Shown here in pieces: positions 1 to 64,000 of a stretch of DNA of 64,000 nt; within the stretch, counting starts at the first letter, position 1; each line of letters begins with the position of its first letter. The notes below the pieces were generated by a model that worked only from the letters and a program-made list of their open reading frames with translations, was not told the origin of the DNA and made no database searches. Location: NCBI RefSeq assembly GCF_001650405.1, contig NZ_LWCU01000009.1:1-64000 (forward strand), read 5' to 3'. The stretch comes from Microbacterium sp. H83 (GTDB taxonomy: Bacteria > Actinomycetota > Actinomycetes > Actinomycetales > Microbacteriaceae). The translations under genes were made by a program, and so were the position numbers.

Positions 1-97
1 CGCCGCAGCCGTACGCGGCACCGGCACCGCCGAACCCGGCAACGCCGCCGTACGCGGCTCCGCAGACCGAACAGCCGGGGGCGACGGGCCGGCATGA
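1..97 (+). other. 3' end of an upstream gene, reading frame uncertain
   Basis: The first bases look like the proline/alanine-rich tail of a gene that begins outside the window. One frame reads a repeated Pro-Tyr-Ala-Ala-Pro pattern, but it has no stop until 1928. Another frame ends at TGA 95-97, overlapping the next gene's ATG (ATGA), which is the usual operon join here. I cannot tell which frame is used. In related genomes the gene before DUF4129 is often a membrane protein of the glycerophosphodiester phosphodiesterase membrane-domain type, but nothing here proves that. Confidence 0.35.
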
Positions 98-735
98 TCC
101 GTCGTCTCGACGAGGTCCTCATCCCGGACGGCGACGAGGCTCGGAAGTGGGCCGAGCAGGAGCTGTCCGACCCGCGGTACGCCGATGCGAAGCCGACCTG
201 GTTCGATCTGCTCGCGCGCGACGTCGGGCGCTTCCTCGCCGACCTGTTCAGTCCGGAGAACGGAGCGAACGCGGGTCCGTCCGCGCTCATCGTGGTCTGC
301 ATCGTGGTGTTCGCCGCGCTAATCGCCGCGCTCATCATCTGGGGACGCCCCCGACGCTCTCGTTCCGTGCCGCGCGGGCGCATCGATCTCCTGGGCGACG
401 CGGACGACCGCACCGCCGCGCAGCTCCGCGCCGACGCCGAGAGGAGTGCGCGCAGCGGCGACTGGGACACGGCCACGGTGCTGCGGTTCCGCGCGCTCGC
501 CCGCGGTCTGCTCGAGCGCGATCTCATCGACCCGTCGCCGGGGGCCACCGCGCAGGCGATCGCGCGGGAGGTGTCGCGCGTGCTGCCCGACGAGGCCTCC
601 GCCGTCCGCAGCGCCGCGGTCTCGTTCGACGACGTGCGCTACCTCCGGCGTCCCGCGACGGAGGGGCGTTACTCCGAGCTGGCCGCCACCGACGACCGTC
701 TCGTCGCGGCCCGCCCCGAGGCGGTGATCGCATGA
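94..735 (+). CDS. DUF4129 domain membrane protein
   Basis: A 213-residue protein with one membrane segment at about residues 64-84, preceded by an acidic N-terminal part and followed by a soluble C-terminal half (about 100-205). The C-terminal half has the A-R-S-G-D-W-D-T-A-x-x-L-R-F-R-A-L-A-R-G-L pattern typical of DUF4129. The family is regularly encoded with MoxR and DUF58 proteins, and some relatives are fused to transglutaminase-like domains. It probably acts at the membrane with the next three genes. The ATG at 94 overlaps a possible upstream stop, and its own stop overlaps the next ATG (ATGA at 732-735), so the genes are translationally coupled. The biochemical role is unknown. Confidence 0.85.
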   Translation: MIRRLDEVLIPDGDEARKWAEQELSDPRYADAKPTWFDLLARDVGRFLADLFSPENGANAGPSALIVVCIVVFAALIAALIIWGRPRRSRSVPRGRIDLLGDADDRTAAQLRADAERSARSGDWDTATVLRFRALARGLLERDLIDPSPGATAQAIAREVSRVLPDEASAVRSAAVSFDDVRYLRRPATEGRYSELAATDDRLVAARPEAVIA

Positions 736-1928
736 CGGCGCTCGAGAGCCCGCCCTCGTCGACGACGGCGGATCGGCGGCCGCGCGGTCCGCGACTCCGC
801 GCGCTCGGCGGCTGGGCCGTCGTCGTCGTCCTGGTCTTGGTGGGTGTGTTCGTGGCGACCCAGGTGGGCGTCCAGATGCCGTCCCAGCGCGGGTCCCTCG
901 ATCCCGAGAGCGTGGGCGACTCCGGCGCGATGGCCCTCGCTCGGATTCTCGACGAGCGGGGTGTGGAGATCGAGGTCGTGCGCTCCCGCACCAAGGTCGC
1001 CGCCGCCCTGGACGACGACACCACTCTCGTGATGGCGAACCCGTACACGCTCACCGACGAGGGACTCGAGGATGTCCTCGCCCCCGCCGATCGGGTCGTG
1101 TTCCTCTCCGCAGGAACCCGCCTCCTGAACCTCCTCGGCATCGGCGACAACGCGCCTCCGGATTCCTCCCCGGTGGCCGCGGAATGCGACGCGCCCGAGT
1201 TCGCAGAGGTCGGCACGATCCGCCCCGACCGTCTCTTCGCACCCGCGGACGACGTCCAGGGGTGCTTCGGCGGCGAGCCCGCGGAGGCGGCTGCCGTGCT
1301 GATCGACGACCGCGACGGCAGGACGCGCATCGTCGTGGAGGGCGCACGACTGCTCAGCAACGCCTATCTCGCGGAGGACGGCAATGCCGCTCTCGGCATC
1401 GCCCTGATCGGCCGGACGGACCATGTCGTCTGGTATGTGCCGAGCTTCGCCGACACCGACATCGAGAGCAGCACACCGGACACGCTCGGCTCGCTCACGC
1501 CGGAGTGGGTGACGCCTGCGATCCTCCTGCTCATCCTCGCCGGCCTCTCCGCGGCGGTCTGGCGCGGTCAGCGGTTCGGCCCACTCGTCGCCGAGACGCT
1601 CCCGGTGACCGTGCGCGCCTCCGAGACGATGCACGGTCGAGCCCGGCTCACCGCGAAGGCCGCGGACGCGCAGCACGCCGCCGAGGCTATCCGCGACGGC
1701 AGTCGGCGGCGCCTGGCCCGTCGCCTCGGACTCGCCGCGACCGCGTCGACGGAGGAGATCGCCGACGCGGCATCCGACCGCCTGCGGATCCCGCGCGGCT
1801 CGCTCCACCAGCTGCTCGGCGGTCCTCTCCCCCGTGACGACGCGTCGCTCGTCGACCTCGCCCGGCGGCTCGACGAGCTCGAGAGCTCCGTCGATCGAGC
1901 CTCCGGAGAGAGAAGCGCGCCCGGATGA
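732..1928 (+). CDS. DUF4350 domain membrane protein
   Basis: A 398-residue protein with membrane segments near residues 27-44 and 258-276 enclosing an extracytoplasmic-looking domain of about 210 residues, then a basic cytoplasmic tail. The early motif G-D-S-G-A-M-A-L-A-R-I-L-D-x-R-G is characteristic of DUF4350, which resembles a glutamine-amidotransferase-like fold. DUF4350 proteins are standard partners of MoxR/DUF58/DUF4129. The frame is open far upstream of 732, but ATG 732 is chosen because it makes the ATGA overlap with the preceding gene and starts just before the first membrane segment. No enzymatic activity can be assigned. Confidence 0.85.
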   Translation: MTALESPPSSTTADRRPRGPRLRALGGWAVVVVLVLVGVFVATQVGVQMPSQRGSLDPESVGDSGAMALARILDERGVEIEVVRSRTKVAAALDDDTTLVMANPYTLTDEGLEDVLAPADRVVFLSAGTRLLNLLGIGDNAPPDSSPVAAECDAPEFAEVGTIRPDRLFAPADDVQGCFGGEPAEAAAVLIDDRDGRTRIVVEGARLLSNAYLAEDGNAALGIALIGRTDHVVWYVPSFADTDIESSTPDTLGSLTPEWVTPAILLLILAGLSAAVWRGQRFGPLVAETLPVTVRASETMHGRARLTAKAADAQHAAEAIRDGSRRRLARRLGLAATASTEEIADAASDRLRIPRGSLHQLLGGPLPRDDASLVDLARRLDELESSVDRASGERSAPG

Positions 1929-1989
1929 GCGCGACCGACTGCTCCGCCCCGACCTGTCCATCCCTCACGAACGAAGCCGAGGACATCAC

Positions 1990-2955
1990 GTGATCGCTGA
2001 GAACTCCACCGACGCCGAGCTGCGTCAGGCCATGCACCGAGTGCGCACCGAGGTCGACAAGGCGGTCGTCGGACAGGCGGGCACGGTCACCGGCCTGCTC
2101 GTGTCGCTGCTCGCCCGGGGGCATGTCCTCCTCGAGGGCGTCCCCGGCGTCGCGAAGACCCTCGTGGTGCGCTCGTTCGCGCGGGCTCTCGGCCTCGACA
2201 CCAAGCGCGTGCAGTTCACGCCCGATCTGATGCCCGGAGACGTGACCGGGTCTCTCGTGTACGACGCCCGCACGGGTGAGTTCGACTTCCGCGCCGGGCC
2301 GGTGTTCACCAACATCCTGCTCGCTGACGAAATCAACCGCACGCCGCCGAAGACCCAGGCCGCCCTTCTCGAGGCCATGGAGGAGCGTCAGGTGTCCGCC
2401 GACGGCCTCAGCCGGCCGCTGCCGGATCCCTTCCTCGTCGCCGCCACGCAGAACCCCATCGAGCACGAGGGCACATACTCGCTCCCCGAGGCGCAGCTGG
2501 ACCGGTTCCTCATGAAGCTCGTCGTCGGAATGCCCGAGCGCGACGCCGAGGTGACTGTGCTGCGCAAACACGCCTCCGGGTTCTCGCCCCGCGAGCTGAC
2601 CGGGATCGACGCGGTCGTGAGCGCCGAGGAGATCCGCGCGGCACAGGCGGCCGCCGCTCGAGTCGAGGTCACCGACGACGTGCTCGGCTACGTCGTCGAC
2701 CTCGCCCGCGCTACCCGGCAGTCGCCGTCCGTCGAGCTCGGCGCGAGTCCCCGCGCCTCGACCGGCCTGCTCGCGGCCGCGAAGTCGTGGGCCTGGCTGA
2801 ACGCATCGTCGGCGGTCACGCCCGACCACGTGCAGACCATGCTCGTGCCCGTCTGGCGCCACCGCCTACAGCTGCGACCGGACGCCCAGATGGAGGGCGT
2901 GTCGGCGGATGCCGTGCTCACGTCCGTGGTGCAGCAGACCCGGGTGCCGATCTAG
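1990..2955 (+). CDS. MoxR family AAA+ ATPase
   Basis: A 321-residue ATPase of the MoxR/RavA group, predicted to act as a chaperone or assembly factor for the neighbouring DUF58 protein. The Walker A motif is G-V-P-G-V-A-K-T at residues 50-57 and Walker B lies in L-L-A-D-E-I-N-R near 110-117. A sensor-1-type segment, A-T-Q-N-P-I-E, follows, so the ATPase core looks intact. Upstream in-frame ATGs exist, but GTG 1990 is preferred: it has a GAGGA Shine-Dalgarno sequence at 1979-1983 and gives the normal MoxR length. A 61-nt gap follows the DUF4350 gene. The stop codon abuts the next start directly. Confidence 0.93.
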   Translation: MIAENSTDAELRQAMHRVRTEVDKAVVGQAGTVTGLLVSLLARGHVLLEGVPGVAKTLVVRSFARALGLDTKRVQFTPDLMPGDVTGSLVYDARTGEFDFRAGPVFTNILLADEINRTPPKTQAALLEAMEERQVSADGLSRPLPDPFLVAATQNPIEHEGTYSLPEAQLDRFLMKLVVGMPERDAEVTVLRKHASGFSPRELTGIDAVVSAEEIRAAQAAAARVEVTDDVLGYVVDLARATRQSPSVELGASPRASTGLLAAAKSWAWLNASSAVTPDHVQTMLVPVWRHRLQLRPDAQMEGVSADAVLTSVVQQTRVPI

Positions 2956-4263
2956 GTGTTCGTCACCGGTCGCCTCGCGCTCGCCGTCGTCGTCGGCATC
3001 GTCCCGCTCGTGATCGCCGGGCTGGCGGGGTTCCCGCCGTATGCGGCTCTGGGGATCTGGGCGGGTCTCTGCGTGCTGCTCGTGGTGCTCGACGCACTGC
3101 TCACGCCGAGCCCGAGCGCCGTGACCGTCAGCCGTCGCGTCCCCGCTCGCACCCGGATCGGCGAACCCGCGACGGTGAGCATCGCGCTGCACAATCACGG
3201 CCCCCGTGCGCTCCACGCGACGATCCGCGACGCGTGGCAGCCGACCGCGGGTGCGGGCTCCGAGCGTCAGCGGCTGACCGTGCCGTCCGGCGAGCGCCGC
3301 CGCGTCTCGCTGACGCTGCTCCCCCGTCGCCGCGGCGAGCTCGGGAGCGAGTTCGTCGTGATCCGGTCGCGCGGCCCGCTCGGGGTCGCGGGGCGACAGT
3401 CGACGCATCGCGTGCGCGGCGCGATCCGCGTGCTTCCGGCGTTCTCGTCGCGCAAGCACCTCCCGTCGCGGCTCGCGCGCCTCCGTGAGCTCGACGGCAA
3501 CACCAGCATCCAGGTGCGAGGGCAGGGCACCGAGTTCGACTCCCTGCGGGAGTACGTCCGCGGAGACGACGTGCGGTCCATCGACTGGCGCGCGACGGCG
3601 CGCGCCGGCACCACGATGCTGCGCACCTGGCGACCCGAACGGGATCGGCACGTCGTGATCATCATCGACACGGGTCGCACCGCCGCCGCTCGCGTCGGCG
3701 ACGGGACGAGGGTCGACGCCGCACTCGAGGCGTCGCTGCTGCTCTCGGCACTCGCCGCCCGCGCAGGGGACCACGTGCACCTGCTGATGTACGACAGAGT
3801 GGTGCGGGCGCGAGTGACCGGTGTCGACGGCGCGGCGCTCCTCCCGGCGCTGACGGATGCGATGGCTCCCGTGCACGCACGACTCGTCGACACGGACTGG
3901 TCCGGCGCCTTCGCGGCCGTGCGCACCCTGACGACACGCCCCTCGCTGATCGTCGTCCTGACCGCTCAGGACGCGGCGGAGTCGGCGCGGGGCTTCCTCG
4001 GCGCCTTCCCCGATGCGTCCAGGGCCACATCGATCCTGGTGGGCTCCGTGACGGACGACGGCATCGCGGACCTCGCACGGCGACGCGGCTCTCGGGAGGA
4101 CATCTACCTCGCCGCCGCCGCCGAGCGCACGATGCGCGATGCCGAGAACGTCGCGGACGCCGTCCGCCGCGCGGGCGGCGAGGCGATCGCCGCGGATCCG
4201 GAATCGCTTCCGCCGCGGATCGCCGACCGCTACCTGGAGCTCAAGGCCGCAGGGCGACTCTGA
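2956..4263 (+). CDS. DUF58 domain protein
   Basis: A 435-residue protein with two N-terminal membrane segments (about residues 7-50), a beta-rich linker, then the DUF58 signature F-D-S-L-R-E-Y-V-R-G-D-D-x-R-x-I-D-W at about 193-210, and a C-terminal von Willebrand-A-like region. DUF58 proteins pair with MoxR ATPases and are thought to be their client or adaptor at the membrane. The start is GTG 2956, immediately after the MoxR stop. It is the last gene of the left-hand island and faces the SpoIIM-like gene. Confidence 0.9.
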   Translation: MFVTGRLALAVVVGIVPLVIAGLAGFPPYAALGIWAGLCVLLVVLDALLTPSPSAVTVSRRVPARTRIGEPATVSIALHNHGPRALHATIRDAWQPTAGAGSERQRLTVPSGERRRVSLTLLPRRRGELGSEFVVIRSRGPLGVAGRQSTHRVRGAIRVLPAFSSRKHLPSRLARLRELDGNTSIQVRGQGTEFDSLREYVRGDDVRSIDWRATARAGTTMLRTWRPERDRHVVIIIDTGRTAAARVGDGTRVDAALEASLLLSALAARAGDHVHLLMYDRVVRARVTGVDGAALLPALTDAMAPVHARLVDTDWSGAFAAVRTLTTRPSLIVVLTAQDAAESARGFLGAFPDASRATSILVGSVTDDGIADLARRRGSREDIYLAAAAERTMRDAENVADAVRRAGGEAIAADPESLPPRIADRYLELKAAGRL

Positions 4264-4296
4264 GCCGGCAGTGCCTCTGCGCAGGCGTCAGCCGGC
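4264..4296. terminator. Possible bidirectional hairpin between convergent genes
   Basis: The interval between two convergent stops carries GCCGGC at 4264-4269 and 4291-4296, with a GCCT/AGGC pair inside. This forms a nested hairpin over the SpoIIM-like stop codon. There is no T tract, so termination is only plausible. Confidence 0.3.
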
Positions 4297-5298
4297 GACG
4301 AGCCGAGGCGTGCCCGCCTCGTACTCCAGGAGATCTCCGGTCTCGCCGCGACGGTGGGCCCGGCCGCCGATCACGATCATGTAGATCAGGAACACCCCGA
4401 GCGCCGCGGCGCCGACCCCGATCTTGACCGGCCATGGCAGTGCCCACCCCGTGACGAAGCCCTCGACGAGACCCGCGAGGAAGAGGGCGAAGACGAGCCC
4501 GATGGCGACCGTGGCGAGTGCGCGACCCTCCGCGGCGAGCGACTCGCCGCGCGAACGGTGCCCCGGCGCGACCCACGACCAGAACACGTGGAGACCGGCG
4601 GCGGCCGCGACGAAGATGCAGGTCAGCTCCAGCATCCCGTGCGGAAGGATGTAGAGGATCATGACGTCCGCCCTGTCGTGGGCGGCCATGACCGCGCCGG
4701 AGACACCGAGGCCCATCGCGTTCTGCACCAGGACGTTGACGGGCCAGACACCGGTGATGCCGAAGAGGACGCACTGGAGCGCGATCCATGCGTTGTTCGT
4801 CCAGACCATTCCCATGAACACGGCGGCGGGGTTCTCGGTGTAGTAGCCCGTGAAGCTCTCGTCGGCGTACTGCTGGAGCTGGTCCGGCGGGCCGAGGGTC
4901 GCGATGAGCGCGGGGTCCGACGAGATCCACCATGCCGTGCCGACCGCGATCGCCGCGAAGACCACGGCGATCACCAGCGTCGTCCAGCGCAGTCGATAGA
5001 GCGCGGCGGGCAGCTGCAGGGTGAAGAATCTCGCCGTCTGGGTGAGGATGCTGTCCGACGCGCCCGTGAGTCGGAGACGGGACCGCACGAGGATGGTGGA
5101 GAGATACGACCCCTGCGGCGAGTCGCCGACCGACGTCTTCAGGTCGGCGAGGTCCGCGGATGCCGCACGATAGCGGACGATGAGCTCGTCGACGCCCGCG
5201 CCATCGAGTCGAGCACGGCTGAGGTGCTCCAGCCGCTCCCACTCGGCTCGGCGTGCATCAGTCAGCGCATCGGCATCCACCTGATTTACTGTACTCAT
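4288..5298 (-). CDS. SpoIIM-like (stage II sporulation protein M) membrane protein
   Basis: A 336-residue protein. About 90 N-terminal soluble residues are followed by five or six hydrophobic segments and a motif F-M-G-M-V-W-T-N-N-A-W-I-A-L typical of the SpoIIM/DUF95 family in non-sporulating actinomycetes. The family often sits beside RDD and MoxR/DUF58 genes, as here. ATG 5298 is supported by GAGGGG about 6 nt upstream on the minus strand. Most unusual is the overlap of its start codon with the start codon of the divergent RDD gene, which leaves no intergenic space. Its promoter must lie inside the RDD coding region. Confidence 0.88.
   Translation of the reverse strand: MSTVNQVDADALTDARRAEWERLEHLSRARLDGAGVDELIVRYRAASADLADLKTSVGDSPQGSYLSTILVRSRLRLTGASDSILTQTARFFTLQLPAALYRLRWTTLVIAVVFAAIAVGTAWWISSDPALIATLGPPDQLQQYADESFTGYYTENPAAVFMGMVWTNNAWIALQCVLFGITGVWPVNVLVQNAMGLGVSGAVMAAHDRADVMILYILPHGMLELTCIFVAAAAGLHVFWSWVAPGHRSRGESLAAEGRALATVAIGLVFALFLAGLVEGFVTGWALPWPVKIGVGAAALGVFLIYMIVIGGRAHRRGETGDLLEYEAGTPRLVAG
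5285..5290 (+). promoter_or_regulatory. Weak leaderless -10 candidate for the RDD gene
   Basis: TTTACT sits 6 nt before ATG 5297, inside the divergent SpoIIM-like coding sequence. It lacks the conserved second-position A, so it is one of the weaker examples of the hexamer layout seen across this window. Confidence 0.3.
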
Positions 5299-6106
5299 GT
5301 CTGCCCCTCTCGATGCGTCCGACGAGGTCCTCTCGGGCGAAGCGGTCGCGATCGACGTGCAGCCGGTCGGCTTCATCCTCCGGGCGGTCGGAGCCATCAT
5401 CGACATGCTGCTCGGACTCGGCGTCTTCCTCCTGACGATCCTCCTGCGGGTGTGGCTCTCCGGCATCGGGGTGCTGGACGAGACGACCGATCGGATCGCG
5501 CTCGTCGTGTCGCTCGTCGTGAGCTTCGTCGTCCTCCCGATCACGATGGAGATGGCCCTCAAGGGGCGGAGCCTCGGCAAGCTGGTGGTCGGCGGGCGCA
5601 TCGTGCGCCTCGACGGGGGCGCGACCGGCTTCCGTCACGCGTTCATCCGCGCGCTCCTCGGCGTGCTCGAGATCTACATGACGCTCGGGAGCGTGGCGGT
5701 GCTCGCCGGAGCGTTCAGCGCGCGCTCGCAGCGTCTCGGCGACATGGTCGCCGGCACGTACAGTCAGCGCGTACGCACCCCGAAGCTCGTGTCCTCGGTT
5801 CCCGTCCTCCCCCCCGCCCTCGCCGGGTGGGCGCAGATCGCCGACGTCGCGCGGCTCCCCGACAGACTGGCGCGACGGATCTCGCAGTTCCTGCAGACCG
5901 CGCCGCGGATGGTCCCGACGGCACGGGCCCGTGTCGCGCAGGAGCTGCTCGCCGACGCATCGCCCTTCGTCTCCCCGATGCCCGCTGCCCCGCCGGAGGT
6001 GGTGCTCGTCGGCATCACGGTGCTGCGCAGGGAGCGCGAGACGCGCGCTCTGCACAACGCGGATCGCCGCGCGGAGAGGCTCAGCGGACGGCGCGTCGGA
6101 ATCTGA
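5297..6106 (+). CDS. RDD family membrane protein
   Basis: A 269-residue protein with an N-terminal RDD domain (about residues 18-155). The signature Arg is in F-I-L-R-A-V-G-A-I-I-D, and Asp and Arg residues recur in R-S-Q-R-L-G-D-M-V-A-G-T. It has three hydrophobic stretches and a hydrophilic C-terminal tail of about 110 residues. RDD proteins are proposed transporters or membrane adaptors, and the substrate here is unknown. ATG 5297 has no Shine-Dalgarno sequence, so a leaderless mRNA is plausible. The start overlaps that of the opposite-strand SpoIIM-like gene by two bases. Confidence 0.88.
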   Translation: MSAPLDASDEVLSGEAVAIDVQPVGFILRAVGAIIDMLLGLGVFLLTILLRVWLSGIGVLDETTDRIALVVSLVVSFVVLPITMEMALKGRSLGKLVVGGRIVRLDGGATGFRHAFIRALLGVLEIYMTLGSVAVLAGAFSARSQRLGDMVAGTYSQRVRTPKLVSSVPVLPPALAGWAQIADVARLPDRLARRISQFLQTAPRMVPTARARVAQELLADASPFVSPMPAAPPEVVLVGITVLRRERETRALHNADRRAERLSGRRVGI

Positions 6107-6112
6107 GACGCG

Positions 6113-6319
6113 TCAGGCGCGCAGCGCCTCGTGCCGCACGACGAGCCAGCCGGCGGGCACGGACAGCCGCTCCGCGTGCGGAGCGCACAGGTCGTGGGCG
6201 TGCGGGTGGTGGGCGATCCCCAAGGGACCGAGCGCCGCCATCTGATCGCCGTAGTCGTAGGTGAGCGTCGCCACGGCTTCTCGCGCGCAGCCGACCTTCG
6301 AGCAGAGTCTTCCGTCCAT
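6113..6319 (-). CDS. DUF3499 family small zinc-ribbon-like protein
   Basis: A 68-residue protein matching the N-terminal core of DUF3499: a C-x4-C pair near the start (L-C-S-K-V-G-C), then A-V-A-T-L-T-Y-D-Y, and a C-x2-H near the end (L-C-A-P-H). The four Cys/His residues suggest metal binding. Actinobacterial members are usually longer (about 110-140 residues), so this is a short form without the C-terminal extension. An in-frame start 10 codons upstream exists, but ATG 6319 lies 7 nt after a TAGCCT box and fits the leaderless layout. The gene is divergent from the metallopeptidase-family gene, a pairing also found near whiB2/whmD in mycobacteria. Confidence 0.85.
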   Translation of the reverse strand: MDGRLCSKVGCAREAVATLTYDYGDQMAALGPLGIAHHPHAHDLCAPHAERLSVPAGWLVVRHEALRA

Positions 6320-6326
6320 CCCCGTC

Positions 6327-6332
6327 AGGCTA
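6327..6332 (-). promoter_or_regulatory. Leaderless -10 box for DUF3499 gene
   Basis: TAGCCT on the minus strand, 7 nt before ATG 6319. It places transcription start at or next to the start codon and argues against the upstream in-frame start. Confidence 0.6.
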
Positions 6333-6387
6333 CGACCGTGTCGCGGCATGTTCTGGAGGCCGCGCCGCCCGACGGCAACCCACGCCG

Positions 6388-6393
6388 TAGACT
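6388..6393 (+). promoter_or_regulatory. Leaderless -10 box for the metallopeptidase-family gene
   Basis: TAGACT, 6 nt before ATG 6400, with no Shine-Dalgarno sequence in between. It is divergent from the TAGCCT box at 6327-6332. Confidence 0.6.
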
Positions 6394-6399
6394 TTCGCT

Positions 6400-6825
6400 A
6401 TGCCACGTCGCTCCCGCGCCTCCGCCGCGCCTCGTCGCGGCGCTCGCCATGGCCGGCACGGCCGCCTGGGACGCAGCGAGGTCGTGCGTCCTCCCCTGGC
6501 TCCGCTCGACGGCAGGATCGACCGGTTCGATCTCACGGTCGGGACCGCCGTCGAGTTCCTCCGCGGCACCTGGCCCGAGCTCGAGGACGTGCGGTTCGAG
6601 ATCGGCGCGATGCCGGCCTTCGACGCCGCCGACGAGGTCCCGCGCTGGTATCTCGACAGGGAGAACCGCCGCATCGTCCTCTTCCGACTCCCGATCGAGC
6701 GGCTGCTCCCCCCGGGGCACGACGACGGAGCCCATCGCAAGATGGCTATCGAGAGCGCGGTGTTCCGCGCTGCGGCGGAGTACGTCGGCCGGGAGCCGTG
6801 GGACTTCGGCGGACACGACCACTGA
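6400..6825 (+). CDS. Metallopeptidase-family (zincin-like) protein lacking HExxH
   Basis: A 141-residue protein with a basic N-terminal 40 residues, then a domain with F-x-x-x-V-x-x-A-V-E-F-L, E-L-E-D-V-R-F-E-I-G and I-V-L-F-R-L-P-I-E. This resembles the small actinobacterial 'metallopeptidase family' (PF06262-like) proteins. The expected HExxH zinc motif is absent: the corresponding helix reads R-K-M-A-I-E-S-A-V-F. It is therefore probably not an active zinc protease, and its function is unknown. It is divergent from DUF3499, an arrangement conserved in actinomycetes near whiB2. Confidence 0.7.
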   Translation: MPRRSRASAAPRRGARHGRHGRLGRSEVVRPPLAPLDGRIDRFDLTVGTAVEFLRGTWPELEDVRFEIGAMPAFDAADEVPRWYLDRENRRIVLFRLPIERLLPPGHDDGAHRKMAIESAVFRAAAEYVGREPWDFGGHDH

Positions 6826-6829
6826 CGTC

Positions 6830-6849
6830 CCGCGGCGGCGCGGCCGCGG
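6830..6849. terminator. GC-rich hairpin between convergent genes
   Basis: CCGCGGC (6830-6836) pairs with GCCGCGG (6843-6849) across a 6-nt loop, filling the gap between two convergent stops. There is no T tract. Confidence 0.35.
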
Positions 6850-8232
6850 TCAGGGATAGACCGTGATGCTCTGCTGCGCTCCCGCGGGAGGCCAGACCGG
6901 CCAGGTCGCGAGTGCTCCGGCCGCCGTCATCGTCACCGCCGCATGCACGGGTGCGGACGACGTCATCGCGTAGACCGCGCGGTCCGTCACCTCGACCGAT
7001 GCCGACGACCCCGCCGGGACGGTCACCTCCCGGGAATCGGCGCCGTCGACCGTCTCGAGCCGGACGGTGGCGTCCTCCTCGCCGTCGTTGACGATCATCA
7101 CGCGTGCGGCAGGGCCGTCCGGGACGGCCACCAGCACCTTCTCGTCGAGCTGCGGCGCCGGGGTGATCCAGGCGAAGTCCGTCTGCGGACCGGCACCGTC
7201 CTGCTCCCGCACCGCGGCGAGCACCGGGACCTCCGCCTCGATCTGCACGCTGTACGTGCCGGGCTTCAGCGACGACAGTGAGAGCTCCTGCGGCTGACCG
7301 GCGACGAGCGGCACGGTGAACTCGTCCGCCGTCGCCGTCTCCCCGACGGCGCGCACGGTGACCGAGGCCTGACCGTCCGCGTCGGGCGAGAGCAGGCGGA
7401 GGACGGCCATCTCGGCGTTGTCCCCCTCGTTCTCGAACATCTGCACACCCGAGATCACCGGTCGCTTCTGCGGAGCGGCGACGGCATCCTGCAGATCGAT
7501 CCCGGCGGGGTCGAGCGTGCGGGTGAGGGACGACTGCAGCACGGCCCGCACCGGGGAACCGGCCGCCGTCACCTTGACGACGGGGATCTCCGCGCCCGCG
7601 GCGATGGACGTCAGTGGCAGGGCGAGCTGCGTCTCCGCCGGCACGATCACCGAGCTCGACCCGCGGACCGAGCCGAACACCTCGAGGGTCACCGTGGAGG
7701 GCACAGCTCCCGGGTTCGTGAGCACGACGAGGTCCTCGGTGCCGGTCGCGACCGATCCGCCGACCAGCCAGGACTCGGTGCCGGCGGGGCGGCAGGGGGC
7801 CGCGGCGAAGCCGAACAGATCGTCGGCGGCGATCGTGACCGATTCGGTCGCGCCGAGCAGGGGCGCTGTGCGCCCCTCGACCTCGGCGGTGAGGCGCTGC
7901 ACGTCGTCTCCGTCGACGAGATCGTCCACGGAGAGTGGGCGCGATTCGGGAGCGCCGCTCGTGCCGTCGACCGTCAGTCGTGGGGACGCGGCCGACTCCA
8001 TCTCGAGCGGCCTCGACGTGGTGCGTCCGATCGCTCGCAGATCGCCGTTGCACACCAGGACGGTGTCGCCGGGAAGAGGCGTGACCTCCGCCTGGGCGGC
8101 ATCGTGGGAGACGGTCGGCCACGGAGCCGCGACGGCGACGACCACCCCGACCACGCAGGCGGCCGCGACCACGGCGCCGGTGAGCACGCGGGCGCTGGTC
8201 GCCGCGACTCGGAAAGCTCGGGTGCCGTTCAT
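6850..8232 (-). CDS. DUF5719 family secreted/membrane-anchored protein
   Basis: A 460-residue protein with one N-terminal hydrophobic segment (about residues 15-36) that serves as signal or anchor, then a long beta-rich extracytoplasmic region with repeated V-T-V/S-V-E-V strands. It matches the DUF5719 family, found next to the large GT2/membrane protein in many actinomycetes. The start overlaps the stop of the upstream glycosyltransferase (ATGA at 8229-8232), so the two are translationally coupled and probably work together at the cell surface. No catalytic motif is recognisable. Confidence 0.82.
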   Translation of the reverse strand: MNGTRAFRVAATSARVLTGAVVAAACVVGVVVAVAAPWPTVSHDAAQAEVTPLPGDTVLVCNGDLRAIGRTTSRPLEMESAASPRLTVDGTSGAPESRPLSVDDLVDGDDVQRLTAEVEGRTAPLLGATESVTIAADDLFGFAAAPCRPAGTESWLVGGSVATGTEDLVVLTNPGAVPSTVTLEVFGSVRGSSSVIVPAETQLALPLTSIAAGAEIPVVKVTAAGSPVRAVLQSSLTRTLDPAGIDLQDAVAAPQKRPVISGVQMFENEGDNAEMAVLRLLSPDADGQASVTVRAVGETATADEFTVPLVAGQPQELSLSSLKPGTYSVQIEAEVPVLAAVREQDGAGPQTDFAWITPAPQLDEKVLVAVPDGPAARVMIVNDGEEDATVRLETVDGADSREVTVPAGSSASVEVTDRAVYAMTSSAPVHAAVTMTAAGALATWPVWPPAGAQQSITVYP

Positions 8233-11200
8233 CGCTTCTCCTCCGAGGTGGCGTCCGCCGAGTGCGTCGTCGCATCATCCGCATCGCGGGTCGATTCGTC
8301 GGTCCGAGGCTCGGTGTCGTCCGGATCCGGTCCTGTCTGGTCGTCCGGGGACGGCTGCGGCGCGGAGCCGCCGTCGGACTCGCCCTCGACCTCGGCTCGT
8401 GACGGCGACGAGGCCTCGCTCCGTTCGATGTCGCGAGCGGGCACCGCGGACGGGTGCTCGTCGTGCAGGTCCTCGGCATGGCGTGGGAGGACCATCGGCT
8501 CTTCGGGGGCTCGTCCGACGATGCGCGACTTCGCTCTGGCCGCACGGCGCGACGCCCGGGTGGGAATGGACAGCAGCAGCGCTGCGAACATCAGCGCGAG
8601 CTGCACCGTGACCACGAGACGCGCGGTCGCCTGCTGACCCGCCGACAGGGTGCCGCGAGGCGCGGCGTCCGCCTCGAGCCGGTACAGGACGCCGCGATCC
8701 GTCGATCCGGCCTGCACGAATCCGGCCCGCTGGTCGAGCGCCGTCACGGCTGCTGTGTGCAGAGTGCGGGCTCGGTCCGACCCGTCGTCGGAGAGCTCGG
8801 CGAGGAGCACGTATTCGATTCCGAGCGCGCCGAGCTCATCGGCGCCGTCGAAGTCGCGGGCGGAGAGCAGGTCGACGGCGAGAGTCGTGATGTCGGTCCC
8901 CTGCGGCTCGGTCGCCGTGCTGAGCATGGTGGTCTGGGCGCCGATCGTCTCGCTCGCGCCCCAGGCCACCTCCGCGGCCAGGCCGCCGTCGTTCGTCGGG
9001 GTGAGGACCAGGGTGCCCACGGGCCGGTCGTCCACGGCCTGCGCGGCCACGTACGCCGGCAATGACGAGGCGGGACCGTCGGCGAGGACCGATCGACCGG
9101 TGTGGAACGAGCTCAACGCGGGGACGGCGCAGATCGCGACCGCGAGCCCCGCGACCGCGGCGCCGACGAGGCGGACGCGCGGCATGGTCAGCGCCGTGTC
9201 GAGAGTCACGAGCGCGGCGCCGAGGACGCCGATCCAGGCCAGGCTGAGCCCCGCCCCCGGCCAGACCGCGACCGCAGCCCCCTGCGCGAAGGAGACCGTG
9301 ACGCCGACGGCGAGGAACGCGGTCGCGAAGCCGGTGAGGGCGACGATCAGCAGCGTGATGCCGGCGCGCCAGCGCGGCGCGACGGCGGACAGGAGCGCGA
9401 GGAGCGCGAGCGGGGCGAGCAGGACGCCGGCCCACGGGGCGAGCTCGGCTCCGACGACGGTCGCCCACCCGGCGAAGTCCGGGGTGGGGAAGCCGGCGGC
9501 GAGGGCGAGTCGGCCCGCCGCGTCGGCCGTGGCCTGCGGGCCCGCCCAGATCAGACCGGGGTCGGCCAGGACGGCGATCAGGCTGCCGTGCCGGAGCTGC
9601 CAGACGACCAGCGGGGCGAACAGCGCGATCGCGGGGAGCGGCAGCCAGAGCAGTCGCACCGCGCCGCGGAACCGGGCACCGCCGAGCGTGATGCCGAGCG
9701 CGATCACCCAGAGGAGGACGAGAGCGGGGATCAGTGACGGAGCGCAGGCGGTGACGCCGGCGAAGAGGATGGACGCCGCGCCGGCGGCGCCCCAGGATCG
9801 GTGCGCGACGACCGCCGTGTGGAAGAGCCATGGGAGCAGGAGATGGGCGAGGACTGCCGCCGGTCGCCCGTCGACGAGGGCGCTGAGGAAGGTCGGGGCC
9901 AGCGCCCAGACGATGCCGGCGAGGATGCGGAGGCCCGCGCGGTCGGTCACCCTCGTCGCCGCGAACCATCCGCCGAGCACGGCGAGCGGGAGCGCCAGGA
10001 TCCACACCAGGACCAGGGCGAAGGAGGGTCCGGCCGGCCAGAGCGACCCGAGGGCCGCGATCACCGCGGCGAAGGGATCGGCGGGACCGACGACGTCGAC
10101 GCCCAGACCGCGCAGACCCCACGCGGCATCCGCCCACAGTGCGGCGACCGTGGTGCGCAGCGGGAGCAGGGCACCGCCCCCGAGGACGGGCCAGGCCAGG
10201 AGGGTCGTGAACGTCGCGACGCTGACGACCAGAGCGGCCAGCACCGCCCACGCACCGCCCCCGGAGAAGAAGCGGAGCTCGCTCACCGCGCCGCCCTCGC
10301 TGCCGTGTCCGTCGTCGAGGCGCCTGCGCAGATCGTAGCGGCTCACACGCAGCGGAGCGATGCTCGACCAGCTCGACGAACGGAACGCGCGGATGCGCTG
10401 CCGCGATCGGGCGATGGCGCCGATGCGCACCATGGCGGTCAGCGCGGCCGCCCATTCGGGGACGACCTCCTCGGGGCGCTTGCCGATCAGATGGGTGACG
10501 GATCGCCACAGGGCGAGGGGCAGCAGCGTGAGCCAGTGCAGCGGCACGGCGACACCCGGCGCGTAGGCGAGACGGCGATGCAGCTGAGCGACGCGGACGG
10601 CGAAGGCCCGTCGTCCCCGCCCGGTCGGCAGGGCCGCCGGACCGTCGGGGGCCACCGAGACCCTCGCCGACGGGGCGAGGACGACGCGGCCACCGCCGAG
10701 GCGGGCGCGGACGCCCAGGTCGAGGCCCTCGTCGGCTCCGGCGAGCGCAGGATCGACGCGCAGCGCATCGCGGATCTCGCCGCGGATGAGCATCCCGCGG
10801 ATGTCGGCGCCGAGCGCGTCGTCGCGCCCGTCGTGCTGACCCTGGTCGAGTTCGCCGGCAGCGAGCTCGACCGAGCGCCCGAGAGTCGTCATGCTGACCC
10901 CGAGCGACACGATCTCGCGGTCGTTGTCGGTCTGGACGAGCTTGGGAGCCACGATCGCCGCGGACGGCGAGCGCTCGAGCGCGCCGATCAGTCGTTCCAG
11001 GGCACGCGGATGCGGCGCCGTGTCGTGGGCCAGCAGCCAGACGGCGCTGCCCTCGGCGACCCGCGGACGGGCCATCTCGACGGCATCGGCGTACGAGGTG
11101 CCGCCTCGGGCTTCGATGATGCCCTCGACCATGCTCGCGACACTCTCGCTCTCCCGAGCGGTCCGGGCGTCGCCGCAGATCACCAGGGTGACGGCCGAGA

Positions 11201-11303
11201 GCGGAGCGGTCTGGGAACGCAGTGCGTCCAGGGTGCGGAGCAGTTGGGCGCGGGCGGACGGACCGGGGCGGGCCACGATGATGGCATGAACTCGGGCTGG
11301 CAT
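8229..11303 (-). CDS. Large GT2 glycosyltransferase fused to a multi-pass membrane domain
   Basis: A 1024-residue protein. Residues about 1-250 form a GT2-type (GT-A) nucleotide-sugar transferase domain (H-A-I-I-V-A-R start; A-H-D-T-A-P-H-P motif at the expected metal-binding region). A linker follows, then a region from about 350 to 900 with ten or more hydrophobic segments, and finally a charged, Glu/Asp/Ser-rich cytoplasmic tail. The architecture suggests transfer of a sugar onto a lipid-linked or exported acceptor at the membrane. It lies between whiB and DUF5719 on the same strand and overlaps DUF5719 by 4 nt. A TAGGCT box lies 9 nt before the ATG, so its leader would be very short. Donor and acceptor are unknown. 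Confidence 0.8.
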   Translation of the reverse strand: MPARVHAIIVARPGPSARAQLLRTLDALRSQTAPLSAVTLVICGDARTARESESVASMVEGIIEARGGTSYADAVEMARPRVAEGSAVWLLAHDTAPHPRALERLIGALERSPSAAIVAPKLVQTDNDREIVSLGVSMTTLGRSVELAAGELDQGQHDGRDDALGADIRGMLIRGEIRDALRVDPALAGADEGLDLGVRARLGGGRVVLAPSARVSVAPDGPAALPTGRGRRAFAVRVAQLHRRLAYAPGVAVPLHWLTLLPLALWRSVTHLIGKRPEEVVPEWAAALTAMVRIGAIARSRQRIRAFRSSSWSSIAPLRVSRYDLRRRLDDGHGSEGGAVSELRFFSGGGAWAVLAALVVSVATFTTLLAWPVLGGGALLPLRTTVAALWADAAWGLRGLGVDVVGPADPFAAVIAALGSLWPAGPSFALVLVWILALPLAVLGGWFAATRVTDRAGLRILAGIVWALAPTFLSALVDGRPAAVLAHLLLPWLFHTAVVAHRSWGAAGAASILFAGVTACAPSLIPALVLLWVIALGITLGGARFRGAVRLLWLPLPAIALFAPLVVWQLRHGSLIAVLADPGLIWAGPQATADAAGRLALAAGFPTPDFAGWATVVGAELAPWAGVLLAPLALLALLSAVAPRWRAGITLLIVALTGFATAFLAVGVTVSFAQGAAVAVWPGAGLSLAWIGVLGAALVTLDTALTMPRVRLVGAAVAGLAVAICAVPALSSFHTGRSVLADGPASSLPAYVAAQAVDDRPVGTLVLTPTNDGGLAAEVAWGASETIGAQTTMLSTATEPQGTDITTLAVDLLSARDFDGADELGALGIEYVLLAELSDDGSDRARTLHTAAVTALDQRAGFVQAGSTDRGVLYRLEADAAPRGTLSAGQQATARLVVTVQLALMFAALLLSIPTRASRRAARAKSRIVGRAPEEPMVLPRHAEDLHDEHPSAVPARDIERSEASSPSRAEVEGESDGGSAPQPSPDDQTGPDPDDTEPRTDESTRDADDATTHSADATSEEKR

Positions 11304-11380
11304 GACGTGGACAGCCTATGCGCGGTATGCCGGTGGCTCGGGCAGCGGCCACGGCGTGGCCCGCATGCGGTTCGCGGCGG

Positions 11381-11698
11381 TCAGCTCGCCTGGCGCTTGA
11401 GCTTGCGGCGCTCGCGCTCGGAGAGGCCGCCCCAGATGCCGAAGCGCTCGTCGTTGTTCAGCGCGTACTCCAGGCACTCCCCGCGCACGTCGCACGAGGT
11501 GCAGATGCGCTTGGCGTCGCGGGTCGATCCGCCCTTCTCGGGGAAGAAGGCCTCCGGATCGGTCTGCGCGCACAGCGCATCAGCCTGCCAGGCGAGAGCA
11601 TTGTCGTCGTCGGCCTCGATCTTCCGCACCCCGGGAACACCGAGGTTGATGGGATCGACGAACCAGTTCTCCGGTACGTCCGAACGGTAACCCGTCAT
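11381..11698 (-). CDS. whiB2: WhiB family regulator, WhiB2/WhmD type
   Basis: A 105-residue iron-sulfur transcription factor. The four cluster-binding cysteines are C43, C66, C69 and C75 (C-x22-C-x2-C-x5-C). They are followed by the conserved turn G-I-W-G-G at 87-91 and a basic DNA-binding tail (E-R-R-K-L-K-R). The neighbourhood (DUF3499, manA) matches WhiB2/WhmD, a regulator of septation and cell division in mycobacteria and Streptomyces (WhiB). An alternative ATG at 11746 is rejected because the promoter at 11749-11777 would start transcription downstream of it. ATG 11698 has GGAG about 8 nt upstream. Confidence 0.93.
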   Translation of the reverse strand: MTGYRSDVPENWFVDPINLGVPGVRKIEADDDNALAWQADALCAQTDPEAFFPEKGGSTRDAKRICTSCDVRGECLEYALNNDERFGIWGGLSERERRKLKRQAS

Positions 11699-11748
11699 CT
11701 CGATCTCCAACCCATTGTTCCGCCCCCTCGGCGGGCCGTGCTCCACTA

Positions 11749-11777
11749 ATTACACCCGTGTCATTCGCTGCGGTCAA
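11749..11777 (-). promoter_or_regulatory. Sigma-70-type promoter of whiB2
   Basis: On the minus strand TTGACC (11777-11772) is separated by exactly 17 nt from TGTAAT (11754-11749), the best canonical promoter in the window. It predicts transcription start near 11742 and a 5' leader of about 44 nt. Confidence 0.65.
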
Positions 11778-11875
11778 GTCGCAGATCGTAAACCCTCAAG
11801 CGACTCTTGAAGGTTCATGGACCGCATACGGCGTGTCGCGTCGCCCGGTCGGGATCGGCTCGAGGCGGTCAGGGG

Positions 11876-13012
11876 TCAGGCGCGGTCGGCGGACCCGGGG
11901 GTCGCGACGAAGGCCTCGCCGGAACCGGCGAGCGTCAGCTGCGACTCATCGGCGGACGCGAACGCGACGGCTCCGACGTGCACGGGTCGCGTCTCGCCGG
12001 CGCCGCGCACGGCGACGTCGCCCGCCGTGGCGAGCACCATCGTCGGTCCGCTGATCGGCACGACGACGTCCGCGCCGCGGAGCGACACGCGACGCAGAGC
12101 GAAGTCGGGGACCGGCACCGGGTACTCCGTCACGGCTCCGTCCTCGTCCGGGCGCAGCACGGGCACCTCCCCGGCCGTCGTGTCGAGGATCGAGAGCAGC
12201 TCCGCCACGTCGATGCGCTTGGGCGTGAGACCGCCCCGCAGCACGTTGTCGCTCGCGGCCATGATCTCGACCCCGAGCCCCGCGACATACGCGTGCAGAA
12301 GGCCCGCGCGCAGGAAGATCCCCTCGCCGCGACGCAGCACCACGTAGTTCATGAGCAGCGCGACCACGACGCCGGGGTCCCCCGGATACGCCTGGGCGAT
12401 CGCGTGCACGGCGGAGATCGTCGCGGCCCACTCCCCTGCGCCGTCTCCCGCGGCGTCGCGCACCGCGGCGATCACCTGATCCACCTCGGCCTGCGCGTCT
12501 CCCGACAGGAGCCACGCGATCGTGTCGCGCAGCACGTCCCCCGAGCCGCCGAGACGGGACGCGAGAGCCGCGACCCCCTGGCCGTCGCCGAGCGCTCCGA
12601 GCAGGCGCAGAGTGTCGGGGACAGGACGCAGCCCGCTGAGGGATTCGAATCGATCGCTCAGGGCGACGATCAGCTCCGGCTTGTGATTGGCGTCGCGGTA
12701 GTTGCGGCGGGGGTCCTCCGCATCCAGCGCCGCCTCCCTCGCCCATCCCTCGCGCGCCTGCTCGACGGTGGGATGCACCTGGATCGACAGCGGCGACGCG
12801 GCCGCCAGCAGCTTCAAGAGGTACGGCAGCGTCCCGCCGGTCACCTCGTCGAGGGTTCCCCCGCCGTCGACGTCCGCCGGGTCGCCGGGGTGGTCCCCGA
12901 ACCAGACCTCGGCCTCCGGAGCGGTCGCGGCGTCGCGGCCCTCGAGCTCGGCGAGGAGGGTCAGCGATCCCCAGGCGTAGTCACGGGGCGCGTTCGAGAG
13001 GCTCAGCAGCAT
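11876..13012 (-). CDS. manA: Mannose-6-phosphate isomerase, class I
   Basis: A 378-residue cytoplasmic enzyme interconverting mannose 6-phosphate and fructose 6-phosphate, feeding GDP-mannose synthesis. Zinc-ligand motifs are visible: Q78-V-H80 in S-I-Q-V-H-P, E113 in N-H-K-P-E, and the later His in R-A-G-L-L-H-A-Y. The N-terminal N-x-x-R-x-Y-A-W-G is the family hallmark. The start is ATG 13012, 6 nt after a TACGCT box. The gene is divergent from the surface-polysaccharide genes on the other strand. Confidence 0.94.
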   Translation of the reverse strand: MLLSLSNAPRDYAWGSLTLLAELEGRDAATAPEAEVWFGDHPGDPADVDGGGTLDEVTGGTLPYLLKLLAAASPLSIQVHPTVEQAREGWAREAALDAEDPRRNYRDANHKPELIVALSDRFESLSGLRPVPDTLRLLGALGDGQGVAALASRLGGSGDVLRDTIAWLLSGDAQAEVDQVIAAVRDAAGDGAGEWAATISAVHAIAQAYPGDPGVVVALLMNYVVLRRGEGIFLRAGLLHAYVAGLGVEIMAASDNVLRGGLTPKRIDVAELLSILDTTAGEVPVLRPDEDGAVTEYPVPVPDFALRRVSLRGADVVVPISGPTMVLATAGDVAVRGAGETRPVHVGAVAFASADESQLTLAGSGEAFVATPGSADRA

Positions 13013-13018
13013 GCCACC

Positions 13019-13024
13019 AGCGTA
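13019..13024 (-). promoter_or_regulatory. Leaderless -10 box for manA
   Basis: TACGCT on the minus strand, 6 nt before ATG 13012, with no Shine-Dalgarno sequence. Confidence 0.55.
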
Positions 13025-13092
13025 GAGCCACCCGCCTCCCCGCGACGCGCGCGCTCGGGCCGGCCCTCAGGTGCGCCCTCGGCCGTGCGCGG

Positions 13093-13098
13093 TAGCCT
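13093..13098 (+). promoter_or_regulatory. Leaderless -10 box for the first ligase-like gene
   Basis: TAGCCT, 7 nt before ATG 13106. The frame is open for more than 1 kb upstream, so this box is the main evidence for the start. Confidence 0.6.
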
Positions 13099-13105
13099 GA
13101 ACCCG

Positions 13106-14521
13106 ATGGCCCCGCACACGAAGCATCCCGTGGCTGCCCCGCCGACCGCACCCGAGCGCGAATCGACGGGGCATCTCCTGCTGCGCGGATACATCATCCT
13201 GGTGCTCTTCGCGACGTTCGCGCACTCCGCCGTCTACAACCTGCTGGGCGCGGTCGGAGCGGCGATCACACTCGTGGCGTTCCTCCTCGCGACGGTTGCC
13301 ATCGGCGTGCCGATGCTGGCGCGCAGCAGGCCGCAGCCCTTTCCCTGGCGTCGCCTGCCGTGGGCGGCCACCGCATACACCGTCCTCGCCCTCGTGTCCG
13401 TCGCGTGGTCGCAGTGGCGGGGGGCGACGCTGATCACGTGGGTCCTCCTGGCGGCGGTCACGGTGAACGCGCTCTTCATCGTGCACGTCCTCACCTGGCG
13501 GGAGATCGTGCGCGCACTGGCATCCGCGTTCAAATGGATCCTCGGCCTGTCGCTCGCCGTCGAGCTCTGGGTGGCGCTCGTGGTGCGCGGACCGATCCTG
13601 CCGAACTTCTTCGACCGCCCTGAGGGCGAGCTGGACGCGCAATGGTACTGGGTGCGCGGGAACCTGTTCGACGGCGACCGCGTCCAGGGAATCGTCGGCA
13701 ACTCGAACCTCCTGGCGATCGTCAGCCTGTTCGCGATCATCACCTTCGGCATCCTCTTCGCCGCCCGCGCCCGCTGGCGCACCACGCTCGGCCTGTGGAT
13801 CCTCCTCGCCGCGTTCTTCCTGGTGCGCGCCGGATCGGCGACCGCCTACGCCTGCACGGCGGCCGCGGCGGCTGTTCTCGTCGTCGCGCTCCTGATGCGC
13901 CGCACCGCCACTCCACGCGGGCGGACGAGGCTGTATGCGCTCGTCCTCGGCGGCGGCGCTGTGCTCGCTGCCGCGGTCTGGCTGCTACAGAAGCCGCTGC
14001 TCGCCCTCGTCGGACGCAGCTCCGACCTCACAGGGCGCTCCGACAAGATCTGGGCGAAGGTGCTCGAGCGCGCAGCCGAGCATCCGCTCTTCGGCAACGG
14101 GTTCTCGAGTCCCTGGGTGCCCTTCGATCCGGCGTTCGCCGGGTGGATCGAGGACCACGGGATCACCGTCTTCCACGCGCACAACATGTGGCTCGACGTG
14201 CTGATGCAGCTCGGGGTGCTCGGCGTGATCCTCATCGGCCTCGCCTACCTGAGCCTGCTCTGGCGATCCTGGTTCTTCGCCGTCGACCGTCCGCGCTGGG
14301 ACCTCCACGCCGCACGCCCGTACTCGCCCCTCACGCTGGTGCCCAGCCTGTTCACGGTCGTCCTGCTCGTCCAGGGCTTCACGGAGTCGACGCCGATCAT
14401 GCTCTGGGGCTGGATGCTCCTGGTCATGCTGTCGTTCAAGATCAAGGCCGTACCGCTCGTCGGCGTCGGCGAGCGCGAGAGGGTGATCGAGCGCGGGGAG
14501 AGAGCACGGCGGGTTCCGTGA
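13106..14521 (+). CDS. O-antigen ligase family membrane protein (first of two)
   Basis: A 471-residue protein with about ten hydrophobic segments and a large loop at about 150-330. The Wzy/WaaL-type signature is visible: V-Q-G-I-V-G-N-S-N in the middle and L-F-G-N-G-F-S ... H-A-H-N-M-W-L-D-V-L in the large loop. The H-A-H-N motif is typical of O-antigen ligases/polymerases. It probably polymerises or ligates lipid-linked glycan on the outer face of the membrane. It is first in a plus-strand operon and its stop overlaps the next gene (GTGA at 14518-14521). Confidence 0.88.
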   Translation: MAPHTKHPVAAPPTAPERESTGHLLLRGYIILVLFATFAHSAVYNLLGAVGAAITLVAFLLATVAIGVPMLARSRPQPFPWRRLPWAATAYTVLALVSVAWSQWRGATLITWVLLAAVTVNALFIVHVLTWREIVRALASAFKWILGLSLAVELWVALVVRGPILPNFFDRPEGELDAQWYWVRGNLFDGDRVQGIVGNSNLLAIVSLFAIITFGILFAARARWRTTLGLWILLAAFFLVRAGSATAYACTAAAAAVLVVALLMRRTATPRGRTRLYALVLGGGAVLAAAVWLLQKPLLALVGRSSDLTGRSDKIWAKVLERAAEHPLFGNGFSSPWVPFDPAFAGWIEDHGITVFHAHNMWLDVLMQLGVLGVILIGLAYLSLLWRSWFFAVDRPRWDLHAARPYSPLTLVPSLFTVVLLVQGFTESTPIMLWGWMLLVMLSFKIKAVPLVGVGERERVIERGERARRVP

Positions 14522-15816
14522 CGCCCCGAAGCCGGCTCGCTCGCCTGCTCGGCTCCGCCGAGTTCGCCCGCGCCTTCACGATCGCCGCCCTCACGGCGGT
14601 CTTCGGGTCGTTCATGATCGAGCGGATGGCGTCGCCGGTCACGCTCGCGACGATCATCTCGCTGCTGTGCGTGCTGGGAGCGGGCATCCTCTGGGTCCGG
14701 CGCGAGGAGCTCTCCCCGCTGCGCATCGCGCCGTCGTCGCTGCTCGCGTTCCTCGCATGGGCGCTCGTGAGCGTGGCGTGGACGACCGATCGGAGCGACT
14801 CGCTCCTCGCCTGGCTGTCGCTGTTCGGATACGCGTTCCTCGCGATCACCATCGGACACATCCGCGACACGCTGCAGACCGTCCGCGCGCTCGGCGACAC
14901 GCTGCGCGGCCTGCTCGCCGTCTCGCTGGGACTCGAGATCCTCTCCGGTGTGCTCCTCGACGTGCCGTTCGTGTTCCTCGGCATCCAGGGAGACCTCGCC
15001 GCAGGCGGCCCGGTGCAGGGCGTGTTCGGCAGCCGCAACATGCTCGGCTTCATCGCAGTGATCGCCTTCATCACCTTCTTCATCGAGTGGCGCTCGCAGT
15101 CGCTGACGGCGCCGATCGCGGTGCCGTCGATGGCGCTCGCCGGTCTGCTCGCCGTGCTGTCGGCATCCCCCACCGTGCTCGTGCTGGCCGCCGCCGTCGC
15201 CGTCGCCGTGGTCGCCCTCACGATCGTGCGTCACGCACCGCCGGAACGGCGCTCCCTCGTGCAATGGACCCTCGGCATCCTCGTGGCCCTCGCTCTGGCC
15301 GCGGCTTTCGCGCTCCGGCATCCGATCATCGCGCTCATGAACGCGGGATCCGACTTCTCGATCAGGGCCTCCCTGTGGAACACGATCCTCGACTTCGTCG
15401 CGCTGAAGCCGATCGAGGGCTGGGGGTGGTTCGGCTCGTGGGCGCGCGGCGAGTACCCGTTCACGTACATCAACTTCCAGCTCGACGACCGGCACCAGAG
15501 CGCGCTGAACGCCTACTTCGACGTCCTGCTGCAGCTCGGCGCCGCCGGTCTCGTGCTGTTCCTGCTGCTCGGCGGCGTCGCCATGGTCCGCTCGTGGCTC
15601 GTGGCCAGCGTGCGGCGATCGGTCGTCTACGCGTGGACCCCGCTCATGCTCGTGACGCTCGCGGTCGACTCCATGTTCGAGAGCTTCACCCTCGTGGACG
15701 CCGGATGGTTCCTACTCGTGCTCTGCGCGCTGCGGGCCGGGCAGTCACGGTCGTGGCGGGAGAAGATCGACGCGGCGCACACCGGGGCGATCCCGACGCT
15801 CCGGTCGGAGCACTGA
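14518..15816 (+). CDS. O-antigen ligase family membrane protein (second of two)
   Basis: A 432-residue paralogue of the preceding protein, with about ten hydrophobic segments. It has V-Q-G-V-F-G-S-R-N-M-L-G in place of the upstream G-N-S-N motif, and I-E-G-W-G-W-F ... D-D-R-H-Q-S-A-L-N-A-Y-F in the periplasmic-side loop. The start is GTG 14518, overlapping the preceding stop. Two tandem ligase-like proteins may handle two glycans or divide polymerisation and ligation. The sequence does not say which. Confidence 0.87.
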   Translation: MTPRSRLARLLGSAEFARAFTIAALTAVFGSFMIERMASPVTLATIISLLCVLGAGILWVRREELSPLRIAPSSLLAFLAWALVSVAWTTDRSDSLLAWLSLFGYAFLAITIGHIRDTLQTVRALGDTLRGLLAVSLGLEILSGVLLDVPFVFLGIQGDLAAGGPVQGVFGSRNMLGFIAVIAFITFFIEWRSQSLTAPIAVPSMALAGLLAVLSASPTVLVLAAAVAVAVVALTIVRHAPPERRSLVQWTLGILVALALAAAFALRHPIIALMNAGSDFSIRASLWNTILDFVALKPIEGWGWFGSWARGEYPFTYINFQLDDRHQSALNAYFDVLLQLGAAGLVLFLLLGGVAMVRSWLVASVRRSVVYAWTPLMLVTLAVDSMFESFTLVDAGWFLLVLCALRAGQSRSWREKIDAAHTGAIPTLRSEH

Positions 15817-15937
15817 CCAGCGCAGCCCGGAACGGCGGGGCACACGTCTGCCCTCGGAGGATTCCCGGTTCTGCCCGGTAGGGTGGATCCTGCTCGCGGC
15901 GACCCGCGTGCCCCCAGCCACCCGGAGATCCCACCTC

Positions 15938-16894
15938 GTGACACACGTCCCCTTCGACCCGGCGTCCGCGACGATCGTCATCGTCACCTTCAACCGATCG
16001 CACCTGCTGACAGGGCTCCTCGAGAGCATCACGGTGATGGATCCGAAGCCCGGACGCGTCGTCATCATCGACAACGCCTCCTCCGACGACACGACCGATG
16101 TCGTGGAGTCCTTCCGCGAGCGCCTGGGCACCGAGATCGTCTATCGGCGCCTCGAGACCAACACGGGCGGCTCCGGCGGCTTCAGCGAGGGGATGCGCAC
16201 GGCGTACGCGCTCGGATCCGAGTGGATCTGGATGATGGACGACGACGTCGAGGTCATGCCCGACGGGCTCGCGAAGATGGGCAAGTGGGCGCCGAGGTTC
16301 AAAAGCATCCAGGGCCGCCGCTACGACTACGACGGCAGCGAGTTCTACTGGCAGTACCGGATCGCCGAGCGCATGGGCATCCCGATCCCCTTCGCGCCCT
16401 CCGGATTCGACGCCTCCGGCTTCAAGGAGATGAACAGCGGATGCTTCGAGGGAATGTTCATCCACCGGTCGATCGTGACGCAGATCGGCCTCCCCGATCC
16501 CCGGTTCTTCATCTACTGGGATGACCAGATGTACGGCTGGCTCGCCTCGCGCAAGACCACCGCGGTGATCGTCGACGAGTTCGTCCTGCGTCGCACGCGG
16601 GAGATCCGGCAGTGGGACATGGGCATCCGGCACATGAACGCGTCGAGCAACGCCTACCGCTTCTACATCATGCGCAACCGCGCGTACATCAAGAAGTACT
16701 ACCGGGTGCACGGCACCTACAACCCGGTGCTGTTCGGCCTCGGCACGTCGATGACGTTCGCCAAGGAGTTGATCCGTCTGTTCTTCGTCGAGCGCACCGT
16801 GCGCGGGACGAGCAACCTCTTCCGCGGCCTCAGGGAAGGCGGTCGCCTCAGCCGCGACCGCTCCTGGCAGCCGATGGCACCCCTGGAGGGCTGA
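15938..16894 (+). CDS. GT2 glycosyltransferase, GlfT1-like
   Basis: A 318-residue GT-A enzyme with V-I-V-T-F-N-R near the N-terminus, I-I-D-N-A-S-S-D-D-T, the motif N-T-G-G-S-G-G-F-S-E-G and the metal-binding M-M-D-D-D-V. The last two motifs resemble galactofuranosyl/rhamnosyl transferases of the GlfT1 group. The UDP-galactopyranose mutase gene about 4 kb away makes UDP-Galf a reasonable donor, though unproven. GTG 15938 is chosen over an in-frame GTG at 15908 because GGAGAT lies about 10 nt upstream. A close paralogue is encoded at 39659-40555. Confidence 0.82.
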   Translation: MTHVPFDPASATIVIVTFNRSHLLTGLLESITVMDPKPGRVVIIDNASSDDTTDVVESFRERLGTEIVYRRLETNTGGSGGFSEGMRTAYALGSEWIWMMDDDVEVMPDGLAKMGKWAPRFKSIQGRRYDYDGSEFYWQYRIAERMGIPIPFAPSGFDASGFKEMNSGCFEGMFIHRSIVTQIGLPDPRFFIYWDDQMYGWLASRKTTAVIVDEFVLRRTREIRQWDMGIRHMNASSNAYRFYIMRNRAYIKKYYRVHGTYNPVLFGLGTSMTFAKELIRLFFVERTVRGTSNLFRGLREGGRLSRDRSWQPMAPLEG

Positions 16895-16899
16895 CCGCC

Positions 16900-17490
16900 A
16901 TGACCGACGACCAGCAGGCCGATCTGCGGTGGGCACCGAACGACCCTGCTCCGACCAGCCGATGGCGCATCTGGCTCATCGTCGGCCTCATCGCCGCGGG
17001 ATTGGCGGTGGCGGTGGTGCTGGTGCTCCTCCTGCTTCCGCGCGACGGCTCCCCCGCACCGGAGGGCTCCCCCTCGGCATCGCCGAGCGCGACGGCGACC
17101 GCGACTCCCACGGCCGAGCCGACGACGGAGCCGGAGCCCTCGATGACCCCCGTCACCACGCCGCCGCCGCCGGTCGACCCGACGGTCGAGGCCTTCCGCT
17201 CGCAGGTGACCGGTTACCTGGATGACGCACTCACGGGTCTCGACATCGTGTCGGAGACGAGCGGCGCCGAGGCCTCTGCCGTCGTCGACACCCTCGAAGC
17301 CGATCTGCAGCGTCTGTCGGAGTCCGCGGCGCCGTCGTCGATCTCAGCGCGATGGGGCGATGGTCTCGCGGACTATGCCGTGGAGCTCGCGGATCTGCGC
17401 GACGCGATCTCCGGTGACAGGAGCCTGTCGGCCGCCGTCGACTCGACGCGCGACTCCGTCGGGGCGCTGCGCGACATCGTTGGTCTCTGA
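16900..17490 (+). CDS. Single-pass membrane protein of unknown function
   Basis: A 196-residue protein with one membrane segment at about 24-47, a Pro/Ser/Thr-rich extracytoplasmic linker (about 50-95) and a helical C-terminal domain of about 95 residues with regular leucine/alanine spacing. I do not recognise the family. ATG 16900 has GGAGGG 9 nt upstream, overlapping the end of the glycosyltransferase gene. It lies 5 nt downstream of that gene, so it is probably co-transcribed. It may be a wall-spanning accessory protein of the polysaccharide operon. Confidence 0.75.
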   Translation: MTDDQQADLRWAPNDPAPTSRWRIWLIVGLIAAGLAVAVVLVLLLLPRDGSPAPEGSPSASPSATATATPTAEPTTEPEPSMTPVTTPPPPVDPTVEAFRSQVTGYLDDALTGLDIVSETSGAEASAVVDTLEADLQRLSESAAPSSISARWGDGLADYAVELADLRDAISGDRSLSAAVDSTRDSVGALRDIVGL

Positions 17491-17502
17491 CCTCGGTCGA
17501 CT

Positions 17503-18693
17503 TCAACGCCTTCCGTAGAGCCGCACAGCGAGCTGTGCCTTCGCTCTTCCAAGACTGCGTGCCGTCTCGGGGAAGGGAGGGAGTTGACCCTCCGTTGGTT
17601 CCGTCGCGTTGGTTGACGGGTCAGCAGGCCTCCACCCGGTGCCCAACTCTCGTAGGAGCGCGTGCTTCACGTCGTAATACCCGTCTCGGGCCACCACGAA
17701 CTCCCCGTCCGCACCCGCCGCCGCGGCAAGCAGGTGGAAGTGGAAACGAGAGGTAAGCCATTCCTGGCCCGACCTAGCCGGAAAGCCCTCATCCCACATG
17801 CGCATGAATGGATACGCCCGGGCTCCCTGTCGAACGTGATCGCCCGCGAATCGCATGTCCTCAGGAGGAATTCCCTCGGCAAAGCCGACGTCATCATTCC
17901 TGGCAGCGCTCTCGACAAACCGAGAGACGAGCTCAGTCAGATTGGGCGTTCGGGAGTCATCAAACATATCGTCGCCTTGCACCAGTATCATGCGGCTCGG
18001 CAGGTCCTCGTCCACCGAGTAGATCGGGCGTCGATTAGCGAACGCCAAGAAAGCGTCGTCAGTGCCCGCGTGGACCCGGAATGTTTCGGCACTGGGAGCG
18101 TCCCTCGCCTCGGCGAAGTCGAACATGCTGAGCTGTCGCGCCAGCCAATCGCGTGTTTGCTGATCATGCGGCATCAAGCCTTGACCAGTCGCGAAGATCT
18201 TGACCCCGAACAGTTGCTTGACGGCGGTCATAGCGGCGACGATCGACAGATTGTTCGGCCAGACACTATTAATGTAGCCGCCACCCAGCAGGTGCAGAGA
18301 ATTCATGCGACGAAGTTCCCGTAACCCGAAGTCGTTCTTAGGCGAGCCAAGGTTTGCGACAAGAGACTCGAGACGAGTTGCATCAGCGCGCGTTTCGCCG
18401 AGGTTGCCCGCGTGCGCGGTCTGCCAGAGCGTGTTGGTCGTTCGCAGATTCGGATGCGTCTCCCGGAACAGATGCGCAGCTCGACCGGGTTCCATGCAAT
18501 CCAGCCACACTTCGGCGCGCGGGTGATTCGCCGCTAGCCAGTCGAGCCACGCCCTTGTGATGAACTCATCGCCGAAGTTCGGCTGTCCTGCTGCCGCGAT
18601 GAGATATATGGCCCGTGCCTCCGAGGGCACGGCGAACTGGCGGCGAAGACGCGCCGCAATTCGACGCAAGACAGGGGACACGTCTGAAATCAC
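17503..18693 (-). CDS. Polysaccharide pyruvyl transferase family protein
   Basis: A 396-residue protein with the family's fold markers: G-Q-P-N-F-G-D-E-F-I near the N-terminus (cf. G-N-x-G-D-E), H-L-L-G-G-G-Y-I-N-S in the middle and S-R-F-H-F-H-L-L-A-A-A-A-G near the end. It is expected to transfer pyruvate from phosphoenolpyruvate to a sugar, giving a ketal-modified glycan. It is the last gene after glf-wzm-wzt on this strand, 64 nt downstream. Its base composition is visibly more AT-rich than the neighbours (runs such as ATT-AAT-AGT near 18270-18280), suggesting acquisition by transfer. The start is GTG 18693. Confidence 0.85.
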   Translation of the reverse strand: MISDVSPVLRRIAARLRRQFAVPSEARAIYLIAAAGQPNFGDEFITRAWLDWLAANHPRAEVWLDCMEPGRAAHLFRETHPNLRTTNTLWQTAHAGNLGETRADATRLESLVANLGSPKNDFGLRELRRMNSLHLLGGGYINSVWPNNLSIVAAMTAVKQLFGVKIFATGQGLMPHDQQTRDWLARQLSMFDFAEARDAPSAETFRVHAGTDDAFLAFANRRPIYSVDEDLPSRMILVQGDDMFDDSRTPNLTELVSRFVESAARNDDVGFAEGIPPEDMRFAGDHVRQGARAYPFMRMWDEGFPARSGQEWLTSRFHFHLLAAAAGADGEFVVARDGYYDVKHALLRELGTGWRPADPSTNATEPTEGQLPPFPETARSLGRAKAQLAVRLYGRR

Positions 18694-18757
18694 CTCGGCA
18701 GTCGGCTGGCCGGGTTGCCGAATGCCGATATATCGAGCCTAGTACGCTACCGATCGC

Positions 18758-19495
18758 TCAGCGCGCGTTGTAGTCCGCGTTGTACCGGTCGAGGACGTCG
18801 GTGATGGGCGCGTCCAGCACGAGCGCGCCCTTGTCGAGGTACAGGCCGCGCGTGCAGAACCGACGCAGATCTCGCTCGTTGTGGCTGACGAAGAACAGCG
18901 TCCGTCCCTCCGCGAGCAGCTCGTCGATACGCGTGTAGCACTTGTCGCGGAAGGCCTTGTCGCCGACCGCCAGCACCTCGTCGACGAGCAGGATCGGCTC
19001 GTCCAGCTGCGACACCACGGAGAACGCGAGCCGCACCTTCATGCCGTTGGACAGGTGCTTGTAGGGGGTGTCCTCGAAGCCGGCGAGCTCGGCGAACGCG
19101 ATGATCCCGTCGTAGCGACGGGTCACCTCGTCGCGCGACATGCCGTGGAGGCCCGCGGTCAGGCGCACGTTCTCGCGCACGGTGAGATCGCCGACGAAGC
19201 CGCCGGTGATCTCGATGAGGGGCGCGACGCCGCCGTTGACCTTCACGGAGCCCTCGTCGGACAGGAGGACGCCGGCGACGAGACGCAGCAGGGTCGACTT
19301 GCCCTGACCGTTGCGCCCCACGACCCCGATCGACTCCCCCGGCTGGACGGTGAACGTCACGTCGCGCAGCGCCCAGAACTCACCGGGACGCGATCGTCGG
19401 GATGCTCCCGAGAACAGGTCCTTGAAGCTCCGCCGTCCCCGCCGATTGCGACGGAAGCGGACGCCCAGTCCCTGCACCTCGATGGCGGGCCGCAT
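18758..19495 (-). CDS. ABC-2 polysaccharide exporter ATPase (Wzt/TagH-like)
   Basis: A 245-residue nucleotide-binding subunit. Walker A is G-R-N-G-Q-G-K-S-T, the signature region L-S-N-G-M and Walker B I-L-L-V-D-E-V-L-A-V-G-D, with the switch His in F-V-S-H-N. The N-terminal V-R-F-R-R-N is typical of O-antigen/teichoic-acid export ATPases. It lacks the C-terminal carbohydrate-binding domain of long Wzt proteins, so substrate length control may differ. ATG 19495 overlaps the permease stop by one base (TGATG). It pairs with the permease at 19495-20286. Confidence 0.92.
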   Translation of the reverse strand: MRPAIEVQGLGVRFRRNRRGRRSFKDLFSGASRRSRPGEFWALRDVTFTVQPGESIGVVGRNGQGKSTLLRLVAGVLLSDEGSVKVNGGVAPLIEITGGFVGDLTVRENVRLTAGLHGMSRDEVTRRYDGIIAFAELAGFEDTPYKHLSNGMKVRLAFSVVSQLDEPILLVDEVLAVGDKAFRDKCYTRIDELLAEGRTLFFVSHNERDLRRFCTRGLYLDKGALVLDAPITDVLDRYNADYNAR

Positions 19496-20286
19496 CACAG
19501 CTCCTTCAGCACGGGTCGCTCGAGCGCGCGGAAGGTCCACATGCCGAGTGCGAGGATGCCGACGCACATCAGCGCACTGATCAGCACGGGGACGGTCTCC
19601 CAGAGGTCGGGGAAGAATCCGACGCGGTACAGGGTGAAGATGCCGGCCAGCGGGTTGAAGGCGCCGATCGTGTCGAACGGCGCCGGCAGGTCGTTGAAGC
19701 TGTAGATGATGGGCGAGGCGTAGAAGAGAGCGCGCAGGATCAGCGCCGTCGTCCGCTCGAGGTCGGCGTACAGCACGCACAGCGGGGCCACGAGCAGACC
19801 GAGGCCCACGAGCAGCACCGTCTGCATCACGACGGCCACCGGGAACCACAGCAGCGACCAGCTGACGGTCGCACCGCTGGACACCGCGAACAGCACCAGC
19901 ACCGGGAGCGAGAACAGGAACTCGATGCCCTTGCTCAGGACGATGCGGTTCACCCAGATCGACCGCGGGATCGCAGTGGATCGCACCAGGCGCGAGTCCT
20001 TGCGGAACGCCCGGGTGAAGTCGCCCACCGACGAGTTGAACCACACCCAGGGAAGGAGCGCGACGATCAGGAAGACGATGTAGGGGTCCTCCCCCACGCT
20101 GCGGTGGAAGACCTGGGTGAAGACGAACCAGTAGATCGCACTCATCACGAGCGGATCGAGCACCGACCAGAGGTACCCGAGGAAGCTCGTCGCGTAGCGG
20201 ACCTTCAGGTCGCGCGCGGACAGCAGCCACAGCGAATGCAGGTATCGCCGCGGGGTGCCCGGCGCCCCGACAGCATCGTGACTCAC
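19495..20286 (-). CDS. ABC-2 polysaccharide exporter permease (Wzm/TagG-like)
   Basis: A 263-residue membrane subunit with six hydrophobic segments. Conserved family features are an R-D-L-K-V-R-Y N-terminal amphipathic stretch, L-G-Y-L-W-S-V-L-D-P and F-N-P-L-A-G-I near the end. It exports a lipid-linked glycan with the ATPase at 18758-19495. The start is GTG 20286, 7 nt after a TAGACT box whose first three bases are the stop codon of glf. It may therefore be transcribed both from the glf operon and from its own leaderless promoter. Confidence 0.92.
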   Translation of the reverse strand: MSHDAVGAPGTPRRYLHSLWLLSARDLKVRYATSFLGYLWSVLDPLVMSAIYWFVFTQVFHRSVGEDPYIVFLIVALLPWVWFNSSVGDFTRAFRKDSRLVRSTAIPRSIWVNRIVLSKGIEFLFSLPVLVLFAVSSGATVSWSLLWFPVAVVMQTVLLVGLGLLVAPLCVLYADLERTTALILRALFYASPIIYSFNDLPAPFDTIGAFNPLAGIFTLYRVGFFPDLWETVPVLISALMCVGILALGMWTFRALERPVLKEL

Positions 20287-20296
20287 GGTGTCGAGT

Positions 20297-26946
<6,650 letters not shown>

Positions 26947-26952
26947 CCCCAT

Positions 26953-26958
26953 ATCGTG
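26953..26958 (-). promoter_or_regulatory. Candidate leaderless -10 box for rmlA
   Basis: CACGAT on the minus strand, 6 nt before GTG 26946. It is of the CANNNT subtype also seen at 27039, 42244, 51758 and 53947. Confidence 0.4.
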
Positions 26959-27038
26959 CCACAACCCGGCCGGGACCCCGAAAGCCCGGGTGGACTTGCG
27001 TCACATTCATCACACTGGCATCATCAGTTGATTTCCGT

Positions 27039-27044
27039 CACAAT
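27039..27044 (+). promoter_or_regulatory. Leaderless -10 box for the secreted repeat protein
   Basis: CACAAT, 6 nt before GTG 27051. A similar TCACATT lies about 35 nt further upstream (27001-27007). Confidence 0.45.
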
Positions 27045-27050
27045 GAGCAG

Positions 27051-29324
27051 GTGACCGGCTCAAAATCCCCACGTGTGCGCGGCCTCATCGCCAGCGCAGC
27101 GGCCATCGTCCTCTCCGCATCCCTCCTCGTCGCCGTCCCCAGCACGGCGATCGCTGCACCCGTGCCGGCATCCGGCACCGTGTCGGCGTCCACGTCGGAT
27201 GCGGTGAGCGCGGCCACTCAGGGGCCGGCTTCCGCAGGCATCGCGAAGACGGCGAACCTCGCACTGTTCCGCCCGGGCAACATCATCTCGGACGCGGTGT
27301 TCTTCGACTCCTCGACGCTGAATGCCGCGCAGATCGACAGCTTCCTGCGAAGCAAGGTGCCCGCATGCCAGTCCGGGAACATCTGCCTCAAGGACTGGCG
27401 CCAGAACACACCCACCCGACCGGCGGACAACTACTGCCGCGGGTACGCCGGGGCCGGCAACGAGTCCGCGGCGACGATCATCGCCAAGGTGGCTCAGTCG
27501 TGCGGGATCAACCCGCAGGTGCTCGTCGTCATGCTCGAGAAGGAGCAGAGCCTCGTTACTCACACCTACCCCAGCATCGGACGGTACAACGCCGCCATGG
27601 GGCAGGGATGCCCGGACACCGCCGGTTGCGACCCCAACTACGCCGGATTCTTCTACCAGGTGTACGGCGCAGCCCGTCAGATGAAGATCTATGCCGAGGG
27701 GCGCTACTTCACCTACTACGCCCCGGGCAAGACCTGGAACATCCTCTACAACCCGGAGCGGGCATGCGGCTCGTCGCCCGTCTACGTCGAGAACATCGCG
27801 ACCTCGGCGCTCTACTACTACACGCCGTACCAGCCCAACCGTGCAGCGCTCAATGCGGGCTACGGCAAGGGCGACGGCTGCTCGGCCTACGGCAACCGGA
27901 ACTTCTATCAGTTCTTCACCGACTGGTTCGGCAGCACGCAGAGCCGCTACTCCTCGCTCGTGCAGGGCGTGGGACAGGTGAACGTGTACCTGGTCTCGGG
28001 CGGCCTCAAGTGGCGCGTCTCCAACCTGGAGGACCTCGCCGCCTTCCAGTCCCGCCTCGGAGGCGTCACCGCGGTCCCCGCCTCGTACGTCGACTCCCTC
28101 CCCACCGGCTCCGACGTCACCCGCTACGTGCACGACGCACGCACCGGGACGCTCTACATCATCGATCCGGACGGCACCAAGCACCGGTTCGTGAACGCCG
28201 ATCAGGTCGCGAGGTTCGGATACTCGTTCCCGTCGTACGTGAACGTCGATCCGACGATCCTCGACCGGTTCACCACGGGCGCCGACGTCGCCGACTTCTT
28301 CCGCATCTGGGACGGTCCCGACCTGTACCTCTTCGACAAGGGCACGAAGCGCCACATCGCCACCTACGCTACCTGGCAGTCGGTGTCCAAGGGAACGCCC
28401 GGATACGTCGCCTACATGCCGTCGACCCCGGCCAAGGCGCTCCCGAACGGGCCGGCGATCATCGCGGCGAACACGCTGGTGCGCGCCGCGTCGTCGGGCG
28501 ACGTGCAACTGGCGCTCCCGAGCGGCAGCCTCCTGCGCATCCCGAGCTTCGCGCTCGCCGCCGAGTTCGGGGCCACGACCTACGCGATCCTCCCCGACGC
28601 CTCCCTGGCCGCCAACCCGCGTCTCAGCGGCAGCCTCTCCCCGATGGTCCAGTGCGGCACCACGACCTACATCGCCGCCGCCGGCCGGCTGACCGCGGTG
28701 ACGGGCACCGCCCTCGGCGGAGTCACCCCCGTCAAGCTCTCGGCCGAGGAGTGCGGTGGGTTCACCGTCTCCTCTTCGACCCTGGCCTCACCGCTGTTCT
28801 TCCAGGTCGCCGGCTCGCCCGAGGTGTACACGCTCGACGGCGGCAAGCTGCGCCACGTCCGCAGCTATGCGCTTCTGCAGGAGCTCAACGGGTCCCGTCC
28901 GCTCTCGCTCGTCGCGTGGTCGCGCGCCACGGTGAACGACCTCCTCACGGGCCCGTACCTCGAGGACGGCGTCTTCGTGTCCTTCACGGGGCAGTCCGAG
29001 GTCTACCAGCACACGGCCGGCCAGCTCCGTCACGTCCCGGACTACGCGACGCTCCTCACCCTCAACGGGGGACGCGTGCCGTCGATCCTGTCGCTGAAGG
29101 CCGACTGGAAGGCGATGTACAAGGTCGGCTCGCCCGTTCTCGCGAACGGCACCTTCGTGCAGTTCGCCGGACAGGGCGAGGTCTACCGGTACAACGAGGG
29201 CCAGCTGCAGCACGTGCAGTCGTACGCGTCACTCGTGCGTCTGGGGTCGGGTCGCGTGCCGACCATCGTCACGCTCGCCGCAGACCTCAAGGCCGCGTAT
29301 TCGATGGGCACCCCGATTCCGTGA
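27051..29324 (+). CDS. Secreted protein with lysozyme-like N-terminal domain and eight C-terminal repeats
   Basis: A 757-residue exported protein with a signal peptide (about residues 1-36, A-I-A-A-P cleavage region). Residues about 70-300 form a conserved globular domain with a glycan-hydrolase feel: L-E-K-E-Q-S-L-V carries a candidate catalytic Glu, and several Cys pairs could form disulfides. Relatives are often annotated 'hemagglutinin'. Residues about 310-757 are eight tandem units of about 50 residues. It may cut or bind wall glycan. The start is GTG 27051. It is divergent from rmlA and leads a plus-strand group with two glycosyltransferases. Enzymatic activity is inferred, not shown. 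Confidence 0.8.
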   Translation: MTGSKSPRVRGLIASAAAIVLSASLLVAVPSTAIAAPVPASGTVSASTSDAVSAATQGPASAGIAKTANLALFRPGNIISDAVFFDSSTLNAAQIDSFLRSKVPACQSGNICLKDWRQNTPTRPADNYCRGYAGAGNESAATIIAKVAQSCGINPQVLVVMLEKEQSLVTHTYPSIGRYNAAMGQGCPDTAGCDPNYAGFFYQVYGAARQMKIYAEGRYFTYYAPGKTWNILYNPERACGSSPVYVENIATSALYYYTPYQPNRAALNAGYGKGDGCSAYGNRNFYQFFTDWFGSTQSRYSSLVQGVGQVNVYLVSGGLKWRVSNLEDLAAFQSRLGGVTAVPASYVDSLPTGSDVTRYVHDARTGTLYIIDPDGTKHRFVNADQVARFGYSFPSYVNVDPTILDRFTTGADVADFFRIWDGPDLYLFDKGTKRHIATYATWQSVSKGTPGYVAYMPSTPAKALPNGPAIIAANTLVRAASSGDVQLALPSGSLLRIPSFALAAEFGATTYAILPDASLAANPRLSGSLSPMVQCGTTTYIAAAGRLTAVTGTALGGVTPVKLSAEECGGFTVSSSTLASPLFFQVAGSPEVYTLDGGKLRHVRSYALLQELNGSRPLSLVAWSRATVNDLLTGPYLEDGVFVSFTGQSEVYQHTAGQLRHVPDYATLLTLNGGRVPSILSLKADWKAMYKVGSPVLANGTFVQFAGQGEVYRYNEGQLQHVQSYASLVRLGSGRVPTIVTLAADLKAAYSMGTPIP
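27978..29321 (+). repeat. Eight tandem ~50-codon repeats in the secreted protein
   Basis: The region encodes eight units, each with a hydrophobic-Tyr strand, a Gly turn, a basic His/Arg strand and a helix-like segment. The last three are clearest (E-V-Y-x4-G-x-L-x-H-V-x-x-Y-A-x-L). The first five are more diverged (e.g. L-Y-I-I-D-P-D-G-T-K-H-R-F, L-Y-L-F-D-K-G-T-K-R-H-I). A beta-propeller or similar repeat fold is possible. Confidence 0.7.
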
Positions 29325-29360
29325 GCCGGAGAACCCCCGCGACTGTGGGATCGTAGAAGC

Positions 29361-30107
29361 ATGAACTCTGCGAAGGATCAGACGCTGGTCATCGTGCCCG
29401 CCTGGAACGAGGCGAGGAACGTCGGAGCGACCGTCACGGAGATCCTCGCGGCGAGCAGCTCCTACGACGTGCTCGTGATCGACGACGGCTCCACCGACAG
29501 CACGGCGGAGGTGGCCAGGGCGGCCGGCGCACGGGTCATGACGCTTCCGTTCAATCTCGGCGTGGGCGGAGCGATGCGCACGGGGTTCACCTACGCGCAG
29601 CGCATGGGGTACTCCCGAGCCATCCAGGTCGACGCGGACGGCCAGCACAACCCCGCCGACATCGACCGGGTCCTCAGCGGGCTCGAGCAGGCCGACATCT
29701 CGATCGGGGCGCGTTTCGCCGACGTGGGCGACTACTCGGTGAAGGGGCCTCGCCGCTGGGCGATGATCTTCCTCGCGAGGACCGTCTCCCGGGTGGCGAA
29801 GACGCGGCTGACGGACGTCACGAGCGGTTTCCGCGCAGCGAACCGCCGCGCCATCGCACAGTACGTCGACTACTACCCTGCGGAGTATCTGGGCGACACG
29901 ATCGACTCCCTGGTCGCCGCGTGCCACGCCGGTCTCACCGCGACGCAGATCCCGGTGGCGATGCGACCGCGCACGCACGGCACGCCGAGCCAGGGTCCCA
30001 TCGGCGCATCGATCTATCTGCTGAGGTCGGTGTTCGCGCTCGGCCTCGCACTCGTCCGCGGCACGATCTCTCGGCCGCGCAGCATCTCGGGAGAGACCCC
30101 CGCATGA
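29361..30107 (+). CDS. GT2 glycosyltransferase, dolichol-phosphate-mannose-synthase-like
   Basis: A 248-residue GT-A enzyme with V-I-V-P-A-W-N-E-A, V-I-D-D-G-S-T-D-S-T, N-L-G-V-G-G-A-M-R-T-G and the metal-binding Q-V-D-A-D-G-Q-H. This pattern matches polyprenyl-phosphate mannose/glucose synthases, so it probably makes a lipid-phosphate sugar donor for glycosylation outside the membrane. There are no C-terminal membrane helices. It is directly coupled (ATGA) to a DUF2304 protein, the usual partner of this class. Confidence 0.88.
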   Translation: MNSAKDQTLVIVPAWNEARNVGATVTEILAASSSYDVLVIDDGSTDSTAEVARAAGARVMTLPFNLGVGGAMRTGFTYAQRMGYSRAIQVDADGQHNPADIDRVLSGLEQADISIGARFADVGDYSVKGPRRWAMIFLARTVSRVAKTRLTDVTSGFRAANRRAIAQYVDYYPAEYLGDTIDSLVAACHAGLTATQIPVAMRPRTHGTPSQGPIGASIYLLRSVFALGLALVRGTISRPRSISGETPA

Positions 30108-30508
30108 TCATCTTCGTCGGAATCGCCCTCTCGCTCGCGATCCTCGTGCTCGTCCTCTGGATGCTCATCGCGCGACGGATCCGCGAGAAGTATGCGGTGA
30201 TGTGGATCGTCATCGCGCTGTGCGTGCTCATCCTCGGGCTCTTCCCCCAGCTTCTGCTCTGGGCGACGTCGACGCTCGGCGTCCAGATCCCTGCGAACCT
30301 CCTCTTCTCGCTCGCCATCGTGCTTCTGCTGGGCGTCTCCCTGCATCTGTCCTGGGAGATCTCGCAGGCCGAGGATGAGATCCGGCGGGTCGCCGAAGAG
30401 GCAGCGCTGTCGCGGACGCAGGTCGAGGTGCTGAGCGAACGGATCGAGGCTCTCGAGTCGCGCCTCCAGGCGGGGCACGAGGGTCCGACGCCTCCCCCGG
30501 TCCCGTGA
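30104..30508 (+). CDS. DUF2304 small membrane protein
   Basis: A 134-residue protein with three hydrophobic segments (about residues 2-22, 33-52 and 63-82) and a charged coiled-coil-like tail. It carries R-R-I-R-E-K-Y-A-V-M-W-I, the DUF2304 signature. DUF2304 proteins accompany polyprenyl-phosphate glycosyltransferases and may anchor or help them. ATG 30104 overlaps the upstream stop, and its own stop overlaps the next start (GTGA). Confidence 0.87.
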   Translation: MIIFVGIALSLAILVLVLWMLIARRIREKYAVMWIVIALCVLILGLFPQLLLWATSTLGVQIPANLLFSLAIVLLLGVSLHLSWEISQAEDEIRRVAEEAALSRTQVEVLSERIEALESRLQAGHEGPTPPPVP

Positions 30509-31446
30509 TGGCGGTCGCGCCCGCGCCGCGACCGGCCATCTGGGCCGTGATCACGGTCTTCCACCCCGACGGCGTTCCCCCGCTTCTCGCTCGCCTCGCC
30601 CCGCAGGTCGACCGCATCGTAGTGGTCGACGACGGCAGCGGTCCCGCTTCCGCGGACGTCCTCGACCGCATCCGCACCCTCGAACACGAGGTGATCGCTC
30701 TGCCGGAGAACTCCGGCATCGGCACGGCGCTGAACGTGGGGATGCGTCACGCGCGGGCCTCCGGCGCCGAGATGATCCTCACGTTCGATCAGGATTCCGA
30801 GGTCTCCTCGACCTACGTCGCCGAGCTGGTCAGCGCCCACCGCGCGGCGGCGGCCGAAGGCTTCCCCGCCGGGCCCGTCGTGCCCGAGTACTTCGCCGAC
30901 GTCGCCCAGGCGAGCGCGTCGGGAGGCTCGTCGACGCTGCTGGCGTCGCATGCGATCCAGTCGGGGATGCTGATCCCGGTGCACGTCCTCGATGTCGTCG
31001 GCGACATGGACGAGGATCTGTTCATCGATCTCGTCGACACCGACTTCGAGCTGCGCTGCCGAGAGGCCGGCGTGCCGTGCATCGTGTCGCGCGGGTCGCG
31101 GCTCGAGCACAGTCTGGGAGCTCGCTACCGCGTGCGCGGCCCGCTCGGCGCGGTCCTTCCCGCGCTGACCCTCAGCACCCCGTTCCGCTACTACTACAGG
31201 GCGCGCAACAGGGTCATCGTGAACCGGCGCCACCGTCACGCCCGCGCGCGGCTCATCCGGGAAGGAGTCGCGGATCGCGTCTACTTCCTCATCGCCCTCG
31301 CGCTGGCCGAGCCGCGCCGGACGATGTGGGCCATCCTGCGTCGGGGTGCGCAGGACGGGCGCGCGGGCCGGGACGGCAGGATGCCCGCAGACCTCGCCGC
31401 CCGGGCCGCCGCCGTCACATGGCGGGCGGAGCGGCAGCCGGAGTGA
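30505..31446 (+). CDS. GT2 glycosyltransferase, rhamnosyltransferase-like
   Basis: A 313-residue GT-A enzyme beginning A-V-I-T-V-F-H-P-D, with V-V-D-D-G-S-G, L-P-E-N-S-G-I-G-T-A-L-N-V-G and the metal-binding T-F-D-Q-D-S. The E-N-x-G-I-x-x-A-x-N pattern and the F-I-D-L-V-D-T-D-F-E-L motif are typical of bacterial rhamnosyltransferases, consistent with the rml genes nearby. The start is GTG 30505 or the adjacent ATG 30508. Its 3' end overlaps the convergent flippase gene by 32 nt. Confidence 0.86.
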   Translation: MMAVAPAPRPAIWAVITVFHPDGVPPLLARLAPQVDRIVVVDDGSGPASADVLDRIRTLEHEVIALPENSGIGTALNVGMRHARASGAEMILTFDQDSEVSSTYVAELVSAHRAAAAEGFPAGPVVPEYFADVAQASASGGSSTLLASHAIQSGMLIPVHVLDVVGDMDEDLFIDLVDTDFELRCREAGVPCIVSRGSRLEHSLGARYRVRGPLGAVLPALTLSTPFRYYYRARNRVIVNRRHRHARARLIREGVADRVYFLIALALAEPRRTMWAILRRGAQDGRAGRDGRMPADLAARAAAVTWRAERQPE

Positions 31447-32674
31447 TCTCGTCGGCGCGAGGCGTACCGCGCCGATAGGTCGCGAACGCGGGCCACGCGA
31501 GCACGGCCAGCGCGGCGAACTCCGAGGCTGCCACACCCATGGCGATGACCGCCGCTGCGCCGAGGAACGAGCCGACGAGCATGATCGTCAGACCGACGAC
31601 CGCCGCGGTGATGGTCGCCACGAAGACCACGCGCGCGCGGTCGGCGGGGATCAGCAGGTTCCTGATGAGCGGCGTCGCCATCGAGATGCAGAAGAAGGCG
31701 ATGCCGAAGAAGACGCAGGGCACGGGATCGGCCGCGACCTTGGGACCGAACACGAGGGCCGTCGCCCACGGACCGAGAAGCGCGATCGCGATCCCCCCGA
31801 GCGCCCCCAGCGCACCGTGGGCGATCAGGGCGAACCTCTGCCGCGCCCGGGAGTCGGCGGCAGAGCGGTCCAGCACCCACGCCTGGAGCGCGTTGCCGAC
31901 CGCGACCACGAGGAGGGTGCCGATACGGTAGGCACGGTCCGCCGATGCGAAGGCGCTCGCGTCGCCCGCACTGAGTCCCGCGGTCGCGATGGGGATCGAG
32001 GTCGAGCCGTACGCGTTCCCCGTCGCATCGATCGCGGCAGTCGGTGCGAGCATCCGGATGATGCGCCGGAACGCCGGCGTCTGCCTCTCCTCGCGCAGGC
32101 GGGAATGGGCGTTCAGCCACGCATGGATCGCATAGGCCGGCAGACACAAGGCCAGCAGGAGCGCGGGGTAGGCGAGGATCGCCCCCCAGAAGGCGATGAG
32201 CGGAAGAGCGATGAGGGACGCGGCGAGCTTCGGCAGCGCATCGAAGATCATCAGGCCGCGCGCATCCCCCTGACCGATGCAGAACCATGCCGGCGTGAGG
32301 CCCGACGCCGTCATGGCGACGGCGACCGCGATCGACTCGACCCGGTATGCCGGGCCGGATACCGCGGCGGCCACGATCCCGGCGAGGGGGATGACGACGG
32401 CGGCGAGGATCAGACGCGAGCGGAGACTCTCATGCAGGATGACGGCCCGTTCGGATGCGGACTCGCTGCGGGCGACGCGGACGGGGCCCAGGATCCCCCA
32501 GCCGAAGAGCACGCCGACCATGCCGAGGATGCCGATCGACTGACCGGCCGAGAAGTTCGCCCAGCCCTGGTCGCCCACGATGCGGGAGATCACCGGAAGT
32601 ATGATGAATGGTGCGAGCGCCGACAGGATCGGAGCGCCCGTGAAGCCCACGAGCCTGAGCATGAGTGACCGCAT
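31415..32674 (-). CDS. Polysaccharide flippase-like membrane protein (MATE/Wzx-type)
   Basis: A 419-residue protein with about twelve hydrophobic segments and little else, which resembles oligosaccharide flippases (Wzx/RfbX-type). Features include an N-terminal G-A-P-I-L-S-A-L-A-P-F-I-I-L-P-V and conserved helices with Ala/Gly-rich packing. It would move lipid-linked repeat units across the membrane, a route parallel to the two ABC exporters. The frame is open to 32908, but ATG 32674 lies 7 nt after TACACT. It overlaps the 3' end of the convergent glycosyltransferase gene. Confidence 0.82.
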   Translation of the reverse strand: MRSLMLRLVGFTGAPILSALAPFIILPVISRIVGDQGWANFSAGQSIGILGMVGVLFGWGILGPVRVARSESASERAVILHESLRSRLILAAVVIPLAGIVAAAVSGPAYRVESIAVAVAMTASGLTPAWFCIGQGDARGLMIFDALPKLAASLIALPLIAFWGAILAYPALLLALCLPAYAIHAWLNAHSRLREERQTPAFRRIIRMLAPTAAIDATGNAYGSTSIPIATAGLSAGDASAFASADRAYRIGTLLVVAVGNALQAWVLDRSAADSRARQRFALIAHGALGALGGIAIALLGPWATALVFGPKVAADPVPCVFFGIAFFCISMATPLIRNLLIPADRARVVFVATITAAVVGLTIMLVGSFLGAAAVIAMGVAASEFAALAVLAWPAFATYRRGTPRADEITPAAAPPAM

Positions 32675-32681
32675 CCATCCC

Positions 32682-32687
32682 AGTGTA
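32682..32687 (-). promoter_or_regulatory. Leaderless -10 box for the flippase gene
   Basis: TACACT on the minus strand, 7 nt before ATG 32674. It decides that start against a frame open to 32908. Confidence 0.55.
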
Positions 32688-32719
32688 TGCGCCCGTGTCC
32701 GGGGAGAGAGACCAGAGCT

Positions 32720-33484
32720 TTGACAGACCGACCGAGCGTCAGCGTGTGCATGGCCACCTACAACGGCGCACGCTACCTCCGCGAGCAGATCGACTCGATC
32801 CTCGTGCAGCTGCAGCCCGGCGACGAGCTCGTGATCGTCGACGACGCGAGCTCCGACGACTCCGTCGCCATCGCCGAGTCGATGGAGAGCCCCCTCGTCG
32901 CCGTCCACCGCAACGCGCGGAACAGGGGCTACGTCCGGTCCTTCGAGCGCGCTCTCGGGCTCGCGCGCGGCGACGTCCTGCTGCTCGCCGACCAGGACGA
33001 CATCTGGACGGAGGGTCGCGTCGACGCTCTCGTCGGCGCCACGCGATCCGGGGCGGTCGCGGCCTCCAATCTCGTGCTCCTCGATTCCGGCATGCCCCTG
33101 CGGTCGCCGATCACCGGCCGGCCCTGGCTACTGCGGTCGAGTGATGACGGACGCGTGATCCGAAACGAGCTGCGCATCCTCGCCGGAGATGCTCCGTACT
33201 TCGGCTGCGCGATGGCCGTACGGCGGGATGGACTCGACATCGTCCTCCCCTTCCCCGATTTCCTCGACGAATCGCACGACCTGTGGATCGCGTCGTCGGC
33301 CAACGTCGCCGGCGAGCTCGTCCACGTCGAGATGCCCACGGTCATGCGGCGGGTGCACCAGGACAATGCGTCGTCGTCTCGGCCGCGAGGCGTCGTCGAG
33401 GCTCTCCGCTCCCGTCTCCTGCTGATCAGGCTGTGGCGCGAGGCTCTCCGCCGGCGATCGGCACGGAGCGGCTCCCGTTCCTGA
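32720..33484 (+). CDS. GT2 glycosyltransferase
   Basis: A 254-residue GT-A enzyme: V-S-V-C-M-A-T-Y-N-G-A-R-Y-L-R-E-Q at the N-terminus, V-D-D-A-S-S-D-D-S, and the metal-binding L-A-D-Q-D-D-I-W. This looks like the rhamnosyl/glucosyl transferase group of capsule clusters. The start is unsettled: TTG 32720 fits the usual N-terminus and has a GGGGAGAGAG tract about 10 nt upstream, while ATG 32687 lies further upstream next to the divergent flippase promoter. It ends 8 nt before the convergent acyltransferase pseudogene. Confidence 0.82.
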   Translation: MTDRPSVSVCMATYNGARYLREQIDSILVQLQPGDELVIVDDASSDDSVAIAESMESPLVAVHRNARNRGYVRSFERALGLARGDVLLLADQDDIWTEGRVDALVGATRSGAVAASNLVLLDSGMPLRSPITGRPWLLRSSDDGRVIRNELRILAGDAPYFGCAMAVRRDGLDIVLPFPDFLDESHDLWIASSANVAGELVHVEMPTVMRRVHQDNASSSRPRGVVEALRSRLLLIRLWREALRRRSARSGSRS

Positions 33485-33492
33485 GACGGATC

Positions 33493-35654
33493 TCAGCCGC
33501 GCACTGCGGCGACGACGAGAGGCGTCAGCTCGCGCTGGAACCATCCGGAGAGCGAGAGCGCGTACGACCCGCTGAGGTGGTTCTCGTCGCTGAAGGCGAT
33601 CAGACCGCCGACGACGGCATGGCACGTGCCCTCGGGACACACGACCGAGCGGAGATCGAGCAGCGGGATGCCCTGGCTGGCCGCCGTGTCCTCGACCCAG
33701 GTGTCCGTGCGCGCATCGGTCCAGGAGCACGCGTCTGTCACCTCGCCGGCCGCGAGCACGCAGGCGGGGCCGGTGATGAGGTCGCCGTTGCGCACGTCGC
33801 GGCCGTCCACGTTGGGCGTGTCGGTGACGACGACGACCGACTTCCCCGCGGCGCGGAGCTGCTCGAACGCGGCGGCGGCGTTCTCCGTCCATTGCCCGCT
33901 GTCGCCGCGGGTGCTGACGATGACGACCTGGAGGTCGGGGTCGGCGATGGCGGCCTGAAGGGTCTCGGCTCCCCACTCGGCACAGCGCGCGGAGTTCTCG
34001 TCGTCGGCATCGGAGGCGACGCGGAACGGGTTGCACGCCTGTCGCGTCTCGACGCGCAGGTCCCAGCCGTTCTCCTCCGCGACCCTCTGCACGGGCGACA
34101 CGATGTGATCCGCGTGGGAGTCGCCGATGAGGAGCACGTTCGCGGAGGCTTCGGCGGCGGTGGCGAAGGCGCACGATCTCTCAACCCAGCTGCCGACCGT
34201 CTCGCTGGAGCACGCGTCCGCGGCGGGCTCCGCGTCGAACCATGCCCACGGCCCGTCGCCCTGGGCGAAGGTCGGGTCGACGTCCTCGGTGTACGCGAAG
34301 GCATCGTCGCATCCGTTGTAGACGGCCTGTGCGCCGACGCACTGATCAGGCCCGGTGCCGATACCCTCCAGCTGCTCCTGCAGGGTGTCCTGCCGTTCGT
34401 CGATGGCGGCCTGCTGGCCGTACGCCGCAGGCACAGTCGCCCCCACGATGAGCACGATGCTCGCGACCATCGCCGCGAACGTGACGCCGCGGCGACGGAA
34501 GGCGCCCTTCGGCCGCCGGAACGGACGCTCGACGTAGCGCTCGGTGAGCAGGGCCAGGACGCCTGTCGCCAGAAGGATGAGCGGGATCCTCACCCACGAC
34601 GGCCAATCGCCGAGGGTGGCGGCGACCACCACGATCAGCGGCCAGTGCCAGAGGTAGATCGAGTACGAGAGGTCGCCCACCCATTGCACGGGGCGACATG
34701 GCTGAGGCGCTGCGGAGACACCGGCGAGTCGCTGTCACCCAGCAGGATGAGCAGCGCCGTGGCGCCGACCGGGATCAGCGCGATCGATCCGGGGAAGGCG
34801 GTTCCGGCTCCGAAGAGGAACGCGGACGCCACGATGGCCGCGAGCGCGACCCATGACACCGCAGCGTGAACGATCCCTCCGAGGCGGAGGGTCGGCACCA
34901 GCGCCACGAGGCCGCCGAGGGCGAACTCCCACGCCCGCGTGGTCGTGATGAAGTACGCGGACGGCTGCGACCGGGCGGTCTCGACGATCGAGAACACCAG
35001 CGAGGCCACGAAGACCAGGAGCAGGGCGGCGAGGACGGCACGGCGCGTCGTGCCGCCGTGCGAGGTGCGACCTGCGATCTCGCCTCGCGGCGGCCTTCCG
35101 CGGAAGGCGAGGAAGACGGCGACGACCAGCAGCAGCGGCCAGACCAGGTAGAACTGCTCCTCGACCGACAGCGACCAGTAGTGCTGCACCAGGGATTCCG
35201 GGTTGCTCGCGTTGAGGTAGTCCACCGCACTGGCCGCGAGATTCCAGTTGAGCACGTATCCCGAGGCGACAGCGATCTCGAAGAAGTTCTGCACCCGGGT
35301 GATCCCGGGCATGACCGTGAAGGTCAGCACCGCGCACACGGCCAGCACGAGGAGCGAGGCAGGGAGCAGACGACGCACGCGCCGCGCCCAGAACTCGGTG
35401 ACGCGCACGGTGCCGGTCGCCTCGAGCTCCCGCAGCAGGTGTGCGGTGATGAGGAATCCGCTGATGACGAAGAAGACGTCGACGCCCACATATCCGCCCG
35501 GGAGCAGAGCGGGCAGCAGGTGGAACACGACGACGAGCGTGACCGCCAGCGCACGAAGACCCTGGATGTCGCGGCGTTTGCCGCCGGCACCGGTCTTCTG
35601 CGCCACGCTCGCGGGTCGGGAGCCGCCCTGCCGCGAGAGCGTCTCCGTGCTCAC
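33493..35654 (-). pseudogene. OafA-type acyltransferase with SGNH domain, split by a frameshift
   Basis: The coding information for one acyltransferase is in two frames. The N-terminal part (35654 to about 34697) has the membrane acyltransferase core (D-I-Q-G-L-R-A, V-F-F-V-I-S-G-F-L, H-Y-W-S-L-S-V-E-E-Q-F-Y). The C-terminal part (about 34694 to 33493) continues with P-V-Q-W-V-G-D-L-S-Y-S-I-Y-L-W-H-W-P, the last helices and an SGNH domain with I-G-D-S-H-A. One base is missing near 34694-34696 compared with the expected R-P-V-Q-W join seen in the intact paralogue (21529-23661). The GTG start overlaps the upstream epimerase stop. It could be a true null mutation, a phase change or a sequencing error. 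Confidence 0.85.
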
Positions 35655-36787
35655 TTGAGGAGGTTCCGCTTGCTCATCTCATCCAGCGAGCGCTGATAGC
35701 CGTCCTCCTCGACGGGCTCGGTGAGCACCCATTCCACGAACGCCGTGACGCCCTCTCGGAAGGTGGTTCGCGGACGGAATCCCAGGACCTGCTCGAGGCG
35801 CGCCGTGTCGGCGACGTTGTGCCGGATGTCTCCGAGACGGTAGTGGCCCGAGATGCGCGTGGGCACCTCGCGGCCGAACGCCTCGAAGAGCGCGGCCACG
35901 ACCTCGTTGACCGTCGTCGCGACGCCGGAGCCCACGTTGAAGGTCTGACCCGCTGCCCGCTCATCGACGGATGCGAGGTAGGTCGCCTCGACGACGTCGT
36001 CGATGTAGACGAAGTCGCGGCTCTCCTCGCCGTCCTCGAAGATGTTGATGTCCTTGCCCTGGCGGATCAGGGTGGAGAAGATCGAGAGGATGCCGGTGTA
36101 GGGGTTCTTCAGCGACTGCCCCGGACCGTAGACGTTCTGGTACCGGACGGAGACGCCTTCCTTGCCGATCGTCGGTGCGACCGTCATCACCAGCGATTCC
36201 TGCATCTGCTTCGTGATGCCGTACACGCTCGACGGATGCAGCTTCGCGTCCTCGTCGGTGGGGACGAGGGTCAACGCGCCCTCCCCGGGGTGGTGGACCT
36301 CGAAGTCCCCCGCGGCCATGTCGGCGTCGGCCCGATGGCTCGGATACACGAGGCGACCGTCGGCCGTGCGATACGAGCCTTCGCCGTAGATCGATCGCGA
36401 GGAGGCGATCACCACCCGCCACACGGTGTTGTCCTCGTTCGCGAGCAGATCCAGGAGCTTGGCGGTGCCTCCGACATTGGCGTCGACGTAGCGGTCGATC
36501 TCGTACATGGATTGCCCCGTGCCCGTCTCCGCAGCCAGGTGCACGACGATGGTCGCTCCCTCGAGGGCCCGACGGAGATCGTCGACGGAGGTGACCGTCC
36601 CCTCGATCACGGTCGCCACGCCGTCGAGGGAACGGAGCAGCGGCGACGTCGTCGCCGGGTCGTCTCCGTGCACCTGCGGGATGAGCGCGTCGAGAACCGT
36701 CACACTGTGTCCGTCCTGCGCGAAGCGGGCGGCGAGTCGCGTGCCGATGAAGCCCGCCCCTCCGGTGATCAGCACGTGCTCAGGCAT
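35651..36787 (-). CDS. NAD-dependent epimerase/dehydratase
   Basis: A 378-residue extended SDR with [13 protein letters not shown] at the N-terminus, H-L-A-A-E-T-G-T-G, the catalytic S-V-Y-G-I-T-K-Q and Y-Q-N-V-Y-G-P-G. It acts on a nucleotide sugar, but the substrate cannot be read from the sequence. An unusual insertion of about 30 residues (about 145-175) precedes the active-site Tyr, which differs from plain UDP-glucose 4-epimerase. ATG 36787 has GGAGGG 7 nt upstream. It lies 54 nt after a glycosyltransferase gene and overlaps the acyltransferase pseudogene start. Confidence 0.88.
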   Translation of the reverse strand: MPEHVLITGGAGFIGTRLAARFAQDGHSVTVLDALIPQVHGDDPATTSPLLRSLDGVATVIEGTVTSVDDLRRALEGATIVVHLAAETGTGQSMYEIDRYVDANVGGTAKLLDLLANEDNTVWRVVIASSRSIYGEGSYRTADGRLVYPSHRADADMAAGDFEVHHPGEGALTLVPTDEDAKLHPSSVYGITKQMQESLVMTVAPTIGKEGVSVRYQNVYGPGQSLKNPYTGILSIFSTLIRQGKDINIFEDGEESRDFVYIDDVVEATYLASVDERAAGQTFNVGSGVATTVNEVVAALFEAFGREVPTRISGHYRLGDIRHNVADTARLEQVLGFRPRTTFREGVTAFVEWVLTEPVEEDGYQRSLDEMSKRNLLK

Positions 36788-36841
36788 CGGTTGGCCCTCC
36801 AGGAAAGTCCGTCGGCGCGACGTTCACGCCGGGCGCTGTGC

Positions 36842-37732
36842 TCAGACCGAGAAGATATGCGCCAGCGTCGATTGTAGTCCAGCACGATCGCCGTGCCTGA
36901 GTACGCCCGGCAGCTCGGTGATCGCGTGGAGACGCGACATGAGGCGCACTGTGGCGGTGCGAGCGGTCCGACGCCATCCGCGCTGGGAGGCCAGCGACGA
37001 CGCCTGACGATAGTACGTGCGCTCGTCGCGGAAACGGCGACCGTCGAGGAGCGTCTTCTGCGAAGCGCTCGAACCGTGACGGCGGTAGGAGAAGACGACC
37101 TCGGGGTCGTACGCCAGCGCACCGCCCTCGAAGGCGACGTCCATGAGCAGGGCGAGGTCCTGGATGATCGGGAGACCGTCTCGGAAGTCGATGCGCTTGA
37201 GCGTCTCGGTCCGGAACGTCAGCGACGGCCAGTACAGCCAGTCGCCCCTGATCAGGCTCGTCGCCATCTCCTCGCCGCGGAGCACCGTGACGCCGTCGCG
37301 TCGACGCGGCGCGAGCATGCCCTGTTTGACGCGGTCGACGAGCGGTGAGACCGGCGTTCCGTGCTCGTCGATGACGACCACACCCGGCTGGATCACGTCG
37401 ACGTCCGGGGCGGAGTCGATGACCCGCCGGATCACCTCGAGATAGCGCGGATGCATGAGGTCGTCGCAGCCGAGGATCGTGATGAACGGACTCGTCGCCC
37501 GTCGGATCGCCTCACGGTAGTTCTCGGTGATCCCCAGATTGACCTCGTTGCGCACGTACTCGATCCGCGGATCGTCGACCGCGGCGAAGTACTCCCCCAC
37601 CGAGGCATCGGGATAGCAGTCGTCGATGACGATCATGCGCCAGTCCTGCACGGACTGCGCTCTGACGGAATCCACCGTCTCGTACAGGAGACCGGGGTCG
37701 CCCCAGAAGGGCACGAAGATCTCATGAGTCAC
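36842..37732 (-). CDS. GT2 glycosyltransferase
   Basis: A 296-residue GT-A enzyme: I-F-V-P-F-W-G-D-P near the start, V-I-D-D-C-Y-P-D, N-L-G-I-T-E-N-Y and the metal-binding L-G-C-D-D-L. Its C-terminal half has a small helical extension. Donor and acceptor are unknown. The start is GTG 37732, 4 nt after the DUF6541 stop. It belongs to the minus-strand glycan operon that starts at 42237. Confidence 0.85.
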   Translation of the reverse strand: MTHEIFVPFWGDPGLLYETVDSVRAQSVQDWRMIVIDDCYPDASVGEYFAAVDDPRIEYVRNEVNLGITENYREAIRRATSPFITILGCDDLMHPRYLEVIRRVIDSAPDVDVIQPGVVVIDEHGTPVSPLVDRVKQGMLAPRRRDGVTVLRGEEMATSLIRGDWLYWPSLTFRTETLKRIDFRDGLPIIQDLALLMDVAFEGGALAYDPEVVFSYRRHGSSASQKTLLDGRRFRDERTYYRQASSLASQRGWRRTARTATVRLMSRLHAITELPGVLRHGDRAGLQSTLAHIFSV

Positions 37733-37736
37733 AGCG

Positions 37737-39662
37737 TCAGCATCCCGTCACCTCGTAGAGCTTGGCAGAACCCTCGGAGTCGACCAGGGTCAGCGCATCG
37801 GAGGCCGCGAGCCGGCGGAGGCCGTCGTACTCGTGCTTCGCCCCGTGGATCTCGTCGACCCCGAAGTCCAGGACGTAGGTCGTGCCCGTCCGCTCGATCG
37901 CGTCGCACACGGCCGAGCCCGGCTCGGCGCGGGACAGCTCGTCCAGGATGAGCTGCTCGTCGTCCGTGAACTCCATCAGCACGTGGGGCATCGTCACGCG
38001 ACGGTCGGCGAACGCGTACGCCATGCCGGCGCCCGTCCACCCGCTGCCCGCGATCACGGCGTCCTCGGGGACCTCTTCCGGCAGCCGCTCCATGAGCTCC
38101 AGCTCATCGGTGGAGACCAGGCGGGACTCGTCGCTGTATGCGTAGACGGCCGACACGTAGCGGATCGCCTGCTGGTTCGTGTAGAGCTGCCCGCCGAGGA
38201 GCACGACCGCGACGCCTGCGAGGACCGCGACCACCGGTCGACGCGCCCCGGCCTCACCGACGGCGACCCTGCGGACCCAGGCTGCGACGACATGACCTCC
38301 GTACGCCGCGATGGGCACGACCAGCATAGGCAGCAGAGCGGCGAGTCGTGGCGAGTTGTTGTACCACGCGGCGGTGATCAGATCGCGGAGCGTGGGCCAC
38401 GGCATCGCGCTCGCGACGATGTAGAGGATCGCGACGATCGCGTACAGGACGACGGGAAGGACGGACCTGAGGGTCCATCGCCGCACGAGCGCGGCCGCGC
38501 CCACGATCAGGAGCACGACCGGGACCCAGGTGACGTTCCCGTAGGTCGGCGACAGAGTGAGCGCCTGACCGATCGCCTGTCCGACCGACTGCTCGACCGG
38601 CCATCCGCGGGCCTCCGCAGCGGGCTTGAGGACCTTCCACGCCACGGCGGCCACGGCGAGCGTCAGCACGAAGAACACGCTGACCCGAACGAGCGCGGGA
38701 CGCGCGGGACGCTCGCGGAGGAACCGCGCGTAGGCGAGGGTCGCCGTCGCCATGGCGAGGACGATCCAGGCGACGAACGCGCCGGGGTGCGCGATGACCA
38801 CACCCGGCAGCGAGCCGAGGAGCGCGACGAAGAGCATCCCCCGGTGCAGCCGGGTCGATCGCGAGCCGAGACCGAGGAGCTCGATCGTCGCGGCGAGGAC
38901 TGCGGGGAGCAGGCTCACCGCGAGGAAGTACGGATACAGGACCCCGTAGTCGATCATCATGATCGGGAAGACCGGGATGATCGCGGCCACCACGCCGGCG
39001 GTGAGCGTGACGACCCTGTGCCCACCGACCGTCACGCGGGTGAGAAGGAGCACGGACGCCGGCCACACCACGGCGGCGACGACGATCATCGTCGCGTTGG
39101 ACGCGATCATGATCGAGGCGCCGCTGGTCTCCGCGACGAGCGCGACGAGCGCGTGCCATCCGTCGGGGTAGAACCACAGGCCGCCGTCGGGACTCGTCAT
39201 CGCGCCGATGGTCATCGGAGATGCCGACCCGGTGTCCATGATGTAGCGCACCGCGTTGAGGTGGAAGATGTTGTCGAAGCTCTGCGAGATGTTGTTCGCG
39301 TCTCCGACGATCAGGACCAGCTGCACGGTGAGGATGACACCGGCGCCGAGCAGCGCCCACAGCGTCGTCCGTCCGGACCGCGCCGAGGGACGCGCCGCGC
39401 GTTCGACGCGCAGCGCCTTGCGGAGGACGAACGCCACCGCCATCACCACGAGCGCGGTGATCCCGACGGGGAGCAGGGTCCACCGCATGCTCACGAACGG
39501 CGTCCAGAGAGAGGCCAGCACGATCACCGTGGCCGATGCGGGCGCAGCGAAAGCCCACGCCCACAGTCCGCGCAGCGCGATGATCCGGGCGATGATGTAG
39601 CCGGGAACGAGGAGCAGCGCCGCCGCCGTGATCGCCGGCAGGACTGCCGACGCCCAGCTCAT
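37737..39662 (-). CDS. DUF6541 family multi-pass membrane protein
   Basis: A 641-residue protein with about twelve hydrophobic segments in its first 470 residues and a soluble C-terminal domain of about 150 residues. An early extracytoplasmic loop reads S-F-D-N-I-F-H-L-N-A-V-R-Y-I, and the pattern fits the actinobacterial DUF6541 group, which resembles GT-C enzymes. It could use lipid-phosphate sugars outside the membrane, but this is unproven. ATG 39662 overlaps the upstream glycosyltransferase stop (ATGA). The frame is open to 39716, but that start lies inside the neighbour. Confidence 0.8.
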   Translation of the reverse strand: MSWASAVLPAITAAALLLVPGYIIARIIALRGLWAWAFAAPASATVIVLASLWTPFVSMRWTLLPVGITALVVMAVAFVLRKALRVERAARPSARSGRTTLWALLGAGVILTVQLVLIVGDANNISQSFDNIFHLNAVRYIMDTGSASPMTIGAMTSPDGGLWFYPDGWHALVALVAETSGASIMIASNATMIVVAAVVWPASVLLLTRVTVGGHRVVTLTAGVVAAIIPVFPIMMIDYGVLYPYFLAVSLLPAVLAATIELLGLGSRSTRLHRGMLFVALLGSLPGVVIAHPGAFVAWIVLAMATATLAYARFLRERPARPALVRVSVFFVLTLAVAAVAWKVLKPAAEARGWPVEQSVGQAIGQALTLSPTYGNVTWVPVVLLIVGAAALVRRWTLRSVLPVVLYAIVAILYIVASAMPWPTLRDLITAAWYNNSPRLAALLPMLVVPIAAYGGHVVAAWVRRVAVGEAGARRPVVAVLAGVAVVLLGGQLYTNQQAIRYVSAVYAYSDESRLVSTDELELMERLPEEVPEDAVIAGSGWTGAGMAYAFADRRVTMPHVLMEFTDDEQLILDELSRAEPGSAVCDAIERTGTTYVLDFGVDEIHGAKHEYDGLRRLAASDALTLVDSEGSAKLYEVTGC

Positions 39663-40555
39663 CGAGTCGCCTCGGGGAACCGGATCTTCGGGTTGAAGGT
39701 GATCCCCCGGAGCCACTTGCCCAGGAGCTTCGCACGGAGGTCCAGCGGAACGCGGCCGCGGTGCAGGCTGACGAACAGTCGTGCACCGAACTCCAGGAAG
39801 TAGAGGAGGCCGCGATGATGCAGCTGCCAGGAGGCCTCGTTGCGCACGCCGTAGGAGAACTTCCAGAGGCTCTTGCGATCGACCATCGCGAAGTTCACGC
39901 CCCGGTTGTCACCCATGTCGTGCACGACGACGCTGTCCATGACCTGCACGCCCGGGCACCGACGCGTCAGGCGCAGTGTGTACTCGCGGTCGTCGAACCA
40001 GATGAAGTATTCCGAGTACGGCAGACCGTACTCGGCGATCGCCCACCGGGGGATGAGCACGGAGACGAACGAGCAGGCGGTCACCATGACGTTGTTCTGC
40101 CCCTTGACGAGCAGGCGTCCCCAGTCCCACGTCGGCACAGGGTTGTTCATCTCGCAGATGCTGCCGTCGGTGAACTCGACGACAGAGCACGCGAACGGCA
40201 CGTCGCCGCCGAGCTCGGCCACCGCGCCGTCGAAGCCCGCGATGAGCGATGCGAGGGCCTCGGGCTTGGGGTAGCAGTCGTCGTCCATGATCCAGACGTG
40301 ATCGGCTCCTGACGCGTAGCCGCGCAGCATCCCCTCGGAGAATCCGCCTGCTCCCCCCGAGTTGGTCTGCATCGTCACGATCTCGAGGGGCACCGAGGTC
40401 TCGAGCGACGCGAGGTACTCGGCGGTGCCGTCGGTGGACGCGTTGTCGATCACGAACAGCGTCTCGACCGGGTGCGTCTGCGCCTCGATCGATGCGATGA
40501 CGGTCTTCAGCTTCTCGATCCTGTTGAACGTGACGACCACTCCTGCGACGCTCAC
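39659..40555 (-). CDS. GT2 glycosyltransferase, GlfT1-like
   Basis: A 298-residue GT-A enzyme closely resembling the product of 15938-16894: V-V-V-T-F-N-R, I-D-N-A-S-T-D-G-T, N-S-G-G-A-G-G-F-S-E-G and the metal-binding I-M-D-D-D-C. The shared G-G-F-S-E-G motif suggests a galactofuranosyl or rhamnosyl transferase. GTG 40555 overlaps the upstream GT4 stop (GTGA). An open frame to 40639 is rejected because it overlaps the neighbour. Confidence 0.84.
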   Translation of the reverse strand: MSVAGVVVTFNRIEKLKTVIASIEAQTHPVETLFVIDNASTDGTAEYLASLETSVPLEIVTMQTNSGGAGGFSEGMLRGYASGADHVWIMDDDCYPKPEALASLIAGFDGAVAELGGDVPFACSVVEFTDGSICEMNNPVPTWDWGRLLVKGQNNVMVTACSFVSVLIPRWAIAEYGLPYSEYFIWFDDREYTLRLTRRCPGVQVMDSVVVHDMGDNRGVNFAMVDRKSLWKFSYGVRNEASWQLHHRGLLYFLEFGARLFVSLHRGRVPLDLRAKLLGKWLRGITFNPKIRFPEATR

Positions 40556-42237
40556 CACGAGCCCACCTCTTCCTCGAACCATGAACTCGCCGATTGCTTC
40601 GACAACAGCTTCTTCTCCGCCTTCCGCTCTTTGCGCCACAGGGCCTCGCGGGCCGCCTCGTCGGAGATGAGCGGGGCGACGGCCTCCGCCAGACGCCGCG
40701 CTGCGAGTCGCGCATAGCGCGGCACCAGCGCGGAGTCAGGGATGATGTCGCCCTGGGCTCCGACGTCCGTCGAGATCACCGGGACGCCGTGCGCGATGGC
40801 CTCCAGCGTCGTCAGCGTGAGTCCTTCGTTGTGCGACGAGACGACGAGCACATGCGCGTCGTCCAGGGTCTGCGACACCGGTGTTCCCGAGGTGCGTCGC
40901 TCGATGTCGGCGGTCAGCCCCTCCGCGGCGATGATGTCGTCCACCCATCCGGAGAGCTCCCCGTCTCCGTGGAGGATGAAGCGGAGCGCGTAGCCCTGGC
41001 GCTTGAGCCGTCGCGCCATGGCGATGAACACCTCCGGCGCCTTCTGCCGCGCCATGCGTCCCACGAACGCGACGGTGAAGACATCGCCCTCGCGGCGCGC
41101 CTGGAACTGCGCGTCCTTGGGCTTCACGGTCAGTCCCCCGAGCGGCGCCATGACGACACGTTCGGCGGGGATGCCCTGCACATCGGTCATCCACTTCGCG
41201 AGGCTCGGAGAGATCACGTGATGCGTGGTCATCGACCTCGACGCGATCGCGCTGCTCAGCGGGTATCCGCCGCCGGTGTACTCGACGATGTGGGTGCTGT
41301 CGACGATCGGGATGCCGGGTCGCGAGGCCGCGATCCAGGCGACGCGGTCGTACAGCCACTGGTTGTGATGGATGACGACGCCACGGACGTCGAATGTGCG
41401 CAGGAGGGCACGCAGCAGCGGCTCGACGCCCGGGGTCTGCGAGTCGACCGTCGGCTCCGAGAACGGGATCAGCAGAGCGCCGTCGAGTTCCGGCCGCGTC
41501 ACCCAGGGCTGATGCGAGTCGCGGTTGGTCAGGACGATCGGCAGGAATCCCGCCTCGCGCACGAGCCGCACGGTCTCGAACGCCCAGAGCTCGGCCCCGC
41601 CGAGCTCGAACCAGTGGAGTCCGATGATCACGGCCTTCGGCGCTCCATCCGCGGAGGGGCCCGCCGGAACGATCACGTCGTCCTCGTGCGCTCCGCCGGG
41701 CTGGAACTCCCGCTCGTAGTCCCGCGGCTCGATCGCCGTGGTCATCCGCCGCCGGAATCGCAGCAGCGAGAGGTCGCGGGCGTCGTCGTAGAGGAGAGGA
41801 GCGCGCGACTTCACCTGGCGAGCGAGTCCTCCGATCAGGCCGCGGCGCGGAGGACGGTACGGGTCCGACTGCAGGACCTCGTCGGAGGAGACGTGGATGT
41901 GACGCGTCGGAGACGAGACGAGCTCGGCCGCCTCCGCCTCCGTCGACTCGGAGCGACGGTCCTCGTCCTCGACCGCGCTCACGATGTCGAACGATTCGAT
42001 GCGCCTCCGGTTCGAGCGGGACATCCCGCTGAACGTGGTGTCATCCGTGAGGCGCGGGGTGGTCTCCACCGTGCCGTCGTATCGGTGGACGCGCAGCGTC
42101 CGCTGCGGAGCCATCAGCGCGTGGAAGTTCAGTGCGCCCACGAGGAGACGACGCTCCCGCTCCGTCAATCCACTGCCGGTCTGCGGATCCGCGAACCGGA
42201 AGAGCGCAGGCTGATCGAGAGCTTGAAGAAGTGTCAC
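40552..42237 (-). CDS. GT4 glycosyltransferase with long N-terminal extension
   Basis: A 561-residue protein. The C-terminal 350 residues or so form a GT-B glycosyltransferase 4 domain (F-E-L-G-G-A-E-L-W-A in the N-lobe; V-A-F-V-G-R-M-A-R-Q-K-A-P, S-S-H-N-E-G-L-T-L-T and E-A-I-A-H-G-V-P-V in the C-lobe). The first 190 or so residues are an extra region with no recognised motif. GTG 42237 lies 6 nt after CACACT. It heads a minus-strand operon of six genes ending at the frameshifted acyltransferase. Confidence 0.85.
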   Translation of the reverse strand: MTLLQALDQPALFRFADPQTGSGLTERERRLLVGALNFHALMAPQRTLRVHRYDGTVETTPRLTDDTTFSGMSRSNRRRIESFDIVSAVEDEDRRSESTEAEAAELVSSPTRHIHVSSDEVLQSDPYRPPRRGLIGGLARQVKSRAPLLYDDARDLSLLRFRRRMTTAIEPRDYEREFQPGGAHEDDVIVPAGPSADGAPKAVIIGLHWFELGGAELWAFETVRLVREAGFLPIVLTNRDSHQPWVTRPELDGALLIPFSEPTVDSQTPGVEPLLRALLRTFDVRGVVIHHNQWLYDRVAWIAASRPGIPIVDSTHIVEYTGGGYPLSSAIASRSMTTHHVISPSLAKWMTDVQGIPAERVVMAPLGGLTVKPKDAQFQARREGDVFTVAFVGRMARQKAPEVFIAMARRLKRQGYALRFILHGDGELSGWVDDIIAAEGLTADIERRTSGTPVSQTLDDAHVLVVSSHNEGLTLTTLEAIAHGVPVISTDVGAQGDIIPDSALVPRYARLAARRLAEAVAPLISDEAAREALWRKERKAEKKLLSKQSASSWFEEEVGSW

Positions 42238-42243
42238 GGATAC

Positions 42244-42249
42244 AGTGTG
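42244..42249 (-). promoter_or_regulatory. Leaderless -10 box heading the minus-strand glycan operon
   Basis: CACACT on the minus strand, 6 nt before GTG 42237, which starts the GT4 gene. Confidence 0.5.
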
Positions 42250-42433
42250 CTTTCGGATCGACGGACGCAACGAGACCTCCGCGATCCTACCAGCGCAGTA
42301 CGGCGCGACTCTGGGGCGCGCCTGAGTCCGGACCGTCGCGCTCCCCACCGATATGCCAGGGAACGGAGAGAGGGGATCGTATGATTGCTGACGGTGCGCG
42401 CGCATACGTCCGCGCACGGAAGGTGGAATCTCG

Positions 42434-43303
42434 GTGGCACAGGCTGGCACAGTCGACGACCAGAGGATGACGACCCCCGGCGCGAATCGAGGTCTCCTCG
42501 AGGTCTTCCGCCAGCGGCATCTCCTCTCGCTCATCGTGCGCAAGGAAGTCCAGATCCGGTACCGGGGCTCGATCTTCGGGTGGCTCTGGTCGTACGTGAA
42601 GCCGCTGGTGCAGTTCGTCGTCTTCTTCGTGGCCATCGGCGTCTTCCTGGGCGCGAACGACCGGGTGGAGTTCTTCCCGATCTACCTCCTGTCCGGCATC
42701 ACGGTCGTCACCTTCTTCAACGAGGCCTTCTCCAACGGCACCCGGTCGCTCGTGGACAACGCGGCGCTGATCAAGAAGATCTACCTGCCGCGCGAGATGT
42801 TCCCGGTGTCGAGCATGCTCATCGCCGCCGTCAACACGGTGCCCCAGATCATCGTGGTCGTCGCGATCTCGCTGTTCTTCGGCTGGGCTCCGACCTTCGC
42901 CTCGCTGGGCGCGATCCTGCTGGCGCTCGTCATCATCGCGATCCTGGCCACCGGACTCGGCCTCTTCTTCGGATCGATCAACGTCACGTTCCGCGATGCG
43001 CAGAGCTTCGTCGAGATCATCGTCATGGTCGCGATCTGGGCGTCCCCGGTGATGTACGACTGGGTGCAGGTCGCCCGGGTCGTTCCCGACTGGCTCTTCG
43101 TCCTCTACCGTCTCAACCCCATCACGGCCGCGGTCGAGCTGTTCCACTACGGCATCTGGTTCCCGCTCGTCCAGGACTCCGCCGAAGCGGTTCCGGGCCT
43201 GTGGACGTACGGTCTCATCGCGCTCGTGACCTCCCTCATCGCGCTGGTCATCGGCCAGCTCGTCTTCCGCCGACTGGAGGGCCGCTTTGCCCAAGACCTC
43301 TGA
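42434..43303 (+). CDS. ABC-2 polysaccharide exporter permease, second system
   Basis: A 289-residue membrane subunit with six hydrophobic segments. Family features are L-I-V-R-K-E-V-Q-I-R-Y-R-G-S, L-G-W-L-W-S-like G-W-L-W-S-Y-V-K-P and R-L-N-P-I-T-A-A near the end. GTG 42434 has GGAAGGTGGA about 6 nt upstream, so it is a normal leadered start. It pairs with the ATPase starting at 43287 and is divergent from the GT4 gene. It is the second exporter in the window. Confidence 0.92.
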   Translation: MAQAGTVDDQRMTTPGANRGLLEVFRQRHLLSLIVRKEVQIRYRGSIFGWLWSYVKPLVQFVVFFVAIGVFLGANDRVEFFPIYLLSGITVVTFFNEAFSNGTRSLVDNAALIKKIYLPREMFPVSSMLIAAVNTVPQIIVVVAISLFFGWAPTFASLGAILLALVIIAILATGLGLFFGSINVTFRDAQSFVEIIVMVAIWASPVMYDWVQVARVVPDWLFVLYRLNPITAAVELFHYGIWFPLVQDSAEAVPGLWTYGLIALVTSLIALVIGQLVFRRLEGRFAQDL

Positions 43304-44030
43304 CACCCGGACCCTCCCGCGCATCGTCATCGACGATGTCCACAAGAACTTCAAGCTCCGTCACACGCACTCCATCAAGGAGACCGCCCTCGCGGCGATC
43401 CGCCGCAAGCCGCTGACGACCGACTTCCACGCCCTCGACGGCGTGTCCTTCGAGATCGGCGAGGGCGAGTCGGTCGCGCTGCTCGGATTCAACGGCTCGG
43501 GCAAGTCGACGATGCTCAAGCTCATCTCCGGCGTGCTCGAGCCGGACTCCGGATCGGTGCTCACCCGCGGCCGCGTCGCGGGTCTCATCGAGGTCGGCGC
43601 CGGATTCCACCCCGATCTCTCCGGTCGCGAGAACATCTTCCTCAACGCGGCGATCCTCGGGATGAGCAAGAAGGAGACCGAGGCCCGGTACGAGGAGATC
43701 GTCGCGTTCAGCGAGATCGAGAAGTTCATCGACACCGAGGTCAAGCACTACTCCTCGGGCATGTTCCTCCGCCTCGCCTTCTCGGTCGCCATCCACACGG
43801 AGATGGACGTCCTCCTGATCGACGAGATCCTCTCGGTCGGCGACGAGCCGTTCCAGAAGAAGTGCCTCGCCCGAGTGCGCGAGCTGCACGCCCAGGGGAA
43901 GACCCTCGTCGTCGTCAGCCACGACCTGAACATGGTCTCGAAGCTATGCGACCGCGGGATCCTCCTCCAGGGCGGGAAGATCCGCTTCGACGGTCCGAGC
44001 ACGGAGGCCGTGGAGATCATGCGCGCGTGA
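43287..44030 (+). CDS. ABC-2 polysaccharide exporter ATPase, second system
   Basis: A 247-residue nucleotide-binding subunit: Walker A G-F-N-G-S-G-K-S-T, signature S-S-G-M, Walker B V-L-L-I-D-E-I-L-S-V-G-D, switch His in V-V-S-H-D. It starts with TTG 43287, overlapping the permease by 17 nt. Like the first system it lacks a carbohydrate-binding extension. It lies convergent to a GT4 gene. Compared with 18758-19495 it is clearly diverged, so the two systems are not a recent duplication. Confidence 0.92.
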   Translation: MPKTSDTRTLPRIVIDDVHKNFKLRHTHSIKETALAAIRRKPLTTDFHALDGVSFEIGEGESVALLGFNGSGKSTMLKLISGVLEPDSGSVLTRGRVAGLIEVGAGFHPDLSGRENIFLNAAILGMSKKETEARYEEIVAFSEIEKFIDTEVKHYSSGMFLRLAFSVAIHTEMDVLLIDEILSVGDEPFQKKCLARVRELHAQGKTLVVVSHDLNMVSKLCDRGILLQGGKIRFDGPSTEAVEIMRA

Positions 44031-44048
44031 CCCGCGCACGGCTCCGCC

Positions 44049-45122
44049 TCAGAGATCGGCGTGCAGCCCCCAGACGCGCTCCGCGGAGCTCATCCACGAG
44101 AACGCCCGGGATCGGTCCGCCCCCAGCACGCTGAGCCTGCGCGCGCCCGCGCCCACGGCATCCTCCACGGCGGCGGGCAGGTCGGATGCCGCGACGATCG
44201 CTCCCCCGTCCACGATCACGTCGCGGTGGGTCGCGGAGTCGACGGCGACCACCGGTACGCCCAGAGTCATGGCCTCGATGACACGCCACGGCCACGCGGT
44301 CAGCTCGCCGGTCGCGGCGAGGGCTGCCGCTCCCGCGAACACGGCGGCTCGGTCGTCGCGCGACAGGGATCCTCGGATGTGCGCGCGCGACTCGGGCAGG
44401 CCCGCGGCGGCGGCGACCTCCGCGATCCGCGGCTCGGCGCCCTCCGGAGCATCGAGCACGACCGCGTCCCGGCCGGCGGCGACGGCCGCCGCGAATCCGG
44501 CGCGGAGCGACTCGAGCGACCCCGTGAGCACGATGTAGCCGGCGGGGAGCGACAGGGCGTCGCGGCGAGCAGCGGCGTCGAGCGGCACGACGAACCCGTC
44601 GGGCGCGGCGCCGGGGATCACCCGGACGCGGCTGCCGACCTTCGCGATCTCGGTGAGGCGCTCCGCCATGGCGTGCGAGGGGACGACGATCGCGTCGGCG
44701 TGCTTCGCCGCGCGCTTCAGCATCGCCCGGTGCCAGGCGACGGCGGTCTTCGACAGGCAGTCCGGCGCCTCCCAGGCCTGGAGATCCCAGACGGTCACCG
44801 TGGTCTGGTCGTGGTCGTGCACCCGATCATGACGCACGAGCGGTGCCATGAGCGACGCTGAGTGGATCATGCCACCGCCGACGCCCGGGGCGAGGCCGAT
44901 CTGCCACGACGCCGCCAGCTCCCGTCGTGCGAGCGGGAGCTGGCGCACATCGGCCATCCCCGGGATCGAGACCTCCGCCGACGCGGGGACGATGGCCTCG
45001 ACGTCGCATCCGCTGGGCGCGGTCGCGATGAGCCCTGCGGCGAGATCCGATGCGGCGGAGGCCAGGTCGGGACTCACGACGTGCACCAGCTGATCGAGAA
45101 CAACACGCAGCCGAGCACCCAT
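44049..45122 (-). CDS. GT4 glycosyltransferase
   Basis: A 357-residue GT-B enzyme with a short N-lobe (V-S-P-D-L-A-S-A-A-S-D-L-A) and a C-lobe carrying V-P-S-H-A-M-A-E-R, L-P-A-G-Y-I-V-L-T-G-S-L and E-A-M-T-L-G-V-P-V-V. No membrane segment is seen. ATG 45122 lies 6 nt after TACTGT. An open frame to 45833 is rejected because it would run through the divergent DUF4012 gene. Confidence 0.83.
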   Translation of the reverse strand: MGARLRVVLDQLVHVVSPDLASAASDLAAGLIATAPSGCDVEAIVPASAEVSIPGMADVRQLPLARRELAASWQIGLAPGVGGGMIHSASLMAPLVRHDRVHDHDQTTVTVWDLQAWEAPDCLSKTAVAWHRAMLKRAAKHADAIVVPSHAMAERLTEIAKVGSRVRVIPGAAPDGFVVPLDAAARRDALSLPAGYIVLTGSLESLRAGFAAAVAAGRDAVVLDAPEGAEPRIAEVAAAAGLPESRAHIRGSLSRDDRAAVFAGAAALAATGELTAWPWRVIEAMTLGVPVVAVDSATHRDVIVDGGAIVAASDLPAAVEDAVGAGARRLSVLGADRSRAFSWMSSAERVWGLHADL

Positions 45123-45128
45123 GCGACA

Positions 45129-45134
45129 ACAGTA
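45129..45134 (-). promoter_or_regulatory. Leaderless -10 box for the GT4 gene
   Basis: TACTGT on the minus strand, 6 nt before ATG 45122. It is divergent from the DUF4012 start. Confidence 0.5.
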
Positions 45135-45221
45135 ATCGCCCGCCACGCCGGTTCCTGGGAGGCCGCCGGCGCGCGCGGAGAATCGTCGTACCCGCCCGCT
45201 ACCGATATGTCGCTTTCGTGC

Positions 45222-45227
45222 TTGAAT
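45222..45227 (+). promoter_or_regulatory. Weak leaderless -10 candidate for the DUF4012 gene
   Basis: TTGAAT lies 6 nt before GTG 45234. The second-position A is missing, so this is a weaker case. Confidence 0.3.
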
Positions 45228-45233
45228 GCAGAG

Positions 45234-46994
45234 GTGAGTGACGGACGCCTTCCGGTCGAACGCCATTGGCTCCGCTGGGCCATCGGCGTCATCGTGACCC
45301 TTCTCGTGCTCGCGATCGGATGGGTGACGATCCGCGGCATCGGCGCCGTGAACGACCTGCAGCAGGTCGCGACCTCGTCGAAGGCGCTCAAGACGGCGAT
45401 CGGCGAGGGGGATCTCGATCGCGCGGCGTCGCTGTCCCGGAGCATCGCCCATCACGCGGAGTCCGCGCACTCCCTCACCTCCGACCCGATCTGGAACGGC
45501 TTCGCCGCGCTCCCCTGGCTCGGCCCGAACTTCTCGGCCGTCCGCGACGTCTCGGAGATCGCCGACCAGGTCGCCTCCGACGCCCTCCTGCCGGTCCTGG
45601 ATGCCGCCGGCGAGCTGGACCTCGGGACGCTCGGCCTCTCCAACGGAGGGATCGACCTGGCCCCCTTCACCGCCATCGAGCCGTCGCTCGCCGACGCGAG
45701 CGACACGCTGACCGCCGCGGAGGACCAGGCGCTCGCGATCGATGCCGACGCGACCCTCCCTCCCCTCGCCGACGCGGTCCGCGAGATGCGGGCGACCGTC
45801 ACGCAGGCGGCGACCGTCATCGGCTCGCTGCACGGCGCAGCGGCGCTGCTGCCGAGCATGCTCGGCGCCGAGGGCCCGCGCTACTACGTGCTCGCGATGC
45901 AGAACAACGCCGAGCTGCGGTCGTCCGGCGGCATCGTGGGAGCCATCGCCCTCGTGCTGGCCGAAGGCGGGCGGATCAGCCTCGTCCAGCAGGCCTCCAC
46001 GGCCGACTTCCCGCCGCTCGACACCGCGCTGCCGCTCAGCGACTCCACCATCGCCCTCTTCGAGGACCGTCCGGGCCGCTACCTCCAGAACATCACGAGC
46101 ATCCCCGACTTCACCGAGGCGGGACCGACCATCGCGGCACGCTGGCAGCAGCGTTTCGGCACACCGGTCGACGGCGTGATCGCGGTCGACGCCGTCATGG
46201 CGCGCAGCCTGCTCGCCGTCACCGGCCCCCTGGCCTTCGGCCCCTTCACCGCCGACAAGGACAACGTCGTCGACTTCCTGCTGTCGGAGATCTATGCGGC
46301 CGTCCCCGACCCGCTGGTGCAGGATCAGATCTTCGCCCAGGCGGCCTCCGCGATGCTGGGGTCGGCTCTCTCCGGCGCCGATCCCAAGGACCTCGTCGGC
46401 GCCCTGGCGGAGTCAGCAGGCGAGGACCGCATCCGCATCTGGAGCGCGCACGAGGAGGAGCAGTCGCTGCTCGCGTCGTCCACCCTCGGCGGGGCGCTGC
46501 CCGCGGACGACACGGAGACCCACGTCGGCATCCTCCTCAACGACGCCACGGGCGCGAAGATGGACTACTACGCGGATGCCGAGATATCGACCTCGATCGG
46601 GAGCTGCGACGGTCGGCCGACGACCCAGGTGCGGGTCACCTGGACGAACGGCGCTCCCGCGGACGCGGGGACCGCGCTCCCGGTGTACGTGACCGGCGGG
46701 GGCACCTACGGCGTCGAGCCCGGCTCGGTGCGCACCCTCGTGACCGTGTACGGCCCGGAGGGGGCGACGCCCTCGCACATCGACAGGGACGGCGAGGAAC
46801 CGCCCGTGCAGACCGCGCTCCTGGGAACGAGGACCGCCGTGCAGCACGACGTCCTGCTCGCTCCCGGCGAGTCGACCACGATCACGGTCGAATTCCAGGG
46901 CGAGGGCGCGGGAGAGCGACTCACCGTCGTCGAGCACACGCCGATGATCGACGCTCCGAAAACGACACGGACACAACTGCGATGCGCATCGTGA
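45234..46994 (+). CDS. DUF4012 domain membrane-anchored protein
   Basis: A 586-residue protein with one N-terminal membrane segment (about residues 16-36) and a large extracytoplasmic domain. DUF4012 features include P-R-Y-Y-V-L-A-M-Q-N-N-A-E-L-R and S-S-G-G-I-V-G-A near the middle. DUF4012 proteins are common beside surface-glycan genes in actinomycetes, and their role is unknown. GTG 45234 is preferred over ATG 45208 because it is nearest to the membrane segment, with TTGAAT 6 nt upstream. It is followed by a structured leader and an LPxTG-type gene. Confidence 0.82.
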   Translation: MSDGRLPVERHWLRWAIGVIVTLLVLAIGWVTIRGIGAVNDLQQVATSSKALKTAIGEGDLDRAASLSRSIAHHAESAHSLTSDPIWNGFAALPWLGPNFSAVRDVSEIADQVASDALLPVLDAAGELDLGTLGLSNGGIDLAPFTAIEPSLADASDTLTAAEDQALAIDADATLPPLADAVREMRATVTQAATVIGSLHGAAALLPSMLGAEGPRYYVLAMQNNAELRSSGGIVGAIALVLAEGGRISLVQQASTADFPPLDTALPLSDSTIALFEDRPGRYLQNITSIPDFTEAGPTIAARWQQRFGTPVDGVIAVDAVMARSLLAVTGPLAFGPFTADKDNVVDFLLSEIYAAVPDPLVQDQIFAQAASAMLGSALSGADPKDLVGALAESAGEDRIRIWSAHEEEQSLLASSTLGGALPADDTETHVGILLNDATGAKMDYYADAEISTSIGSCDGRPTTQVRVTWTNGAPADAGTALPVYVTGGGTYGVEPGSVRTLVTVYGPEGATPSHIDRDGEEPPVQTALLGTRTAVQHDVLLAPGESTTITVEFQGEGAGERLTVVEHTPMIDAPKTTRTQLRCAS

Positions 46995-47039
46995 CTTTGG
47001 CACTCCGATGATGTAGTGTCATCCTCACTGGGGAATATC

Positions 47040-47078
47040 TGGGTTCAGCAATCCTGTCGTGGGGACAGGATGAGCCCA
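47040..47078 (+). promoter_or_regulatory. Structured 5' leader hairpin before the LPxTG-type gene
   Basis: A two-part hairpin. The outer 7-bp stem is 47040-47046 with 47072-47078 (one G-U pair). A 4-nt bulge (AGCA, 47047-47050) follows. The inner 8-bp stem ATCCTGTC (47051-47058) pairs with GACAGGAT (47064-47071) around a GTGGG loop. It lies 60 nt before the start codon. AATCG/CGATT pairs flank a second possible structure just downstream. I recognise no known riboswitch class. Confidence 0.55.
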
Positions 47079-47137
47079 CGCAATCGGACGCAGGGGTGTA
47101 TCCGGATGCGATTCCGCGTGAATTTCTGGGGAGAATC

Positions 47138-47719
47138 ATGCTGAAGAAACTGGCTGCGATCAGCCTTACTGCTGGCGCGCTGGTGCTCATGGCACCTGCT
47201 GTCGCCTCCGCCGCACCGACCGTCCCGACCGCGGACGACTCGTATGCGAACACGCCTCGCGTGGCCGTCGATGATCCGATCATCGACACGTGCGAGGTCT
47301 CATCGGTCGCGTTCGGTGCGGGCTACTTCCAGCCGTCCGAGAACGTGGGCGTGTCCGTCTCCGGCCAGAACGCCGGCGACTCGGCGATCTCCGGGAACAC
47401 GGCGGCTGCCGACGGCAGCCTGCTCGTGACGTTCCGCCCGCCGACCGACGGTCAGGGGTCGTACTCGCTCGCCTTCGCGGGGACGCGTTCGTACACCGCG
47501 ACCATCACCGTGTCGCAGGGACAGGACGCGGCCGCGAGCTGCGATCGCGACCCCGGCGTCGCGGCAGCGGGGACCGAGCTGCCGCTCACGGGCGGGAGCC
47601 TCGAGCTCGCGCTCACCGGCGGCGAGGTCTCGCCGTGGGTGCTCGGAGGCGGAGCGGCCGCACTGGTCGCCGGAGGAGCACTCGTCGTCACCGGCGTCGC
47701 GCGTCGCAAGCGCGCCTAG
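47138..47719 (+). CDS. LPxTG-type cell-surface protein
   Basis: A 193-residue secreted protein. It has a signal peptide (about residues 1-26, ending A-S-A-A-P), a beta-rich middle and a C-terminal sorting region: L-P-L-T-G-G at 148-153, a second near-copy L-A-L-T-G-G at 157-162, a hydrophobic segment and a basic end R-R-K-R-A. This fits sortase anchoring, although no sortase gene is in the window. ATG 47138 has GGGGAGAA just upstream. The in-frame start at 47096 lies within the leader and is rejected. A long 5' leader precedes it. Confidence 0.8.
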   Translation: MLKKLAAISLTAGALVLMAPAVASAAPTVPTADDSYANTPRVAVDDPIIDTCEVSSVAFGAGYFQPSENVGVSVSGQNAGDSAISGNTAAADGSLLVTFRPPTDGQGSYSLAFAGTRSYTATITVSQGQDAAASCDRDPGVAAAGTELPLTGGSLELALTGGEVSPWVLGGGAAALVAGGALVVTGVARRKRA

Positions 47720-47750
47720 ATCAGATCCTCGCCTCTGCGGGGGTCGACTG

Positions 47751-47787
47751 GACGACGGTGATCCCTCCCCCTCCGATCACCGTCGTC
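47751..47787 (+). terminator. First of three hairpins after the LPxTG-type gene
   Basis: GACGACGGTGATC (47751-47763) pairs perfectly with GATCACCGTCGTC (47775-47787) around an 11-nt loop. There is no T tract, so it may be a stability or anti-readthrough element. Confidence 0.5.
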
Positions 47788-47795
47788 TGGCGAAT

Positions 47796-47810
47796 CCGGT
47801 CTCCGACCGG
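47796..47810 (+). repeat. Second hairpin: 6-bp stem with 3-nt loop
   Basis: CCGGTC (47796-47801) pairs with GACCGG (47805-47810) across a TCC loop, between the two larger hairpins. Confidence 0.45.
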
Positions 47811-47813
47811 AGG

Positions 47814-47858
47814 CCCACGACGGTCACCTTCACTCTCGGGTGGCCGTCGTGGGTTTTT
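47814..47858 (+). terminator. Intrinsic terminator of the LPxTG-type gene
   Basis: A 15-bp stem (47814-47828 with 47839-47853; one wobble pair) around a 10-nt loop, followed by TTTTT (47854-47858). It is the strongest intrinsic terminator in the window and sits between convergent genes. Confidence 0.8.
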
Positions 47859-47943
47859 CGTGCGCGCTCAGCACAGCACGCGGACGTCAGGCTCCCGTCA
47901 GGAGCATGAGGACGGCCGCGCTCACGAGCTCGAGCGCGCTCGG

Positions 47944-49398
47944 TCACGGCGTGGGGGTCGGCGTCTCCGTCGGCGGATGCAGGGCCTGCTGCACGAGCTC
48001 ACGGATGTAGGCGTAGTCCGGCTCGTACTCGTCGACGCCGTTCTCGGGGGTGAGCTCGATCGTCGTCACCGGCTGCTCCTTCGCCTTCGTCATCAGGTCG
48101 AAGAATTCGGGTAGCTTGTCCTGCGGCAGATCCGTGCTGATCAGCGCCGTGCCGGCCGCGGCGACCTCGTTGAACCGGGTGAGCACCGTCTGCGGCGTGA
48201 ACTGGGCGAGGATCGCCTCCTGCAGCTCCCGCTGCCGCTTCATCCGATCCCAGTCGCTCGTCGTGTACCGCGACCGCGCATACCACTGAGCCGTGTCGCC
48301 GTCCATGACCTGCTCGCCGGGCTCGATCCACCCGATCGCCCAGGCGTCGACGTCGTACGGGTCGGTGCCGTCGGGCGGGCCGCCCTTGGGCAGGCGCTCC
48401 GTGACGGTGATCTTGACCCCGCCGAGAGCGTCGACGAGATCCGCGAACCCGTGCATGTCGACGAACACGTAGTAGGGGATCTCGATCCCCAGGACTCCCT
48501 CGGCCGCATCCTTCGTCGCCTCGATGCCGGGGTCGGACCCCCGCGCTGCGGCGTCCGGGTAGAGGCTCGCGCCACCGTCCTCCCGGCAGATCTCCGCGGC
48601 GTTGCGGACATGATTCATCCAGCCGTTCCATCCGCAGGAGCTCGAGTTGTGTCCCTCGAAGCCGCTCGGATAGAGCGCCTGCATCGGGCTTCCCTCGCTG
48701 AACGGCGCATTCGGCAGCTCCCGCGGGATGCCGGTGATCGTCACCGCTCCCGTGCTGGCGTTGACCGAGACGACGGAGATGCTGTCGTACCGCATCGAGT
48801 CGCGCCCTTCTCCGCTGTCAGCGCCCAGCAGAAGGATGTTGTAGTACCCGTCGCTGGGGGGAAGGCTGGGCCCGCTCTGACCGAAGATCGAGCTGATGGT
48901 GTTGCGAGCGGAGCCGACCACCGTCGCCGCGTAGGCGGTCGCGCCGCCGACCATCCCGAGAAGCAGCAGCGCGACGAGCGGGATGGCGAACTTCGACAGG
49001 CCGGGGACCTTGACGAGGCGGACGAGCCGGAGCGCATCGAACGTGAGCACGATCCAGAGCACGATGTAGCCGACGAGCAGCACCTGCACCAGCGTGAGGA
49101 TGGCCGCCGAGACGAAGCCCCCTCCGACGGTGAGCCAGAGCAGAACGGGGCGCGCGAAGAGCGCGAGGGCCGCGGTCACTACGACGAGGGACCAGCCGAC
49201 GAGCGTCGCGCCCAGACCGAAGCGGCCGAGGCGGCGGCTTCCGGCGAGCACCTGGGCCGACCCGGGGACGAGCACGTTGAGCAGCACGAGCCACCAGCCG
49301 CGCTTCGTCATCATTGCGGCGTCCGACGTGTCGGGACGGCGCAGCGGCCGTGTCTCGATCAGCGGACGAGCCGACCCGCGCGGCGGCGCGAGTGTCAC
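47944..49398 (-). CDS. LytR-CpsA-Psr (LCP) family protein
   Basis: A 484-residue membrane protein with four N-terminal hydrophobic segments and an extracytoplasmic LCP domain (about residues 190-450). Conserved features are [19 protein letters not shown], the arginine of I-P-R-E-L-P, and [18 protein letters not shown] proteins transfer lipid-linked glycopolymers to peptidoglycan, which fits the surrounding clusters. GTG 49398 overlaps the purE stop (GTGA). It ends at the terminator region before 47944. Confidence 0.9.
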
Positions 49399-49910
49399 AG
49401 GGAGCCCTTCAGCCGTTCGTTCTTCTCCTCGACCTGCACCTCGAGGTCGAGGGCGTACGCCTCGACGCGGTCGGCGAGCTCGTCATCCGAGGCGCCGAGG
49501 ATGCGCACGGCCAGCAGACCCGCATTTCGCGCTCCGCCGATGGACACGGTGGCGACGGGGATGCCCGCCGGCATCTGGACGATGGAGAGCAGCGAGTCCA
49601 TGCCGTCGAGGTAGGCGAGCGGCACCGGAACGCCGACGACGGGCAGAGCGGTCATCGATGCGAGCATGCCCGGAAGATGAGCCGCTCCCCCCGCCCCTGC
49701 GATGATGACGCGGATGCCTCGCCCTCGCGCCTCCCGCGCGTACTGCATGAGCTTGTCGGGGGTGCGATGGGCCGACACGACCTCCACCTCGTGCGGGATG
49801 CCGAAGTCCGTGAGCGCCTGAGACGCGTCGCTCATCACGCGCCAGTCGGAGTCGGATCCCATGACGACGCCGACGAGGGGCGCGGTGGAGGAGTGCAATG
49901 GCTCGGTCAC
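49395..49910 (-). CDS. purE: N5-carboxyaminoimidazole ribonucleotide mutase
   Basis: A 171-residue class I PurE, converting N5-CAIR to CAIR in purine synthesis. The active-site pattern V-V-M-G-S-D-S-D-W is intact, followed by S-A-H-R-T-P and the [10 protein letters not shown] loop. GTG 49910 lies 6 nt after TAGCCT, so it has its own leaderless promoter, although purK lies 71 nt upstream on the same strand. Its stop overlaps the LCP start (GTGA). Confidence 0.95.
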
Positions 49911-49916
49911 CCACTC

Positions 49917-49922
49917 AGGCTA
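49917..49922 (-). promoter_or_regulatory. Leaderless -10 box for purE
   Basis: TAGCCT on the minus strand, 6 nt before GTG 49910, in the 71-nt gap after purK. Confidence 0.6.
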
Positions 49923-49981
49923 CGGTCTCGGGCTGAGAGATCCCCCGAACGGCACGCCTTCTGCGGGCATCGTCCCGCTCG

Positions 49982-51106
49982 TCAGTCGAAGTGCGCGGCC
50001 GCGGCCCGAGCGGTGTACACCGCGTCGTCGAGGTCGTCTCCCGCGACGTTGACGTGACCGACCTTGCGGCCGGGACGCGGAGCCTTGCCGTAGGTGTGGA
50101 TCTTCGCGGACGGATGCTCCTCCATGGCGCGGGAGAACCGGTCGCCGAGCGAGCCCTCCGCGGGGCCGCCGAGGATGTTCACCATCACCGACCAGGGCGC
50201 TCGCGGAGAGGTGTCGCCCAGCGGGAGGTCGGCCACCGCCCGCAGGTGCTGCTCGAACTGCCCGGTGATCGCGCCGTCCTGGCTCCAGTGGCCGCTGTTG
50301 TGCGGACGCATGGCGAGCTCGTTGACCAGGACGCGCTCGTCGTCGGTCTCGAACAGCTCGACGGCCAGCATGCCGGTGACGCCCAGGCCCTCGGCGATCG
50401 ACCGGCCGATGCCCTCAGCGACCTCGGCGAGACGTCCTGCGGCCGCCGGCGCGGGGGCGATCACCTCGGCGCAGACGCCGTCGCGCTGCACGGTCTCCAC
50501 GACGGGATAGGCGACGATCTGACCACTGGGGCGTCGCGCGACCTGCTGCGCGAGCTCGCGTGCGAAAGCGACGAGCTCCTCCACCAGCAATGCCTCGCCG
50601 TCCGCGAGGGCATCCAGCCAGTCCTGGGCGTCGGCCGCGTCCCGGACGACCCGGACCCCCTTGCCGTCGTATCCACCACGCGGGGTCTTCACAACGCCCG
50701 CGCCGCCGTGGGCGTCGAGGAACACCTGCAGCTCGGCGACGTCGCGGACGGGCGCCCAGTCCGGCTGCGGCACGCCGAGTTCGGCCAGGCGGGCCCGCAT
50801 GACGAGCTTGTCCTGCGCGAACTGCAGCGCATCGGGTCCGGGGTGCACGGAGACGCCCTCCTCGACGAGAGCACGCAGAACCTGCTGCGGCACGTGCTCG
50901 TGGTCGAAGGTGACGACGTCCACGTCGGCCACGAAGGCCCGCACGGCGTCGAGATCGCGGTAGTCGCCGACCGCTGTCGCGGCGAGCTGGGCCGACATCC
51001 CCTCGTCCTCCGCGAGCACGCGGAGCTCGAGTCCCAGTTCGACCGCCGGAGCGATCATCATCCTGGCCAGCTGGCCTCCACCGATCACGCCCACGCGCAG
51101 CGCCAT
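49982..51106 (-). CDS. purK: N5-carboxyaminoimidazole ribonucleotide synthase
   Basis: A 374-residue ATP-grasp enzyme making N5-CAIR from AIR, bicarbonate and ATP. It begins V-G-V-I-G-G-G-Q-L-A-R-M and carries K-T-P-R-G-G-Y-D-G-K-G and N-E-L-A-M-R-P-H-N-S-G-H-W. ATG 51106 has GGAGGC about 6 nt upstream. An open frame 12 codons upstream is rejected. It works with PurE downstream. Confidence 0.95.
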   Translation of the reverse strand: MALRVGVIGGGQLARMMIAPAVELGLELRVLAEDEGMSAQLAATAVGDYRDLDAVRAFVADVDVVTFDHEHVPQQVLRALVEEGVSVHPGPDALQFAQDKLVMRARLAELGVPQPDWAPVRDVAELQVFLDAHGGAGVVKTPRGGYDGKGVRVVRDAADAQDWLDALADGEALLVEELVAFARELAQQVARRPSGQIVAYPVVETVQRDGVCAEVIAPAPAAAGRLAEVAEGIGRSIAEGLGVTGMLAVELFETDDERVLVNELAMRPHNSGHWSQDGAITGQFEQHLRAVADLPLGDTSPRAPWSVMVNILGGPAEGSLGDRFSRAMEEHPSAKIHTYGKAPRPGRKVGHVNVAGDDLDDAVYTARAAAAHFD

Positions 51107-51196
51107 GTGCCGCCTCCATTCGTCCCGACCATTCTCTCGCATCGCGACGCGAGCGGATCACACGGCGTCCGGAGCGGAGCACGGCCCGCGCCGGGG

Positions 51197-51751
51197 TCAG
51201 GAGTCCCCGGCGCCCTCGTGCGAGGACTGCGCGTCACGATGCGCCAGGATCTGACTGACCTCGATCTGGTCGGCGAGGGTCTCGTGCACGAGCGTCACGT
51301 TGGGGACGTTCGCCAGCCGCAGCGGAGCGTCGACGCCGTTCGACAGGGTGATCGTGCCCGCGCCCCACATGCGCTGCGCGAGGCCCCGACGGACGCCGAT
51401 CGTGTACCCCCTCGCATGCGACATCTCACGACGGCTGCGGGAGCCCACGCCGTGGTTGACGATGACCCGACGGGTCGTGACGGTCGTCGACCGGGAGAAC
51501 CACACGATGTACGGCACGACGACGAGAAGGAGGACGATCGCTCCGGCCGCGCTCAGCAGCATCCAGTTCTCGAACGGCGCGGGAAGGTTGTCGAAGAAGT
51601 AGGCGGTGGCACCGAAGACCGCGATGAGCACCAGCGCCGACCAGAACAGCCGACGGGCGTGCCCGCGGAACCGCGCGATGAGCAGCTCCTCGCTGGGCGC
51701 GCCGGGAGGCGGCATCGTCGGGCGTCCGCCGAGAGTCACGGGCTGGGTCAC
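51197..51751 (-). CDS. PH domain-containing membrane protein
   Basis: A 184-residue protein with two hydrophobic segments (about residues 34-52 and 63-84) followed by a bacterial PH-like domain (bPH2/DUF304-type) with T-T-R-R-V-I-V-N-H-G and G-T-I-T-L-S. The same small gene commonly sits between birA and purK in related actinomycetes. Its role is unknown. GTG 51751 lies 6 nt after CACAAT. The six bases between (GGAGGG) touch the start, too close for a normal Shine-Dalgarno interaction. Confidence 0.85.
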   Translation of the reverse strand: MTQPVTLGGRPTMPPPGAPSEELLIARFRGHARRLFWSALVLIAVFGATAYFFDNLPAPFENWMLLSAAGAIVLLLVVVPYIVWFSRSTTVTTRRVIVNHGVGSRSRREMSHARGYTIGVRRGLAQRMWGAGTITLSNGVDAPLRLANVPNVTLVHETLADQIEVSQILAHRDAQSSHEGAGDS

Positions 51752-51757
51752 CCCTCC

Positions 51758-51763
51758 ATTGTG
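51758..51763 (-). promoter_or_regulatory. Leaderless -10 box for the PH-domain gene
   Basis: CACAAT on the minus strand, 6 nt before GTG 51751. Confidence 0.45.
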
Positions 51764-51802
51764 CCTGCCGCCGCCGACAAGACGCCTCGCGGCCCGGGCG
51801 TG

Positions 51803-52579
51803 TCAGGCTCCGGACGGCCGCACGTGCACGACGTCGCCGGCCGAGACCGCATGCTCCTCACCGTCGACGCGCACGACGAGTCGACCCTCCGCGTCGAGCG
51901 AGACCGCCTCTCCCTCGAGCAGCCTGTCCCCCGGCAACGAGACGCGGACCCCGAGTCCGAGCGTGGCGCAGCGACGCACCACCTCGGCGTGCAGACCGCC
52001 CCCCACCGCGTCGTCGGCCGCGGCGAGCGCCGTGACGAGCCGGTCGAGTCCGGCGAGGTACGTCGCGATGAGCCGGTCGACGTCGACGTCGGCGCCGAGC
52101 ACGGCGAACGAGGTGGCGGAGGGGACCGGCAGCTGGGCGGGAGTCATGGCCGTGTTCACGCCCGCTCCGATGATCACGGCATCGGCGGTCGCCTCCGCGA
52201 GGATTCCGCTGATCTTGCGACCGCCCACGAGCACGTCGTTCGGCCATTTCACCGCGACGCCGTCGTCCGGAAGCTGCTCGGCCACCGCATCCGCCATCGC
52301 GACTCCCGCGGCGAGCGGGAGCCAGCCGCGCAGATCGGGACGTTCGGGGAGCCGCCGCACGACGACCGAGATGGCGACGGATGCGCCCGCCGGCGCGGTC
52401 CACGTGCGGTCGAGCCGTCCTCGACCGGCCGTCTGGTCATCGGTGATGATCGCGGACAGATGCGGCCACGCTCCGCCGTCGCCGGCGACATCTCGCAGCA
52501 TCGCGTTCGTCGACCCCGCCTGGGACAGGACGTCGATGCGGGAGGCGACGGCTCGCGAGAGCGGGAGATCCACCGTCAT
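51803..52579 (-). CDS. birA: Biotin--[acetyl-CoA-carboxylase] ligase
   Basis: A 258-residue biotin protein ligase without the N-terminal DNA-binding domain, so it is not a repressor. The substrate-binding G-R-G-R-L-D-R-T-W, K-W-P-N-D-V-L and G-I-L-A-E motifs are intact. ATG 52579 has GAGGAGG upstream and overlaps the TagF-like stop (ATGA). It serves biotin-dependent carboxylases elsewhere. Confidence 0.93.
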   Translation of the reverse strand: MTVDLPLSRAVASRIDVLSQAGSTNAMLRDVAGDGGAWPHLSAIITDDQTAGRGRLDRTWTAPAGASVAISVVVRRLPERPDLRGWLPLAAGVAMADAVAEQLPDDGVAVKWPNDVLVGGRKISGILAEATADAVIIGAGVNTAMTPAQLPVPSATSFAVLGADVDVDRLIATYLAGLDRLVTALAAADDAVGGGLHAEVVRRCATLGLGVRVSLPGDRLLEGEAVSLDAEGRLVVRVDGEEHAVSAGDVVHVRPSGA

Positions 52580-53859
52580 GCCTCCTCGTCGTCCGTCTCG
52601 TCGTCGTCGTCGTCCTCGTCTCCGCGGATCGCTCCGATCTCATGCGCGTGCCAGCGGTCCCAGTCCTGCATGAGCCGTTCGATCGCGGCGTGGAACTTCT
52701 CGGTCGCGACGCCCGGCGTCGTGTCGCCGAAGTAGTGCTGCACCCACATGCGGAGCCGTGCGACAGCCGCCTCGTCCGCCCGCACGCGCTCGACCTCCGC
52801 GACGATGTCGGCCGCGGCGTCGGTCGTCAGCCACTCGCAGTCCGACAGATAGCCGTTGGTGTCGATCGAGGCGCGCTCGTCGCTCGGGCGCGTGATCATC
52901 AGAGGCTTGCCGACCGCCAGACGGTCGTACACCATGGCCGAGATGTCGACGATGGCGACGTCGGCGGCGGCGAGCTGCCATCCGAGATCCGGCCCGTCGT
53001 CGTAGACGTGCTGCGCCCGCGGGTCCGCGGCGTTCGCCGCGGTGATCGCCGCGATGATGCGCCGATGCGCCGCGCCGTACTCGTGGTCGACGACCCCGCT
53101 CCGCGGATGCGGGCGGTAGACGACGCGATGGTGCGGCGAGGCGAGGAGCGCCGACATCAGCGCCTCGCCGTGCGTCGCGATCGATCCGTAGTGCGCGCTC
53201 GGACGGTCGCCCTCCCAGGTCGGCGCATACAGCACCACGGTGCGCTCGTCCGGGGTGTATGGGAGCGATCCGGAATAGTGATCGGCCTGCGGGCGACCGA
53301 TCTCGATCGTGCGGCGATCGATGTCGTAGTCCCACAGCGTGCGGGAGAGCCGGTCGCGCGCGGCCTGACCCGCGACGAAGGCGTAGTCGTACGCCTTGTA
53401 CTGGTTGGTCGTCATGTACATCTTGTCGGATTCGCCGTGGTTGATGAACACATGCCACCGACGGCCGTAGCGGAACATCTGGAAGTTGCGGGTGTTCTGG
53501 TTGACGTACAGCACCACCCGGATGTCCTGCGTGGCGAGGAACCGCTCGAGGTCGCGCACGGTCGGCACGAAGGCCACGGGCGGCGCGTCCTCGTCGAGGA
53601 GCCTGTCCGCGCCGGTGGCCGAGCGCGCGAGCACCACGACGGGCCAGCGCCGCCCCAGCTCGGCGAGGGGTCGGTACCACTGACGCATCTGGTACATGTT
53701 CACGGCGCCGTCGGCGAAGTACACGGCCACCCGGTAGCGACCCGGCTCGTGCGGCTCGCTCGCGGCGAGCCGGCGACGCACCCGCTGGACGGCCGTGCGA
53801 GAGGCGAGCGCCCGCTTCAACAGACGGTAGGCCTTCTTCACGTCGGAGACTGCACCCAT
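52576..53859 (-). CDS. CDP-glycerol glycerophosphotransferase-like enzyme (first of three)
   Basis: A 427-residue GT-B-like enzyme of the TagF/TagB superfamily. It has V-F-I-N-H-G-E-S-D-K, L-Y-A-P-T-W-E-G-D, V-Y-R-P-H-P-R-S-G and V-D-I-S-A-M-V-Y-D, the expected nucleotide-binding features, and ends in an acidic tail rich in Asp. The usual substrate is CDP-glycerol or CDP-ribitol added to a growing wall polymer. ATG 53859 lies 6 nt after TATCCT, again with GGAGGG directly touching the start. An open frame to 54933 overlaps the divergent GT2 gene and is rejected. Confidence 0.85.
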   Translation of the reverse strand: MGAVSDVKKAYRLLKRALASRTAVQRVRRRLAASEPHEPGRYRVAVYFADGAVNMYQMRQWYRPLAELGRRWPVVVLARSATGADRLLDEDAPPVAFVPTVRDLERFLATQDIRVVLYVNQNTRNFQMFRYGRRWHVFINHGESDKMYMTTNQYKAYDYAFVAGQAARDRLSRTLWDYDIDRRTIEIGRPQADHYSGSLPYTPDERTVVLYAPTWEGDRPSAHYGSIATHGEALMSALLASPHHRVVYRPHPRSGVVDHEYGAAHRRIIAAITAANAADPRAQHVYDDGPDLGWQLAAADVAIVDISAMVYDRLAVGKPLMITRPSDERASIDTNGYLSDCEWLTTDAAADIVAEVERVRADEAAVARLRMWVQHYFGDTTPGVATEKFHAAIERLMQDWDRWHAHEIGAIRGDEDDDDDETDDEEA

Positions 53860-53865
53860 CCCTCC

Positions 53866-53871
53866 AGGATA
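53866..53871 (-). promoter_or_regulatory. Leaderless -10 box for the first TagF-like gene
   Basis: TATCCT on the minus strand, 6 nt before ATG 53859. It decides the start against a frame open to 54933. Confidence 0.55.
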
Positions 53872-53946
53872 CCGAGCGGGGTTGCGGCGCGAGCACTCCC
53901 GGCAGCGCGGCGTGCGCCGGTCAGCGAACGTTCCGGACGCGCATGC

Positions 53947-53952
53947 CATGAT
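53947..53952 (+). promoter_or_regulatory. Leaderless -10 box for the ExoA-like GT2 gene
   Basis: CATGAT, 6 nt before ATG 53959, facing the divergent TATCCT box at 53866-53871. Confidence 0.4.
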
Positions 53953-53958
53953 CGTTCT

Positions 53959-55032
53959 ATGCCCGACAACGACGCCACCGTCCCCGATCCCGGGGTGTCG
54001 TTCGTCATGCCCGTCCTGAACGAGCGCGCGTACCTCGAGCACGCCGTCCGCTCCGTCCTCGCGCAGCAGCTGGATCTGCCTGCGGAGCTCGTCCTCGCCC
54101 TCGGGCCGTCCTCTGACGGGACCACGGAGCTCGCCCGCGATCTCGCCGCCGCCGATCCGCGGATCCGCCTCGTCGACAACTCCGCCGCCCACATCCCGGT
54201 GGGACTGAACGCCGCGATCCGCGCGAGCCGGTACGCGACGATCATCCGTGTCGACGCGCACTCCGAGCTCTCGCCGGGATACGCCGCTCGGGCCCTCGCG
54301 ACCCTCGAACGCAGCGGGGCGGCGAATGTCGGTGGGGTGATGCGCGCCGACGGTCGCACGCCGTTCCAGAAGGCCGTGGCACGGCTCTACAACTCTCCCG
54401 TCGGCCTCGGCGGCGGCGCTTACCACGGCGGCACCGAGGAGGGCGAGGCGGAGTCCGCCTATCTCGGCGTGATGCGGCGCGAGGTCCTCGACGAGGTCGG
54501 CCTGTTCGACGAATCGGTCCGTCGCGGCGAGGACTGGGAGCTGAACCTGCGGATCAGGCAGGCGGGCCACCGCGTGTGGTTCGATCCGCAGCTCGCTGTC
54601 ACCTACTGGCCGCGTGAGAGCTGGCTGCGACTCGCCCGCCAGTTCCGGGCCACGGGCGCCTGGCGCGGAGAGCTGGTGCGCCGGTTCGGTCGCCGCAACG
54701 GCATCCGCTACTTCGCTCCCCCGGCCCTCGTCGTGCTCGTCGCCGTGGCCGCCGTCGTCGGGGTGCTGCAGGCGACTCGCGTGATCGGCGGGGTCCTCTC
54801 CGTCGTCGTCTCGGCGCTGGTGTACCTGCCCCTGCTCGCCTACGTGCTGCTCGTGCTGGCCGTCGCCTGCTCGCCCTCGGGCGGAGGCCTCCGTCAGCGA
54901 CTGTGGACGCTGGCCGTGCTGCCGACGATGCATCTCTCGTGGGGCCTGGGCTTCATCGGCGGCGTGCTCCGCGGCGCCGGAGACACCGTGGACGCCTCAC
55001 GACTCGGGACGCGGAACACCCCGCTGCCCTAG
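53959..55032 (+). CDS. GT2 glycosyltransferase, ExoA-like, with C-terminal membrane helices
   Basis: A 357-residue enzyme. The N-terminal GT-A domain has V-S-F-V-M-P-V-L-N-E, L-A-L-G-P-S-S-D-G-T and the metal-binding I-R-V-D-A-H-S. From about residue 265 to 345 there are two or three hydrophobic segments, as in succinoglycan-type ExoA. Probable role: adding a sugar to a lipid-linked intermediate. It is a single gene on the plus strand, divergent from the first TagF-like gene. Confidence 0.85.
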   Translation: MPDNDATVPDPGVSFVMPVLNERAYLEHAVRSVLAQQLDLPAELVLALGPSSDGTTELARDLAAADPRIRLVDNSAAHIPVGLNAAIRASRYATIIRVDAHSELSPGYAARALATLERSGAANVGGVMRADGRTPFQKAVARLYNSPVGLGGGAYHGGTEEGEAESAYLGVMRREVLDEVGLFDESVRRGEDWELNLRIRQAGHRVWFDPQLAVTYWPRESWLRLARQFRATGAWRGELVRRFGRRNGIRYFAPPALVVLVAVAAVVGVLQATRVIGGVLSVVVSALVYLPLLAYVLLVLAVACSPSGGGLRQRLWTLAVLPTMHLSWGLGFIGGVLRGAGDTVDASRLGTRNTPLP

Positions 55033-55052
55033 CGGCAGACTCTCGATCGGGG

Positions 55053-56489
55053 TCAGCGGGAGACGAGACCCTGATCGAGGATGCGCGCCACCACGCGGTC
55101 GGCGGCGTGCCCGTCGTCCCGCGGGTTGAACTGCGCGCGCCACGCCGCGTAGCGCTCCGCGTAGGCCTCCTCCGCGGTGCCGTCGGCGAGCGCGGCGACC
55201 AGCTCGTCCTGCGTCGTGACCAGCGGACCGGGCGCCCGCGATGCGAGGTCGAAGTAGAACCCGCGGAGCTCACCGCGGTAATGGGCGAGGTCGGGGACGA
55301 GGAAGAACATGGGCTTGCCGGTGACGCTGAAGTCGAACATCACCGACGAGTAGTCGGTGATCAGCGCGTCCGCCGCCAGGAGCAGCTGCGCGGTCTCGGG
55401 GTATCCGGTGACGTCGACGACCCTCGCCCCGGCGCGATCGCGCCCTGCGTCGAGGGTCCGCGAGTGCCCTCGGACCAGGACGACGGAATCGGTCTGCCTC
55501 GCGAGCTTCTCGGCGTCGACGAAGTCGACCATCTCCGTGCGGTCGTCGCGCCAGGTCGGGGCGTAGAGCAGCACGCGCTCGCCCTCCTCGATCCCGAGGG
55601 ACGCGCGGATCGCCGTGCGGTCCCCCGTGACCAGCGCGTCGTTGCGCGGATATCCCTCGACCCAGATCGGCCGGCCGAAGAACGCGTACGCCTTGCGGAG
55701 GATGCGCTCGGAGTACGTGTTCTGCGCCAGCAGCACATCCCATCTCCGCGACTCCTTGATGACCGCCGCCATGCGTCGAGGGTCGAATCCCGGCCGATGC
55801 AGAGCGAGCCGTTTGAGCGGGGTGCCGTGCCAGGTCTGGATCACCCGCTGACCGGGCTTGCGCGCGAAGCGCCGTCGCAGCCAGTCGTTCACGACGAGCA
55901 GTCGAGCGGATGCTCGGGCGCGCCACCATTCCGGGCTGCCCTCGACGACGGCGACGGCACCCTCCGGCACCGCGACGGACAGATCGACCACGCTCCAGTA
56001 CCGCACCACGTCCGGCGCCTGGGCAGCGAGCGCGCGGTCGATCGCCCGCGGATTGCAGCCCACGCTGCGGCCGTAGAAGCTCTCGAAGAAGACCGCGTTC
56101 TCGGTGCCGCCGGCGGAGGCGACGTAGCGGCCCTCGAGCGTCGCCTGTCCCTCGACCGTCTCGTACACGGGGTCGATCGGAGCGGCGATCCGCGCGGTGG
56201 CGCCGTCGAGCTCGACCCGCACCCCCGAGAGGACATGCGGGGCGACGTGGAGGTCGTCCAGATCCACGTCGGCGATGCGGACGTCGTACTGTCCGGTCGG
56301 AAGGGGCAGCTCTGCGCCGCCCCACCTCGAGGCCCGCAGCGGGAAGGTCGCCTTCCACGTCTTGCCGCCTCCCGTGATGCGCGCGCTCACCCGTGCCCGG
56401 GGACCGATCAGCTCCGCCGCCGAGGGTCGCACCCCGGCCCCTGCGATGACCAGCGTCTCTGCCGTCTCATCGATCCGGGCGGTCGTCAT
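55053..56489 (-). CDS. CDP-glycerol glycerophosphotransferase-like enzyme (second of three)
   Basis: A 478-residue enzyme with a beta-rich N-terminal extension of about 130 residues followed by the TagF-type catalytic region: Q-T-W-H-G-T-P-L-K-R, L-Y-A-P-T-W-R-D-D, L-V-R-G-H-S and I-T-D-Y-S-S-V-M-F-D. The H-G-T-P-L-K and D-Y-S-S motifs are the hallmark of the family. It is coupled to the next enzyme upstream (ATGA at 56486-56489). Wall-polymer synthesis is likely. The exact donor is unknown. Confidence 0.88.
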   Translation of the reverse strand: MTTARIDETAETLVIAGAGVRPSAAELIGPRARVSARITGGGKTWKATFPLRASRWGGAELPLPTGQYDVRIADVDLDDLHVAPHVLSGVRVELDGATARIAAPIDPVYETVEGQATLEGRYVASAGGTENAVFFESFYGRSVGCNPRAIDRALAAQAPDVVRYWSVVDLSVAVPEGAVAVVEGSPEWWRARASARLLVVNDWLRRRFARKPGQRVIQTWHGTPLKRLALHRPGFDPRRMAAVIKESRRWDVLLAQNTYSERILRKAYAFFGRPIWVEGYPRNDALVTGDRTAIRASLGIEEGERVLLYAPTWRDDRTEMVDFVDAEKLARQTDSVVLVRGHSRTLDAGRDRAGARVVDVTGYPETAQLLLAADALITDYSSVMFDFSVTGKPMFFLVPDLAHYRGELRGFYFDLASRAPGPLVTTQDELVAALADGTAEEAYAERYAAWRAQFNPRDDGHAADRVVARILDQGLVSR

Positions 56490-57739
56490 GCTGCTCCCTT
56501 CGGCGCGGGAATCCCCCGCGCACGGATTGTCTCGTACACCCGTCGGGTGTTGCGCCCGTCGCGAAACGCATGCATCTCCGCGCTGAGCGTAGCGGAACGC
56601 CGAGATGCGGCCTCGAACTCGCCGTCGTCCGCGAGCAGCGCGTCGAGCGCCGACACGACATCGTCCCAGTCCGTCGCGACATCGGCTCCGGCGACGTCCT
56701 CGTAACGGCCATAGAAGCCCCGCACCCTGGCGTACTCCTCCGCATCGGGTGCGAAGTACACCACCGGCATCGCCAACAGGCCCACGTCGTAGGCGAGCGA
56801 GGAGTAGTCGGTGATGAGCACGTCGATCGCAGGCAGCACGGGCGTCACATCCGGGACGACGGCCGCGCCCAGCATCCGGATCCTCCTGCTCGGCACCGGG
56901 GGGTGATAGTCCCCTTCGCCGAGGGGGTGGGAGCGGATCAGGAGCACCGCATTGTGACGGTCGAGCAGCCCGATGATCGACAGCCAGTGCGCTGCCGACG
57001 GGATCGCGGGATCCGCCGCGCCGTCACGCCAGGTGGGCGCGTAGAGGATCGTCCGCGCACCGGAGAGCGGCTCCTCGCCCGCGCGGTGCAGCACCGCGGC
57101 CGCGTGCGCCCGCCGATCCTCGGGCGTGCCCCGGGACAGGACGTCGACGCGCGGCTCACCGGTGACGACCACGCGGTCGTCACCCAGCGCGAACGCCGAC
57201 TCGAGCCGTCCTCGCGAGCGATGCGAGGCGGCCGGGAGCACGCGGATGCGTCGAGCCGCCGCGCGGTACAGGATTCCGACGAGACGGCTCAGCAGCGCAG
57301 CACCGGGGACATCCGGCACTTGGGTGGTGGCGGGCGAGTCGAGCCCGATGCGCTTGAGCGGGATCCCGTGCCAGAGCTGCACGACGAAGGCTCCGGAGAT
57401 GCCGTAGCGGTTGGCGTCCCCGAGCCCGTGGGTCACGACCACGACCCCGGCGCGCGCGGTCGCCCACCAGCCGCGGAGGCCGGTCTTGCGGACGGACCGG
57501 ATGCCCAGCGCTGCCGCATCGCGATCCTCGCGATCGGATGCCGTCAGCCAGAGCGTCTCGTGACCGCGCTCGTCGGCGAGCGTGCGGAGCGCCAATGCGC
57601 CGTCGCCCACGCCCGCCCCGCAGCCGAAGACCCAGCGGGTGCCGCGCGGGATCAGCAGCGTGCCGATGCGCCCGGCGAGGTAGAGCGGGATCCGCAGCAG
57701 CTTGGCCGCATTGCCGGATCCGAAGGAGAAGGACGCCAC
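56486..57739 (-). CDS. CDP-glycerol glycerophosphotransferase-like enzyme (third of three)
   Basis: A 417-residue TagF-family enzyme with Q-L-W-H-G-I-P-L-K-R, L-Y-A-P-T-W-R-D-G, L-I-R-S-H-P and I-T-D-Y-S-S-L-A-Y-D. It lacks the long N-terminal extension of its partner. GTG 57739 lies 6 nt after TAGGCT. Both that box and the start codon sit inside a perfect 16-bp hairpin. It is the first gene of a two-gene unit. Confidence 0.88.
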   Translation of the reverse strand: MASFSFGSGNAAKLLRIPLYLAGRIGTLLIPRGTRWVFGCGAGVGDGALALRTLADERGHETLWLTASDREDRDAAALGIRSVRKTGLRGWWATARAGVVVVTHGLGDANRYGISGAFVVQLWHGIPLKRIGLDSPATTQVPDVPGAALLSRLVGILYRAAARRIRVLPAASHRSRGRLESAFALGDDRVVVTGEPRVDVLSRGTPEDRRAHAAAVLHRAGEEPLSGARTILYAPTWRDGAADPAIPSAAHWLSIIGLLDRHNAVLLIRSHPLGEGDYHPPVPSRRIRMLGAAVVPDVTPVLPAIDVLITDYSSLAYDVGLLAMPVVYFAPDAEEYARVRGFYGRYEDVAGADVATDWDDVVSALDALLADDGEFEAASRRSATLSAEMHAFRDGRNTRRVYETIRARGIPAPKGAA

Positions 57740-57767
57740 CCCGCGAGCCTATCGCGGGGTGGCGTCC
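57731..57767 (-). promoter_or_regulatory. Hairpin combining terminator-like stem, -10 box and start codon
   Basis: GGACGCCACCCCGCGA (57731-57746) pairs perfectly with 57752-57767 around GCCTA. On the minus strand TAGGCT (57751-57746) is mostly the loop, and GTG 57739 lies in the 3' arm. It lies 31 nt downstream of the htrA-like stop, so it may stop htrA transcription or hide this start in readthrough RNA. Confidence 0.6.
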
Positions 57768-57797
57768 TTCTTCGGGAGCCGAGGAGACGGTCGGCGA

Positions 57798-59399
57798 TCA
57801 GCCGGCGAGGTCGCCGAGCGTCACATCGATCTCGTACTCCTTGCCGCCACGGATGTAGGTGACCTTCGCATCGCTGCCGCCGGCCGCGGCGCGGACCTGC
57901 GCCGTGAGGTCGCTCGCGCTGGTGATCGGCGCGCCGTTGAAGGCGGTCACGACGTCATCCGCTCGGAGGCCGGCCGCCGCCGCCGCGCCGCCGTCGGTCA
58001 CATCCGCGATATAGGCGCCGGCCACCGAGGCGCCCTCGACGCTCGCCGCGTCCTGCACCGATGCGCCGAGCAGCCCGTGGCTCGCCGCACCGTCGGCGAT
58101 GATCTCCTCCGCCACGCGCTGGGCGATGTTCGACGGGATCGCGAAGCCGATGCCGATCGATCCGGAGTCCTCGGAACTGCCCGAGCTCGCGATCGCCACA
58201 TTGATGCCGATCAGCTGGCCCTTGCTGTCCACCAGCGCGCCACCGGAGTTGCCCTGGTTGATGGCCGCATCCGTCTGGATGACCGCGATGGAGATCGACT
58301 CCGAGGCCTGCTGGTTGGTGTTGCCCGGCAGGTCGAACTGGAACGGACCCCGGCTGTCGCCCTCCTGCGGACTCTGCTGCTCCTGCGGCGCATCCTCCGA
58401 CGACGAGTCCGGCAGGGCCGACGACGCGATCTGGATGCTGCGGTTCAGCGCGCTGACGACGCCCGTGGTGACCGAGTTCGACAGTCCGAGAGGCGCTCCG
58501 AGTGCCACGGCGGTGTCTCCGACGTTGAGGTCGGAGGAGTCGGCGAACTCGATCGGCGTGAGGTCCTCGGCGCCGGTGAGCTTGATGACGGCGAGGTCGT
58601 AGATCGGGTCGGTGCCGACGACCGTCGCCTCGAAGATACGGCCGTCGGAGGTCGTGACGCGGATCGTGGGGTCCGCCACCGCACCGCCGAGCGTGACCAC
58701 GTGGGTGTTGGTGAGGACGTAGCCGTCGTCGCTGATGACGACGCCGGAGCCGCTGCCGGCCTCGCTCGAACCGGCGACCTCGATCGTGACGACGGAGGGC
58801 AGCACCTCGGTCGCCACTGCCGTCGTCTCGTTCACCGAGCCGGGATTGTTCACCGTCACGGTGTTCGGCCCCTGTGCGACGCCGGAGGAGTTCTCGTTCG
58901 AGATGCCGTCGAGGATCGCTCCCCCGCCGAACCCGGCGACGCCGCCCACGAGGGCTGCGGCCACCACGATGGCGGCGAACTTCACACCTCCGCGCGTCTT
59001 CTGCGGCTTCGTCGCGGTGCTCGACTCGAACGGCTGCGCGGGCTGCCCGGCCGTGTGGATGCCGAAGGCCGCGCCGGATGCCGTCGCGGTCGCGCCGGGG
59101 TGAGCGGGGGCTCCGGGATGAGCGGCGGCTCCGGGGTGCGCGGGGGTGCCGTAGGCGGCCGTCTGCGACGCGGGAGCGGCGAACGGGTTCGACGGGGCGA
59201 CCGGCGCGGCGGGCGGGGTCGAGGTGAACATCGACGGGACCTCGTGCCCCTGACCGGGGCGCGACGCCGCGGCGTCGACGCCGGTGGGCTCAGCGGCGGC
59301 ATGCGGCGTCGAACGGTCGACGCTCTCTGCTGCCTCGGTGGACGGCACGGCGTCGTGCGACGCGGGTGCCGAGTGGTCCTGGGTGTTGTCTTCGTTCAT
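57798..59399 (-). CDS. HtrA-like trypsin-type serine protease with PDZ domain
   Basis: A 533-residue membrane-anchored protease. The first 140 or so residues are low-complexity (Pro/Ala/Thr with three A-H-P-G-A units), then one membrane segment (about 148-170), a protease domain with the triad H233 (T-N-T-H-V-V), D268 (Y-D-L-A-V-I-K) and S385 (G-N-S-G-G-A), and a C-terminal PDZ domain (about 430-533). It probably handles misfolded envelope proteins. ATG 59399 has GAAGGAG 7 nt upstream. Confidence 0.92.
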   Translation of the reverse strand: MNEDNTQDHSAPASHDAVPSTEAAESVDRSTPHAAAEPTGVDAAASRPGQGHEVPSMFTSTPPAAPVAPSNPFAAPASQTAAYGTPAHPGAAAHPGAPAHPGATATASGAAFGIHTAGQPAQPFESSTATKPQKTRGGVKFAAIVVAAALVGGVAGFGGGAILDGISNENSSGVAQGPNTVTVNNPGSVNETTAVATEVLPSVVTIEVAGSSEAGSGSGVVISDDGYVLTNTHVVTLGGAVADPTIRVTTSDGRIFEATVVGTDPIYDLAVIKLTGAEDLTPIEFADSSDLNVGDTAVALGAPLGLSNSVTTGVVSALNRSIQIASSALPDSSSEDAPQEQQSPQEGDSRGPFQFDLPGNTNQQASESISIAVIQTDAAINQGNSGGALVDSKGQLIGINVAIASSGSSEDSGSIGIGFAIPSNIAQRVAEEIIADGAASHGLLGASVQDAASVEGASVAGAYIADVTDGGAAAAAGLRADDVVTAFNGAPITSASDLTAQVRAAAGGSDAKVTYIRGGKEYEIDVTLGDLAG

Positions 59400-59484
59400 G
59401 GTGTGCTCCTTCAACAACGCCCCTTCAGAGTGACGCCTGTATCTGTGCGTTTCGTATGGCGAAGATGAGTTTCACCTATGGCCT

Positions 59485-59490
59485 TAGCCT
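59485..59490 (+). promoter_or_regulatory. Leaderless -10 box for the aminotransferase gene
   Basis: TAGCCT, 7 nt before ATG 59498. It decides the start against an in-frame upstream ATG at 59366. Confidence 0.6.
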
Positions 59491-59497
59491 GTTCTTC

Positions 59498-60697
59498 ATG
59501 AGTGTCATCCCAGGCGCATGGCGGCGTACAGCGGCGGGGGCCGGACTGCTGGCCGACGATGGAACCGTCGCCCCCACCATCTTCGCAGAGATGTCCGCGG
59601 CCGCGGCGAGAACGGGTGCGATCAACCTCGGTCAGGGATTCCCCGACGAGGACGGTCCGGCGGAGGTGCTCGAGGCGGCGCGAGCCGCGATCTCCGCGGG
59701 CGTGAACCAGTACCCGCCGGGACGCGGGGCTCCCGACCTGCTGACCGCGATCAGTGAGCACCAGCGACGCTTCTACGGACTGGAGGTCGATCCGCAGAGC
59801 GAGGTGATCGTGACCGCAGGGGCCACCGAGGCGCTCACCGCCGCGCTGCTGGCCCTCGTCGACGGCCCGGAGGACGAGATCGTCGTCTTCGAGCCCTACT
59901 ACGACTCCTACGCCGCGGCCGCCGCGCTCGCGGGGGCGCGTCTGGTGACCGTGCCGCTGCGGGCCCCGGACTTCCAGCCCGACCTCGATCGCCTGGCAGC
60001 CGCGGTCACGGACCGCACGCGCGTGATCCTCGTCAACGACCCCCACAACCCGACCGGCGCGGTGTTCGAGCGCGAGGTCCTCGCCGAGGTCGTGCGGCTG
60101 GCCGAGCTGCACGACGCCGTCATCGTGACCGACGAGGTGTACGAGCATCTCTCCTTCCGTGCGCCGCACACGCCGATCGCGACGCTGCCCGATGCCGCGG
60201 CACGGACGCTCACGATCTCGTCCGCAGGGAAGACCTTCTCGACGACCGGATGGAAGATCGGATGGGTGCACGGTCCCGCCGAGCTCATCACGGCGGTCCT
60301 GACGGTCAAGCAGTACCTCACGTATGTGAACGGGGCGCCGTTCCAGCCCGCCGTGGCCGTGGGTCTCCGCCTCGACGACCGGTACTTCGCCGACGCGGCC
60401 GCCACGCTCGCGCGCAAGCACGAGGTGCTCGGCGCCGGACTGCGTGCGGCGGGCTTCGATGTGCACGCGCCGCAGGGAGGGTACTTCACCGTCGCGGATG
60501 CGACGGCGCTGGGGGGCGCGGATGCCGCCGCCTTCTGCCGCGAGCTGCCGCACCGGGCTGGTGTGGTGGCCATCCCGCTGAGCGCCTTCACGTCGGAGCA
60601 GAACCGGCCGCACTACGCCGGTCTGATCCGCTTCGCGGCCTGCAAGCGCATCGAGGTGCTGGAGGAGGCGGCGACTCGTCTCGCCGCGAGCTTCTGA
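59498..60697 (+). CDS. Pyridoxal phosphate-dependent class I/II aminotransferase
   Basis: A 399-residue cytoplasmic enzyme with I-N-L-G-Q-G-F-P-D, N-D-P-H-N-P-T-G, V-T-D-E-V-Y-E-H and the PLP lysine K245 in S-S-A-G-K-T-F. The order and the Q-Y-P-P-G-R-G motif suggest the methionine/kynurenine or succinyldiaminopimelate aminotransferase group, but substrate is not clear from sequence. ATG 59498 is preferred over an in-frame start at 59366 because it directly follows a leaderless -10 box and avoids overlap with htrA. Confidence 0.9.
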   Translation: MSVIPGAWRRTAAGAGLLADDGTVAPTIFAEMSAAAARTGAINLGQGFPDEDGPAEVLEAARAAISAGVNQYPPGRGAPDLLTAISEHQRRFYGLEVDPQSEVIVTAGATEALTAALLALVDGPEDEIVVFEPYYDSYAAAAALAGARLVTVPLRAPDFQPDLDRLAAAVTDRTRVILVNDPHNPTGAVFEREVLAEVVRLAELHDAVIVTDEVYEHLSFRAPHTPIATLPDAAARTLTISSAGKTFSTTGWKIGWVHGPAELITAVLTVKQYLTYVNGAPFQPAVAVGLRLDDRYFADAAATLARKHEVLGAGLRAAGFDVHAPQGGYFTVADATALGGADAAAFCRELPHRAGVVAIPLSAFTSEQNRPHYAGLIRFAACKRIEVLEEAATRLAASF

Positions 60698-60707
60698 GGT
60701 CGGAGGC

Positions 60708-61526
60708 TCAGCGAGGCCGGACGGCGTAACGCCGGACCCGCAGCGAGGGGTTCGTCTCACGGACGCGCTCGATGACGGACCGGTCGACCACCGAGACGGC
60801 GATGCCCTCGTCCGAGGCGACGCCGGCGAGCACCACGCCCTGCGGATCGACGACCTGGGAGTGCCCCACGCCGATCGGAGCCGGGTGATCGGCGGCGACG
60901 ACGTACGCCGTGTTCTCGATCGCCCGCGCCGCGAGGAGGGTGGTCCAGTGGTGCTCCTTGAGGGGCCCGCGCACCCATTCGGCAGGGATCACGAGGACGT
61001 CGGCGCCCTGATCGATCAGAGTGCGCGACACCTCCGGGAAGCGCAGGTCGTAGCAGGTCATGAGACCGAATCGGATGCCGGCGAGCTCGAAGGAGGCGGG
61101 AGTGCCGAGCTCCCCCGCCTCCACCCAGTCCGATTCGCTCTGACCGAAGGCGTCGTACAGGTGCTGCTTGCGGTACGACGCGAGCAGGCCGTCGCCGCGC
61201 ACGGCGACGACCGTGTTGCGCACATGCGCCGCGTCGGATGCGGTCTCGACGAGGCCGGCGACGATCACGACGCCGTACTCCGCGGCGAGGGCGGTGAGGG
61301 TGGCGACGAACTCGCCGTCCAGATCCTCGGCGTTCTCCGCGAGCGTCGCGTCCATCGGATTCACGAAGTAGCTGGAGTACTCGGGGAAGACGACGAGCTT
61401 CGCGCCGCGCGCCGCGGCATCCGCCGTCAGCGCCGCGATGCGATCGCGATTGCCCTCCCGCGAATCGGTCGGCGCGAACTGGCACACCGCCACGGGGACG
61501 GCGGCGGACGAGACGGGTTCGGTCAT
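60708..61526 (-). CDS. Carbon-nitrogen hydrolase (nitrilase superfamily)
   Basis: A 272-residue enzyme with the catalytic triad E49 (F-P-E-Y), K120 (Y-R-K-Q-H-L) and C158 (M-T-C-Y-D-L-R-F-P-E). It is an amidase/deaminated-glutathione-amidase-like member, substrate unknown. ATG 61526 has GGGAGGATG upstream. An alternative in-frame start six codons upstream is not needed. It is convergent with the aminotransferase gene, 10 nt apart. Confidence 0.92.
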   Translation of the reverse strand: MTEPVSSAAVPVAVCQFAPTDSREGNRDRIAALTADAAARGAKLVVFPEYSSYFVNPMDATLAENAEDLDGEFVATLTALAAEYGVVIVAGLVETASDAAHVRNTVVAVRGDGLLASYRKQHLYDAFGQSESDWVEAGELGTPASFELAGIRFGLMTCYDLRFPEVSRTLIDQGADVLVIPAEWVRGPLKEHHWTTLLAARAIENTAYVVAADHPAPIGVGHSQVVDPQGVVLAGVASDEGIAVSVVDRSVIERVRETNPSLRVRRYAVRPR

Positions 61527-61605
61527 GCTGACATCCTCCCTCATCGGTCGATGCGGGGCCTCGATTCGCCACCCCTCGGAAAGCGTGTTAGGCTATAACT
61601 CGTGC

Positions 61606-61679
61606 CGCGGGGTGGAGCAGTTCGGTAGCTCGCCGGGCTCATAACCCGGAGGTCGCAGGTTCAAATCCTGTCCCCGCAA
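61606..61679 (+). tRNA. Initiator tRNA-Met (CAT anticodon)
   Basis: A full cloverleaf with anticodon CAT at 61640-61642. The first acceptor pair is a C-A mismatch (C61606 with A61678), the initiator mark, and the anticodon stem carries three consecutive G-C pairs (GGG/CCC). The CCA end is not encoded. A TATAAC-like box lies just upstream at 61594-61599. Confidence 0.95.
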
Positions 61680-61688
61680 CGAGAATGC

Positions 61689-61744
61689 GACACAAGAAAG
61701 GCCCCTGATCAGGAGAAATCCAGATCAGGGGCCTTTCTTGTGTC
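61689..61744 (+). terminator. Long perfect hairpin after the initiator tRNA
   Basis: A 22-bp perfect stem (61689-61710 with 61723-61744) around a 12-nt loop, with GGGGCC followed by TTTCTT on the plus strand. It acts as terminator of the tRNA gene. Its length is unusual. Confidence 0.8.
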
Positions 61745-61804
61745 CCGCTTCAGCCTTGACGCCGAGCCTCCACGAAAGGTGGCCGACACCATCGCGCCCC
61801 CTGT

Positions 61805-61883
61805 CGGTCTGCAGGTCCGATGTCGATCTGCAGGGTGAGACCCGCAGGATCGGCCTGCACATGCGCATCCGCCCTGCAGACCG
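61805..61883. repeat. Cluster of CTGCAG/CCTGCA elements downstream of the tRNA
   Basis: CGGTCTGCAGG (61805-61815) is inverted as CCTGCAGACCG (61873-61883), with further CTGCAGG and GGCCTGCA copies between. The surrounding 61745-61930 holds no credible gene. The elements may be protein-binding sites or a folded RNA. Confidence 0.35.
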
Positions 61884-61930
61884 CGACAGCGGATGCCGGG
61901 GAGGCCGATACTCCGGATGCCGGAGACGCA

Positions 61931-61957
61931 GAAGGGCGCCCCTCGGGGGCGCCCTTC
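61931..61957 (-). terminator. Terminator-like hairpin after the UPF0182 gene
   Basis: GAAGGGCGCCCC (61931-61942) pairs with GGGGCGCCCTTC (61946-61957) around a 3-nt loop, 20 nt beyond the stop of the minus-strand gene. Confidence 0.6.
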
Positions 61958-61976
61958 CGACCGCGTCAGCGGGAGA

Positions 61977-64000
61977 TCACTCCCCCGCGGCGGCGGCCTC
62001 GAGCTCGAGCAGGGTGTTGACGGCATCCGTCAGCCGCTTGTCGGCCTCGGCGAACTTCGTCAGGTCGCCGGCCTTCAGTGCCGCGTCCCGGTCCGTGAGC
62101 GCCTGCTGGGCGGCGGCGAGCGCCTCCGCCTGCGCATCGGTCGGCTCGGCGGGCGTGGTCGGCACCTCACCCGTGTCCGGGTCCGGCTCCGTCGGCTCCA
62201 CCTGGTCGTCGCCTCCGGTCGCTCCCGAATCGCCGCCGAACAGCGTGTCGAGCGCCGCGGTCAGCGTGTCCTCGAACGCGACCTTGTCGCCGAAGGCGAC
62301 GAGCACCTTCTGCAGACGCGGCAGCTTGGTGCCCTCGGACGACTGGACGTACACCGGCTGGACGTAGAGCAGACCGCCTCCGACGGGGAGGGTCAGCAGG
62401 TTTCCGTAGAGGACCTCGGACTCACCCTGCTGGAGCAGGTTGAGCTGCGGCACGACGGCGGTGTCCGAGTTGTAAGTGTTCTGCACCTGACCGGGACCGG
62501 GCACCGTGGTGTCCGTATCGATCTCCAGCATCCTGAGCTGACCGTAGCCCTCGGCCTTCACGCCGGCTTCGGATCCGGCGTCCGAGTCGACCGCGAGATA
62601 ACCCATCAGGACGTCGCGGTTGCCTCCGCTGCCCGACGCAGACGGGATGAACGTCGAGAACATGGAGAACCGCGGCGAGTCCTGTCCCGGCATCTGCATG
62701 GTCAGGTAGTACGGCGGCTGGAGCACCGCGTCGCTGCGCGGGTCGTTCGGCGTCTGCCAGCGGTTGTCCTGCTGCGCGAAGGAGCCGGCCGTGTCGATGT
62801 GGTAGGTGCCGAGGATGTCGCGCTGCACCTTGAACAGATCGGTCGGGTACCGCACGTGGCTCATCAGGTCGGCGGACATGTCGCTCACCGACTTGAGCGT
62901 GGAGGGATAGATCTTCTGCCACGTCTGCAGCACCGGATCCTCGTCGTCCCACGCGTACAGCGTCACCGATCCGTCGTACGCGTCGACGGTCGCCTTCACC
63001 GAGTTGCGGATGTAGTTGATCTCGTCGATCGCGAGCGTCGGCGACGGCACGTTCGAGTCGGCGATCGCCTCGGACAGGCTCACGCTCGTCGAGTACGGGT
63101 AGGTGGAGCTCGTGGTGTAGCCGTCGATCACCCAGACGATGCGACCGTCGACCACCGTCGGATACGGGTCGCTGTCGAGCTCGAGGTACGGGGCAACCTT
63201 CTGGACGCGCGTCTTCGGGTCGCGGTCGTACAGGATCTGCGAGTCCTCGTTCACGAGGTTCGAGAAGAGGATCTGCTCCGACTGGAACTTCAGCGCGTAG
63301 AGGAGCTTGGTGAACGTGTTGCCGATCGCCGGACCGCCCTCACCCTCGAAGGTCGTCTTCGTCTCGTTCGAGCCGTCCTTGCCGCGCGGGTAGTCGATCT
63401 CGACGGGTTCGGTCCCGTCGGGCGCGCCGACGATCGAGTACTCGGGCGAGTTCTCGCCGAAGTACACCCGCGGCTCGAAGTTCTCCTGGTCGGTGAGGAA
63501 CCCGGACGACGGGATGCCGCGCTCGAGGAAGACGGGCTCGCCGTCACTCGTGCGCTGGTTGCCCGCCGCGGCGACGAGGCCGTATCCGTGCGTGTACACC
63601 GCTGCGCGGTTGTTCCAGTTGGTGACGTCGACGCCCTCCATGTCGAGGTCGCGCACCGAGACCACCGTGTCCTGCATGACCCCGTCGATCTCGTAGCGGT
63701 CGACGTCGAGGTTCTCCTGGAACTGGTAGTACCCGCGGTACTGCTCGAGCTGGCGCACCGCGGGGCTGATCACTGCGGGGTCGACGATGCGGATGGATGC
63801 CGTCGTCTCGGCGTCCTCGCGCAGCTGACCGGCCTCGGCGTCGGTCTCGGCCTCGAACGGAGTGGTCTCGAGATCGGCGACTCCGTAGGCCTCCTTCGTG
63901 CCGTCGATGTTCCTCTGGTAGAACTCCGCCTGATACGCGTTCTGGTTCGGGCGCACCTGGAAGGTCGTGACCGCCCACGGGAACCCGACGCCGACGACGA
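61977..64000 (-). CDS. UPF0182 family membrane protein, 3' part only
   Basis: The coding region runs off the right edge. The visible 674 codons cover the large extracytoplasmic domain, starting around F-P-W-A-V-T-T-F-Q-V-R-P-N-Q and including N-N-R-A-A-V-Y-T-H-G-Y-G, S-G-F-L-T-D-Q-E-N-F and L-Y-Y-G-like L-L-Y-V-Q-P-V-Y-V-Q-S, then an acidic tail. UPF0182 proteins are long actinobacterial membrane proteins with N-terminal helices, outside this window. Function is unknown. The stop is at 61977-61979. Confidence 0.92.
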   Translation of the reverse strand, partial: VVGVGFPWAVTTFQVRPNQNAYQAEFYQRNIDGTKEAYGVADLETTPFEAETDAEAGQLREDAETTASIRIVDPAVISPAVRQLEQYRGYYQFQENLDVDRYEIDGVMQDTVVSVRDLDMEGVDVTNWNNRAAVYTHGYGLVAAAGNQRTSDGEPVFLERGIPSSGFLTDQENFEPRVYFGENSPEYSIVGAPDGTEPVEIDYPRGKDGSNETKTTFEGEGGPAIGNTFTKLLYALKFQSEQILFSNLVNEDSQILYDRDPKTRVQKVAPYLELDSDPYPTVVDGRIVWVIDGYTTSSTYPYSTSVSLSEAIADSNVPSPTLAIDEINYIRNSVKATVDAYDGSVTLYAWDDEDPVLQTWQKIYPSTLKSVSDMSADLMSHVRYPTDLFKVQRDILGTYHIDTAGSFAQQDNRWQTPNDPRSDAVLQPPYYLTMQMPGQDSPRFSMFSTFIPSASGSGGNRDVLMGYLAVDSDAGSEAGVKAEGYGQLRMLEIDTDTTVPGPGQVQNTYNSDTAVVPQLNLLQQGESEVLYGNLLTLPVGGGLLYVQPVYVQSSEGTKLPRLQKVLVAFGDKVAFEDTLTAALDTLFGGDSGATGGDDQVEPTEPDPDTGEVPTTPAEPTDAQAEALAAAQQALTDRDAALKAGDLTKFAEADKRLTDAVNTLLELEAAAAGE

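Follow-up and report, generated by a model that had tools for sequence, protein, structure and literature searches.

Can the hairpin that stands behind one gene also hold the promoter and the start codon of the next, and if so, for which of these roles has it been kept? This question is raised by a junction in Microbacterium sp. H83 (GCF_001650405.1, NZ_LWCU01000009.1), of which we analysed positions 1-64,000 (the window, 64,000 nucleotides in all). Here an htrA-like gene, read from the minus strand, is followed by a gene for a TagF-like CDP-glycerol glycerophosphotransferase, and an original prediction made from the sequence alone had proposed that one hairpin between them combines a terminator-like stem, a -10 box in its loop and a start codon in its arm, which could keep the expression of the two genes apart. 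We consider it probable, at roughly 70%, that the junction is a composite element which closes the htrA transcript and on which a leaderless promoter and start are superimposed. Sequence comparison establishes the structure, its covariation, the geometry of the -10 box and start, and the stand-alone hairpins which are found where the stem is absent.

Structure of the junction

The two arms (Table 1) form a perfect stem closed by the loop UAGGC, and the minimum-energy fold adds four extra pairs beyond the 20 bp, past a 3-nt bulge. The hairpin that had been predicted at 57731-57767 exists and corresponds to the inner 16 bp of this stem with its loop, the full stem being four pairs longer. RNA folding of positions 57690-57800 (minus strand) gave -69.3 kcal/mol, with a z of -6.95, and none of 200 shuffles was as stable. 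The stop codon of the htrA-like gene, at 57798-57800, lies 26 nt from the 20-bp stem and 30 nt from the inner 16-bp stem; the position of this stop, the TAGGCT motif and its 6-nt spacing to the GTG at 57739 had all been given correctly. An in-frame TAG at 57751-57749, 12 nt 5' of the GTG, makes this GTG the first possible start codon of the TagF-like gene, with none further upstream. The two TagF-like (PF04464) genes overlap and likely belong to the same operon.

Table 1 Features at and around the htrA/TagF-like junction, in window coordinates.
Feature	Position	Strand	Remarks
htrA-like gene	57798..59417	-	Trypsin-like protease and PDZ domains; Pfam PF13365, PF13180
Hairpin 5' arm, non-coding	57752..57771	-	20-bp perfect stem; 57771-57752 pairs with 57746-57727
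-10 box TAGGCT	57746..57751	-	Five of six bases in the loop; TANNNT here in 186/187 junctions
Hairpin 3' arm	57727..57746	-	Covers the final -10 base, the 6-nt spacer, the GTG and the opening codons of the TagF-like gene
Predicted transcription start	57739	-	First base of GTG, giving a leaderless mRNA; TANNNT-N6-RTG marks long ORFs in the sampled genome
T-rich coding stretch after the GC-rich inner stem	57723..57730	-	Possible imperfect U-tract
TagF-like CDP-glycerol glycerophosphotransferase gene	56486..57739	-	GTG start; PF04464, E 6.5e-48
Second PF04464 gene	55053..56489	-	4-nt overlap with the end of the first TagF-like gene

Junctions used for comparison

The TagF-like protein was matched in 175 of the 198 genomes of the genus, and junctions were taken from the 150 of these with listed places, leaving out 25. 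We added named loci, the top 80 of 348; 75 of them carried the name Microbacterium and five only that of a higher group. After the removal of 43 of these 80 as duplicates, judged on the sequence from -100 to +100, 187 distinct junctions remained, and in every one of them htrA lies directly upstream of the TagF-like gene on the same strand. Five further loci from the genus (L234-L237 and L239) stand outside both sets, four of them repeating genomes already used; in L239 the hairpin was seen by eye. For other genera we used 24 loci (L238 and L240-L262), which are the best matches among 132 matching genomes. In three of these (L242, L244 and L254) htrA was seen about 2.4-2.6 kb from the start of the TagF-like gene, downstream and on the opposite strand.

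Conservation and covariation of the stem

We found a stem over the start codon (score at least 12, register up to 37 nt) in 174 of the 187 junctions, compared with 11 of 187 when the same criterion was used in a background search 200-260 nt upstream. The register was up to 16 nt in 160 of the stems and 17-37 nt in the other 14, which are less certain. One junction, L226, has its start outside the usual spacing and was classed as stem-less by hand. None of the 24 loci from other genera had a start-covering stem, the test being looser in four of them because the start codon probably used in these stands 9 or 12 nt 5' of the one aligned.

The register was fitted for each genome so as to maximise pairing, and 110 junctions were selected as sharing the register of the window. 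In these selected junctions the 5'-arm columns from -27 to -13 were 91-100% conserved, compared with 31-49% for the columns from -70 to -39. Their 36 distinct strings contained 542 paired cells (shuffle mean 513, maximum 522), and 22 changes had occurred on both sides of a pair, where the maximum in 500 shuffles was 10. When all 187 junctions were forced into the register of the window (101 distinct strings), between 45 and 94 of the 101 were paired, depending on the position. The base facing the start codon, taken over the 174 stems, was T in 19 of 21 junctions with ATG and in 1 of 153 with GTG, so that the covariation extends into the start codon itself, GTG going with C and ATG with T. Compensatory changes in relatives had been proposed as a check on the hairpin, and both the two-sided changes and the matching of the start codon are changes of this kind.

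Independent pairs of junctions were compared on a tree built from htrA and TagF fragments. Pooled over ten varying positions, the two sides of the stem differed in the same way in 24.9 comparisons, in the opposite way in 1.1 and showed no difference in 17.0. The start-codon position alone gave four independent pairs on starred branches, 3.3 in the same direction and 0 in the opposite one, which are too few for significance. Pairing was kept in 11 of 19 variants at position -2 and in none of 8 at position -1. On these comparisons the hairpin exists and its structure has been conserved.

The -10 box and the start of the TagF-like gene

The sequence exactly 6 nt 5' of the start is TANNNT in all but one of the 187 junctions: TAGGCT in 171, TAGAGT in 5, TAAGCT in 4, TACGCT in 3 and TAGTCT, TAGCAT and TAGGAT in 1 each. 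The start codon is GTG in 165 junctions and ATG in 22. Across the box variants T1, A2 and T6 are invariant and no other position is, a pattern which fits a -10 box and fits neither a stop codon nor a Shine-Dalgarno sequence. Conservation of the loop's TAG as an in-frame stop was rejected as an explanation, since the three TACGCT junctions lack the stop and yet retain T1, A2 and T6. The idea that the AGG of TAGGCT serves as a weak Shine-Dalgarno sequence was also rejected, as AGG is lost in TAGAGT, TACGCT, TAAGCT and TAGCAT. A consensus scan found no sigma-70 promoter with a -35 box at the junction.

The three bases before the box (CGNTANNNT) begin with CG in 161 of the 187 junctions. In the available part of a study of Mycobacterium tuberculosis (PMC3898074), promoters are described as having TANNNT without a conserved -35 motif, many of them with a CG extension before the box.

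We also looked at how often this arrangement occurs in the genome of Microbacterium sp. H83, where the enrichment was first found in 464 kb and then extended to 1.13 Mb (32% of the genome). In the 1.13 Mb there were 183 sites with TANNNT-N6-RTG, 154 of them followed by an ORF of at least 80 codons, and 104 sites with a spacer of 7 nt, 71 of them with such an ORF. The control spacers of 2-5 and 8-11 nt gave 32-46 sites each, with 11 to 21 having an ORF of at least 80 codons. The enrichment of TANNNT-N6-RTG at gene starts suggests that the TagF-like promoter is leaderless-type by the standards of this genome, and the conserved geometry bears out the -10 box and leaderless-type start that had been proposed. 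Transcription therefore probably starts at the GTG. As a strong indicator of where genes begin in the sampled genome, TANNNT-N6-RTG could serve in the correction of start-codon annotation.

The sole exception to the 6-nt spacing was L226 (Microbacterium sp. BR1), in which TAGGCT is kept and the start lies about 14 nt further on, after the purine-rich GGAAAGGGG. This may represent a switch from leaderless to leadered initiation.

Junctions without the start-covering stem

The 13 stem-less junctions correspond to seven changes on the tree. A separate hairpin of -30 kcal/mol or lower, placed after the htrA stop and ahead of the -10 box, was present in all 13 compared with 3 of the 174 others, although it should be noted that this cut-off was chosen after the values had been seen and that the 64-nt folds used may merge neighbouring elements. 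With the -30 cut-off, each of the 7 independent pairs associated the absence of the stem with the separate hairpin (median p 0.016 by the sign test). With a cut-off of -20 kcal/mol the separate hairpin was found in 10 of the 174 others, and the association held in 5.8 of the 7 pairs (median p 0.031). The median distance from the htrA stop to the start of the TagF-like gene was 127 nt in the stem-less junctions and 50 nt in the others, so that the former have more room for hairpins.

In 8 of the 13 (L065, L066, L067, L209 and L211-L214) the arms of the separate hairpin resemble those of the start hairpin by eye; in L209 the inner 16-nt arms are the same as those of the window, around a loop without the -10 box. 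The separate hairpins of L069, L080, L096 and L226 are of unrelated sequence and lie away from the promoter. Despite the missing arm, TANNNT at 6 nt was kept in 12 of the 13. These lineages are a natural experiment, which helps to tell termination from translational hiding of the start codon.

Tandem hairpin units were seen upstream of the TagF-like start in two junctions, three units in L097 and two in L084, the upstream copies being without a start codon. Duplication of this kind is a possible route to a separate hairpin.

The hairpin as a putative terminator

The GC-rich 20-bp stem, 26 nt past the htrA stop, has the form of the hairpin of a canonical L-shaped intrinsic terminator. In all 187 junctions 5 to 7 of the 8 bases at +9 to +16 are T (5 of 8 in the window), a T-rich tail which is also dictated by the conserved Phe-Ser-Phe codons. 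The consensus scan found no terminator with a T-rich tail at the junction, and no U-tract was seen by eye at the separate hairpins of L069, L080 and L226. The stem had been called terminator-like; a GC-rich hairpin does follow the htrA stop, but with no terminator in the consensus scan this description is weaker than claimed. The junction hairpin does fall within the definition of an I-shaped terminator, that is, a strong hairpin not more than 50 nt from the stop with an optional U-tract, and it may act as one.

The available portions of a review and a research paper (PMC12288462 and PMC5335608, taken jointly) report I-shaped hairpins poor in U to be common among mycobacteria. The same sources cite work in which a U-tract is required by the polymerase of M. 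bovis or of mycobacteria, so the matter is disputed. In Corynebacterium glutamicum, according to the accessible text of PMC3890552, 320 predicted terminators had a clear transcript end and 72.2% of these ended within the first stem.

A hairpin is kept behind htrA in all of the stem-less lineages, which indicates that what has been preserved is termination or 3'-end formation. We infer that the hairpin terminates the htrA transcript, pausing and 3'-end processing being other possible activities, and the junction offers a clean system for asking if termination in Actinobacteria can occur at hairpins with a poor U-tract.

An Rfam search of positions 57400-58000 gave nine matches up to E 1, mostly to microRNA precursors and all below their gathering scores. 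We rejected these, since any perfect hairpin would yield such matches.

Accessibility of the start codon and alternative explanations

According to the original prediction, RNA reading through from htrA would fold over the start codon of the TagF-like gene and a leaderless RNA would be free. Modelling agrees with this: in the window the predicted cost of opening the start codon was 12.9 kcal/mol in the read-through RNA compared with 1.3 kcal/mol in RNA beginning at the GTG, and the 60-nt leaderless RNA folded with a z of only -1.10. Across the 174 stem-bearing junctions the predicted cost in read-through RNA had a median of 12.8 kcal/mol and was at least 8 kcal/mol in 166, the leaderless median being 1.3. 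These values would suit a switch selected for sequestration, by which htrA read-through RNA could not be translated into TagF and leaderless RNA could; the T4 genes e, soc and I-TevI follow the same logic in the available parts of PMC2988022 and PMC3014915. We nevertheless consider it unlikely that sequestration is the selected function. In the 13 stem-less junctions, where another hairpin stands upstream, the predicted cost in read-through RNA had a median of 3.3 kcal/mol and was below 8 in 11 (leaderless, 5.0). This counter-evidence is not clean, as the start codon was paired with a probability of at least 0.8 in 7 of the 13, and costs of at least 8 kcal/mol persisted in L213 and in L212, where some 10 bp of the stem remain. 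There is also no evident Shine-Dalgarno sequence ahead of the GTG, so translation of read-through RNA would probably be weak even without the stem. Strong locking is thus lost in 11 of 13 stem-less junctions and a hairpin behind htrA is present in 13 of 13, which leaves closure of the htrA transcript as the common denominator. Of the proposal that the start codon is hidden in order to separate the expression of the two genes, the predicted locking stands for the stem-bearing junctions, but the 11 unlocked junctions argue against it as the selected function. Hiding of the start would be at most a secondary benefit in the 13 stem-less lineages; where the stem is present, in the other 174, it may be a further function, as far as the modelled energies go.

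Two further explanations do not involve the hairpin as RNA. The inverted repeat could be a protein-binding operator over the tagF promoter, such as a site for a repressor dimer, with RNA pairing being incidental, and the conservation of the repeat and its centring on the -10 box would agree with this. However, the arms are anywhere from 4 to 37 nt apart across the 174 junctions with the stem, they change in matched pairs at several positions and the unrelated hairpins of the four stem-less junctions named above lie away from the promoter, all of which make an operator very improbable. We attach as little weight to the complementarity being a frozen ancestral accident, in which the 5' arm is kept only for the promoter and the 3' arm only for the codons it carries. 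Both arms are indeed nearly invariant in many relatives, and the promoter and the N-terminal codons are separately constrained; but the matched two-sided changes exceed those in all 500 shuffles, changes go in the same direction in independent comparisons, and 12 of the 13 stem-less junctions hold TANNNT at 6 nt without the arm. The selected role which is best supported is therefore the closing of the htrA transcript, with the leaderless promoter and start superimposed.

Proposed mechanism and comparison with known systems

Under this best-supported role, transcription of htrA would meet, about 26 nt past the stop codon, a GC-rich hairpin of very high stability, at which the htrA RNA would be ended or trimmed. 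The hairpin might be an intrinsic terminator, either I-shaped or with an imperfect U-tract, or a hairpin protecting the 3' end. The same DNA would be the promoter of the next operon, where RNA polymerase would read CGA-TAGGCT with the loop as its -10 box, and transcription of the TagF-like operon would start at the G of the GTG within the 3' arm. An mRNA beginning there would be leaderless and would lack the 5' arm, so the hairpin could not form and translation would be possible. Read-through RNA from htrA would contain both arms and its start codon would be paired; such RNA is probably poorly translated.

A bolder form of this mechanism, which we put forward tentatively and regard as appreciably less probable than the composite element itself, is that about 45 bp have been selected at once as a terminator, as the promoter of the next gene and as its start codon, with read-through RNA both ended and untranslatable and the leaderless RNA escaping both fates. 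If true, the junction would be a chromosomal, leaderless counterpart of the control of T4 lysozyme, genus-wide and missing only where a separate upstream hairpin stands. In either form, one and the same sequence can serve as the hairpin that follows one gene, as a promoter and as a start codon, and can persist in this way across a genus, which is possible because a leaderless gene needs no 5' untranslated region.

For the T4 genes e, soc, 49 and I-TevI, the available sections of PMC3014915 and PMC2988022 describe a hairpin that hides the start region in a long RNA initiated upstream, and a promoter lying in or next to the 5' portion of the hairpin which gives an RNA without the 5' arm that is translated. 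As in e and I-TevI, the Microbacterium start codon lies in a hairpin which, by prediction, only the longer transcript can form. Unlike the T4 cases, this is a cellular cell-wall gene with a leaderless-type start and no phage late promoter, and its hairpin lies directly after the upstream gene, with a separate upstream hairpin where it is absent. In the fold-back inhibition of IS10/Tn10, a read-through transposase mRNA hides its start and the element's own transcript does not; in contrast to the present case, IS10/Tn10 is a mobile element with a leadered mRNA.

The junction resembles the mycobacterial I-shaped terminators, as these appear in the accessible text of PMC12288462 and PMC5335608, in its strong, GC-rich stem, which is less than 50 nt from the stop, and in its possible imperfect U-tract. 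It differs from such stand-alone terminators in that its loop is the -10 box and its 3' arm is coding. With actinobacterial leaderless genes, as described in the available parts of PMC3898074 and PMC3890552, it shares TANNNT, the lack of a -35 motif, a frequent CGN ahead of the box and a GTG or ATG start. In the open-access literature we found no leaderless start or promoter in a conserved hairpin closing the preceding gene, which is a weak negative.

Occurrence elsewhere and origin

In the fetched stretches of the 24 loci from other genera (up to about 1.5 kb), no htrA match was found upstream of the TagF-like gene. TANNNT was found 5-7 nt before an in-frame start in 11 of the 24. It is likely that the leaderless promoter came first and that the hairpin was added once the gene stood behind htrA.

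Within the genome of Microbacterium sp. H83, 864 kb including the window contained 95 stems of at least 13 uninterrupted pairs (G-T allowed, on plus-strand letters). Counted in this way the junction stem has 22 pairs, second to one stem of 23, and none of the other 94 combines TANNNT at the loop with a 3' arm that includes a start codon, as this one does. We also scored stems at the 286 sites with TANNNT-N6/7-RTG in the 1.13 Mb sampled (32% of the genome). The junction scored 20 and the next sites 15, 14 and 13.5, the runner-up having an ORF of 17 codons; a reversed-sequence control of a first, smaller scan gave 62 sites, the highest of them scoring 13. No other case of a promoter within a terminator was found among the remaining 94 hairpins (864 kb) or the remaining 285 leaderless-type sites (1.13 Mb).

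A terminator with GGACGCC arms that is repeated in the genome was considered and rejected, there being 10 sites (each counted on both strands) compared with 5 in a backwards control. By eye, long hairpins at the GGACGCC-arm sites were confined to this junction and one site on contig 37.
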